Translations under genes and position numbers: made by a program | NCBI RefSeq assembly: GCF_000189635.1 | Contig: NW_002476162.1 | Coordinates: 248,001-312,000 of the forward strand | DNA from: Tetrahymena thermophila SB210 | Taxonomy: Eukaryota > Ciliophora > Oligohymenophorea > Hymenostomatida > Tetrahymenidae | Length of the DNA: 64,000 nucleotides | Direction of reading: 5' to 3' | Part shown: positions 1 to 64,000 of the stretch, piece after piece | How the letters are laid out: each line of letters opens with the position of its first letter | Position numbering within the stretch: position 1 is the first letter of the stretch | The notes under the pieces: model-generated | The model's database searches: none | Told to the model about the DNA's origin: nothing | What the model saw: the letters and a program-made list of their open reading frames with translations, nothing else

Positions 1-699
1 AAGGTTTTGTTAAAGGTCTTACCTTTATTTATTATAAAATTTATTTTGTAAATTTTTTAACTTCATTAATGAAAAATGTAAAAATTACTTTTTTTCTCCA
101 TTATGTATTCTTTTTACTGATCTTCCAAAGACAAAATGTAAAGTGATTAATCTTCTTATTTAAATTTTTATATAAAACCTTTGTTTAAATTTTCTATTTC
201 GCTTAGATTTTCCTCCTTAAATATATTTTATTTCATTTTTAAAATTATAGATTTTTTATATAAACATATTTTACCTCAATCATGAGACAAAGATAGAATG
301 CATTTATCAAATATTGAGAATAAACTTCATATTTGGATCCCTTTAACCAATCTAATTCTATTTTTCTACCTTTAACTAAATACTAAAAGTTCTCCATATT
401 TGGTTTGATGAAAGATATACAGTTAAATTTTATATTGCTTTTATATATTTTTTATTTAATATTAAGTTATTCTTCGTATGTAAGCCTTATTTTTAGTTGA
501 TACAAAATCAATATTCTCCAATTATTTATAATAAATTTATTATTTTGATTGAATATATTGTTTGCAAAAATTCTTATTTTTATTAAATGATTTATGTTAT
601 ATAGTCATAGAATATTTTATATAAATCAATTACACTTTATTATTGCCTACTATTATTGCTTATTTTAAGAATAAAATATTTGAAGTATTTATAACTCAT
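1..699 (-). CDS. 5' part of an unidentified gene, running off the left edge
   Basis: Read on the minus strand with TAA/TAG as Gln, three coding-like stretches follow each other. The first starts at an ATG at 699 and is rich in I, Q and K. A second (about 500-285) contains the pieces M-E-N-F-Q-Y-L-V-K-G and E-L-D-W-L-K-G and ends at a GTAAAATA donor. A third (about 215-90) contains S-L-Y-I-L-S-L-E-D-Q and ends at GTAATTTT. Donor and acceptor signals resemble those of better-supported genes here, but the join between the first two stretches is not resolved. I do not recognise the family. The 3' end lies outside the window. It could be two fragments instead of one gene. Confidence 0.4.
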
Positions 700-1619
700 C
701 GCTTTCAATCCACAAAGCAAAAAAAAACAATATTTGGTTGCTTATCATAGTTATTACCCTTTAAATACTAAATTTATATCTAAATATATTATCATTTTTA
801 AAAGTTAAGTAAAATTTTTAATTAAATTGGTAGATTTCTAAATTTTTTATTATGCTAAAATTACTAAAATATATTAAAATAAGTTTAAAAAATGAGAAAA
901 TAAAATTTTAATAAACAAAGAAACAAAATTTTATTTAGAAATGAAGTAAATTTATTATTTAAAAATATTAATTAAATAACTCAACTTATGATATTTAAAA
1001 CTAAAATAATGATTAGCAATACTCAAAATAATAATATGGCTTTTATTAATACCATAAAACCTCACTTTAGATATAAATGAATTAGTGAGAGTGTGCATAA
1101 TTTTTAAAAAACTAGGCACTTGAAATTATCAATTAACTAGGATACCTATACGAACAGAACGAGAAATTATGATATAAATAAGAAATTGTAAATAATAAAT
1201 TATTAAAAGTTTAGTTAACTATTTTAATATACATTTTTGGATATATTTGTATAAATTTTAGCGCGATTATTTTAAATTGAAATAACTCTTTGAAATATCA
1301 ACAAAAAAACTAAACATATAGAGGTGACACTGTTGTCATATGACATAATTTATATAATTTTATTATAAATAAATATTAATAATACATAATTGGTTATATT
1401 ATAAGATGAGATGATAGATATTTAATTATTATAGTTTTTATTTATTTATTTGCTTTTAAGGCTCAAAATTTTCATTTATTTTTTAATTAACATTCATCCC
1501 TTGATTTTTTTTTATTGCTAATTTTTTCAGATTATTTACAAACTTGTATTGGAAAATTTAATTTAGAAATTCATGAATGAAGGATTCTTAATTTAGCTAA
1601 AGATTTATCAAATTTTATA
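700..1619. other. intergenic, AT-rich
   Basis: Between the 5' end of the left-edge gene and the 3' end of the ankyrin kinase gene. No coding frame I trust on either strand; slightly less AT-rich around 1030-1160 but without a convincing exon. Confidence 0.5.
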
Positions 1620-4600
1620 TCAAGGAGAAACAAATGACCATCCAGCAATATAGTCTTTATCTCCCTTATAATCAGTTTCTGAGAATAAATTTGGATCAAA
1701 TTTTGTACTTATTCTGATCTTTCTATTTGGTCTAGGAGGTTTAAGTTTTCTATTTTAATTTTTATACAAATTTTTATAATTAATTAATTTACTAATCTAA
1801 TTTATTTACCTTTAATACACGGTATTCCAATCAACATCACCAAAGAAAGGATGGGCTTTAATTTCTTCTGCATCACCTTTACCTGAACCCAATCTTTTAG
1901 CTGGGTTTCTCTAAAGTAGCTATTTAAAAATATTTTGCATTGAATTAATTTGTTATTTAAGTTAAATTTTACTGCTTTTAAGAGAGATCTAGCTTCATTT
2001 GAAAGATATGAAGGAATTTTGAGAGGAGCTTTTTCAATGTTGTAAAAGAGTTCATCCCTAAATTTAATTTAGTTTAATAAAAATCTATAAAAATTTTTAG
2101 ATTATATTTTACCTGTTGTTAGCATAATATGGTGGAATACCTACTAGAAGCTCATACATAACAACACCTAATAAATACCAATCGACTGCTTTTCCATGTC
2201 CACATCTTTTTAGCATTTCAGGTGCCAAATAAGCCACTGAACCACAAAATGAGCGTGCACCAGATGAATGATCGAGTACACCTTCTTTGGAAAGACCAAA
2301 ATCAGTTAATTTGACATGTCCTTCATAGTCCAACACAATATTATCAGGTTTCAGATCTCTAAATATTACGTCTCTTTTGTGCAAATCTTCTAAAGCTAAA
2401 ATAGTTTCTGCAAGATAAATTTTAACAAGTTCTTCTGAAAATTTTTTTTCCTTTTGTAGATGCTCTCCTAAATCACCTCCTGGGCAATAATCCATAATCA
2501 AAAATAGTTTATCACTTGTTTAAAAGGCATAATTAAGCTTAACAATAAAAGGATGATTTGTAAGAGACATTACATTTCTTTCTGTCATAGCATACTTAGT
2601 TAAATTATGACCTTTTTATAATTGAAAATGATAAATTAATTATTACAAAAATAGAAAATGATTTACGAATAATTTTAGATTTATGGAGCACTTTCATGGC
2701 ATAGAGCATTTGAGATCCCTTCTTTTCAACTAAGTAAACTTCTCCAAATGAACCTTTTCCTATTAACCCATGAACGATAAAATCAGTAGGCCCTACTTTT
2801 TCCTCTTAGGCTCCAAATGAACTTTTGCTTTCATCTGAAGTGCTAGTTTTTTCATTGATTGAGCTTTTATTGTCGTTTTCTGAAGATTTTTTCTAATTTT
2901 AATAGAATAACAATAATTAAATTAAAATTAATTTTTGATAAAAATATTTTTTTATTACATAAACACCATTGCTCTTATTTTCAACTTATATTTCAGGATT
3001 GTTGCTTTTTGGTACTTTTTAGAACATTTACTATACATTTTATGATTGTACATCATGAATTTGCAACTTTTGTTAACTTTGCAAAAGCTATTTCTATAAC
3101 TGGAAGAAATTTTCGAAAGCTTTTTTAACTTCATCATTACCTGCTAATTGATATGCTTCTTAATTGTTTAAGTTCTTCTTTTTGAAAAATAAAGAAGGTT
3201 TCCTTAATAGGATATCTACTACCTTTTTATGGCAATTGATTGAAGCATAGTGAAGTGCTGTGTTTTCTTTAGAGTCAAAATTATTTATATCTGCCCCTGC
3301 AGTTATCAACAGTTAGCACACATCTTCATGGCCTCTATAATTTTAAATAATATTTTTATTTATAAATTCATTAAAGAAAGTTATTTATTAACAAAATCAT
3401 ATTCAAATTAAATTATATTTTTCAAGAAACTTTTAAATGATAATTAACTAAAAATATAAATTTTAAAAAGTTTAATTACTCTTTGCAAGCAAACATTAAA
3501 GGTGTTATAAGCTATTTATTTTGACTGTCAATATTTGCTTCGTTGAAAAGTAAAAAGTTTACTAATTATGCATTTCCATTTTAAGCTGCATAATGTAAAG
3601 CAGTATTTTACTCTTCATCTTTAAAATTAATCTCAGCTCTCATTTCACCTCTTTTCTTATCGAGGTATCCAATACACTCTTAGTGCTTATTCAATTTAGC
3701 ACATGAAATAAACTGTAAATTGATATTTCTTTTTTCAGTCCTAAATATTTTTAACATTAAATAAATTGAATTCAATATAATTTTATCATAAATTAAATAA
3801 TTTACCACCACTGCTAAAAGTTTTGTGATTAACTCTAAGCCTAAATTTCTTAGGTAGTTTATGCTTAAACGTATACTTCTGTATCTAAATTTTAGGTACT
3901 ATTAGTATTTGGGTCAAACTAGACATGTGTTACTTTTTCTATATTTGAATTAGTTTAATTTATTGAGCTCGATACTTCTGATGTTAAACTGGGTTGATTT
4001 TAAGTAGTTGGAGTAGATTAATGAGTAGCACTGCTAGTAGGTTTCTTTCCACTGAAATTTATTTATGATTATGACTGTTGTCCCAAATTGTGAGATGAGG
4101 ATTAATTACTCATAGGCTAATAGTTTTATATTTAGGCAGGTGACTAAGGGATAGAACTTGAAACATTAGGTGAAGACTCTTGCTTTTGAATTGATGGAGT
4201 TTTTGTTTGTGATGATTGAGAAGTCAAGTTAATGTTAGAACTTTATAATTGTATTTAAGATTAAGGTACATTAGTTTATGTTACTTAACGCTATTCTTGT
4301 AATTTTCGACTGAATAACTACTAAGTAATCGATGTTGGTAATCCCGTTTAAGAATTATTTTTGCTTTAAGTTCTGGGTGTATGAGAATTTGAAAGATTAT
4401 TTGTACTTAAATTAACAGAAATATTTTAAGGTGATATGTTTCTACTGTTTGAGGCAGATTTATTCATACCGCTCATGTAAGTGAATTGAGACTACTAATA
4501 GGATGGTTTTTAATCAGATGAGCTAATAAATTTAGAATAAAAATATTAGTCTTAAATATTATAATTGTTTATTTACAATTAGTGATATCCTGTCTTTGGA

Positions 4601-6467
4601 GTCTACTCATTTACTTTATTCTAAAAAGCTTTTTAATAAAAATAAATAATTTTTGATATATTAGAAAGTTGATTTATTGTAAGCTACATGAATCTGTTGA
4701 GTGAGCTTAGAAGTTTGATTATTGATTCTTTTTGATATCGCTATAAGAGTTGTTTACAAGATTAGCAGGTATCGAAGCAGGGGTTGGATTATTTGAATGA
4801 GTTGGTGTCTGTGATTTGAAATTGGAAGAATAACCATCTTTTATTTAAATTAATTTAGATATTATATTTTGATTTACCTTAGATGCTAAAATAATAATTA
4901 CTTGAAATGGGTATTTGCTTTTAACTTTAGTTGATATTTTAAGATGATGAATGAGAAGTGAGAAGCCTGTTATTAGAGTTTTCTTCAACAGCCTCGTTAC
5001 TTTTGAAAACTATTATTTTAATATTAAATTAAACAAGAAATAGAAAAATAGAAACTGCTGCTTTGCAGATTTTTTTTGAAAAATTCTTAAAATTTGAAAA
5101 TAAATAACAAACAAATAAACAAAATTAAATTTTAGAAACTCTTCTTTAAAATATGTAAATAGAAAGATAGATAAATAAATAAACAAATACTATTTATCTA
5201 TCCATCTATTTTATAATTTTTTGAAGAAAAGAAAAATATTTTTTAAATAATTCACTTGATAAAAAGTACTTTCAAGTATAAATTGATAATATTATTTATT
5301 ACCTCTTTATGTTTATGGGGCTTATAAATTCTTAGAGGAAGTAAATGTTGTAGAAATTGTATTTCCAATTTATTTTATTTGTTCTTTAACATTACGGGCT
5401 GATTTTAATCCTCCTCCATTTGCTAATCCTTAATCCTTTTGAGGAATGTTTGTGGAATAAGTGGTTTTGAGCCCACCAGTATAATTATTTTAAGACAATT
5501 AATAATTTGAATTAGTGTTATAATTTGTAAGAAGACCTTGTAGTGATTAGTTGACATGCTAGGAATTTTGATTTGATGTTATAGGATTTGCTTTACCAAA
5601 TTATTGGGATTGATTTATTAGTTTATTTTTTTCTTCTGGATTTTATAAATTGTTTTAATTTCCTAACTTATTGCTAGAGGCATAATTTGTAAAATTCATA
5701 TTTGAATATTTATTCTGTTATCCTGAGCGATTGAGTGGAGAAAGACTTTTATTTGTAGCCTACTAAAATTGTTACTGTTATTGGTATTGCTAAGGTGGTT
5801 TAGGAGTCTAAGACTCGTATGTATTTTGAATATTGTTAGTAGGTATTTTTTTAACAGTTTAATTCATGCTATATTATATTCCGTTATTTACATTACTAGT
5901 CATCATAGGGCTTTTTTCTTTATATTATTCAGTGTTATTAATATTGTATTAGTTCACATTTTATTGCTAATGAGGTACAAACCCATTTTACTAATAACCA
6001 TTGCTTGAATTTAAATTTTTAGTTTGTTGGAATAAATTTTAGTATTAAGGTATTCCATTTAGTCCCTAAATATTCTAAATTTAAGAGCTTTACATTTATT
6101 GCTGATTAGTAAGTGTGTTTTATGTTTTTAAAATCTATGAGCTGTTTGTATGACTTAAAGGAGAATTAGCTTATCGAGGTGCTTGCAAATCTAGTTGATA
6201 TTGCTTTGTATTATTTTGATTTGGGCTACCCTAAAATGTAGAACTCTATAAAGCGCCTTATGTTTATATGTAATAGTTATTGCTGTAATTAGGAGTACTT
6301 GACCCATTATTTTATCCATTCATGCTACTATTTAGTAACCCACCTGTGTTAGGAGAAATACTCCTATTTTGGTAGTTGCTTAATGCAGAATTCAAAGGCT
6401 ACACATTATTTTAGCTGCGATTCTTTATATCATATAAATTTGTAATAGAAAAGGGATTATAACTCAT
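1620..6467 (-). CDS. ankyrin-repeat AGC-type Ser/Thr protein kinase with long Q/N/S-rich N-terminus
   Basis: ATP-dependent serine/threonine kinase with a protein-binding ankyrin region. From the N-terminus: a start at 6467 (M-S-Y-N-P-F, with an in-frame TGA just upstream); a disordered region very rich in Asn, Gln and Ser (about 6467-3850); ankyrin repeats at about 3720-3480 and 3345-3160 (N-T-A-L-H-Y-A twice, [14 protein letters not shown]); a Q-rich linker; then a complete kinase. Visible kinase motifs: [32 protein letters not shown], and an AGC C-tail ending I-A-G-W-S-F-V-S-P before TGA, which resembles a hydrophobic motif. Introns I could place include 1750-1809, about 1925-1970, 2050-2110, 2610-2670, 2895-2960, 3345-3485, 3740-3810 and about 5000-5310. 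The exon junction near 3810 is uncertain. The kinase call is firm; its substrates are unknown. Confidence 0.9.
5165..5210. repeat. imperfect inverted repeat inside a long intron of the ankyrin kinase gene
   Basis: The arm AGATAGATAAATA (5165-5177) is followed by TATTTATCTATCCATCT (from 5191), nearly its reverse complement, separated by about 13 bases. It lies in a roughly 300-bp intron otherwise made of A/T-rich tetranucleotide-like sequence. It may only reflect simple-sequence drift. Confidence 0.5.
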
Positions 6468-8758
6468 ATGCGAATCAATTATTCAATGACCTTTTCTCCT
6501 ATCTACTAGAATCTAATAACTTTATAACTGAAAGCAAAAAATTGTGAGTGTTTATATGTTCTTAATGCTACTTATTACCTAATTACCTATTCTTAAGATA
6601 ATATATGAAATAATTTCGTTTGATTACTTTTTATTGTTTTTTATCAACTAAATAATTAATTATTGTATTTTTTTGTTTTTGCGGAATGGTTTGGTTTGTT
6701 TTATCTTTTTTCTTATTAATACGATGGATGTCTGTCTGTATGTCTTTTATATTTATTTTTCATTTAATTAATTAAACATAAATAAAGAAATAAAGAAATC
6801 AAATGTTTGCTCCTTTGATTGATGATTCGCCTAATAAGTTTAAATTTTCAATATAAAAAGGCAGATATAATTTATCTTTAAAATATAAAATGAGAGATTA
6901 AAAGTGAATTATACTATTTACTACCAATAAATATATAAATCCATGAATGCACTTATAAAATTTCATTAGGGTTATTTTCACTCGACTATATTCTTTTTCT
7001 TTATTTAGCGATCTTATAAAATAATCCAGTTAAAATTCATTCATTTATTTTATTCATAACAAGTATTATTCTTATCTTATATGCTAAAATAGATAGGATG
7101 AATAAGAAGACTCTATTTTATATCTTTTACTATTATTTCTTAACTTAAAACTGAGCTGAATGATTGCCTGACTGACTGACTGATATACTGACTAAAACTA
7201 ATAATATATTTTTGAAAATCTATCTATCTTTATTTAATTATTACAATAATATTTCTAGATTAATAACAACAAGTAAAGTTACTTGCTTAAATACATATGT
7301 AACAATTAGGAAACTAGTGGCATTCATTTACCAGTTGTTAAGAATATATAGTTAGTAACCAAAAAATTATATTTTATAATTACTGGCTTAATACTTCAAC
7401 TTAGATGCTAGTTGCATAGAACTCAAAAATTACCCGAATCACTTTTAATTTTAGGGAAAATAAGTAGTATAACATTATCTCTAAACAAACAAAAAATTTA
7501 TAATATATTATTAAAATATCTGAAGATAGTTTTAGTTATATTATTGTCTAAAAAATATCTACTAAAAAAATAGAGTAATTTAATATGTGAATTAAATGCA
7601 ATCAAAATAATTTAAATCTATCATTTCTTAAATATAGTTTTAATAACTAAAACTAGTCAAAGTGGAAGATTATGTTTAGCTTATTATAATTAGATTCTTA
7701 TTAAGTAATAATCATTCATTTTTAAATAACTAAAGCTTATCTTATAGAAAAAATAAAAGAAAATGTGGTAAATTATTAACTAAACTGATTTAAACAAAAT
7801 TAAATTTAAGAATAAAAAAATAAATTTGTATTATTAAAACTATTTGAGTCTTTGCTAAAATAATTAAACATGTAATTTATTAATTTAAAAAAGTAATAAA
7901 TTTTGTAGTGTAGATAGATAGCAAAATAGAAATAAAGGATAGTATATTTATTAAAAATAAAATTCATAATAGCATCAATATGAATTTTCATATCTATTAA
8001 TACCCAAAATAAATTTAAAGATATCTAAATTATATATAAGAAGGTGGTATAAGGTAAATTTTTAAGCGAAATTACTATCAATAGCTTTTTTTTTTTGCCT
8101 AATAGAAAATAAGCAAGGATTAGGAATTAATTAATAAGACTTTTAATTCTAATTGACACACTAAAAATAAAATATTCGAGCAATTTTATGAGATTAATTG
8201 AATTTTTATTTATTGTTTTAGTGGTATTTAGGTATATTTTGATATTTACTTTTTAATATACTAATTAAAAAAGACAGTAAAACTTTATTAAATTACTGGT
8301 TAGTAAAAAAGTGAGCGAGTGAAAAAGTACTTTTAATCTTTTAATTTACAAAATAAATATTTAATATTAAAATTAAAAAAAGCTATCAATTTTTTAATTG
8401 ATATTTTATGTATTTATATCAAAAGTATTTACTTAATTTATTTATTTGATCTCGATTATTTTCAACTTAAAATTCCATTTGTATCTTTTATGAGAAATAT
8501 TATGTTTTCAATATATTTTGCTGCTAACTCATAAATTTTATAAACTCATTTATACAAAAATACTTTTCATATTTACTTTAAATAATCTTTAAAGACTTTA
8601 TTCATTCAAATCAACTAAAGATTTAAAATAAAATTTTTTATATGCATGCTTTTTTAATAATTTAAACTTCAATTTAAAAAATTAAAAATATATTATATAC
8701 AATATGATTTAAATTAAAATTTATTATTTTTATTTTTTGAAAAATTAGATCAGACTTT
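6468..8758. other. intergenic, upstream of the ankyrin kinase gene
   Basis: Probably holds the promoter of the minus-strand kinase gene next to 6467. Contains short simple repeats (TCTG near 6730, GACT at 7165-7184). No supportable coding frame. Confidence 0.5.
7165..7184. repeat. (GACT)n microsatellite
   Basis: Four uninterrupted copies of a CTGA/GACT tetranucleotide followed by a degenerate tail to about 7194. Confidence 0.8.
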
Positions 8759-10596
8759 TCAAATAATTTCATTTTAGCCTAAAAATGCTCCTGTTTTTAT
8801 TTTATGGATTTTTGGATTAAATTTTTGACTTGCATTTATATTATTAGAAATACTATTTCTTTTCTAATCTTAAATAAGCGGAAGACTTCTCTGCATATCA
8901 GAGTATTCTTTTTTAGATATGAAGCTTTAAGCATAATCCTAAAAGAAAAATTATTATAAAAAATATATTATTATTAATTTTACGTTTGACCTAGGTGATT
9001 GATCAACTCTTTTTTAATAGTATGACCTTTCGCTCTATTGTTTAACCAAATCAAATCTTTGAGGATTAAATAAAGGATTATAAGAACTACTTTATTTATT
9101 CCAGCTTGATATTAAACAATCATGCTAATTTAAGTCATAAGCTTGAGGTGATTTCTAAATTTCAGGAAAATATGGTTTAGGACTTAACTAATATAAGTGT
9201 GGTATTTCTCTGGTTTGTTTTTTTTCTGTTTTATCATAAATTTGACTGCTTTTCTATTTAACCTATTGAATATTTTCTTTTTGATAATTTTGCTATGGAT
9301 TACTTAGTTAATAGTCATTAGATCCTTTATCCTGTTCATCTTTTTTAAATGAATTTACATTCCTTTTTGATTGATTTATAATTAATTTTTTATTTGAAAC
9401 TTAAAAAATACTTGTTAATTTCATTAAAAATAAGAATTTATGAATTTCATAATAAATAAAAATCCTTTTAAATTATTTGAAAATTGAAAAATTGTCTTAA
9501 GAATAATAAAATATTTACTTATTCTACATTTCTAGTTTTGGAGATTAGGTTTAGAAATTTTGCATTTACTAAGTTATAGGATTATAGATAACATCTTGCC
9601 TTTGTCTTTTTATAGATTTCAGAGAAATCTAAATTTTTAATTAATTATTTATTTATTTATTTTTTTATTTGTATTATATAGATAAAAAAAGGAGATAAAT
9701 ATTTAATAATCAATTTATTTACTTTTTAATCTCCTGATGATGGTTTACCTTCATTTGTAATAATATCAAATTCTCTATCCTATTCTTAAACAACTCTGCT
9801 TTTATGAGCCTTTTATTGAAATAAAAATTTCTTAATATGAAATATTTTTTGTTTGTTTGTTAGTTTGTTGATTTTATAAAAATCAAAGATGAATTGACTG
9901 CTTAGTTATTTTTCATTTCTTATAAAATTCATTCTATTATAAACTTAAATTACCTTTTTTGTGCTGCCAAGAATTGTGTAGCTCTTCATTATTTCTGGAT
10001 CTAAATTTCTGTGGGTAATAATATCATATTCTCTAGCCTCTAAGAGGATCAAAGGTTTATGGTGGTGCTTAGAGTCTAGTGTTTAGTTTTTAGATTTTAT
10101 TTGATATTAATCAGTTTACTTTAGTGTATCCTTGCTTTGATTGCTAAGTAGCTTTGATTTAAGTGATTATTTATTAAAAATATCAAAATCGCTCTCATAT
10201 TAAAATATTCCTTTTTCCTTTTTTATTTTTTTATCATTTTATTAATGTTAAATGTAAAAAAAAAATAATACCATTTTCCTTTTTTAAGTATTTTTAATAA
10301 TTTCTTGAGTCTTATGAGCTTCTTCTGATTCCTTTTTGTTAGTTAAATGTAATATATTAAAGTTTCTAAGGTATTTTATTCTAGTAGAACTTGAAAACTA
10401 ATACCTTTTATGGATTCAAGTAAATTCCTATAATTGGATCAAATTCTCTATGCTTTTTGTGTAAATTCTTCATTGAAAATCTATCATTTTCATTCAAGTT
10501 TAATTTCTCTCTTCTACTTTTGTCATAATCTTGAAGCATTGATTTCCATCTTTGAATTGGATCTAAATCTTTGGGTTATTCCTAAAATATATTCAT
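8759..10596 (-). CDS. hypothetical protein with a repeated R-E-[FY]-D motif
   Basis: I do not recognise the family. Start chosen at ATG 10596 (M-N-I-F-Q-E-Q-P-K-D-L-D-P); stop TGA at 8759. At least seven exons with short AT-rich introns; examples end K|GTATTAG (about 10405), K-R-K-M|GTATTA (about 10273) and S-T-K-K|GTAATT (about 9953). A related motif recurs in three exons: H-R-E-F-D-P-I-I-G near 10450, A-R-E-Y-D-I-I-T-H near 10030, D-R-E-F-D-I-I-T-N near 9765. The rest is hydrophilic, rich in Q, N, S and K, with no signal peptide or membrane segment. Repeats spaced exon by exon suggest internal duplication of a short binding motif. Exon edges in 9340-9720 are uncertain. Confidence 0.75.
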
Positions 10597-11231
10597 CTAA
10601 TTAAAAATTTTTTGAGATTGTTAAAATTTTATTTATTTATTTATAAAAGCACTTAATTAACAAATTATTTATAAAGAAGAATGAATACTTGAGATATTTT
10701 TTTCTCTTTAACATTATCAATGACTGATATTGATGAAAAGTTAATAAAGATATTATTTCATTTTTATATTTTTACAATATACAATTATTCTATAATCCAT
10801 AAACAAAAAACAAACAAATACTAAATTTGTTTAGATAGTTAATTCCCCTTAGATATTTTTACTTCTTATCCTGAAATTAAAAATTTACAAAATATTTTTT
10901 GTTCTTATTTTTGAAATATTTTGCATTTTTAATTAACTTTTGTAATTAATTCTTATCATAGTATTAACAAATTTTTTAATTTTCAAATTTCTCTTTTTTT
11001 ATTTATGTTAAACAAAAAATAATATAAATTTATATTTTCTTCGTATGTTAAAATATCATAACAAAAAAAATATTTTGAAATTTAATCATTGAAATTCATA
11101 AATTATATAATAATTATTTTAGAACATTTTTATTTTCTGTTTGTAAATTTAAAATACAAATAAACTGGGTATTAATTAATATAGAAATTATAAATTATAT
11201 ATGAAGACTTATTGATTAGATGAGTATTCAT
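10597..11231. other. intergenic, AT-rich
   Basis: Separates two genes on the minus strand. Nothing coding seen; mostly A/T runs. Confidence 0.5.
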
Positions 11232-12131
11232 TCATCTCTTAAAATGAAAATATAAATAAACAGATAAACCTAAAATACCAAATCCAATAATTCCTAAGGT
11301 TATTGATGAGCATATATATTGAAAACCAGTAAATTCTTCTTGTATTAAAGAGTTGCAAGAAGTGCAATACACTTCAACTTTATTAAATAAACAAACAGGT
11401 TTTGGATTATCTTTAGAGTATTCTTCCAAGTAAGAACAGCAAAAACAATCATAAATTACTTTAAAAATATTTGGGCACTTTTTTTATTATTGTTATAAAC
11501 AATATTAATCATATTCTTTTTTTCTGTTATAACTACTCTTGTAGTAGGGTATATCAATATTATGACTTGTAATTTAGCTAGTATTAGAAACTATATCACA
11601 ACAATTATTCATAAATTTGCAGCAACTTAAAGCACAATCTTAATCAAATTTAAATTTACAATCACAACAATCACAGCAGTCACAGCAGTCACAACTGGAG
11701 CAACAATCTGAATCGCATGAATCAAAAAAACCTATCAAAGCAAGTATTATTCCAATTATTGCAGAAATCAATCCACCAATAAAAAAAAATAAAATAACCA
11801 AAGAAAAACAAAATAGGGGCCTTGTAATGTAAAGATGCTAATATGTATTTAAGTGCTTACAATATTTTATTTCATTTATATCTCTAATAGTAAAATCGAT
11901 TTTTCGAGGCTAACAATCCTAATAACAAATAATTTGAGATTATCTCTTATCATCTGCTGGTGGAGGTGGAATAGGAATATCTATTTAACAATAACTTTTG
12001 TTTTAGTTTTCCATAAATTACTTCTCCATGTCATTAAATAAAAGTGGAGATGAATTTTCTAAATTTTCATTAGTTTATTAAATTTCATTAAAATCAATAA
12101 AAGATTCATTTATTGATTATTGTTTCTCCAT
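11232..12131 (-). CDS. cysteine-rich two-span membrane protein, paralogue 1 of 3
   Basis: A 299-residue, intronless reading frame (ATG 12131, TGA 11232) with many TAA/TAG Gln codons. Order of parts: acidic, Gln/Asn-rich cytosol-like N-terminus; the proline motif I-P-I-P-P-P-P-A at about 53-59; a C-x-H-rich stretch with E-I-K-Y-C-K-H and L-Y-I-T-R-P near 87-105; first hydrophobic span about 106-136; a dense cysteine block (repeats of C-D-C-C) about 139-178; a second motif N-K-V-E-V-Y-C-T-S-C-N at 250-260 with E-E-F-T-G; second hydrophobic span about 275-297 at the extreme C-terminus. The cysteine block could bind metal or form disulphides. Two paralogues lie downstream of it in window coordinates, on the same strand. 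Function unknown; the C-terminal module faintly resembles the first half of a LITAF-type zinc/membrane domain. Confidence 0.85.
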
Positions 12132-12289
12132 TTTTTTATTTAGTTTTGTTCTTTATTTATACCGATTACCAAATTTTATTTTATTAATATTAATTATTTT
12201 AATTTTTTAGGAAATTTTAAGAAATTAAAAGTTAACTAAATGATATATTTAACAAATTATAAAAGAATAATTCTTTAACAAAAATATAA

Positions 12290-12370
12290 CAAGAAAATAA
12301 ACAAAAAAATCAATAAATAAACAAATAAGCAAGTAAACAAAAAGCAAATGAACAAAGAAAAAAAGAAATA
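12290..12370. repeat. A-rich AAAC/AAAT/AAAG simple-sequence tract
   Basis: A run of degenerate tetranucleotides (AAAC, AAAT, AAAG) on the plus strand, almost free of T. Similar tracts occur in the intron near 5100-5190. Confidence 0.7.
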
Positions 12371-12714
12371 TTATCTATCTTTCTTCAAACCCTTTTATAT
12401 AGTATTACTTTTTCATGTTTTTTAAGATAATAAAAAAAAACTATTAATTGTTTCATTATTTTTAAGATTTTAATTATTTTTATTGAGTGAATACAAATGT
12501 TTTAGTATCCTTATGTATTGATCAGATTTTTGATTGCCTGATTAGGTAAAATATGCTTTATCAAATTTAATATATATTTTTTAATATTCGATATTATGAG
12601 ATCAAATATCATTTATTTTTGCATATGATTTAGAAGATCAAATAAAATTAAAATAAAAAAATGTTAAAAGGCTAACCTTTTTATAAAGGAGGATAATTAT
12701 CATATAGTTATTGA

Positions 12715-13090
12715 TAAATAATGATAGATGAATGAAAAATATATTTATTTTTTCAAATTTATCAATTATATAATAGTAACTTATTATACGAGAATAAAAT
12801 AGGTTAAGCAGAGTGAATTGAATTTATGGTATTTAGATCGTTCCTCAAAATTTAAACAATTAAATCATTACCATACATCGGACTTAATTAAAATAAAATA
12901 AAAATTTGATATATAATGGTAGATAAATGATAAATATATTTACATCTTCAAATCTATTAATATAATGTTTAGCTTATAAAACGAGAATTATAATGATTAT
13001 TTTAAGTGATTTTATATAATTAGATCATTCCTAAAAACTTAAACAATAATTGCTTTTATACATTGATTTAATTAAAATAAAAATAGTCTT
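12715..13090. repeat. imperfect direct repeat, two units of about 185 bp
   Basis: Shared landmarks in the same order in both units: GATAGATGAATG / GGTAGATAAATG, CGAGAATA / CGAGAATT, TTTAGATCGTTCCT / ATTAGATCATTCCT, then TTAATTAAAATAAAA. First unit starts about 12720, second about 12915. Noncoding, diverged, so not recent. Confidence 0.65.
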
Positions 13091-13204
13091 TATGATTAGA
13101 GTATTTACCACCTTACATTATTATTTTTTATCCCTAATTTTAAAATGATCTAATAAATGACAAGAATTCAAGTATAATCAAAAAAGCTAAATTTTTTAAC
13201 CATA

Positions 13205-13385
13205 AAATATTAGAGTAAAGCAATAAAATACGATCAAAAAATTTTGTTCAAAAATTATGATTAGCTCTATGTTACATTTTTAACATTAAAAAATAATTCT
13301 TATATTAGAGTAAATTAAGAAAATAAGATCAGAAACTTTTGTTCAAAAATCTTGATTGCTCACTGTTAAATTTTTTTACTACTTA
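13205..13385. repeat. imperfect direct repeat, two units of about 91 bp
   Basis: ATATTAGAGTAAA recurs at about 13208 and 13299, each followed by an A-rich GATCA block, TTTTGTTCAAAAAT and a GATTxGCTC block. No coding potential noted. Confidence 0.65.
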
Positions 13386-14119
13386 AAAAAAATTGATTGA
13401 TTATTTAGTTAATTTTTATATTTATTTTATTTATCTTCAATATTTAAAACAAATAAATCTATTATCAGAAGATAGAGCAATAAATTGAAATATCCTAGTT
13501 ATAATTGTTTAAGCTTGACTCTGATGCAAATTATGTAAAATACCATCACTGATTTATTTTTTTATTATTTTTTAGACTATATTTTTGATAAATAAAATAA
13601 TTAAGAAAAGAAAAGATTTGATAAATTAAATAATCTATTGGTATTCTAATATTATTTAAGAAATAATAAATGAAAATAGATATAAAAAACTAAGATAGCA
13701 ATAAGCAATCATCCATTTTTAAAATCAAATGGGTAAAAATATAAAAATTTATCATAGACAAAACATTAAATAAAAATAATTAAAAATTAAATTTGATATT
13801 AAAAAATAAAATCCAAACACTTTCTTACAATATTTATAATAAAGAAACGGATAAATAAATATAATAAGTAAGTAAGTTAAAATTAGAAATATTTTTTGTT
13901 ATATTTATTGAATTTAATAATATACTAAAATTAATTTAGCATGATACAAAAATAAAATAAATTTATTCCAAATTTTTATAAGTGAAGAAGTAAATATGGA
14001 AATCAATGAAATTAAATTAAAAATTATTTTAAATAATTAATTAAAATAATAAGGAATAAGTTAATTTATAATAAACAAATAAATGAAGAAAGAAATTATT
14101 TTAGTATTAAATAATATCT

Positions 14120-15352
14120 TCATTTTAAGAGTAAATAGAAATGGATAGAAATTCCTAATAAAGTAAAACCAATTATGCCCAAGGTTACAGATGGACATAT
14201 ATATTTTTATCCTGTGTATTATTCTTTTAGCTTTGAATTGCAATTAGTACAATAAACTTCTATTTTATTCATTAAGCATCCATCTACTGGCTTGTTAGTA
14301 GAGAGAATATCAAAACAAGAACAACATAGACAATTTTCAATAGCATCACATATACCTGGGTTTTTTTGATTCATTTAATACTAATTATATTCCATTTTTC
14401 GGTTTTATCTTTATGAGTAGTATGAAAAATCTATAGTTGATGATATTAATTACTGACTCTCACAGCAACTATCTAAAAAGTTAAAACAAGAAAAGTAACA
14501 ATTTTTATCACAAAAATCACAACTGCTATCACAGCATGATGCACAAGGACAGTCAGAATCTAATGCATCAGAAGCTATTGCCATAATAACTATTGCCACA
14601 ATCAAAGTAACTAATCCTCCGAGGAATAAAATTAATAAAATAGCAGATACATACACTAAAGGACTAGTTATATATAAGTGTTAATTTGGATTCCTATGAT
14701 TGCAGTACTCTATTTCTTTTATATCTCTTATAGGTATTTAATACATATCATTAATTTAATTTTATGGTTATTTTATTTATAATTAATTTTCCATTGCTGG
14801 AGGAGGTGGAATTGGTATTTCAATTTTTAAGTCATGATTGTATGAGTTACTATTATTATAAGGATATTCCATACTTGGTATTTGCATAGAATTATAATAA
14901 ATATTTGTTTTAACTTATTCTGAATTTATATCTTATTTATCATAAATGTTATTTTGAGTTTTGCTTTACAGATCACTTTTCAAAATTATTTGTTCATCTT
15001 CATAATTGAGTAGAGATTAGTGAAGAGCTTAACTATTTTATAAAATTAATAAAATATAAATTTATAAAATAAGTTTTATTTTCCAAAAATAATTCTTTAA
15101 ATAATAAAAATTTTTAAAAAATGGCAATAAAAAATAGGCATTATTAGGATATTTTTGTAATTAATATGAGTTCTAATTTGATAAATTTTATATATATGTA
15201 AACCAAAATTTAAATTTAGGAAAAAGAATGTACTTGATTGAATATCTGTAATCACAATCTTCATTTAAGTTTGTATTTATTTATTTTTTATCATCTTATG
15301 AAGGAATCTAGGCTTCTAAATCTTCTCTTTCAATTTAAGAATTTCTTTTCAT
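14120..15352 (-). CDS. cysteine-rich two-span membrane protein, paralogue 2 of 3
   Basis: Two exons, 15352-15234 and 15032-14120, joined across a 201-bp intron (GTACATTC...AAAATAG), give 343 residues in one continuous frame. The parts match paralogue 1 in order: I-P-I-P-P-P-P-A; I-R-D-I-K-E-I-E-Y-C-N-H then H-L-Y-I-T-S-P; a hydrophobic span starting after the S-P; a cysteine block (C-P-C-A-S-C-C ... C-D-F-C); N-K-I-E-V-Y-C-T-N-C-N with E-Q-Y-T-G; a last hydrophobic span with the shared L-G-I-I-G-F, ending L-L-L-K. The start M-K-R-N-S-Q is the first ATG of the exon. The intron sits in the Gln-rich N-terminal part at the same phase as in paralogue 3. Function unknown. Confidence 0.85.
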
Positions 15353-16246
15353 TTATTTTACTTTAGAAGAAAAATAATAAATACTTTACTTTTGGTTTAT
15401 GATTTTTTGGTTTCTTTTTTGTTTTTAATAATTATAAACTTATTAATTAATTTCGTCATTTGTAAACGAAATTTGTAAATCCATTTTTTATATTTTAAAA
15501 TCAAAATAAGCATTTTAAAAAATTGTAGTTTATAATTCAGTATATTAAATAAGCAAAACTATGTTAACTTAATTTTAAATATCATTTTAAGTAAAATTAA
15601 ATATGTTATAAAACTAAATTGCAAGCTTCATAAAATACCTAAACAAATTCTTTTATTGCTTGAGAATCGAAATATTTATTTATTTTATTTTCTCATCATA
15701 TAAATAAATAGGTATTTATAAGAAATTAATTATATAATTCATCATAATTCTTGCTTTTTGTATAAAGTTTAAGAGTTTTAAAATAATTTTTATCAATTAA
15801 AAATTTCTATATGCATTTTAATAGAAAATAATACATTTTAATATTAGTTTCTTTGAAAAATTTATATTGCTGAGATTGGTGAATTAAATAATGATTAAAT
15901 ATAATAATTTCTCGATCATTAATAATTTCAAATTTGATCAGAATTATCAAATTAGATGATCAGGAAATAGCTTATCTAATATTAATAGTATGATTACTAC
16001 AAATTGTATCCGTATTCAAAATACTAAATTATTTTTAATTTATTTGGGTAAAAAAGGATTTTATAAATATAAGACCTGTTTTAAAATAGGTAGATTGATA
16101 ATAATAATATGCATAATAAAAAATTTTTCATGAAACTTTAACAATTTTATACAAAAAAAATAGATTTATTATTTTCTTTACTTTTTAAAAAATACAAAAT
16201 AGCTTATTTTATCTGCTGAGTATCTAAGGTACATAATTAATATAAT
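15353..16246. other. intergenic, AT-rich
   Basis: Between the promoter side of paralogue 2 and the 3' end of the acidic-repeat gene. Several short palindromic AT stretches (for example around 15890-15975) but no gene. Confidence 0.5.
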
Positions 16247-18490
16247 TCAATCTATAATTAAATCGCATATTACTTTACAAATATTAAAATTGAGAATTTA
16301 AAATAGTTTTTGTTTTTTAAATACTTATATTTTAAGTAAAGTTTAATCTTCTAATAGCAATTCTGAAATATTCATAGAGTTTTTGTGAAGCTATGGATGA
16401 TAAATTAAACAAATATGATTTTTCATGATGCTTGGTACTTGAATACCCTTATTTCCAAGAAATTAAATTTTAACTTCTTTTTAATAAAAAAAATATTATT
16501 AATCAACTTTTGCAATAACTTTTATCCTATAATTATCCATTAATAACTATTATTTAGGAGGTTGTAGATTTAAAAAAACACCATAAGAAATAGAATTAAC
16601 TCTTAAATATAAGTAGTTAAAAGCAACATTTGGGATCTAAAATGTTTTTTTATAAATTTCTCCATATAATCTATCCATACACTAACTACAATCGCAAATT
16701 TAATTTCACTTAATTTTAAGTCTATTAACAGAAAATCAGTCGATAGGTTTACTTGCTCTTATTATAACAGATTTTATATTCCAACCAATTAACTTTTACT
16801 ATGGTCAATATCTAAGCTATTGCTAAAATCTGTAGGTATTATACGTGCATCAAGAGATAATTGAAGCTTTTTGAAATGAATTTTTCTCAATTCATTAATA
16901 TTTATAGAAAGAGGATTTTTAAATAAAGCTTGATAATTATTTTGCTCATACATTGTCTGAATTATTAAATTTTAATAGTTATTTAAAATTGATTCAGTTT
17001 TGCTTGGTCCTTAAAAACTATCTTGATTATCATTTTCTTCACAGCTGATATATTCCTTTTGTTCCTTTTACTTTTTCCTATCTCCTTAGTTTGTAAGGCT
17101 TTCATCGTTACTTTCTTATTCTTCCCAACTATCATCAGAACTTTCATCCAAATAATCATCTGCATTCCAGCTTTGATCTGAGCTTTCATTTGAGTCAATA
17201 TTTTTATTTTATTTACTTTAATATTTAATTTCTTTGTAGTTACTGTCTGCACTTTATTCTTAGTCATCATCTTAGCTTTAGATTTTGTTTTTTTATAAGA
17301 TTGCATATGCAGCCTATTCTGGAATATCATCATCATCACTACCTTTTTAATTTTAATTACCAATTTATTAACTTCTTTCTAAGCTTTTATTTTAACATTT
17401 TTAGTTTTTATTTTTAAATTCAAAATAACATTCTTCTTCAGAGTCTTCATTCTCACTTTTATCATAGCTCTCATCTGAGTCACTAACTTTATTTTATTCT
17501 TAGCTTTAATATTCATTTTTTTCATAGTTACTATCTTAACTTTAGATTTTTTTTTTTTTTTGGATTGCATATGCAGTATTATCTGAAATTTCATCATCAC
17601 TCTCCTTTTAATCTTAACTATCAATTGATTAACGTCTTTCTAAGCTTAGCTTTTAACATTCTTAGCTTTTATTTTCATATTTAAAAGTAAATTCTTCTTC
17701 AGAGTTTTCTTCTTATGGGAGTAATTAACCCTTAATCATAGTCTTTTAAATAGTTTCACTTTAAGCACTTAGCATTGAGCTCTTAATTTTTTACTCTAAA
17801 TAGTAAAATTTACTTAAAGACTGAGTAAATGAAAGGAGATATTTTGTAAACTCTTTTTTTATTTTAGTGATATTTATTTTTTAATTCAATTAAGAGCTAA
17901 AATCATCATTAAAGTCCATGATTTAAGTTTCCCATGATTCACAATACTTGAGATTCAAATCATTAACTGAGCAAAGGTAATACAGTTCTTCTTTTTTTTC
18001 TAGACAAATAAATTAGCTTGATTTTTACAAGCTTTGTAAGATCTGTAGTATGTTTTCCACAATCAAGTTAATTATTTTTTTTTTAAATTTAACTCAGATT
18101 TATTATTTTATTAGATTTTATAACTTTTAGATATCTTTTTAAAGTTAATTATGAAGCAGATTCAATCTCAATAATTTTATAGATTCCATAATTATGTGAT
18201 ATTTAATTATGAGAAAGCTAAATATTTTATTAAATACCCCAAATCATCATAAAATTTAATTCTGATAATTGTTAGAATTTTTGATGATTTTTGATATTTT
18301 AAAACCTTCTATTTTAGCTAAGAATGTTTGTTTGTTTTCGAAAAACCAATCTTAATACAGTAAATAATTTTTTTACTCTCAAAATAATAATTCCGAATAT
18401 CTTATTTAGAGATTTTATTTTAAATGAAGCTATACCTTAATGCATTAATTCTTCTTTATTTTAATTTTGGTTTTATTGTTTTTTACTCAT
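16247..18490 (-). CDS. acidic Ser/Asp/Gln-rich repeat protein; frame changes unresolved, possibly decaying
   Basis: The best-supported part is a long open frame from about 18060 to 16800. It holds hydrophobic/helical segments and then an acidic region with two diverged copies of a block ending A-Y-A-I (about 17600 and 17310), each followed by Lys, Gln and runs of S, D and E. A homopolymer of 15 A at 17547-17561 keeps this frame. A start M-S-K-K-Q-Q at 18490 and a C-terminal piece from about 16690 (C-D-C-S-Q-C-M-D, later Y-R-I-K-V-I-A-K-V) to TGA at 16247 also look coding. However, reading 18400-18000 and 16800-16690 needs several frame switches for which I cannot place ordinary introns. Either there are very short introns or the gene is damaged. 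Family not recognised. Confidence 0.5.
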
Positions 18491-19127
18491 TATTTTTGTA
18501 TTGTTTATTTTATGAATTGAGAAGTAGTTAATTTATTTTTATGAAAATTGAAGCGCTCTGCTATGAAGTGCTGTGTTTTCTTTAGAATCAAAATATTTCT
18601 ATCTGATTTTGTTTAAAAAATATATAAAATTGTTCTAAATATTTTAAGCTATTTTTTCATTCATCATATTATACTAATATAAAGATTAAGTACTTCAAAA
18701 TAGAAAATTAAGCTTACTAATTAATCATTAGCAACACAAATATACATTGATATAAATCTTCAATCTATTTTTCTAAACTTACTAATTGATTGATAATAAT
18801 CTATTTTATTTATGCATATCTAATAAAATATTTTATTTGTAGATAAAAAAAGTTGTTATTATTTTTTACTTTATGAATTAAGAAGTAGATAATTTATTTT
18901 TATAATAAGAGATATACTTTTTAAATAGACTTAAAAATTGAAAACAAAATTAAATCTTATAAAGTAATAATAAGCAACATAAATAAGTATTTTAAATGTT
19001 AAATATTAATACTAATTTTTTTTATTTTATAAACTGATTCGTTGGTTGATAAATAAATATTTTATCCAAATATATATACCTGATAAAATACTTTACTAGT
19101 ACAAAAAAAATTTTTTTATCCTTCTGA
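18491..19127. other. intergenic, with an ankyrin-gene fragment
   Basis: AT-rich. Contains a short piece resembling the ankyrin kinase gene (listed separately) and an imperfect direct repeat: AATTxAGAAGTAG plus the following 20 or so bases near 18515 recurs near 18873. Confidence 0.5.
18565..18595 (-). pseudogene. short relic matching an ankyrin-repeat segment of the kinase gene
   Basis: About 30 bases are identical at all but one position to 3252-3281 of the ankyrin kinase gene, where they encode the D-S-K-E-N-T-A-L-H part of an ankyrin repeat. Here the same peptide can be read on the minus strand but the flanks do not continue as ankyrin sequence. Too long for chance in such AT-rich DNA, given its GC content. 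It looks like the remnant of a duplicated copy. Confidence 0.55.
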
Positions 19128-20236
19128 TCATGATTGGTAATGCTTCAAAAGAAGAATAGATACTATAAGAATAATGACTCCAAAAATACCAAGGAGTAAA
19201 GAAGGAACTATATGCTTAGTTCCTGTCCATTCTTCTTTTAATTTAGTGTTACAAGCTGTGCAGTAGACTTCAACTTTATTTATCATACAACTATCAGTTG
19301 CGCTCCCAAGATTTATACTGTCCATGCAAGAACAACAACAACAGTCATATAAACAACTAAATAATGTATCACAACATGATGGACTTTAACTTTAGTAGTC
19401 ATAGTAATTCCTTCTTCTATGATATTTGTGTCTGTAGTACGAATGGTCGTATCCACAATTAATATAATAAGCACTTTAGTATCTATTAAAAGTAAAAATT
19501 TCACAACATCTAAGACAACAGTCACATAAATAGTAGCATTCACAAGACCCACAATTACAATTGCAATTATTACAAGCACCAATCTTACAGTCGCAGTTTC
19601 CCTTACCATCTGTTAAAGCAAGAACTGCAACCACAATTAAAATTATTAATCCAACAATAAGAGAAATAATTCCCATTATATAGAATGCTATGATTATTAC
19701 TGAGAAGAATATTTTAGGACTTGAAACATAGAGATATTTTTGAGGGTTTTGATGCTTGCATTCTTAAATTTCTTAAACTGTTCTAATTTCAAATTATTCA
19801 GCATTAAAAGGTTAGCTCAGAGAATATTCTGTTTAAATAGGATTTTATAATTGAGGTGGAGGAGGAGGAGCAACTGGTAGATTTTAGTTCTGTTGGATAT
19901 TTTAATTTTAATGCATATGGCCAACATGTAAATTGCTCATGAAAGGACGCTCCATATAAGGAGGGACCTGATTATAATTTTAGTTTATATTGATTTCATA
20001 TGGCTGTTACTACATATTAACAACATAAGCTCCTTGAATAGGTTCACCTTGAGGTACAGAATTGTGGAATGAACTATTACTATTTTGAAATAAAAGAAAT
20101 TTAAGAATAGTTTAATTGATATTTTAAAAAGTTACTTGATTGCCTACTCGCTTGGATAATGATAATTAGGTTAATTTTACTGATTATTCTAATAATTATA
20201 GCTATTTTAGCTATTATCCATAGGTTTATAATCCAT
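19128..20236 (-). CDS. cysteine-rich two-span membrane protein, paralogue 3 of 3
   Basis: Exons 20236-20136 and 20079-19128, separated by a 55-bp intron (GTAACTTT...AAAATAG), give 350 residues. Start taken as M-D-Y-K-P-M-D at 20236; the frame stays open upstream without another convincing ATG, so a longer N-terminus is possible. Same architecture as the other two: Gln/Asn-rich N-terminus, A-P-P-P-P-P, E-I-Q-E-C-K-H-Q-N-P then L-Y-V-S-S-P, a hydrophobic span, a cysteine block (C-N-C-N-C-G-S-C-E-C and C-D-C-C-L-R-C-C), a Tyr/His/Arg-rich linker unique to this copy, C-C-C-C-S-C, N-K-V-E-V-Y-C-T-A-C-N with E-E-W-T-G, and a final span ending H-Y-Q-S. The intron phase equals that of paralogue 2. 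Confidence 0.85.
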
Positions 20237-22113
20237 GCAGTATTTAGAGCTATTAAATCTTATGTAAAATAACTATTTGGATGGAGTATTGGTATTTTTA
20301 AATGTTCTAAAAACCTCTAATTTTTGTTTAACTCTAGTATTGTTAATTGATTAGCTGAAATTATTATTATTAAACTTATGTAAATGTTTATCTTAAGTAA
20401 TTCTTATAATTTAGAAATAAGTTAATAAATTAATTAATTATCACATATTTACCAACATAGTTGCAAACAAAATTAAGTGAATATACAAATGTACAATTCA
20501 TCCATCTATTTTTAATTAATTGAATTTCGATCAAATTTGAGCGTTCTATCACATAAAATACCTGTAAATTATACTTTTAGACTGTTTTTCTAAATATATT
20601 TTAATATTGAGAAGATATTTACAATTAATTTTTAATTATATTATTTTTAGACATAAAGTTAAAAAATAATTATTCTCAACAATCTATGAGAAATAAAAGT
20701 AAAAAAGAATCCTGCTATCTGAATAAATTTATATATCAATCAATTATTGGATATTTTTGAATGATTTAAAAATTTCCCTGATCATAAATTAAGGATTATT
20801 TGTTTTTATTTCTATTTCAATCAACAATTTTAATTTTTCTATATAAATTCAAAAAATAAATATATATTTTGAATCGATAAATTATTTATAATAATATTAA
20901 TTATTTACCTATTCAAATAAAAAATTAAATATCTATCATAAAACTTAATGAACCAAAATATCCATAAAAATCAATTTATTTTTTAAAAAATTTTATTAAT
21001 AATTGAATTAATTTTCAGGATATAACAATCTTCTACTCTTTCTATTTGATAAATTTTGATTAGTAGACTGAAAAGCAAAAATTGGCTGATCATCTATATA
21101 TTTTAATATAGATAATTGTTGATAATAAATTAATTAGCTTTTCGAGAAAAAAAATATGTAATATAAACTATTTTGTGATTTTTTTATTATTTTTTTAATA
21201 TTATTTATATTGAAAAATTATTGTTTAACTTAAAAATACTAGTTTTACTAAAATTCTATCATTTATTATGTAAAATTTATTTTTAAGACAATAATTCAAT
21301 CATTTTCATGAATCTTTATCATATAAATTATGCTAACATTTTTATTTATCTATTTTATGTTTGTATAATTAATTTTGATTAGTGATTTATTAAAAAAATC
21401 AAATAGACTAACTTTACTGTTTTTATTTTAAATTCTTAATAAACAAAATTTGGATTTGTTAAAATATTTTTTTTTCCAAAGTCGATCTAATTTTTAATTT
21501 TATTTAATTATATAACTAACTTATTCGATTGACTTTTAAACTTTTTAATTTAAAAAATAAAGCTATGATAACTATTAATTATTTTATATTATATTTAATT
21601 ATTAAGATTAAAAAATAATTCAAATAAAAAATCAATTTAAAAAGGAAAATAATATTCTAAAATCTATACTTTTATTATATTAAAGCATTTGCTTGATGTA
21701 ATTTGAACTTAATACAGATAATCAATCAATTGTGTATTATGAAAACAAAATGTATGCTTAAAATGATCATTTTTTTATTCATTAATTTTTAAATTTTTCA
21801 AAGAAATGTCAACTTTTTAATACAAATATTATTAATTGATTTTTTTTTTTGCTAAAATATTAATATTTATTATTATTAATTTAATTACTTTTTTTATGTT
21901 TTCCAAGTCAAAATATTTCTTAAAAATTATTTTTTTTGATTGTAAAGTAGATTAAACTATAAAGCTCTCATCTATTTCATTTATATTTTTTGTTAGATTT
22001 TATAATTTTCGATCAAAAATATGTTTAATTTTTAGTTATTTGCTTAATAATATATTATTTATATTAAAAAAAACATTAGAGATCTTTTTAAAGTAATTCA
22101 AATTTAGATAGAA
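20237..22113. other. intergenic between divergent genes
   Basis: Separates the minus-strand paralogue 3 from the plus-strand TSSC4-like gene, so it should hold both promoters. Very AT-rich with long T tracts; no recognisable motif or coding frame. Confidence 0.5.
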
Positions 22114-22797
22114 ATGAACGTTGAAAAAATTTAATAGCTAGAATAGAACTTAACTACACATAAACGCCTGTTTCTTTAAAGCGATGAAATGATATAAGAG
22201 GAACCTAAAGAATTTAGATAAGTTCCAGGTGATTACTTTGACATTACAGATACATAGTAAATAGAAGAGCTAACAAATATTATAAAAACCAATCAAAAAA
22301 ATAAAAAATAGTCTTTTCAGCTTTAAGGGTTGAAGTCGAAGTCAGAGTCAAAAGAAAACGTACCAGAAAATATTGAAGTGGAAAAGAGCTTTAACTAAAA
22401 GATTAACGTACTATTTTCAGCTCTAGATAACTGCAAAAAGGAAATTGATAACAAAAAATCCTAGGATATTATAGAACAAAAATATTTGTATTACACTTTA
22501 GATGATGTAGAATATAAAGACAAAGAAGTAATTTCAGAAGCATTCGCATTTTTAAAGGATTTAGAGAAAAAAGAAAAGCTAAAGTAAAAGAAAGAGTAAA
22601 TGTAAAATGATGAATAATTGATTGAAGAAGAGTTTGATATTTTATCTTTTAAGCCCAGCTACTAGCAGTCATCTTAGAGGACTTAAAAATAATAATCTTA
22701 GATATAAGTCGAAGAGTAAAAATTAAAATCAAGAATTCAGAATCTAACTATTGAAGAAGATGAAGATGATGAATACGAGGAATAAAAAGAAGAATGA
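22114..22797 (+). CDS. TSSC4-like protein
   Basis: Single exon of 227 residues (ATG 22114, TGA 22797). Charged and mostly unstructured, rich in K, E and Q with an acidic C-terminus (E-E-D-E-D-D-E). Three spaced signatures recall the TSSC4 family, whose human member chaperones U5 snRNP / tri-snRNP assembly: S-F-Q-L-Q-G at 67-72, I-N-V-L-F-S-A-L-D at 97-105 (family: I-F-D-x-L-D), and Y-Y-T-L-D-D-V at 126-132 followed by A-F-A-F-L at 143-147 (family: Y-S-L-E-D-V then A-L-A-F-L). The match is by motif order and spacing, not by a search. If right, the protein would act in the nucleus in spliceosome assembly, fitting an intron-rich genome. Otherwise it is an unassigned charged protein. Confidence 0.65.
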
Positions 22798-23774
22798 ATA
22801 TTTTAAAATTTCAATTAAACTTTTTTGAAGAATAATTTGCAAAATTTTAGATACATTTTTAAAAAAATTAACTTGGAAACAAATCTATTTCTAAATAGCT
22901 CAGTTCAAAAAGTAAATAAATATCCTATGTAAATATTATTGATAAAAACCAAATTTATATAAATATATATATGTAATTAATTAATTGAATGTTCTTGTAT
23001 TTATTCATTCCAATTTTTAATTTTATAATTACTTTTTCTTAATATTGTCTATCAAGAAATCTCAAAATATTTAATTGAAGTCAAATATTTATTTTCTAGC
23101 CAATCATCTATTAAAGAATTAATAATAAACTATTGTTAATACCTTAAATTTCTACTTAAATAATAACTGATAGAATTTTTAAAAATTTAAAAACCTTAAA
23201 AAAAGAAATATCAATTTTATGTAAAAAATGCCTTAAAACTTCAAATAATAAGTTTTTTTTTAATTTCTTTTTGTTTTTTTCACTTTTCATTAAAGCAAGT
23301 GTCAAATGTTAATAAAATAAATAATAATAAAAAAAAATATAAACTCTTTAATTTAAAGTTATGACAATAGCTAAATCAATAACTCGCTTAAAAAAAATAA
23401 TTTTTATTATAAAGTTTAATAAATCTAAAGTAAGTTATAAATTTTAAAAAATAAATTAACCTTTCTTTCATTCATTAGAATTAAATTTTCATTAAAAAGT
23501 TATGTTCAGATTTAATAAACATATTTTTAACTAATTCTAAGTGTTTTAAACAAAATTAATTTGTTTACATTTTATAAATAGATTTAATATTTTTAAAGAT
23601 AATGAATTACTGATGAATTTAATTTTTTTTATTGAGTTAATTTATGCTAAATATAAAATGTTACAATAATGTATGAAAATAACAAGAATAAATATGGTGA
23701 ATCAAATGATTAGTATTATATTGAAAATTTAAGAGAATAGCTTTTATAGAGCTTATAATTTAGTTTAGTTTAAT
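22798..23774. other. intergenic between convergent genes
   Basis: The 3' ends of the TSSC4-like gene (+) and the LRR gene (-) face each other across this stretch. AT-rich, no gene seen. Confidence 0.5.
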
Positions 23775-26700
23775 TCAAATTTAATCAGGATCTCTTATTC
23801 CGCTTTCTACTTATAAATAATATTCTTGACTAAATATGTTTTATTATATGGTTTGGATAACATTAAATTAATCTATTTCTAAACTTACAACCTCTTCTTC
23901 CTCGTTATTGTTTAGAGCATTTTTGTAATTGATATTTAGATGTATAGCTTTTTTCAATTGTATTTTATTGCTATGATCATCTAAAATGATTTGCATTTAT
24001 TTAGGTTCAGTAATGAAATACTAGATTGTTTTATTAGGAGGACACATTTTGTAAAATTAATAAGACTAAGTTCCTATTTTTTACATTTTGTGTGCTTTGT
24101 AGCCATCGAAATCAAAATGAATAAATAAATCACTTTATACTTTTAAATTTTTGTTATTATTGTCATCATAATTAAATTACAAATACTCCCAGCCTTCACA
24201 AACCCAGCAAATATCTCTGTATTTCTTTTTTTAGGGGTTTACTGTATATAAAATACCTTGAATAGAATGAGTAAAAACATTTGGTGCACCAACTTATTTA
24301 AATAACTCTTGATCTAAGTCATCAGATACTATTTTTTCATCTTTGTTAATAAAACCATTTTCATCAACAAAATAGTTGCTGTTGCCTTCAAAATGCAGTC
24401 CAAAAAGAATCGTATTCTTTTTAATAGCTTCTTAAATAAGTTAGCACTCTTGGCTTTCTAAGTTGCAATTACTCATATCTAAGTGTATTAGCTTTTTATT
24501 TGATGTAAATGCCTCTGCAAACTATTTTCCTATTGTAGGAGGTATCTCTTTCTCGTTAGCAAGTAATTTTTTTGATTAATGGCTGCCCAAATTATTAAAA
24601 CTAATATCTAAAACTTTTAAAGATTAATTTTTCTTAATGCCTTAAGCGATACATATGCCCCCATCTTACCTAAAATTGTTCCATTTTAGGTATAATTCTT
24701 ACAGAGTCATAGAATTTTCTAACAAATCTTTTAATTCTTAACTGCATGCATCGCCTATTTAATTCTAAGAAAGATTAAGTTTTGCTAGACTATTATTTTA
24801 AAGTAAAGCCTTAAACAATGCTTTAGCTCCCAAATCTTTAATCTTGTTATTTTCTAGGTCTAATTAAATTAATCTATTTTTAATAATTAAAAAATGTATT
24901 TAAAAATATGCTATTTGTAATTAAATAATTGATTTTCTATAAAATTGATTTATTATTTATAGCAGATGAGTAAAATTACAAAAATTATGTGTCTTTTTTA
25001 TTGTTTTAAACGATAATGTGCTTTTATTTGGTTTTATTACAACTAGATAGAGTAAATAATAAAATTTAACTATTGCTCTTTTTAATGTATTTTGCAAATA
25101 AATTTGATAAAAGAATTTTATTTAAACAATATTAAAGAAAAAAATTACTGCTGATGATTGCTTTTTAGAACTTCAGAAATCTATATAAGACCCAAATTTG
25201 AAATAAAATTTTATTTTAATATGAGAACTTCGATTCTGTGAGGTAGCTATTTAATCATATTTACGAATTCAGTATCTGTTATATTGTTGTTATTTGCTGT
25301 AATTACAGTAAGATTATTTTTATAAGGTTCTGTGCTGATAACTTTGGTAAAAAATCCTGTTTGTCTAGCAGACATTTAAAAGTTATTGATGTTCAAAACA
25401 CTACAATTTTGATTGTCTTTAAGGTAATTCATTTTTTAAGGAGGGAGTTAGATTTTATTTAATGTAGAAACTAAGTCAACTAAGAATGTAGATTATTACC
25501 CATAAAAATGGTTTTTTTCTTCTATTTTATCAATATTTTTGTGAATAAATCTAAATTGATCTTCAATATTTTAGCTTCCAGGGAGACACTCCTCTTCATG
25601 CTTAATTAAACCCTTAGAGTTATTCATCATTTATTCAATGTACTCTTCATCCTTTTTATTTTAGTCGTTCTTCCTTTTGTTTTTACTATTGTTTTCATCT
25701 GATTATATTTATTATTTAAAGCTATTTATAGCTGTTAAAAAGTTATCACCTATATAATTTTCTGATTCAGGAGACTTTTAGTTTTCATTATGATCACTTA
25801 CTTTCTTATCAAAAAAGTATTATTTAGGAAATTTATTTGGCTTCAAGTTTGGACTCAAGAAGTTTATTTTTTTAAATGATAGATTGGTAGGTGATACTTA
25901 GTAATTCAAAGATTTTGGATTAGAGCTAAACATTGTTTATGTTTTTAATCTATTTATGTTAGGCGAATCTACTTTTAATCTTAAGCTTAATATCCTTTAC
26001 TTTCCAAATTTATTTGTAGTTTATTAACCAATATTGCTGGCTGAGGCTTTATTTAAATTTTCTTGGCTTGTCAAAGTTTAAAATTCCTCGCTTCCATACG
26101 CTATAGGTTCAATATTATGCAAAGTAGACTTTTTTGTTATTTGGCTTTAAATTAAATAGTTATTATTACTATTGTGCTATGAATGGAATTACTAAGTATT
26201 TTTATTAGAATCTGCTTGCTCAATATTTTTTTGATAGCTGAAAGAAGCAACATTATGGTGCTGTGGTGAATAAAAATTGTTTGTATTTTTCTAATTATTA
26301 GCATTTGTTTGAAGGGTTAAATTATTAAGCTTTATTGGCATGGCATTTTTTTTTTCTTACTGAGTTTATTTATTTTTAAATTGGTAATCATCGTTTTTAA
26401 CAATACTCAAACTATTTCTTCTTTCACCATATTCAAATTAATTATTATTAATATTGCTATTGCTAATTTTCTAATTATTTTCTTGAAAATGTTAAGAAGG
26501 TCTCTTTGAATGTTTAACCTAGATAAATTCAGTCTGGCGTTTTTATCTTATTATAGGTTTTTCTTTCTTAAATTCAGGAGAAACATCTAAGCTATTATAG
26601 TCAAACACTATATTTTGTGGGGATTTTTAATCTTAAGCTACTTCTTAGTATATCTATGGTAGAGATTACTTCATGTTGATTTTTAAAGTGGGTTTTTCAC

Positions 26701-26803
26701 TCGCTTTAACATAGCTTGTTTTAGTGTCTTCAATTTAACTCTTCTGGAGATCATATTTGTCTCTTTCGTTCTTAATGATGTTCAGCGATCTAAGTGTTTT
26801 CAT
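23775..26803 (-). CDS. leucine-rich-repeat (ribonuclease-inhibitor type) protein
   Basis: About 900 residues. The N-terminal half (26803 to about 25600) is disordered: rich in S, N, Q and K. Then comes a folded region with leucine-rich repeats of the RNI/NLR type: I-E-V-L-I-L-K-Q-N-F-I at the end of exon 1 (about 25210), and after an intron (about 25154-24880) L-D-L-E-N-N-K-I-K-D-L-G, L-N-L-S-Q-N-Q-I-G, L-D-I-S-F-N-N-L-G and L-D-M-S-N-C-N-L. A C-terminal segment with W-V-C-E-G-W-E-Y and F-D-F-D-G-Y follows the repeats and ends in an acidic E-E-E-E stretch and TGA at 23775. Start M-K-T-L-R-S-L at 26803. LRR folds bind proteins; in ciliates many act in cilia or nuclei, but nothing here tells which. 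Confidence 0.85.
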
Positions 26804-27759
26804 TTCAGCCTTATTTAAAAATTACTGTTAGTTTACTGATTTTTTTTTGAAAATTAATATTTTTACTTATAATTATAGTTTCTATGCTTAATAGCTCGAT
26901 TATTATTATTATTATTTTTTATCATAAAAAAAATTTGAAATTTTATGATTGGGATTGGATGAATGATATAGTGTTTTTGAAAACATATCTTAATTAATTT
27001 TTTTAATTTATTATTTCACAGCTAATAAATAATTCTAAGCAATCAATATTTCTAAGATTAAATTTAATAAGATTTTGTTATTTATTGTCCATAAATTAAT
27101 ATTCATTGAGGATTAAAAATGAATAAACTTTTCAACCACTTGAAAATAATTAAAAAAGAATATTGTTTGATAGACTGCAAATTGATTCCTTACTATAATG
27201 CTAAAATTAATATTATGTAATAATTAAACAAATAAAATACTCTAGGAGCAATTTGTAAAATGAGTAAAAAAATAGGTCATTTAAAACTTAGCTCTAGGAC
27301 TAAAGAATGTATTTCTTTGTAAATTTTTATTATTTGTAGTATAGAGCAAAAGAACAAACATATTAAATAGCCAGTTTTTTACTGATTATAAAATCTGGAT
27401 TTTAAATATAATTTTTAATTAAATAAATTACCTCAATTGAAAATTAATTATATAAAATTATATTTTAGTTGTTTGAAATCTGTGCTTTTTAATATCATAG
27501 CCAAATATCATAATTTAAAGATCTTTAAAAATCAATTATTATTATTACACATTTGCTGTATTAGTTATGCCATACACTAACTTTCTTAGAATTATAAATA
27601 AAGACTTACAAATATTAGATTTTTAATAATAGCTAATAGAATTAATTTAAAAAATCACATATTTGATATAAATAAATAAATAACATAAATAATACTTTTA
27701 ATCAAAAATAATTATTTTAAAATTGAATAATATATTTAATACATATTTTTATTAAACTT
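26804..27759. other. intergenic, AT-rich
   Basis: Between two minus-strand genes; probably holds the promoter of the LRR gene. No gene or structured element seen. Confidence 0.5.
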
Positions 27760-30700
27760 TCAGCTGACTAAGAATTCTTCTTTTTTTTTAGAAAATCCTT
27801 TAATTTCGAAGTAATCGCTTTGAAAAAAGTCATTTTTCTTTTTCACACTCTAAAATTCTTTTTAAGATCTATGACTTCTAAAACCAATATTATGAGTAAA
27901 CATTTTTTATTCTTCTCGACTCTTTTGCATTAAATCAATAGATAATCTAGGACTTGCGAAGTTCGATTTTGAGTTTGAGTTTGTAATTTCTAGATTTAGT
28001 TTATCAAATTTTTTTTTGGATATTGCTTATTCTTATGAAGGAGACTATAGTGGAACTGTAAAGCTATGACTTTATTACTTCTAAATAGTTTTATTTTATA
28101 AAGGTTTACCTAACTTTTGGCATTAATAGATAGGTTAGAGTTAAAAGTGATCGATGCTATTTTGTGAATTATGCTCAGTTGACAAAAATATGGATTTTGA
28201 TTTTTCACATTTCTTTTTCTTATGAAGATCAATATCAATTTGATAGTCGTTGCTCTCTAAGTCATTTTAATCAACAAGCATATAAAAATTCTTTAATTTT
28301 TATTATCTTGGAGTAGTCATTTAAGATTTTATTTTAGAAATAGAGCTTTGCATATCTAAAAATTTGTCAAGCTATTTTGGTTATCCTAATTCTATTTGTC
28401 TCTAACTTTAGAACTATATTGAAGTAGCAGAAATTTTTTCTGGAGATATGGACTCTTACTTTTTTACTTATAGCAAATTCATGCTGCTTTTATGCTTTTA
28501 TACATTATTTAAAGGTATTTGAGTACTCTGCTCATTTGATACAGTTTTTGTTTATTAAAGTTAATTAAAAACAGTTGATATTAATTTTGGTTTGGAAGAA
28601 ATCAGTTTATTAAGTCTTTTTTCTAACAAACCATATCTACTACATTCCATATTTCCTTTAAATGTTTGTCTTACTTTTTTAATGTAAGAGGGATCTTTTT
28701 CTTTTATTTGATGATTAATTTTTTTATCAAGCTATGTTTTCAAGCCCTAGTCAAACCAAAATTAATTTTACCCTGAAGGTGAGGTAGGTTATCCTTCATC
28801 CTCAATATGCTCATCGCTATAAGTTTAAACGTTTCTGAATATATCGATGTCTTCGAACATTAATTTTAAATCTTCATTATTCTAGTTATTATTTTACTCA
28901 CTCATTATTGGTTATTTATGTTGTAATCTTTTTTGGCTGCTTAAGTATCCATTTTATTAGATGCTACCATTTTGTTACTGAGAACCTTCATCAATCAATT
29001 AAAGTGAAGGAATGTGATTATAATACATATTGGGATTTTATTACTAATTATCTTAAAAATTTTTAAAAGATTGTTCTGACTTATTTGCTCCTTAAATATT
29101 TGAAGAACTATTTTTCAAAGATAGTACTAGTGTCTTAGACTAAAAATTTTATTGAGGCAAAAATTGTTACATAAAATTTTGAGTAGTGTTTCTACAGAAA
29201 AAACTCTTTCGTTCAGAATTATTAGGAGCTCCAAAATCCTTCTAAGAACTACTTCTAAAAGTATTTATATTTTTTTAATTTAGTTCTAGATTGAGCTTCT
29301 TTGCTGAGGCTACACTATCTATTCTCTCTAAATGATGCTCTAATTTTGAGTGAGCATATTTTTGCATGGCAATTTTGAAGAAAAAAAACTCATTTATTAG
29401 CTTTAGTAATTAGCTCTTTTATATTACATAAACTGTTACATCTGTCAAGCATTTTGCAGTGTATGTACGAAACTTTTTATTGTAAAAAAGATCTTCTGAT
29501 CCAATAAATTCTTTTGCTGAAACTATTATATAATCTAATTAGCATGTCTTTAGTTTTCCTTTCTTCGATGTAGATGGATTTGTCAGAGAATCATTCAAGT
29601 TGTTATGATTACTCTCGATGTCATATGAATATTATTAAGTTGTCTCATTATAAGTAAATCTTATATGTTTCGATAATTAAAGCTCTCCTTTCTTTATTAA
29701 ATAAAGAGAATCTGTGGGATCTCCTTCCTAGAAAAGATTCCACCCTTAATTAAGTTTAATCTTAGTAGAAAAATCTAAGACAATTTAATTTAATTATTCA
29801 GGCTTAATCTTATTCTCATTAAAGCAGAGGCTTTATTAAAAAAATTTCACCTTCTTTTCCATCTTATTCTATATTTAATTAAAAGAAATTGAGACTCTAA
29901 TTAATATTTTTACTGATAAAAAATAGAAGAAAAATTATAATCACTGGTTGATTTTTTTAGTAATTGTTAATTACAATTACACTCTTATTAATTTTCAAGA
30001 ATAATAAACTTTTCAATCTAAATTCTTTTTAAAAATTGATAACAAAAAATGTATTTTGGTTTTGTGTGTGTGTTAAATTACTAATTTTTGCTAATATTTT
30101 ATTTTTATTATTTTATATATTTTGATTATTTCTTAGTAAAATTGATGCAACTGCTAAAAAGTAGAAAATGTATGAATTGTTATATTAAAGGAGATTGAAT
30201 AATTCTAATATTGTTAAAATCTTACGTAAGATATTTCCCTGATGAGTTCTTCATAATCAGACTTTTATATGGAAAGGACGATAGTATCTTGAACAGCTAG
30301 TATCGTAGCAGAACGTGGTTTTCTTATCAAAAGTCCAAAATCACCAAAAACTTCTCCATCTGTTAAAAATTTGATGTGGTTATATTTCATAATAGTAACT
30401 TCATCTTCTACTAAAAAATATTATTTCCAGTTAAATATTTCTTAGCGAGTTAAAGGGATGCCAGGAATAATTACATCATGATCTTAATACTAGTAATCAT
30501 CTAGTCTTTTTTTTTTCAATAATATATTTTTCTTTATTTGTAGAGCGGGTTAAAAAGGAGATACTGTTGTGATTTTTTTAATATTTTGATTAATTTTAAT
30601 TTGCCTTTCGCTGTTAATTTGCGAAAAATTAGACTTCTTCCTAGACTGCATTGCAGTTAAGGGAGAGTTATATTCATCATAATTCTTTGAACTATCTAGG

Positions 30701-31356
30701 GAGTGTTAAGATTTTTCAAAATCATTACTTTTATCTAATTTTTTTATATTATTTTTATTTGTGCTTATATTAGGAAAGTTCAGAAGAAGTGAATACTGAT
30801 TCTATTCATGTGTCATTTTTTTTAAAGGACTCTCAATAGAATTACTTGAGAAAGAATTATTCTAAAGCTCTTCTTTGATTTATGCAATTTCATTTTTAGA
30901 TTTAGGCACTAAAACACTCACTTTACCCTTTACAATTAAGTAGAATTTATCTGGACGATCTCCATACCAAAACACAGGTTTGCCTTTTTGAATTTTTTCT
31001 AATTAAACACAGTTTGAAATTTAGTTTAATAAGGATTTATTATATAATTTAGTTTTTTAAATAAACTGATTTGATTCTATCACTCTAATAATGGCTTTTT
31101 ATTCTTTCAAATTGCGCTAATAAATTGGCTTTTTTAGAGCCATCAAAGCATTTTTTATTTTATCATCCATACTAAGAAATGGATTTTCAATTTCTTCTAA
31201 CGTAGTTTACTTGTTGAATTATCTAACTATATTTTTGTTCATCTTTTCAATCTCATCTTAGTTTAATTTAGATTAGCTTCCAAATATCAAAGCATCTTCA
31301 ATCTTTAAAGGTATTTCCCTATCGCTGTCTATAGGAGAAATGTTTTCCAATGACAT
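27760..31356 (-). CDS. protein with two cyclic-nucleotide-binding domains
   Basis: Exons 31356-30226 and 29868-27760 (357-bp intron between) give 1079 residues in one frame. Start M-S-L-E-N-I-S-P at 31356. First cNMP-binding fold: V-F-W-Y-G-D-R-P-D and F-Y-L-I-V-K-G-K-V-S-V near residues 130-150, a disordered insert of roughly 130 residues, then the phosphate-binding-cassette-like F-G-D-F-G-L-L-I-R-K-P-R-S-A-T. The expected Glu is Asp and the Arg is kept. Second fold begins in exon 2: L-F-Q-E-G-D-P-T-D-S-L-Y, K-K-G-E-L, then I-G-S-E-D-L-F and Y-T-A-K-C without the cassette Arg, so this site probably does not bind nucleotide normally. The C-terminal half is S/N/Q-rich and disordered. No kinase domain or membrane span. 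Likely a cAMP/cGMP-responsive regulator of unknown partner. Confidence 0.85.
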
Positions 31357-33369
31357 TTAAATAGGAGCTTACAAATAATTTATTGAATACGCTTATTATT
31401 TATCGCTCGGTTATTCAATCATTAAAAAAAAGCTCAATTGAATAATAAATAGTTAATGTTAAGGTATTTATTAGTTTTTTGTTATTTAGTTTTTTTGTAT
31501 AAATTATTAAATCCTAATTTCATCGTAATTACTTTAATTTATAATAAAATTAACATTTAAAAAACAGAATAAATATCAATAACCTAAAATTTGTAAACAT
31601 TCTAATTATCTATTAAGAAATTGTAATGTAAATATCACAAAAATAATTAAGCCTATTAACTTTTTCACTTATCAAAACCACCAAGACTTTTAATGTATTT
31701 TGGTATATTTATTTTGATTTTATGATGAAGTGTTTTGTATAGTTATATTAAGAATTTTACAATTACTGAGCAAAAGTCTTAGCTAGTAAATTATGTATAA
31801 TCTTGATTTACACTAATAGGAAATTGGTAAATCTATCCTTTAAAATTTTCAAAGAATTTTTAATTAATTTAAGATCATCCATCCAGGCTTAGACTTGAAA
31901 TAAGTCAATTAATACCAATTATCTTTAGATACCATTGATTCTAAATATTTTATTTATATTTAACTATAAATCCATTGATATCTATGTAAAATTATTTGAT
32001 CAAATAATACTTTTATAAAACTAAAGACTTACCTCAGATTATTAAAATTTTTTTGTTCATTAAAGTTTTTTAATCAAAAAAAAAAAGTTAGTTTTTAACA
32101 TCAATATGAAGCAATAAAGTTTTCTTAAATAAATCCTAATTTAAAAATTTCATAGACTGGAAATATTTATTACAATTTTAAAACAAGTAATTTGACAGTA
32201 TAATTTTTTAAAGAATTTATATTGATAAAAGATTCATTAAAATGAAATTTTTTTACATTTTTTATGATTCTTCAATTATATAAAAACTAAGCTTTAACTT
32301 TAAATTTATATTTATCATCATTAAATTAATTAAAAGTAATTGAGCCATAATAGCCACTAAAATTTGTTTCAAGCAAAAATTAACACTAGTTACATTGATT
32401 TTAATAATAGCTACTCTATTTTTAATGAACTAATTAGTAATTTAAAATTTTTTACCAAAATTATTATTTTATTTATTGCTATTATATTAACATTCTTCTA
32501 TCTACTTTATTGTAATTTGAGAGAACTCACTTCTATTTACATTATACTGCTTAAAGAAAATAATTTTATATCAAACAAAATTTTAATTTTATTTTAATGA
32601 ATACTTTCATATTAAATAATCAAAATGCAGTAAATTGAAATAACAAAAAATTCATTTTTTAAATTTGTAGATAAATTAATCTATTTATTCTCTGAAAGAC
32701 ATGAATCATTAAAATCCATATTTATGATTCCATTATTTTTTAATTTTAAATTATTTACTTCATTTATAATGTTTACTTTAATTAATTTTTAAATATTTTT
32801 TTACTTAATATAAAATTTGCTAAGTTACGTGAAGGAATTAAAGAAATTGATCATCAACAATAAAAACGAATTAACTTCTATTTTTATTATTTAAAATTTT
32901 TCTATAAATTTTTATTTATTTTTCAAATATTAATTTGCATAATAAATTAATAGAATTTATAATATTAATAAAGTTTATTTTCTATCTGTTTGTTTGCAAA
33001 TAAATAAATCTTTTATTTAGTTTTTTTCGTTTTTGTGTTTTTTTAAAATCTAAATATAATAAAAATTATTTATGATTCTACTAAATTACTTAGAAAATAT
33101 CAATTGCACAATTTCTAGAATACCTTTATTTTATTATTTTATATATAGGCAGTGAGTAAATTTATTGTCATTTAAAAACTTTTTAATTTTATAAGAGATG
33201 ATTAAAAATAAGTAATTAAATTAAAATGATCCCAACCCATCCTTCTAATAATTTGATAAAATATTAATTTATTTTTGTAGATTTATGAAGATTCTAATTT
33301 ATCAAATTTTTTCTTTTAATTAAAAAATAAACAATTAATATAGAAATCCCTGATTGGAATATAGTCAGA
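31357..33369. other. intergenic between divergent genes
   Basis: Lies between the cyclic-nucleotide-binding gene (-) and the piggyBac-derived gene (+), so it should contain both promoters. Very AT-rich. A 70-codon frame near 32364-32597 lacks an ATG start and any TAA/TAG Gln codon and was not accepted. Confidence 0.5.
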
Positions 33370-36300
33370 ATGATATAGCTTTTAAAGAAAAGAAGAAGTT
33401 AATGGTTTTTTGAAAGCAGCTAAGAGTTTACTGAGCAGGAAATTCATGTTAGATAAGAAATTCTCTCTAAACAAGAATAAAAGAACATGGAATTTTGGTA
33501 GAAATGCAAAGAACTTAAAAAAAGGCCTCACCTTTTTTAAACAGAAAAAAAAATAGACTTAGATCACTACTAAGAAAAAGATTTTGATGAGAAAGATGTC
33601 ATAGTTATCCCAATATCAACAAAGAAGAACAATTTAATAATCAATTTAGAAGACTCTCCAATAAGGCATGAGGATCACCAACTAGTAGTTTTAGAGGACA
33701 TTAATGATTGTATAGATATCAGCCAAGATAATATAGTACCGAACTTCTAAATTGAAAGAGCTAATGGAAATTTATTGAATATATAAATTGAAAAAGACAA
33801 CGAAATTACAAGTGAAAAAATGATCAATGACACATTTTAAGCTGTCAAAGATAATCATGAAGAGTCGAAAGTAAATGAAGATATTAATGCTAGTTAAGAC
33901 ACTACTATATTCAACAGAACACTTGTCTAATAATTCATTAATGAGAGAAAGTAAGCCATTACCGAAAATTAGGTAGCTATAGAAGGTAATTTATATTTTA
34001 ATTACTAAAATTACTATAATTAAACTTGTTTTATTTTTATTAGAAAATATCGACAAGACAAAAGAAGCAACTACTGAAACAAATTTTAACCTTTAAACAG
34101 AAAAATAAGTTCAAATATAACATCAAATCAATGAAAACTAGATGTAGGATATTTCATTTAATTAAGGTAAAGCAGTTGTTAGCGTTTCATCAAGTAATAA
34201 TCTATCTGAAAATTAAAGTAATTGTTTATTTATTTTAAGTTTTTAAATTTAAATAAAATCTCTTTGAATGCATTAAAAAGAAATTTAAAGACCAATTGTA
34301 ATAGAAGAAGATAAGATTAATGAGGAGTAGAATAAATTGGATGATGAATGTTAAGAAGATTAAGCCAACTGGATCTGGCTTCCTTTGAAGGCTCCATAAT
34401 AAATTCCTATATCTTACTTTGCCGATTGGAAATTTAAAGGTTAGGATAAAGTTAATTTGGAGTATGGAAAAAATTATGATGCCTCTACTATATTTAGGAT
34501 GCTATTTACTCAGCCTTTATACACTCACATTATTTAAAATATTTACAAAAAATTTAACAAGAGAATAACTAAGAGAAATATTTTCAAAGATCCAATTGAA
34601 ATAAACTCTTATGACATAGATGCATACATATCACTTTTACTCCATTCTCAATGTTTACAGCATCCTAACTTAATCAGTATTTCTTTTCAAATTATTTAAA
34701 ATAAATTAATTTATTTTATTTCAAGTGTGCTTTTGAAAACGAAATTCAATGATTTTTTTTTTTGAAATTTTTCCCAATTATTTTAGGATTTTTATTAATT
34801 ATATTATTATTTATAGATACCATAAATAAGATAAATTAAGACATGGATCATCACATTTTAGAGTTTATTTAAAATAACTTCTCAGTAGGAGCTAAAGTTT
34901 AAGATGAAAATGGCTGTTTTAATGAAATTGCAAAGATTGAATAGTTTATTTCTATGGTTAACTAAAGGTTAAAGTAACTAGTTTAACCAAAAGAGTATCT
35001 ATAATTGTTACATAAAACTATAGAAGGTAACTATTTTAAAAGCAACTCTCAATATTTTTTGGATGAATTCAGATTGTATGACTATAGTAACTCGTTTATC
35101 GTTGATGTTTAATTTGATAAAAGTACTCCAGAATTGAAAAAGTCTTAAGATTATGTTTAGAAATTAATGAGGGTGTAAGCGAATGTGCTTGATAATTATA
35201 AAGGTAAAGGTCATAAAGTTGTTATTCAAAATCAGCTATTTGATGCTGATATCCTTCGTAGTTTGAGACACTAAAACATTGGTGTTGTTACCAGATCTCA
35301 TATAGAAAATATTTAATTTACACCAAAATAATTGAAAATTATTTCTGAAAATAAATTATTCAAAAATTTTTTCTTTATTTATGAAAGAGAAGTATAGGCA
35401 GTTATAACACCATATTCTTTTTCTCATAAATACGCATTTATTTCTAATTTTTTAGGTCTTGAAGATACAAAAGATTTAGCAAATCCTAAAATGGTATTCT
35501 ATTTTTTCTTTATTGATATTTTTTTTTAATTCTAAAATTATTTTTTGCTTTTTTATTGAAAATTATTTATTTATCATCAAAAAAGCAACAAATTTATTCT
35601 GAAAAAGGAGTTGTACTAGATTACAAGGATATTAATCCTAGAGATGTTGAAGGAGTTAAGTGGGATTAATTAGTCTTCTTGCGTGTACTCGATGTTATTG
35701 TAAAAAATACCCACTCTTTGTACCAGTACATTAATAACGATTCTAAGATTACAAAGGAGTAAATCATAAAAGATCTTAAGAAACAATTTCTATAATCTTA
35801 CTAAGCTCATAGAGAGCTCTAGCACAAAATATGTATTGAAAAGATATCAACATCTAAGGATTTTAGGGTTCACTTTTGGGAAGAAAATTAAGGAGGTAAG
35901 AAATAAGAGTGTATAGTGTGCCACACAAAAACTAGAAATTATTGTATTCAATGCAGCGAAAAAAAGAAGTAAATTATTGGATTTTGTGGAAACTCTAACT
36001 GTCTGCAAAAGCATAATGAGCTACCTGCTAAATTGCTCAATTAATAATTTTAATCTGTTGATGTTGATAAAAAGAAAAATCAATATGATAGGCCATATGA
36101 AAGTGCTTCAGAAAGCGGAGGAGGATTTAAAAGTAAACTCGGATTCCGTCCTTTCGATTCTAATAAAGACTAGAGTTCTTTTAAATCTTCTTCAATGAAA
36201 CGACTCGATGGTTATTAGAGCGGTATACATTTTTTTCTAAAACATAAAGTTAAATTTAATTTTTATAAACAAATTTATAGAGGCCGTCTCAAGTATAAAA

Positions 36301-38006
36301 TCGAAAAACTTTTCTATTTACTAGCACGATGATGGATTTAAGTCAGGTAATTTATTTAATGAGTTTGGAAGCATACCTTATTTAATATCAATAATAAATA
36401 AATATTCTTAGATGCTGGTACATCGTTTAATATTTTCTCTCACAAAAAGAAGAACAATGAAAGTTAAACGTTTAAAACTATTCAGTAGTTAGCAAAAGAA
36501 CATGACAGCTAATTTAATTCTTCTAAAAATATTCGTTCTTATAATAATGAAAATAGTTCACTTGCAGATGAAATAATCAACGTTTACCAAAAGAAAAAGA
36601 CAGCAAGTTCGAATAACCTTGATAAGAATTCACAAGAAACTCAATTACCTACAAAAGATGCTTCTAATTAGCTAAGAGAGGAAGATAAAAATTATGCATC
36701 TGGAAGTGAAAAAGTTCCTCTTAAATTAAGAGATTTTGCTCAATTAAAGTCAAAAGGAAGTTTATCCGATATTGAAGGCCAATCTAATAATAGAAATTAA
36801 GATAACTAAGGTAGAGGGGAAACCAAAAATAACTAAGAGAAAAAAAAGAGGCAAAGCAAAGTACCATGGTATAACACAGAGATGGAAGAAGAGGAGGATC
36901 GTAAATTTAAGGAGTAGGATCGCAGAAATGCTTAGCAAATATTATAAAACCCAAAAGTTAGAGAAATACTTTTTGAAAGTGATAACACTAAGAGAAGTTT
37001 AGCAAAAAAACTTGAAAAAAATTAAAAAATGGCAATTGAGTCTAAATTATAAGAAAAAGAAAGGAAGACTGATTCCAATAAATAGCAACAATAGTTTAGC
37101 AATACTCATCATTAATCTAAAAAGTAAGTATTTTAATTTGAGCAAGAAGACCATGAAAATTAAATCGAAAAAGAAAAAAATTCTTTTGGAGGAAAAAATC
37201 AGAATTTCCCAGAACAAAGTAAAAAATAATTTCATTTTTTAAAAAAAAATTATTTTCATCTTCAAAAATTTTTAATTGTAAAAGAAACTAAAAGCGAAGT
37301 CCCCAATATTTTGCAATAATCGTAATCATTTGGCATACAAGCAACTCCAACATTGGGAGATAACTAGACTGCTTCTTTCTCTGCTCAAAATCAATTGAAA
37401 GATAAAAATAATTTGAAAGAAACAGCTACACATGTAGAAAAGAAAAGATTCTAATTTGAAGAGGAAGAAGATGATGCTCCAGCAGTTTAAAATAGTATTT
37501 TATCTTAAGAAATAAAGCAACTATCTAAATCATAATAATCTATTCATAATTCTATTTAAGAAAGTTAAAATAATAAAATTTTGAACAACTAGGATTTAGA
37601 AAACAGTTTAAAAATAAGCTCTTAATAATCTTTATCTAAGAAATTAGAAAAAGATAAAAGCAACAATATAATTATTGATACATAATCAAATTAATCTTCT
37701 GAATCGAAGGGAAAAATTGTTTAAAGCCAACAAAAATTTAAAAGCACATCCCTTGAAAAATCTGAAAACTCCCTTTAAGGGATCATAAAAATATAGAAAG
37801 GTAGTTTTTAGAATATGGAAGAAGTATAGAATGGCTTGTAAAATATTGAAAAAGATAATCAAAACTAAAAACTATTAGAAACATCTAACATTTCATCATA
37901 AATGAGCAAATAAGAAATAATAAATCAAGAAACTAAGAAGTAAGCTAGAACGATTATAAAAGCTCTCCAATAAACAGGGAACAACTAACTAATAAGTAAT
38001 AAATGA
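33370..38006 (+). CDS. domesticated piggyBac-type transposase (Lia5/TPB-like), catalytic triad apparently lost
   Basis: Seven exons, with introns 33986-34043, 34218-34280, 34677-34816, 35494-35585, 36223-36280 and 36347-36411; about 1390 residues. Order: disordered acidic N-terminus; the piggyBac N-terminal region (W-I-W-L-P-L-K-A-P, I-F-R-M-L-F-T-Q-P-L-Y); an RNase-H-like transposase core with G-K-G-H-K-V-V-I-Q-N-Q-L-F and L-R-H-Q-N-I-G-V-V-T-R; V-L-D-Y-K-D-I-N near G-V-K-W-D-Q; then the cysteine-rich zinc domain typical of piggyBac (C-I-V-C-H, Y-C-I-Q-C, F-C-G-N-S-N-C-L-Q-K-H); then about 600 residues of Q/S/K-rich tail. Acidic residues expected for catalysis seem replaced (see findings). 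In Tetrahymena, Tpb2 cuts DNA during genome rearrangement and Lia5 is a non-catalytic relative needed for it. This gene fits the Lia5 type best. No terminal repeats flank it. Confidence 0.85.
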
Positions 38007-38876
38007 AAATTAGCTTAGATTTTTATATAAAAATATTATTTGGATATTTGTAATTTATAATATTTTTTATATTGTTCATTAAATATTAGAAATATATTAT
38101 CACATTATTTTAAATTTATTATATATTTATTAATCTTATAATTAAGTTTATTCTGGTAGCTTAAACTGAATAGGTTAATTTGCTATGAAAATAATTTAAT
38201 AATAACTGAATTTAATTTGAAATCGTTAAAAAAGATGAATTATTTTAGAAAAATAGAGGGATTAAATTTTGAGCAAATAAAAAGATTTTCTAAAAAATAA
38301 GTTTTTAAATCTCATTACTTTTTGAAAAAAATAACTATTTTACCAATAAAATATGCCAAATTCCTTCATTCTTTATTAATCATATTGATTTGTAAATCCT
38401 TCAATCTCAAGCAAACTTTTGTAATCTTTTATGCAATAATGACTTTATTTTGCTTATTATAATTTGGTTTTATGTTTTATTAGAATGCATTTAAACCTTT
38501 AAGAAAGAGTTAACTGATGATAAGAGTTGACATTAATTAATTTTACAATTTATAATTGATAAATGAAAGATAAAGATAAAGAGATAAATATAGATAAATA
38601 AAAATGCAGAATAAATTAAACATAAATAATTTAATTATCTAAATACTTTATGTGGTAGGAGGATACCTCATTTTATAAATATGATAGTTTTGTAGAAATC
38701 GAAATCAAAGAAAGTAAATTAAATTTGATACTGTAACTAACCAACATCTTTTTTCACTTGAAGGACAACTCAAGTATGAAGTTGAAGTTTTTTGATTAAA
38801 AAATTTATTAAAACATTTTTATGAAATTCGAAATATATATTAGCTTGATAAAATAAGTAAAATTTTTCATTATTTC
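38007..38876. other. intergenic between convergent genes
   Basis: The piggyBac-derived gene and the K+ channel gene converge here. A plus-strand frame starting M-W-Q-E-D near 38650 is open but runs antisense into the channel gene; not accepted as a gene. Confidence 0.45.
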
Positions 38877-41800
38877 TTATTAAGTTAAGTACATTTCCTC
38901 TTATATGTAATATCTTGGCTTTAGTTATAGTTAAAGATGGTTTGTGAGTAATTCATAAAGGGAAAATAATATTTATACTCTTTAATCAAATCAAAATCAC
39001 AAAGTTATTAAAATTTTTCATGCTTTTCACTATTAGGATAATTGTGGACGAGACCAGCAGAATTAATTAAATTATTATTTTGTTAATTATTTTAATTATG
39101 ATTTTATTGATTTTACTATCCTTCTGAAGGTATAATATTAAAACTATGCATAAACTAACCTTTTTATGATATTATACTTGGCTAAGGATCTATTTTTATT
39201 TACGTCATTGATACAATATTATTTTTTTTATTTTAGTTGCTAAACAATTAGTTTTAGTTTTATTAAACTGAAAGATTTTGATTTTAATTCTGAGAATTAT
39301 GTAGTATCATTTACAATTAATTAATGATCTATAATAAGGTCATATTATTATTGTTATTTTATTACATCTACACTAAGTCTGTATTTGTGCTATAGATATC
39401 TTGATTTGAGTTTGCTTACTGCTGAATTAAAATAGGATTGTGAGTCATTATAGATATTCTCCGATTTACTTATTATTTCTATTACTATAGCTGAGGATTT
39501 TGGTTAATCTCTTTGGCACTTGTCTTTAAGCTTGGCATTTTCATTATACATTTGTCTATTTTATCTCGCTAGCTTGATAAGTCTTTATCAGATGAGCTTT
39601 TTTGACTTTCATCATCTTGTTCTAAATCTGAGGTTACAGTCAAGTTATTCCAAAGGTTTTTCTTTAGTGGGGAAAGGATAATATCTACTTATTCATTAAT
39701 TTGCTAAGCTTATAAAGATTAAAAATTTTATTAATCATTATTTTGAGTTTTAGCCACCTTGAGTAAAATGTTATCAATATAATTTGATTCTTTACTTCCA
39801 CTTAAATTGTTACCTTAATTTATTTGGTTATTTTGAAGACAAACAGTTGGAGGATTCTGAAAAATTAAAGACTCAGTATCTAAGTCTTCGAATGAATATT
39901 TTAATTCCTCCATAGAATTAATTTCAATGTATTTATCAGAATTCATCTGTAGTTGAGGAAAATATCTGAAAAATTAATTATCACTAAAATTTCTATTAAT
40001 TAAATCTTAGAAAGTTCCTAATCTATCTCCCATAATCATATATGTAAGCTAGATTCTGAGTAATCGAAGTGCTTGTTTAACTTCTTAGTTATTAACTAGA
40101 GAGTTTTACTTTTTTTCAAGAAATCTTTTCTTCTTACATCTATTTAAAACAGGAATATTATATTGCTCTTTAGCAATAAGATTAGGTTTATTCGGCATGT
40201 ATCTGATCAAGTTACAGTTAAGCACTGAATGGCTGTAATTTAAACAGGATAAGCATTGCTCTCCTAATGTTATACTTTCTTACAAATATTTATCTCTTAT
40301 CATGCAATATTTCTCCTAAATATTCAAATATAAAATCAATAATGTATAAATTAAATAGTTTTATTAATTTTTGAATGGATTTAAAGTTCTTTAAATTTGT
40401 AAAAATGAGCTACATATTCATCTTTATTTTGTTTAAGTATCCTCTAAAAGTCCTCTTGATTGAGAAATATGATTTATGTTATCTATTTGCACCTAGCAGT
40501 CACCTCGTGTATTTTATCAACAAAGAGTCCTTAGTGGTTAAATGAGTCTCCTTTCTACATTTAGTAAATATTATTTTAAAATATAAATTATTTATTTATT
40601 AACATTTTTTAATTACCTTCAGAAAACCTAAGGAAATATTATTTTTACCTTAAACCTCAATATCAAATTCAATTTATCCTTTGTTGATAAAAAAAAAATT
40701 ACTGTTTTTCTCTCCTTATTTAAAGATTTCTTCGCCAGGCCCATAAGTTTTTTCTTTCATTAAAACAGACAGTGATTACAAAAAATCTTTTGAGAAATTC
40801 ATACTAAAAAGTTTAATTTCTTGCAATATTCTTCCATAATATTCTTAATAAACCTTAAGTAAAAAATAATGATAAAAAGTCAACAAAAATTCTAAATTTA
40901 CTTGTTATCGGAGTTTCTAGGGTATCGATTACAAGAAATTCTCTCCTGATAACGAATACTAAAGCTCTTTTTCTTATTTGATTGTAAACTCTAAAAATTT
41001 AACAACTGAAATTTAAATTGATTTTGAAATTTTCCTTTCCTCCATGTAATTGACAATTTCAAACTTCTTTTAATTATATTTTCCCTCTTATCGAGATAAC
41101 TCTTAAAATAAAGCACCTATTGTATTGACAACATATGCAAATGTTATAGCAGAAATAAGGACAAAAAATATAACGTAAATTCTTTCGTTAACCGTCTTAG
41201 GTACTATGTCACCATAACCAACTGTGACCATAGTAATAAAAGAAAAGTAAAGTGCTGTTATATATTAAATTTCCCAATCTTAATTTTATAAATTGTAAAA
41301 TTAGAGCCAAGTTTGATCTGAACTATTATAATTCTAGCTAAAAAAAAAGTAACCACAAGCATTATAATGAGCTAATAAAATAATAATTATAAAAAGCCTT
41401 AAAAGTGTTTCACTAACAGGATGCTTTTATTTAAGCTAAAAGTTTTATTCAAAATGATAATAAGATTGGTATAGCCACTTAATTCTAAAAATAAAAACAA
41501 GTTCTAACGGTCCTTGATCATTAAAAACTAAAGCAATTAAAGACAATAAAATCATACTTATATTAAATAAATTGTATTTAATAATTTTAACTCTTGTTGT
41601 AACTATTTCTACTCCTTGATAGTATCCAGTATTAATTATTATTATTAAATCAGCTAATAAGAAACAAATAGAAAATATTTTAATGTAGTAATTAAGCACA
41701 ATTCCAAAGCCGAAGCGAAATCCGAAAGCAATTACATGAAAAAAAATGAATAATATTTCAAATACTTCCCACATTATAGAGAATATTTCATTAGGCTTTA

Positions 41801-42749
41801 ATATGAAGGTAGCTAAATTAAATCTTTCATTATATATTTTAGAAGTTATTACTTAAATAACATCTCCAATTACTTCAAAGTGAAAATCTCTTAATCTTCT
41901 ATAATTGTACTAGGGTGAAAGACTCGTCATCTTTTTTACAAACTTCTTAATGTTATTTAGCTTATTAAAATCTGAAAGAATTTTTTTAATTTTTATTTCT
42001 TTTTAGGCTTATCTCTAAAGCATGGTTCCCTCTTTTCTAAGCACATGTTAACTTGGAAATTAATTGCAAATCCCTTCTTAAACAGTATCATTACATGCAT
42101 TGACTTCATATTTTATAGCATCTTCCCCACCTTGAACTGTAAAATCGAATTGTGTTTAATTTAAGATTGTTTGATTCTATTAGTTATTTAAAGAGCAATC
42201 TTGACATTCCTAGCCAGAAGCTGCCATATATTTAAAAAAACTTTCATAGTTTTCTCCACTAACTCTCTTAGGAGAAGACTCTTTTTCAATTAGCAGACTT
42301 CCATTTCTATTTTTCATAACTCTTATCCCTGTTTTAGTAGCAACAGAAATGGGAGATTGCAATTTTGTTGAATCTCTTTTAGATAATTTCTATAATGCCT
42401 TCACCATATAAGGGTTTTTAGTTGCATTTAATATTGATGAGTTTAAGCTCAAGTCAATTAATAATTCCTAATTGTTTTACTTGCCATTATTTTTGTTGGA
42501 ATCTGTAAGAGATTAATTATTGAGATCTTTATTGAATTAATTAATGTCTTCAAAACCATTATCATCTGCAATACTATCTCTTTTTATATACAAATCATAA
42601 TAATCTCTATTATCTACAGAATATTGATTTGATATTTTGCTTTTTATGTCCTCTATGTTGCTGTCTTATTAATTGCAATAATAGTTATTTTAATGCTAAT
42701 CGCTCTTTTAAGAATTTTAAAAAGAGTCTGATCTTTAAATATCTGACAT
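38877..42749 (-). CDS. K+ channel with C-terminal cyclic-nucleotide-binding domain (CNG/HCN/EAG type)
   Basis: Membrane channel for K+. Start M-S-D-I-Q-R-S-D at 42749, TGA at 38877. After an S/N/Q-rich cytosolic N-terminus, hydrophobic segments for S1-S4 lie between about 41800 and 41440 (M-W-E-V-F-E-I-L-F-I-F-F is S1). S5 and pore follow: L-A-H-Y-N-A-C-G-Y-F, matching the family's A-H-W-x-A-C, then A-L-Y-F-S-F-I-T-M-V and the filter T-V-G-Y-G-D at about 41230, which indicates K+ selectivity. S6 is A-I-T-F-A-Y-V-V-N-T-I-G. A C-linker-like stretch and part of a cyclic-nucleotide-binding fold (Y-G-P-G-E-E-I-F-K-Q-G-E, F-F-F-I-N-K-G-Q-I near 40720) come next; introns lie near 40865-40900 and 40565-40615. 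The C-terminus is very rich in N, Q and S. S4 has few basic residues, so gating may be only weakly voltage-dependent. Confidence 0.9.
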
Positions 42750-44081
42750 AACTAGCCCTTCTTAAAAAGTAAATTTATGAAAAGAGTTTATCAAAAAAAT
42801 ACTCCTACTAACAAAAAATTAAATATACTAAACTTAATTAACAATCAATTTTTTGTTTTAACATATAAATTTTTCTATTTAATCAAAATGTATTTGATCA
42901 TTATATTCATATATTAAATACAAAAAACTAGAATTATAGAATCTCAATACCATTTAGTTAACAAAATCAATACACTATAATTATATATAACAGTATTATG
43001 CTTAATTAAAAATACAATTATTAAGTATAATTTTATTATATTTATATAGCTTTATCGTCACACCATTAATTATTGGTTAAATAACTACAATAAAATTATT
43101 CAAAATTTCAATATAATATTTTAAAAATTGAACTGATCTTTGAAAGAAATAATTCTATCCAACCAACATTTTAATAAAATAGTTAATTAAGTAATGCTGA
43201 ATATTATTACATATATAATATCGATCTATTATCATGAAATTATAAAATAAAAATAAGCTGATGAAAAATCTTTTTATTAATTTCAATTATTCAAAAATTA
43301 GTTTTTATTTTAAAATATTTAAAAACATTCTTATCAATAAAAACAAACTGAAGATAATCTTTTATTTAATTTAAAAACACATATTTAAAATGAATAAATT
43401 ATATTGTATTTTTCCAAAATTATTTCAAATTTTTATCATTTAAATAATTTGATACTTCAATAAGTACTGACTAATTAAAATTAAAACTATTAATTAATAT
43501 GTAATTCTTTCAAGCTCTCTATTCTATGATTAAATTATTAGTTATATTTCATAGAATTTAAAGATTTACACTGATAAATATTATTATTAAAACTTTTATT
43601 GTCTGATAACATTTTTGATATTTCATATAATTAAAGGATTTACATTTTAATTGATAAATATGATGAATTAATTAATTTATTTTTGATTTTTAATAGATGA
43701 GAAATGATAATTAATAAAAAATAAAATGATTAATTTATTATATTTAATTATATTCAAACACTTTATATTCTGATAAAATTATAAGTGATATTTCATAGAA
43801 TTAATGGATTTACATTTTAATTGATAAATATGAAGAATTAATTTATTTATTTTTGATATTAAATAGATGAGAAATGATCATTAATAAATAATAAAATGAT
43901 TAATTTATCATATTTAATAAATTATGTTCAAACATTTTATATTCTAAAAAAATTATTATTGATATTTCATAGAATTAATAGATTTACATATTAATTGATA
44001 TAAATTACAAATTAATTTTACATATTTTTCATTAATAATAGATAGATTCTCAGATGAAAATTAAAAAATTTATTCAAAGTG
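42750..44081. other. intergenic with a tandem repeat
   Basis: Promoter side of the K+ channel gene. From 43547 on it is made of diverged tandem copies of an AT-rich unit (listed separately). No gene. Confidence 0.5.
43547..44040. repeat. AT-rich tandem repeat, unit about 172 bp
   Basis: TTTCATAGAATTAA(T/A)(G/A)GATTTACA, followed by a run reading TTAATTGATAAATATGA, recurs at 43621, 43791 and 43965 (spacing 170 and 174). A shortened first copy starts at 43547. Units two and three also share TAGATGAGAAATGAT. The array abuts the 3' end of the B-box gene. Confidence 0.8.
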
Positions 44082-44699
44082 TCAAACATTATTAATTTAT
44101 TTTTCTTTTTCATTCAAGAGATCAAATTTAAATTAAATTATGGTTTGTAGCAAATTCCCAATATCTTTTTCTAATTTTGTTTTAAATTCAAGTATTTTTC
44201 CTTTTGAAGCCTCTTCTTCTTCAGAGCTCTCTTTACTTTAATTGTTAGAAAGTTATGAAATTTGTTAATTATAATACTAGCTTTATAAATCCTCTTTGTT
44301 TTACTCAGAATGTTAAATTAATTATATTATTAAATGTTCTACTAATCGTTCTTTTTTAGATAAATCCTCTTATATTTGTTAAAACATCAATAATGTACTC
44401 TCTACTTACTTTAGATATAATTACTTAAGATTTAAAATTTATTATAAATTTTGATTTTCTATGAGTTAAGTCTTATTTGATTATTTCCTCTCCAATTATT
44501 AGCATTAATCAATTTATCCTTAGCTTTCATCTTGAATATTTTAGAAATTAAAAATATTTTCTAATAGCATGTGTTTATGAGTCATATGATATTATCTAAG
44601 GCATTTTAAACAACTGAATCTAAAACCATATTCACAATTTGCTTCAATACAAACGATTGAGATATCAAAATTAGGATGAAATTTACAATTTTTATGCAT
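44082..44699 (-). CDS. B-box-like zinc-finger, coiled-coil protein
   Basis: Single exon of 205 residues (ATG 44699, TGA 44082); an in-frame TGA upstream with no other ATG between supports the start. The N-terminus carries a zinc-binding pattern C5, H8, C17, C22, C30, C33, H38, H41 (C-K-F-H ... C-L-K-C-L-R-Q-Y-H-M-T-H), which is the B-box spacing found in many ciliate proteins. The remainder is Gln/Leu/Glu-rich and should form a coiled coil, with a short acidic S-S-E-E-E-E patch near residue 170. No RING, SPRY or other TRIM partner domain is present, so it is a minimal B-box/coiled-coil protein, probably a protein-protein adaptor. Confidence 0.8.
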
Positions 44700-47639
44700 A
44701 TAAGTAGGAATTATTTTAACTAATACTTCTCTTTATTTGATATTTATGATAATAATAATAATAATAAATATAAATCAACTAATTTATTTAAAATTTCATA
44801 AATAGCTTTAAGTATTTTTAATCTAATTTAATAAAAATTAGACCATTCATTTTAAGAATCAAAATATTTTCAAAAATTCATAAAACAATGAATATAATTT
44901 CTTTTTTGACTATTATTTTTTATTAGTTTAAAACTAAAAGTATTAATGTTTAACTTTAAATAGTATTAATTTTTTTAATTTTGATTAAAAATTATTTTAA
45001 ATAAAAAATTATAAATTTAAAATAACCTATAACACTACAATTTATATGTATTAAAATCTTAAAGTTTTCTGGTTTTTAAATTAAAAAAAAAGCTAAAATA
45101 AACCCTTTTAAGCAAAAGAATTCTTAAATTGGGTTATCAGTAAACTATAAACATCAAATTTAAACTTTTTAAATAAATTTTACTTTGATTTTTTGTTGAT
45201 TAAAGTTAGAAAAGGAAATTTACTTATAAAAAAATATGATTATATTTTTCAGAAAAGTGAAGGATATAACAAATTAAATCTGAATAAATTTTTAGTAAAA
45301 AATAAATAAAAATAAGTTGATAAGAAATAAAGATAGATAGCTTGCTCATTTTTGTATTTTATTTATCACAAATTTTAATTTATTTTATTCATTATTATCT
45401 ATTTTAGTTTTTAATCTTTATACTATTTTTATTATCCTCTAATAGGAAAATAATGAATTTATTTTTATAAAGATTTTTTGCTTTTCTAAATAAATTTAAT
45501 ATTGAAATCAGACGAATAAATAACTAAATTTAATTCATTAGAGTATTGCAACTTGAATTTTGATAAAAATGTATTCTAAGTAACTTAAAAAATAGAAATT
45601 TCTTTTTTTTGATTAGAGGGTAATACTTTAATATTTTGTATTTTTATGTAGGTCTAAATAACTATTCAATTTCAATAATACATAAATTTTACAATTTTTT
45701 TATTTATTAAGTTACCACTATTAAATTTCTTTTTGTAACTTTAAGAGTTTCTTAATTAAAAGATTTGGAGGTAGAAAGGCTTGAATCAATTAGGTTAAAC
45801 TTCAAACAAAGTAAAATTTTTTTATAAACAATCGTTGTGTAATTAAATTGTTTATTTATTTATTCTTTTAAAGGATAGTGAGTTATAATTTACTTATTTA
45901 TAAAAAAATTGTTAAATATTTTTTTATAAAATTGGTAAAATAAAAGTTAAATTAGTTTTTGAAAAGTCTTTTTGATTTAAGAAAGTAATTTTGCTGAAAA
46001 TTTAAATAAAACTTGTTCATAATGTAATTCTATTTGAATCTGATATTTATTTCAATTAATTTGCTTTCTATTTAGTTAGATTTGTAATGTATTTAAAAGA
46101 ATGATCAAATATTGATAGAATTATATCTTGAATTTTATCGAATGTTAAGGTCCAAAAAGCGTGGGTGATCAAACTTCTGATCATCTTTCGAATTTTTAAT
46201 TGTGAAAGTAGAAAATTTTACTTACGTATTTTTTTTATTCAATTTAGTAAATGTAAAAAACTAGCTTTACATTTTAAGAAATAAAAAGTGCTTTAGTTTT
46301 TTATTTTTGAAAAAAATTGAAGTTGTTTCATCAAATTAAATCATATTAACTTATGTACTTCTATTTAGTATACTTTCAGTTAATCTTAAAATAAAATAAA
46401 AAATTTAACCAGTAAAAGAAGAAAAACGATCTGTATACATTTTATTTGTAAACTACAAAATTATATAATATTTAGCTTTAATTAAATATTTTTCTTATTT
46501 TTATTTAAACTCTTTATGGAATTAGACATTAGACTCTATTAAGGCCTTTTTACAATAAAGCAAATATATAGAAATCAAAGCAAATTATTAAATAATTCTA
46601 AATATAGTAAAAACACTATAATAATGTCAGCAGATGTAACCATACTCAATCATTAATTAATATTTTTTTTTTTAAATTCAGGTAAATAATTAAAAATCTT
46701 TCTAATACTGCAATATTCTTAATAATCTTTTATATCTTCAATTTGTAATAAATAAGTAACGAGAAGAGGAAACAGATCTGAATAAATTCAGTTTTACACA
46801 TTTTTACTTTAATAAAAATACACAATAATGCATATTAGCTAATCAAGATTTTAAAGCAAACATTTTTATTTCTTTGAATTTATAATAACTTATTTCAATT
46901 TGAACTAATTTTATTTAGCTATTTTTTTAAAGAAATAAGAAAAAAAGATGACTGAACTATTGTTGCTTACATTTAGATAAAATAAATAAAAATACATTTA
47001 TTTATATTTATATTACTATGATATAAATAAGAATAGTATTTTAGTAACTTTTAATTTAAAAAATCAAAGTAATCTATTTAGTAAAAAGTCTTACTTAATT
47101 AAATAAAGAAATATTTAAATTTTGGTAAATATTGCTAATCAATTTTACAGTATGTTTTTGTGAAATTATCAAGCGAAGCAAAAAATGCCTAAAATTAAAA
47201 CTATCTCAGGAATCACTTTTTTTTTGTTTTCTCATAATTATGATAAATAAATTAATGCCTGATTTCAGGCTAAAAATTGCTGATTAATTAAAGGAAATTA
47301 AGTAAATTTATTGCATAGATAATTAAATTGACGATAAATAAATATCCGCGCTTATAGACTTTGCTCATAGAAAAAATTAACAAAGACATAAAAACTAATA
47401 AATAATGAATATTTAAATTATTAATACAATAAAAACAGAAACAAAAGAAATTCAAACATATTTGAAAATCAATCAATTTAAAAATATCTCAACTAATCTA
47501 CAATACATAATAATCAAATTTTCTCTGACATTTCTTAATATAATAACAAAAACAAAGAGCCCAAGAATAATCATTGGCAACATTCCCAAGAGTTCATCCT
47601 ATATTTTTGTATTTAATTTAATTTTAGAAAGTTAGATAC
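44700..47639. other. long intergenic region between divergent genes
   Basis: About 2.9 kb of AT-rich DNA between the B-box gene (-) and a plus-strand gene. Some stretches read like scraps of coding sequence for 30-60 codons in shifting frames, but none makes a gene. A less AT-rich islet at 46130-46215 is listed separately. Confidence 0.45.
46130..46215. other. GC-enriched islet: possible structured RNA or exon relic
   Basis: Clearly less AT-rich than the 1 kb on either side. Contains the self-complementary TGATCA twice around AACTTC, an adjacent CTTTC...GAAAG pairing and AAGTAGAAAATTTTACTT. On the minus strand it can also be read as about 35 codons (K-D-D-Q-K-F-D-H-P-R-F-L-D-L-N) ending in TGA. 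I cannot decide between a small RNA and an exon fragment. Confidence 0.3.
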
Positions 47640-48797
47640 ATGGAAAATATCGAATATATTAGTGAGCTTATAAGACTCGAATATCTTCAATCTTTGTAAT
47701 AAAATCGTGGAAAATCCTTTGAAACTTTACAGAGAGAAGAAGATATAATGATCACTTTCTCAGATCTAAATGTTTGGTTTTTAAATAATGACTCTGATAA
47801 AATTGATGAAATTAAATAAATATTTGACTCCTTAGAGCAAAACAAGCTTGGAAAGGCAAGCTTGAGGGATTTCATGAGATTATATTCTTAAAAACTGATG
47901 GATTCTGTTCAATCTATTCAGTCTTAGTAATTGAAAATTTCATCTCTTTAAAATGTAATTAGTAATGCTTAGTGCATTTAGCATTATTTAGCTGCTTGCG
48001 AATTTCAAACAAGTGAAGATTTATCAACACGTTCTGATTCAGCCTCTGATTTAAAAAGAACAAAAGAAAATAATTACTCTGATGATAAAAATTTACAATA
48101 AAATCAGGTCAAATATTCAAAAGAAATTCTTAGAAAAATGAGACTCTAAATAAAATTAAAAGAAATATTAAACATTGACTTAAAGCCTTCATTTTCTAAC
48201 CCTAACTTGGAAGGTTATATGATCGAAATAGGGGAAGAAAAAAAGTCTCTAAAAAGTGGGTTAAACTGTCTTGAGGGTGCAACAATTAATTTCAGAGACG
48301 AAGTTATTAACCTAACAATAAGACCTAAGTGCAAAGCTATTTTCATAAAATTATACGAAGTTCTGGCTTCATGCAACAATTTGGTCGCCTAAATCATCAT
48401 AGACCCTTTTTCTTTATTATTCCACTAATCTTTTAATAATCAATCATCTTAATACAACAATTTTATTTCTACACCTAATTCAATTTTTCATCTTATCCCA
48501 CTCTAATCAATCAATAATAATAATCAAATTTATTGTAACCTATAAATACAAGCTTCTGTTTTCCCTCTTAAAAGAGGTTCAACTACAAATGGTGACTAAG
48601 TCGATCTAATTTCTGTTCTATTCGATGAATAAGAATGGATAAACAGCATTCTTCAAGCTCGCTCTGATTATATGAGCGAAAAACTTAATTAGGCTTTATC
48701 GAAATGCTCAAAAACGATAACAAATTTACACAGATATCTAAAACCATTCAAATCTATAAAACTTGGAGATAATTATTAAAAATTTTGTTAAATATGA
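47640..48797 (+). CDS. hypothetical protein with one EF-hand-like stretch
   Basis: Single exon of 385 residues, ATG 47640 to TGA 48797, with many TAA/TAG Gln codons. Near residues 65-85 the sequence I-F-D-S-L-E-Q-N-K-L-G-K-A-S-L-R-D-F has the outline of an EF-hand loop and exit helix, but most calcium-binding positions are not acidic, so calcium binding is doubtful. A Ser/Asp-rich linker follows (about 135-160), then a part with beta-like hydrophobic patterning (I-F-I-K-L-Y-E-V-L, L-V-A-Q-I-I-I-D-P-F). No membrane span. Family not recognised. Confidence 0.75.
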
Positions 48798-49041
48798 ACC
48801 TGACTCTCATACGAAATAGTTAATACATACCTAAACAGTATAGTAAATAATAATGATAAAAAAATAAAAAATTCTATTTAAAAGCTATAAAAATTCAAAT
48901 TATCTTTTCATTGAAATAAGCTGATTAATAAATATAATCAAAAAATTGATAATAATTGATTCTTAAACAAAAAATATTAGCAAACTAACTAGTTGGGGAA
49001 ATTACTCTTTTTGATTAAATCAAAGACCTGATAATAATTAA

Positions 49042-49554
49042 ATGAGGCAAAAATTCGCTTCGAATGTTTTTTTTTAATAAATTTGAGTTGAGTCTGCAAA
49101 AAATTAACCTGTTCAAAAATATTAAATTTAAACCAGTTTCAAAGCTTAGATTGGTCGATGTAATCCTTATTTTGCAAAAAAAAAAAAGTAATTACTTCTT
49201 GAAGAATAGTTAAAATTACTTTCTATCAATTTTGAGAATAATTTCTTTTCATAAATAGCTATTAACAAAGTAAAGAATAATCTATTTAAATACTCTCAAT
49301 TGGTCACTTCAGATAAAAAATTTGCAAAATAATTAATTATAGACCCATTTAAGTTATATTTGGTTCTAGAGGTTTAAAAATTAAAAGTAGTCGCTTTTTC
49401 ACACTTAAAAAGTGTTTTGATTTAATTATCTCATTTACTACTCAATGTTTCACTCTTGTAATAAAATGTAAATACATCTCAAAAATGCTTCAATCTCTTC
49501 TAATTTCAGAATAAAAATATTGACTAAAATAAATAATAAAAAAATTACTATTGA
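49042..49554 (+). CDS. candidate small protein gene, start uncertain
   Basis: From about 49088 to TGA at 49554 a plus-strand frame reads like real ciliate coding sequence: C-N-P-Y-F-A-K-K-K-K, Q-L-L-L-E-E-Q-L-K-L-L, L-I-I-D-P-F-K-L-Y-L-V-L-E. A run of 12 A is crossed in frame. The frame has an upstream TGA and no ATG, so a first exon is needed; M-R-Q-K-F-A-S-N from 49042, joined over a very short GT...AG gap, would fit but the implied 27-base intron is suspicious. Possibly it is a decaying gene or a 3' part of the preceding one. Confidence 0.4.
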
Positions 49555-50651
49555 CTTATAAATATACTCTCCTCTCACCTTTTATCAAATCAGAACAAAT
49601 TACATTAAAAAATATTAATATATTAATTTTCAATTTACATCATCTTATTTACTACAAATTTTATATTTTAATGTCTCTATTTATTAAAAAATGTTAAAAA
49701 ATTCATTAGTAAGATATCTCCATCTTTCATTATTAAATTATTTATAAAAAGGCACTAACTTTTCTTCTTTTTATCTTAGTTTTAGTTCTAAAATATTTCA
49801 GAATTTTATGCATAAAATTTGATTCTTTAATTTAATAAGATGAAAACCATTAATAAACAACCTCAGTATACATATATCAATTTATAAAAGAATACTATTA
49901 AATTTTTTGCACTAAAATACTGTAAATCAGTTAAGATTTAAATATTTCTTTTATATTTAATTAAATTATAAAAATTTTACAATTATGCTTCAGATTTGCA
50001 GTAACATAGAAAGAAATTATAGAATACTTAGCCTATTAATATGTAAGAAATTACCAGAGAATCTAATCTCTTCATAAAATAATCAAAAAATGTAAATAAA
50101 TTATTACAGACAGATTTAAATTGATATTTATTTTGTCACAGAATACCTACATAAATCATGTATATATTGATAAGATTTTATGCACAAAAGTTAATATTTA
50201 CTTTTTAGCATAATCTCCACAAATATTAAATTAAAATAAAATAGAATTATTAAATTATTTGTATTTTTATTTTAAGATAAATTAAAAGACATGTTTTGAC
50301 ATCTAAAGTTTATCATTTATAAATTAACAGTAAATTTATAAATAAAGTTAACAAATAACAAAAATATATTAAGAATGTGGAGGAAGTGATTTATCTATTG
50401 ATTTTAAAGAAATTTAATCAAATTTTCACACGAAAGCCTTTATGGTTAAGCTAAAAATTTTTGTAAGAGGAAAGTAGATAGATTTATTAGGTTGATTTTT
50501 GTTTATAGTAGAAAGTAAATTTCTTTCAAGAAAAACCTTGATTATTGGCATTATTTTTTTTGTTATCTCTATATTAGTTTATAAATTTCTTTATTAGATG
50601 AGAAAAAAATAAACAACAAATTAGTTACTATAGATATATTGATTATTTTTA
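49555..50651. other. intergenic, AT-rich
   Basis: No coding frame or repeat of note. Confidence 0.45.
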
Positions 50652-51222
50652 ATGGACAACTAGAAAAATTAAATTATTTCTATGTAATCTTTTGATGAAT
50701 AAAAGCTCAATTGTTTTTCACCTGAATTTTTCTTTTTTCTAAGTAATTTAAATCTATCTCACTCTCTGTCTCAATATATTCTTTTTTAAATAAAAATTTA
50801 CATCATAGTAACTCCTTATTACAGACCTGAAATTTGTTGGAGAATCTATTTTGTAAATTTAGGCTGTATATTGTTTATAAAAAATTAAAATTTATACTAA
50901 AATTTCAACATCAATTATCTATTCTAATTGCTCAACAGGGAATAACGCTTATAGTAGATAAATTGGCTAAAGTAATATATTTTTTAACATTATTTAGTAT
51001 AAATTATGGAAAGAGTTTACGTTATTTTATTGGCTTTCTTAATTAATTAATTATAATAATTTTTTACAAAAAATCAAAGTTCTATTTTTTCTATCTAAAA
51101 ATTCACGCACGTATTAACATTTCTTAAAAATTAAAAAGTTTTATTTTTCGAAAATAGAAAAATTTAGTTTTCGATTTATATATATAAAAGAATTTTTTAG
51201 GTTTTAAGTATAAATAATTTGA
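50652..51222 (+). CDS. weak candidate gene, two exons
   Basis: ATG 50652 opens M-D-N-Q-K-N-Q-I-I-S-M-Q-S-F-D-E-Q-K-L, typical of ciliate N-termini. A donor GTAATTTA near 50742 and acceptor TTACAG at about 50823 join it in phase to a frame with L-K-F-V-G-E-S-I and Y-S-N-C-S-T-G-N-N-A-Y-S, ending at TGA 51222. The second half becomes hydrophobic and AT-driven, and another frame across the same stretch is also open, so the model may be wrong. Not recognised. Confidence 0.3.
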
Positions 51223-51914
51223 AAAGTATATCTTAACATAAAAAAATGTAAATAATTCTTCAAAGATTAGATATATTTATTATTTTAATAACTTTAAGGA
51301 GAAATCTAAATTAAAGTTTTATAATCAAAATATTATGTACGAATAATCAGCGCAAAAATTTTTTTGTAAAAATGAATGTAATATTTAGATTTTATTAAAA
51401 AAAATATTTACCTTACTGTTTATTCAGAATTTATAAGATTTTTTCAATAATAAATAAAGGATGTATGTGTTAAAGAAAAGAAATCAAAATATTGCTTTTT
51501 ATAAAATTAATTTCCCCCGATTTAAAAATTATTTTTTTAAAATGATCAAAACTAAAACTGATTCAAATCATAATTATATATTTTGGTACTGCTTTTTTTA
51601 AAAATAATTTTTTGGTAAATTTATAATAATGTTTAAAAAATGATTAATTGATAAATAATAATTTAAAACAAATAATTGAAATTAGCTATAAAAATAAAAT
51701 AATAATCAATAAGCAAATAAAGTTTTAGAAAAAATAAATTATTAATGAAATATTTTATAAGCAAATTTAATTTATCTTTGTTAGTAAAAGTTTATTTAAC
51801 TTTGAAATTTTTTTAATTGAACTATTTAAATTTATTTTTATTTACAAAATATAAATTGATAGATTTTGTTATTTGACAATATCTAAGATTAAATTATAAA
51901 TTCTGTTTGTTTTT
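51223..51914. other. intergenic, AT-rich
   Basis: Downstream of the FAD oxidase gene (minus strand). Nothing seen. Confidence 0.5.
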
Positions 51915-53672
51915 TCATTTATATGTTATGTATTTTTTAGGGAATATTTCTTTTTAACAAAATATAGGGTTATAGAGAATGTTTGCTCTATCAAAAAATT
52001 TATATAATTCTAATTGTAGACGAGACCCATGGAGACCATAGTTCAAGAAAAGATCTTGCTTTTTGAAAAAGTTTTTTATTTCTAAATTACTGCAATATAT
52101 CAACTACCCATAATCATTCACTACATGATTTATAAGCTTTTTGGCAAAAGATTTACGAGGATCTTCTTAAATGAGGGGTGAGGCAGATATTGGGTGCTGC
52201 TTGACTAGTTTCTACAAACCAAAATCTTATTTTTAAGGATTCCAGTAGTTTTATATGTATTTGAAGAGACCATATTTTTATAATGTTGGGCTAATTAAAG
52301 GATCATCTTTGTCTGGTATATATGCAGGGAGTAATGATTAATTCATTAAAAAGTCTTTGTGACGTAATAAATCTTCAGAGTTTTCATTATAATTTAAACT
52401 CAAATTTATCATTTTACTGTTCAAATCGAAAATCAAATAAAAGTCGGAGTATTAATTGTAGTTGTCATTTAAGTAAGAAAGAAATTTAGACATTTCTTTT
52501 GGAAAGTTTTCATTAGCAACTTTAAAGCTCAATTCAATATTAAATGGTGATTTTTTAGGAAGGGATGAAAATAACTCCTTTGGAAATTCATTTTATACTT
52601 CTATATCGGATATGACCCACTTATCCAAGAAGTTTCCCTTGAGGAGATGCTCCTTCCATTTATTAATTAACTTTTCATTCTCTGTAGGATAAGCTTTGTC
52701 CATGCATATTACAAGGCGTTTTTCTTATGGAGTTACTTCTAATTCAGATAAATAACGATTTTATTTAGCATCATAAAGATTTTTAATTAGATAATTGATT
52801 TGAGTCCAAGAAGTATATTGATTTAAGTGTATTATCAATTTATGAAAATTCTTAGGCAGCCTAAATACTCTCACGTCGACTTCTGTAGCGATTCCTATAT
52901 TTGCATTTGATCCAAAGAATAATTCCTTTAAGTTAATTCCAGGACCTACATTATGAGTTCCTATTTAGGCTTCACCATTAGGTAAAAATACAAGCATATC
53001 TCCTACTATTTACTTGAAAAACTTATGAATTGGATGTAAAAGCTTTCCTTCATCTTAATTTATTAAATCGAATATAGTTTAGTTATTATGCTTTGGGTCT
53101 AGAGGAATGTAAAATCCTTTCTTCATTAATTCTGAATTTAATTCATGTATGCGCCAACCAACACCTATACGGGCTATCTTTTGGTCTTCTAAGAGCTTAA
53201 ATTGTTTCATATTCTTTGGGTTTAGCACTACGAAATGGTTTTTAATTTTAAGATCGTTTTCTGGGTCTATCTGCGTATTAAAATCATTTATACTATCTGT
53301 GCATAAAATACCTAAGTTACTTTTTGCTATTTGTTTCAGGATTTGCTTTACCCTCTCAGGTCTCTTTGGAGAAAGAATAGCTAAAGGCTTTGTTTAGTCG
53401 TCATTATGAATATCAATATATCTTTGAAATCTTGAAGAATCCTAATCTCTTCTTTGAAACTCATCTTCAGTTAAGATAATTTCAAGTTTATCAATACCCT
53501 TAACTTTTAAATAATACTTTTAACGAATATAGTAACTAAACCCTCCTGCTCCTGCGAGTGCTAAGCCAGCTTTTATCCTAAATGACTGCGAGTTTTTAAA
53601 GTTTGTTTTGAACCAATTATAATTTTCTTTGATTCTAAGTACTTTAGAAATGCCTGAAACAAGAGAAATCAT
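51915..53672 (-). CDS. FAD-linked oxidase, GlcD / D-lactate dehydrogenase-like (PCMH type)
   Basis: Single exon of 585 residues (ATG 53672, TGA 51915). The N-terminus is basic with a short hydrophobic segment (A-G-L-A-L-A-G-A-G-G-F, about residues 35-46) that could be a membrane anchor or organelle signal. The body matches the FAD-binding half of GlcD-type oxidases: L-A-I-L-S-P-K-R-P-E near 85, a V-L-N-P-K-N-M block, R-I-G-V-G-W-R-I-H-E-L-N (family G-A-G-x...E-L), I-P-L-D-P, then I-V-G-D-M-L-V-F-L-P-N-G-E, G-P-G-I-N-L-K-E-L-F-F-G-S and I-G-I-A-T-E-V-D-V-R-V. The usual glycine-rich stretch between P-x-D-P and the V-G-D-M block is not visible. Such enzymes oxidise 2-hydroxy acids with FAD; substrate not predictable here. 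An upstream TTG would extend the frame but the ATG is preferred. Confidence 0.8.
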
Positions 53673-54359
53673 GAGAAATGTATAGGAAGATAAAACACTT
53701 AAATAAATAAGCAATAAATAAGAAAACGGCTTTTACTTAGATTTAATATCCTATATAATTTATGAATAAGTAAATACTACTCTCTAAATTCTGCTTCCAA
53801 TAAACTTTGCTAGCTAAATATTTATTGTTTTGTATTTATTTTTATCTATTTGTAAAAATTTCAAATAATACAATCTAAATAGTTAAATATATATACTTGA
53901 TTGACAATTTTAAGATTCTAAAACATTCTCTTTTTATGTATTTGAAATCATATCCTATAATTTAATGTATATTCTCTAGCAATTAAATGGTTATTTTCTG
54001 AGGTGACAATTAAAGAATACAAATCTATAAAGATGTAATAGACTTATTTTTTATAAACATATCAGATCAGTGATTATTTAAAAATTTACTTAAAATATCA
54101 ATCAATATGTTGAATCTCTTTAAATAAAAATTAATTCTTGAAAGTTCTATAAGAAATTTCTCCCTAAGAATGAATGTAATCTGTTTGGAAAAATAAATAA
54201 ATATTAAAAGTGACATCCCAAACAAAATTTTGTAATAACAAATTTAAGCATCCAATTAAATTTAATAATTTCACGAGAGTAAATTCGTCAAGTAATAAAA
54301 ACAAACAAATAAATAGAAATAAATTAACATGGCCAAATAATTTTTGTATTTTTTGATTT
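53673..54359. other. intergenic, AT-rich
   Basis: Between two minus-strand genes. Should contain the promoter of the oxidase gene; no motif recognised. Confidence 0.5.
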
Positions 54360-56789
54360 TCAATTTTTTTTTTTCAAATATTAATTTTTTTTATTTTACA
54401 ATTATTTTTTTGAAATTTCTTTCTTAGAATAAATTGTTTTTATTTTATTTGAGTTTTATTTTGAAAGTAATTATTTTTACTATTCTTCAGTCAAGTTTAT
54501 ATCAGAAATCTTTAATTCTTCACTAAAATGCTTTGAAAGCTGCTTAATGCTATTCATAGTCAAATTATTATTATAATAAATAAAACTTTTGCATCTCCCT
54601 TAAGAACTTATATTTTATTAAGATTAAGCTATTTATAATGTTTAAGTTGACTCTAAACTTTTTGAATTTCCCCTCTATCCTATAAAATTATTATTTTGAT
54701 GTATATTTTGAAGTGCTTTTTATGTAGCAGCAACTTCAATTTTATCTTTTGTTTACAAGTGATCCCTCTAAGTAAGATTATTAGAGCTATTGAGGAGATT
54801 GTGGTTGGAGCTTTTGTTGAAATGATTGTTGCTTATTTAAATTTAAATTGATGAGTTTCTCCTTATATTTGAGTTATTCTTGCACTCTCTAGTAGAAAGA
54901 CTCTCTTGTTTCATTCTTTCCCCTGTATCAACAGAACTAAAGGTTAATATTTATTCGAATAATCAAATTTTCGAAATATTTTAATTTAATCTAAAAACTA
55001 ATTTATTATTTTTTACATACTTTTCTAAATTAACTCTAAAATTTGTTTTCAAATCTAAATTTTTTCTAAAATTTTAAGATTTTAAAAAAATTTTACTGAT
55101 AAAGTGGTTTTAAAATTGGAATGGCTTTCTAGAAGTTTTTGATTGGATAGTAATTCGTGTCGTCATAGTTTATAGTGTTGCTTAAATTTACAGGAGATAC
55201 ATTTTTACTAAAAGCATTTCTATTTAATAAACTTCCTTTGGGAAGAAGGAATCCTCTATGATTTCTTGAATTTTTATTCACTACATAATCCTTCACATTA
55301 AATAAAATATAATAAGATAAAATTGGATTTAATAAATATCTTTTTAATTTACTTGCTCTATATTATTTTACAAATTACTATAATGGTTACTTAAATCACT
55401 ATGTCTACCATTTGCTTAACTATAAAAAGATGAATCATTTTTCGTGGTGCTATATTAATTTTCTTGTAAAATTAGTTTATCTTCTTTCCTACTAATTTCT
55501 AGTTCCTCTTCTTACAATAGTTTTCTCTATTATTGCAGCTTATTTTTCTTTTGATTGCGAGTGACTAATAAATTCTATTTATTCAGAGAGAAAGAGTTGT
55601 TGATTGGGTCTAAATTATTTCTTCTTCCTACAGAAAGACTACTTGTTTCTTGATATACCTTGTTATAATTTCTACTACTTTGTATGATTTATTCTGTCTC
55701 TTAATCATAAACTTAATTTTCTATGTTAAATTTTTACAGCACAACTTTATCAAGCCTAATATTTTATTCTTCATTTTATCCAGTTAAATTGATTGTACTT
55801 TAATTTTTATTTTCATTTTATTGCTAGTTATTTAATACTTCAGTCTGGGAGCAAGGCTGAGTAATTTAAGAAATTGATTTTTCTGGTTCATCTTATTTCC
55901 TCTCAGCGGTTAGAGTTGAAGATTGCTGTTTAATTTTTTTAGGCACTTTTAATTGAATAGAACTGTTTTCATTTATTTAAATTGTTGAATTATTTGAAGG
56001 AGATGGACTCAAAGTCATTAGACAAAAAGCTCTATAGCTAGAAGGAGTTTATACCTAAACTCTATTTGAAATAGTTTTCAGTTAGACAAAATATTTACCA
56101 TTTCCTTAAGTATCTGGACTTATTTCTTAATTAAAATTTCCTTCTGTTTCTTTGCCTTTTGTAGAAGATGAAGCCATTATTTATGATTTTTAGTTTCCTA
56201 TTTCAGAAATAGTTTGATAAAGCCATTTCCTGCTTTATGTGTTATCCATTTATTTGTTTTCTTAATTTTAATTATTCTGAGTATTCTTTTTTGCAGAAGA
56301 GAAGTTGTTTGATGAAGATCTTAAATTCTTTACAGTTTTGATAATTAATTAATAAATACATATTTATGCATATAAAAAAATATTTTACTGTGTGAGTAGG
56401 AGAGTTTTACTTTTTAACAATATTAGATGAATTAGATTCAACTCCATCTAAGAATTAATATCTCTTTATGTTCAAAGTTTTAGCCAGAGGTCTCAATATT
56501 ACAGAATATTTTGGATCTAAATATTTATGAGATTCAAATTACTCCATTGTATTAAATAGCTTCTCAAAATATGAAGTAAATTTATTTTCATCAATTCTTT
56601 CTATTTATTAAAAACAGTATTTTAGGGATATATTAAATGAGAATAGTAAACATTAGGATAGGGTAGAATTTGATTACCATTTTTGATAGCTTTTACTATG
56701 TATGTTTGAAGTAAAAAGAATGTTTATTCTAAAAGAATATTGTAATCCTATTCTTATTTCCTTGTAGAAAATCCATTATAAATAGACAT
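54360..56789 (-). CDS. Ser/Asn/Gln-rich protein with a short conserved-looking N-terminus
   Basis: Not recognised. Start M-S-I-Y-N-G-F-S-T-R at 56789. The first exon continues L-L-E-Q-T-F-F-L-L-Q-T-Y-I-V-K-A-I-K-N and joins in phase, across an intron from about 56675 to 56605, to E-R-I-D-E-N-K-F-T-S-Y-F-E-K-L-F and Y-S-V-I-L-R-P-L-A-K-T-L. This N-terminal 110 residues look folded and helical. Everything after a second intron (about 56390-56332) is low-complexity S/N/Q/T-rich down to a Lys/Gln-rich tail and TGA at 54360. No catalytic motif, membrane span or cysteine pattern. The layout, small folded head and long disordered tail, suggests a scaffold or regulatory protein, but that is a guess. 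Further introns near 55290-55350 and 54960-55110 are likely. Confidence 0.7.
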
Positions 56790-57342
56790 TAGTTCAAAAT
56801 TTATTTTTTTCTAATTAAAATAGTTTACAGATTCCTAAATAGTCTTAATATATTTTTATGATTTTATTATTTATTTACAAAGATACTAGACAATATTGTA
56901 GCAAAAATATTGTAAATTTAGTAAGTATTTGATGTTGTTGTTACTTTATGTATTTAAGTAGAGTAAATATTAATTTTAATAAAATATTGTTTGATTTAAT
57001 TATTTTGCTTTTTTTTAACTTTTCAACTGATAAATTCATCATCAAAAATTTGATTAATTTCTTTGGATAATTCATTGTGGTAATAAATGACAAAATGAAA
57101 AAAAGTATATTCATACATTAAATACATTTTTACATATGCTCATACATCTTTATCTTTTATTGTAGATTACTTTTGCATATCCATCCATCCATCCATCCAT
57201 CCAAAATATTTATAGGTTGATTAATAATAAAAAAATATTATTTGTTCTTTTATATTTATTTACATTTATTTTTTTAATATATACTTGCAAAATTTTTGAT
57301 AGAATAATCAGAAAATAAATAGGAAAAAAGTTAGATATTTTA
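56790..57342. other. intergenic with a microsatellite
   Basis: AT-rich spacer between two minus-strand genes; carries an (ATCC)n tract. Confidence 0.5.
57181..57202. repeat. (ATCC)n microsatellite
   Basis: Five and a half perfect CCAT/ATCC units. Confidence 0.9.
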
Positions 57343-60300
57343 TCAAATAGGACTAGGTTATAATCTTGGGGAAACTATTTTTAGTGAGGATTAATCTGTT
57401 GGTTATTTTTTTAAATTATAATTTTTCATTCCAAGGTGATGTTTTTAGACAATTTTATATTAATTTACAAAGTATTTTAGGGGAAGTTTTTATATTTTAG
57501 TAGGAGAAGTATCTTTCATCTTAAAATAAGATTCCATTTTTGTATCTAAATCTTTACTTTTAAATGAGGAAGAGTCGTTTGTTAGGCTTTGAAAATTAAT
57601 AAACTTTTAATCTGAGTTAGTTATTGATCTAGACTTTACTATAAATGAATTTGAATCTAAAATGTTTATCTGGTACTTATTGCAATTAATGTTTTGATTA
57701 GCAGATGCTAAATTTTATAAATTTTCATATGGTTATGTGTTGTAGCTGATGCAAGTTTTTAATGGAATCATTTCAAAAGAATCGTCTATTTAATGAGGTT
57801 AAGTTATATATCTCATAATGCTTTAATGCTATTTTTTGGAAGAAGAGCTTATACATTTATTAGGGATAAATCCATTTCCACTTTATGTATAGAGCTTAGG
57901 GTAAGAAGCTTTGGTAATTAAATTTTTGTTAGAGGTTTCAGTTTCATTTATATTTAAATGAGTTACCTTAGACTTAGAGGATTTTCTTAAATTATCTGAT
58001 TAATTTAAAATTTGGTTTTCTCTAAGTATGAGTGTGCTCTAATTTTAATCTGTGCTCATAGAACTTGATAAATTGTTGATTTATGAGTTTTTTAGTTAAT
58101 ATTCTTATAATGGAATAGAAGATTTTATGAAAAACTATGGTAAATAATTCGTTTGTTGCTCTCTTTTCAAAAAACTGATAACTCTCTTCTTTTTTATAGA
58201 TTCTTAGCCCTAGTTACCTGAGGAATATTCTGAACTCAATTATCTATCCTAATTATTTGAGCTGTTTCTTTATTTGACTTAAATTTCTTAATTTTTACTA
58301 GTTTGTTTGATGTTTCTTATTGGAGATAAGCTAACAGTATTTAAATTTTTTGTACTCTAAGAGCATTTTATTTGCTTTGTTGTTTCTTTGTAGTTTTTAG
58401 GAAGAACATGTGAACTCTTGTTTGCTAATAAATCAATTTTTGAGGTTTGTTACTTTTGACTTTCAGCTGATATGGACTTTTATGTTAAGTATTAAGGCGT
58501 TAAGTAGTTTTCCTCATTTTAAGTAAGTTAAATATCTACCTTACTCCTTACAAAAGTACTTGATTAAGAATTTTCATTATGTAAGCTTGGTCTCTTTATA
58601 GTATTTGAGAGTTAATTTAACTCTAATTAACAGTCTTAGTTTCTTGGAGAACCCTTTATTTTACTTTATGATTATTATTCTAGCTTAGAGATAACTAAAT
58701 GTTCTTTCTTCTTTCTTTCAATTAAATTTAAATGAAGAAACTAATGCCTGCTTTCTCTAAGCTTAGTTAACTCTCTAGCAATGTTACTTACTTTTAAGTT
58801 TCTTTCCTTATCTTCTCTTTTGATTCTCACCTATAGCTAGTTTAAAGTTTATTGCAAATATTTTGTAGCAGCTTTGTGTTGTTCTAACAATTTGGCTTTT
58901 ACCTCATCTTGCTCTTGTTTCCATTTTATTTGTTTTAATTATTAACTTTAGGATACTTCTTAAACTTAACTGGTCAGAATTTAAGGATTTAAAACTTATT
59001 CTATTCTATGATTAATCCATTCATTCAATTAATCATTAAGTTCTGACAAATGGGTAAATATTTATCTATGATTGTTGATAAGCTTAAGAAATTTAAAATA
59101 GGAAAAACGATAGCAAATTCCTTAATCGGACATACATTAGATTGAAAACTCCCTTTTTTTTTTGTTTTTATGAAAACTAATACTTTCTTAATTCTATAAA
59201 TCATCAATTATTTCTTTTTCACCAAAAAATGTTCCCCTCTCATAAATTATCAAAGTAATTTGGTCTTATTTTTAACTCCATTTTTTTTTTTTTTTTTGTA
59301 GCATCTGAGAATAAAGATCCTTTAGCTTTTTATTGTGAAAAGTGTTTTTATCGTCAGCAGATTATTATATAGAAGAAGCCGGTAATTTATCTTGATTTTA
59401 TTGATTTTTTTAAATGAATTATTTTGGAATCATGGCAAGTAGTTTTTTGTTATGGTGAGGATCATTTATTTATCTTTAATCAGATTCAAGTTCTTAGCTA
59501 CTATTTGCCCTCCTTTATTTATTAAGCTTTAATAATAATTTATTAAATTTTTGTTATTAAAAAATAAAAAAATAAATATTAATTTCTTTACTCTAAATTC
59601 TCCCTCAAAAACAAAATAAATATAATTAGAATCATCACCATCCTTGTATACATACTGCATTCTATTAAAGTTTTATTTTTCACATTAGAGTATAACTTCT
59701 ACCAAAGTCATATCTTCAAAATTCTGGAATATTGAAATACTCCTAAAGAATTCGATGAGTTCTCTTTTTTCCTATCTAAATTTCAACACTTTTGTTAAAA
59801 TATTTTTTTTAGTTTCCTAAAAAGTAATTTATTAATTAAGAATACAAAATTTTATATTAAGAATGCAATTCATTTTTCTAAAAATTTATTGTTGAATTAT
59901 TTTTATAGTAGTTTACATTTAATTTATGAGAATGATTATTTATCTAAGAAAGCAAACTCACAAAATTCTTCACAATAAATAGAATATATTTTATTTTAGC
60001 TCTACCGTACACTATCTTATTCATATTCATAAGCTCCTAGAGTGAAACCCTCGCTGACTAATTTACTATTCTCTTCAAAATCACATTTTTGATTAAGAAT
60101 ATATTTTAACGAGCACTCTCTATCATAAAAAACTCTACATTTTCCTTTTATCAAAATCATTACTCCTCTAACATCAGGTTCAATTTCTCCTAATGCTTAA
60201 AATTTATAAAAAAAATAATTTTATTATTTATATGTGGAAATTTCATTTTATTATTTATAATTAATTAATCAATCTATTTACATGAATTAAACATAAGAGT

Positions 60301-60840
60301 ATTTTTTTTGAATGACTTGCAAGTCAAGTTATCTGTACATTAATTTACAAATTCTTAACCTTCTTAAGCAAGTAAATTTTGAAAAAACTAGTATTCCTGA
60401 AAATATATCCTCATTTATCGAAGTCCTTTTATTCTTCTCTAATCTAATGGTTGTTCTAGCAATTAAATCACATCTTCGGTTGTAAATAAAGTATGAAAAG
60501 AAGATGCAAGTGAGTCTAAAGTTTTATTTTTTTAATATTATTCTTATAATTACTATTTTTGTAATTAGCAAAAACTATAAATATCAACAATATGATTTTC
60601 ATTTTTATGATAAATAGGGATTCTCTGTGAATTATTTTCGCATTTAGGTGAGTTCCTTTTATTATTTTCTTCTTTAAAATTATGAAACTTTGGAGTTTAA
60701 GAAGGGCTTTGACTATATAAGCTTAATTATTTTACAAATCTTTGTTAATTTTTATTTATACTATTAACTTTAGGTGAGCTTAGATTACTCTCATCTAGCT
60801 AAGTACTACTATTAATCATTTAGCTTGAGACTTGGATCAT
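57343..60840 (-). CDS. second protein with paired cyclic-nucleotide-binding domains, plus coiled coil
   Basis: Start taken at ATG 60840 (M-I-Q-V-S-S-Q), TGA at 57343. After an S/N/Q-rich N-terminus, a helical lead (E-D-V-I-Q-L-L-E-Q-P near 60475) enters a first cNMP-binding-like fold: G-V-M-I-L-I-K-G-K-C-R-V near 60150 and G-F-T-L-G-A-Y-E. A second fold follows: F-F-R-S-I-S-I-F-Q-N-F near 59745, Y-I-Y-F-V-F-E-G-E-F near 59610, then R-G-T-F-F-G-E-K-E-I-I-D near 59235. The second has the F-G-E of a phosphate-binding cassette but no clear partner Arg. A run of 17 A at 59281-59297 is crossed in frame. Then a coiled coil (K-Q-E-Q-D-E-V-K-A-K-L-L-E-Q-H-K near 58910) and a long S/N-rich tail. Introns lie at about 60185-60295, 59820-59995 and 59385-59590. 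Same family style as the gene at 27760-31356. Confidence 0.8.
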
Positions 60841-61624
60841 CTACTCTATAAATAATTTATACTTCTAACTGTGAAACTAACTACGAAAAATGATATCTAT
60901 TCTACCTATTCAAAGTTAAAAAGTTCTATTAAGTCTCTTAAGTAGACTATAAAAATAATTATTACAACTTAAAATTTTTTAATTAATTTACAATTTCTAG
61001 TTAATTTTAAAATATTTCATATAAATCTACTCCTTTAAAACTGAATGAATTTTCAAATAATATAAATAAGATTATAAAAAAATTATTTTATTTAAATATA
61101 AATTTAAATCATATTTTTTATTTATATTTTGTACAAAAATATTTTTTTTCTATAATTGAATTTTAAGCAACGATGTGAGTCTATTAGACTATACAATAAA
61201 TTTGCTTACAATTAATTAAATATATTATACACAGTTTATTAATTGTAGATTCTATGAATAGCAAAGTTTTTGTATTAAATTTTTTTAAATGAAATGGTTA
61301 CAAAAAATAAATGTTAGTTATTTTCAATACATTAATTTAAAGACTTTTTTTATAATAAAATAGCAAATTAATTTATTAAAAACAAAAATTTTTAAGATGA
61401 ATTTAAAAATTAGAAGAACTATTTTTAATCAAAGATAAGCAATAATAATTTTTTTAATTAGTTCTAATAAGGATGGACATAAATTTTGTTTTAAATAGAT
61501 AATAGGCAATATTATTTAAATCAATGCTTTATTTATCAATTACAAAAATACAAATCGATTTGCTTTTTTTATTTATATTTTTATTAGTAAAACTAGTACT
61601 TTTTACAGTAATTCATATTTTATT
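60841..61624. other. intergenic between divergent genes
   Basis: Very AT-rich spacer between the cyclic-nucleotide-binding gene (-) and the candidate small gene (+). Nothing else seen. Confidence 0.5.
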
Positions 61625-62179
61625 ATGGATAGATGCTCTTCAATAAGGATTTAAAAACTCTCTAAGTTTTCTAACACAAGACATGAGATAAAAAAGATAA
61701 TTTATACTAAGTATTTTATTATTGTATAAGATGGAGTTTATTCTGTAAATTAGATAAGTTAAGAGAGAATGAATGAGAGTATATTTGAAATTAAGCAAAC
61801 TAGAAGTGTTAGTATGAATTGTTTTTTTTAAAAGAAACTCTCTAAGTATAAAAATAATTTGTAATCAATTGTTAGATAAGTGATAGAAATATGTGCTCTA
61901 ACATCAAACACACGATTGACTCAATATTTGGTGTTTGTGGTATTACAATATTTATATTTTTATAAGTAATCCCAAAAATTGTAAAGGTAAGGTGAAGATA
62001 TAGATAAATTGCTGATAATATCTCCGCAATTTAATAATTTTATTAATAAGTTAAATGATTCTAATAATAATTATAATTCTGCATATCAATCAATTGCTGA
62101 TTAATTACTTACAAAAACTTTTTGCTGGCTTTTACTTGGAATTGATATAATTTTGTAATTAAAAATATCAAATGATTGA
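61625..62179 (+). CDS. candidate 184-residue protein, unknown
   Basis: ATG 61625 to TGA 62179 is open for 185 codons when TAA/TAG are Gln (about 17 of them). Pieces such as V-Q-D-G-V-Y-S-V-N-Q, E-R-M-N-E-S-I-F-E-I-K-Q-T-R and K-L-N-D-S-N-N-N-Y-N-S look protein-like, and a hydrophobic stretch (Y-L-V-F-V-V-L-Q-Y-L-Y-F) lies near residue 105. It has no recognised motif. In DNA this AT-rich a TGA-free run of this length can arise by chance in a few per cent of cases, so the call is moderate. It ends only 155 bases before the next gene on the same strand. Confidence 0.4.
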
Positions 62180-62333
62180 AGTTTGTCATAATAATTTTAA
62201 TGATAAAAATTTCAAAAAATTTAGCATTAAATTATAGGAATAATTAACTATTCAAAAGTTAAGGTGAATTCAGTATAAAAAATATATCAAAAGCAAAAAA
62301 ATATCTATCTAACTAACTAAAAACAAAATTAAA

Positions 62334-64000
62334 ATGGGAGCTTGTTCTAACAAACCTCAACGCAAGACTAAGTATAAACCAAATACAGGAATATGGGGCA
62401 CTAGCACTACAGCTTCCACTGAAGATATTAACTATTTTTATAAGATTATCTCGTAGCTAGGAAAAGGCTCATTCGGCTCTGTCAAACTAGCTACTTATAG
62501 ATAAGGCCAAAATGATCGCCGCGAAAAAAAATTGTTTGCAATAAAAACTATCTTAAAGGACAGAGTTAAAGATAAAATTTATATGCTCCAAAGAGAATTA
62601 GAAGTTCTAAAAACTCTTGACCATCCAAATATTATAAAATTTTATGAAACATATCATGATAAAATGTATATTCATTTTGTAATGGAGTATTGCCCAGGAG
62701 GTGATCTCTTTGAATATGTAGCCAACAAAGGTCCTCTTGAAGAATTTGAAGCTGCTTAAATTATGAAAAAACTCTTCTCTGCAGTAGCTCACATTCATTC
62801 TAAAAATATAGTGCATAGGTAAATTATTAAATTTGTTAAGTTAAAAGGGATTTTTTCATTTTTAATAATCATTTTTAGCAAATCTAAATTGAATAAAATA
62901 TTTAAATTATCTAAAAGCTCAAATCAACAAAAAATAAAAATGATTTAGTAGTTAATGGCATAAAAATAGCTTAATTAAAAATGATAAATCATCATGCTAA
63001 TGCATCAATCATAGAATTTAAAAATATTTTTCTTAATCTTAATTTAAATTATATATTTTATAAAGAGATTTAAAGCCTGAAAACATACTCTTTACTAGCA
63101 AAGACAAGACTAGCTGGGACATTAAGATTATAGATTTTGGTCTTTCTAGATAATTTAATTCAAATGATAAAAAGCACATGTCAGTAGTTGGAACCCCACT
63201 TTATGTTGCCCCAGAAATTATAGGAGAGAAGAATTATGAAAAAGAATGCGATAACTGGAGTTTAGGAGTTATTATGTATATTTTGCTTAGTGGAAGAGAG
63301 CCTTTTTATGCTAAGAGTTTAAAAGAAGTGTATGATAAAATAAGAAATCAGCGTTACGATTTTAACGATTCATGCTGGGAGAATATCACAAAGTAAGCAA
63401 AAGATCTTATTTCTAAACTTCTTACTGTAGATCCTAAGAAGCGTTTTACTTGTGAATAAGCATTAAAACATTAATGGTTTAGTTAATTTTCAGAAAACAA
63501 AGACCAAAAGGAAATTAAAAAAGCTTAAGAGCGTATTAGCAATTTATTGAGCTATAACAATTCAGCAAGATTTAAAAAAGAAGTTGTTAAAATATTTATT
63601 AATCATTAAATTAAGTAAGAGGAATTAAAGGAAATAGAAAGCGCCTTCAAAATGCTTGATAAAGATGGAAATGGAGAGCTTTCCTTTTATGAGCTACTTG
63701 ATGCCCTTAAAAGTTAAAACATAAATATCACTGAATAAGAGCTTCTTAGAGTTATCAATAATGTGCATGACTCTAATGAACGTAATTTAAACAAATTACA
63801 TGTAAACTATACTGAATTTATTGGAGCCGTGATTGATTGGAGGTCAAACATGAATGATGAGAAAATGTGGAATCTTTTCAAATATTTTGATGTAAATAAT
63901 ACAGGTTACATAACAAAAGAAAGTCTAAAGGAAGTAATATCAAGAGAAGGACGTAGAATGAAAAATGAAGATTTAGAATAAATGATAGGCGAAATAGATT
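62334..64000 (+). CDS. calcium-dependent protein kinase (CDPK), 3' end outside window
   Basis: Ser/Thr kinase activated by Ca2+ through its own EF-hands. Start M-G-A-C-S-N-K at 62334: Gly2 with Ser in the following residues fits N-myristoylation, and Cys4 could be palmitoylated, so membrane attachment is likely. Kinase motifs in order: L-G-K-G-S-F-G-S-V, F-A-I-K-T-I, Q-R-E-L-E-V-L, H-R-D-L-K-P-E-N (split by an intron at 62819-63065), I-D-F-G-L-S, G-T-P-L-Y-V-A-P-E, D-N-W-S-L-G-V. A junction helix follows, then EF-hand 1 (D-K-D-G-N-G-E-L-S-F-Y-E, canonical), a degenerate EF-hand 2 (V-H-D-S-N-E-R region) and EF-hand 3 (D-V-N-N-T-G-Y-I-T-K-E-S). The window ends before EF-hand 4. Confidence 0.95.

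Follow-up and report, generated by a model that had tools for sequence, protein, structure and literature searches.

What kind of protein is encoded by three similar genes that lie close together on the minus strand of Tetrahymena thermophila SB210 contig NW_002476162.1, and do these proteins have relatives elsewhere? Families of membrane proteins with no described relative remain an open field in ciliate genomics. A sequence-only reading of the locus proposed that the three genes arose by local duplication and that they encode cysteine-rich proteins with two membrane spans which belong to no nameable family. The analysis described here covers the window, i.e., the whole stretch of 64,000 nucleotides (positions 248,001 to 312,000 of the contig), as well as the genome itself and several collections of known proteins.

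Gene models and their neighbourhood

The three frames of 299, 343 and 350 residues that had been read on a single strand are all present on the minus strand under the ciliate code. Member 1 (11232-12131; 299 residues, 30 cysteines) is intronless, open in code 6 and homologous to members 2 and 3. Member 2 (14120-15352, minus strand; 343 residues, 21 cysteines) and member 3 (19128-20236, minus strand; 350 residues, 26 cysteines) have frames that are open once a predicted intron is spliced out, namely 201 nt at 15033-15233 in member 2 and 56 nt at 20080-20135 in member 3. In-frame TAA and TAG codons occur 16, 23 and 20 times in members 1, 2 and 3, respectively, and TGA is used solely as the terminal stop. 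As had been suggested, the two predicted introns, both of which lie on the minus strand and have GT-AG borders, share the same phase (phase 2). Their GC content is 13% and 14%, whereas the coding parts of the two genes have 26% and 31%. The end of the member 3 intron had to be corrected: when it is placed at 20134, as in the earlier reading, the frame is broken, and one base further, at 20135, the frame turns out to be open. In both genes the codon split by the intron encodes Asn and is preceded by an Ile codon, which fits a single ancestral intron behind the two. Such an intron would have been lost from member 1.

A Glu/Ser-rich repeat gene that does not belong to the family lies between members 2 and 3 (16423-17919, minus strand). 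It matches no Pfam family at E ≤ 0.001 and contains an internal direct repeat (17159-17453 vs. 17444-17713, 73% identical). Direct repeats were also seen in the intergenic DNA between members 1 and 2, at 12711-12898 and 12906-13082 and again at 13207-13394 (73.5% over 189 bp; a 95-bp unit is present twice). Eight further frames in the window were scanned with Pfam, and five of them fall into a family: a leucine-rich-repeat protein, two cyclic-nucleotide-binding proteins, an ion channel and an FAD-binding protein. These neighbours give no pointer to the role of the three genes. The ion channel frame (40500-43382, minus strand) matches Pfam Ion_trans_2 above the cut-off and a cyclic-nucleotide-binding domain below it; among solved structures, SthK and cyclic-nucleotide-gated channels are nearest to it.

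Common descent of the three genes

The five-part order ascribed to the three genes (a Q/N-rich N-terminus, a poly-proline motif, an N-module, a first span with a Cys block, and a C-module with a final span) is borne out, and their likeness lies far beyond chance. Pairwise alignment of the three members gives scores of 569, 420 and 493, and the maxima reached by shuffled sequences (300 shuffles per pair, with the composition of each segment kept) are 173, 165 and 168. Since the scores lie so far above those of composition-keeping shuffles, a shared richness in Cys and Gln cannot explain the likeness. The motif C-x-H...LY[IV] of the N-module and the motif [IV]xVYCTxCN...TG of the C-module are found in all three members, with the C-x-H and C-x-x-C invariant, as is a CxCCS[CY] motif ahead of the C-module. 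The poly-proline motif reads IPIPPPPA in members 1 and 2 (8 of 9 positions identical between them) and VAPPPPPQ in member 3. These data show that the three genes are of common descent.

Conservation is uneven along the proteins. The claim that the folded parts are conserved holds for the C-module (13-15 of 21 positions identical between pairs) and the N-module (11-17 of 25; in member 2, residues 140-164, PIRDIKEIEYCNHRNPNQHLYITSP, encoded at 14660-14734 on the minus strand), which are the best-conserved long segments. Span 2 follows with 11-16 of 28. Span 1, with 10-13 of 35-36 identical positions, does not exceed the Cys block (9-16 of 30-31) in conservation. Similarly, the Cys block and the linker (9-17 of 36-38) were said to diverge, and they are indeed weaker than the modules, but the Cys blocks of members 1 and 2 are not strongly diverged (16/31). 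The second cysteine cluster has 8-9 of 27 positions identical between pairs.

Local duplication is supported both by these alignments and by searches of the organism's own genome (101 Mb in 445 contigs, the window included). The queries were the cores of all three members and two modules of member 2, and every one of them returned the three genes. Member 2 finds its paralogues with E values of 4.5e-51 and 1.7e-38. A 59-residue query with the N-module of member 2 matched the three genes only, and the same is true of a 52-residue query made of its C-module and span 2 (residues 292-343; 14123-14278, minus strand). The sole extra match, obtained with the core of member 2, is a fragment at C113:74992-75201 (L005; L009:3985-4199), around which 218 bp share 81% DNA identity with part of member 2. 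Because it contains an in-frame TGA, and because the stop-to-stop frame across the match amounts to just 109 residues, it is called here a relic of member 2. This relic sits between frames of 479 and 460 residues that look alike by eye. No intact fourth copy was found in these searches, which score only the candidates from a loose first look, so that distant copies may escape. A DNA pattern for YCTxCN has 19 matches in the genome, as compared to 7 in the control. Three of them are the genes described here, and the remaining 16, inspected by eye, appeared to be cysteine-repeat proteins or frames without the family architecture. A cytochrome c1 segment of this genome is identical to the T. thermophila entry 7tgh_3D of the PDB over the 208 residues aligned. 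A high share of tandem duplicates is reported for the T. thermophila genome (PMC6564038).

Searches for relatives and the LITAF lead

The statement that the proteins belong to no nameable family is upheld within Pfam, NCBIfam, PHROGs and the PDB, and nothing lies above the curated cut-offs in Pfam or NCBIfam. In Pfam, member 1 matches MSP7_C below the cut-off (E 0.0033, 18.6 bits, cut-off 27), and member 3 matches DUF4064 (E 0.012, 16.2 bits, cut-off 32.1) and ODV-E18 (E 0.5), likewise below it. When the six isolated modules were scanned against Pfam, four sub-cut-off matches were obtained for the C-module and six for the N-module of member 3, and none for the remaining four modules. NCBIfam and PHROGs each gave one match, in one of the three members (E 1.4 and 0.099, respectively). 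The best PDB matches are the "2A protein" entries 8a2f and 7zua, with E values of 0.010-0.019 over about 40 positions (0.01 over 38 positions for the top one). This match covers the C-module and span 2 only and was judged to be a chance likeness of the hydrophobic segment. Pattern scans of IMG/VR and GTDB returned 67 and 81 stretches, none of which was confirmed. The two collections cover viruses and prokaryotes, and the scans thus say little about other ciliates. In the literature, the family is unnamed in the titles and abstract openings listed, from which genes confined to supplementary tables would escape. In general, the three genes make up a small family that arose by local duplication and for which Pfam, NCBIfam, PHROGs, the PDB, IMG/VR and GTDB offer no convincing relative.

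One lead deserves a closer account. The C-module resembles the first knuckle of LITAF proteins (PF10601) followed by hydrophobic sequence, and the invariant C-x-H and C-x-x-C could form a four-ligand site. According to this explanation, the two motifs would bind one zinc ion on the cytosolic face of the membrane, with the hydrophobic stretches pinned into one leaflet. The genome itself contains 35 PF10601 matches, all above the cut-off. With a profile of 28 of the 30 own-genome LITAF segments, hhalign at default settings aligns the C-module to the first half of LITAF with a score of 24.05 and a probability of 44% over 34 columns. When the columns were shuffled with CTxC kept, however, 5 of 150 shuffles also reached this score. 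With the option -glob 0 the probability falls to 3% for the same C-module and to 0.7% for a longer C-module, and the N-module and core give 0.1-0.2%. HMMER gives best domains of only 2.8-4.0 bits against LITAF, and in the reverse direction the best of the 28 LITAF segments scores 5.3 bits (E 0.031) against a C-module profile. PF10601 is unreported for the three full proteins at E ≤ 10, where the HMMER filters drop most weak matches. Among the isolated C-modules it is reported for member 3 but not for the other two, and that match is at half the cut-off (12.2 bits, E 0.22, cut-off 23.8). The module in question scores higher against Tetraspanin (14.2 bits, E 0.035), again below the cut-off.

LITAF proteins were taken here to have two CxxC-type knuckles flanking one hydrophobic stretch, the second knuckle being HxCxxC. 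HxCxxC is absent from all three members, and the motif ahead of span 1 is C-x-H rather than CxxC. Together with the sub-cut-off scores and the shuffles that score as high, this led us to reject membership in the LITAF family. The proteins may share with LITAF a way of anchoring in the membrane that is assisted by zinc, and the LITAF-like explanation as a whole appears unlikely. The likeness to LITAF proteins comprises a Gln/Pro-containing N-terminal part, a CxxC knuckle beside a hydrophobic stretch and local gene clusters. Unlike LITAF proteins, the present ones have two hydrophobic stretches with 18-25 cysteines between them. As to the clusters, 10 of the 35 PF10601 matches fall within about 22 kb (C241:47289-68898), at the loci L017-L019, L021, L022, L024, L034 and L045 and in two matches without a locus; two matches at 47289-47577 may belong to one gene.

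The cysteine-rich loop and known systems

The two membrane spans proposed earlier are recovered by hydropathy in all three proteins. Two low-confidence AlphaFold2 models based on the three-sequence alignment (mean pLDDT of 39 and 44, with the loop below 50 throughout) agree in placing a long helix (31 and 36 residues) at span 1 and another helix at the C-terminus. With span limits set by hand from the hydropathy profile, the loop between the spans has 133, 117 and 130 residues and 24, 18 and 25 cysteines in members 1, 2 and 3, respectively; thirteen loop cysteines are invariant across the three members. The 15 residues ahead of span 1 contain 2, 1 and 2 Lys/Arg, the net charge of the loop is -6, -5 and -2, and the tail after span 2 carries Lys or Arg in two of the three members. 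This charge distribution weakly favours a cytosolic location of both ends. The argument is weakened by member 3, which has an Arg-rich linker and whose tail as cut (HYQS) lacks Lys/Arg. The proteins probably span the membrane twice, with cytosolic ends and the loop outside or in a lumen.

We favour, at a probability of roughly 35%, a two-span protein with cytosolic ends whose luminal or extracellular cysteine loop holds metal. In such a protein, the Q/N-rich, poly-proline N-terminus would stay in the cytosol and might recruit partners, and span 1 would be a signal anchor. The loop, 117-133 residues long and with 18-25 cysteines, would be located either outside the cell or in an organelle lumen, and span 2 would bring the short C-terminus back into the cytosol. 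Within the loop, the CC, CxC and CxxC clusters would most likely bind zinc, or else copper or cadmium, as thiolate clusters, and the CxxC that is invariant in the C-module would provide a fixed pair of ligands next to span 2. Such a protein would be a metal buffer tethered to the membrane or a scaffold stabilised by metal; metal or compartment could differ among the three copies.

Judged from cysteine density, the loop could plausibly bind metal or be rich in disulphides. In the Cys block of member 1, 11 cysteines fall within 20 residues (positions 139-158), with Asp and Ser between them. This run seems too dense for ordinary disulphides and looks more like a metal-thiolate ligand set. The part of the block that reads CDCCDCCDCCDC is encoded by a 9-nt tandem repeat (11658-11695, minus strand; 4.2 copies, 89% matches, Tandem Repeats Finder), which fits a ligand-rich stretch tolerant of length change. 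The counts of CC and CxC are not clearly beyond those in random order of the same residues: P is 0.18 for CC in member 1, 0.76 for CC and 0.89 for CxC in member 2, and 0.08 for CxC in member 3.

A cysteine-rich loop flanked by two spans, in a protein whose ends are both probably inside, would also suit an ectodomain that gains its fold through disulphides in the secretory pathway and plays a structural, receptor or chaperone-like part. CDC50/LEM3 proteins, in which two spans enclose a region with cysteines, share this layout with the family, whose own loop is 117-133 residues long. In the PDB, span 1 plus the Cys region matches CDC50A, but the match is not significant (E 0.35), and the Pfam scan reports no CDC50 domain for any of the three members; a relationship to CDC50/LEM3 was rejected on these grounds. 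Furthermore, runs such as CDCCDCCDCC would be poor partners for disulphides, and an N-x-S/T sequon is absent from the loops of members 2 and 3, with one in member 1. We regard a disulphide-folded ectodomain as rather unlikely.

All three members also have cysteine clusters close behind span 1 and, in the form CxCCS[CY], ahead of the C-module, which would be expected if the Cys blocks were cytosolic and palmitoylated, fixing the protein to a particular membrane in the manner of a cysteine-string protein. Cysteine strings, however, are hydrophobic, and acidic Asp stands among the cysteines of member 1. S-acylation would moreover leave the CxxC of the C-module unexplained, so that this explanation seems distinctly doubtful. 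Cysteines adjoining a span are likewise found in PLAC8 and CYSTM, which are cysteine-rich membrane modules, the former with the motif C[CL]x4CPC. Both were rejected as relatives: no Pfam match to either is reported, and C[CL]x4CPC is absent from the three members.

As it stands, the locus is an ordinary find, a small duplicated family. It is nevertheless compact, with just three genes, and belongs to a genetically tractable model organism, and its invariant CxH and CxxC make topology and metal content directly testable. If the favoured metal-holding loop proves true, a membrane-tethered form would be added to the metal-handling proteins of ciliates.

The comparison that bears most directly on a metal-holding loop is with the metallothioneins of Tetrahymena. 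According to PMC1808422, these make up family 7, with a CC-rich subfamily 7a and a subfamily 7b without CC. We looked for the motifs C2X6 (CC, six non-Cys residues, C) and CXCXXCXCCK of 7a and CKCXXCKC of 7b, as given in that source. They occur in none of the three proteins, and membership in family 7 was rejected on this result and on the CC and CxC usage described above. It is very unlikely that the genes form a membrane-tethered metallothionein-like family, with a metal-thiolate loop between the spans, a block that grows by 9-nt slippage and paralogues moving toward different metals; in that case the CC-rich member 1 might tend toward Cd/Zn and the CxC-rich member 3 toward Cu. Several details differ as well: a CCC run is found once, in member 3 only, Lys stands beside Cys in just 4, 0 and 2 places in members 1, 2 and 3, and Phe and Tyr lie within the Cys blocks, which is atypical of metallothioneins. 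Dense CC or CxC clusters are nonetheless common to both groups. In the Cys block, 12 of the 16 cysteines of member 1 are in CC and 9 of the 13 of member 3 are in CxC, which recalls the split between 7a and 7b described in PMC1808422. Unlike the Tetrahymena metallothioneins, the present proteins carry their clusters together with two membrane spans.
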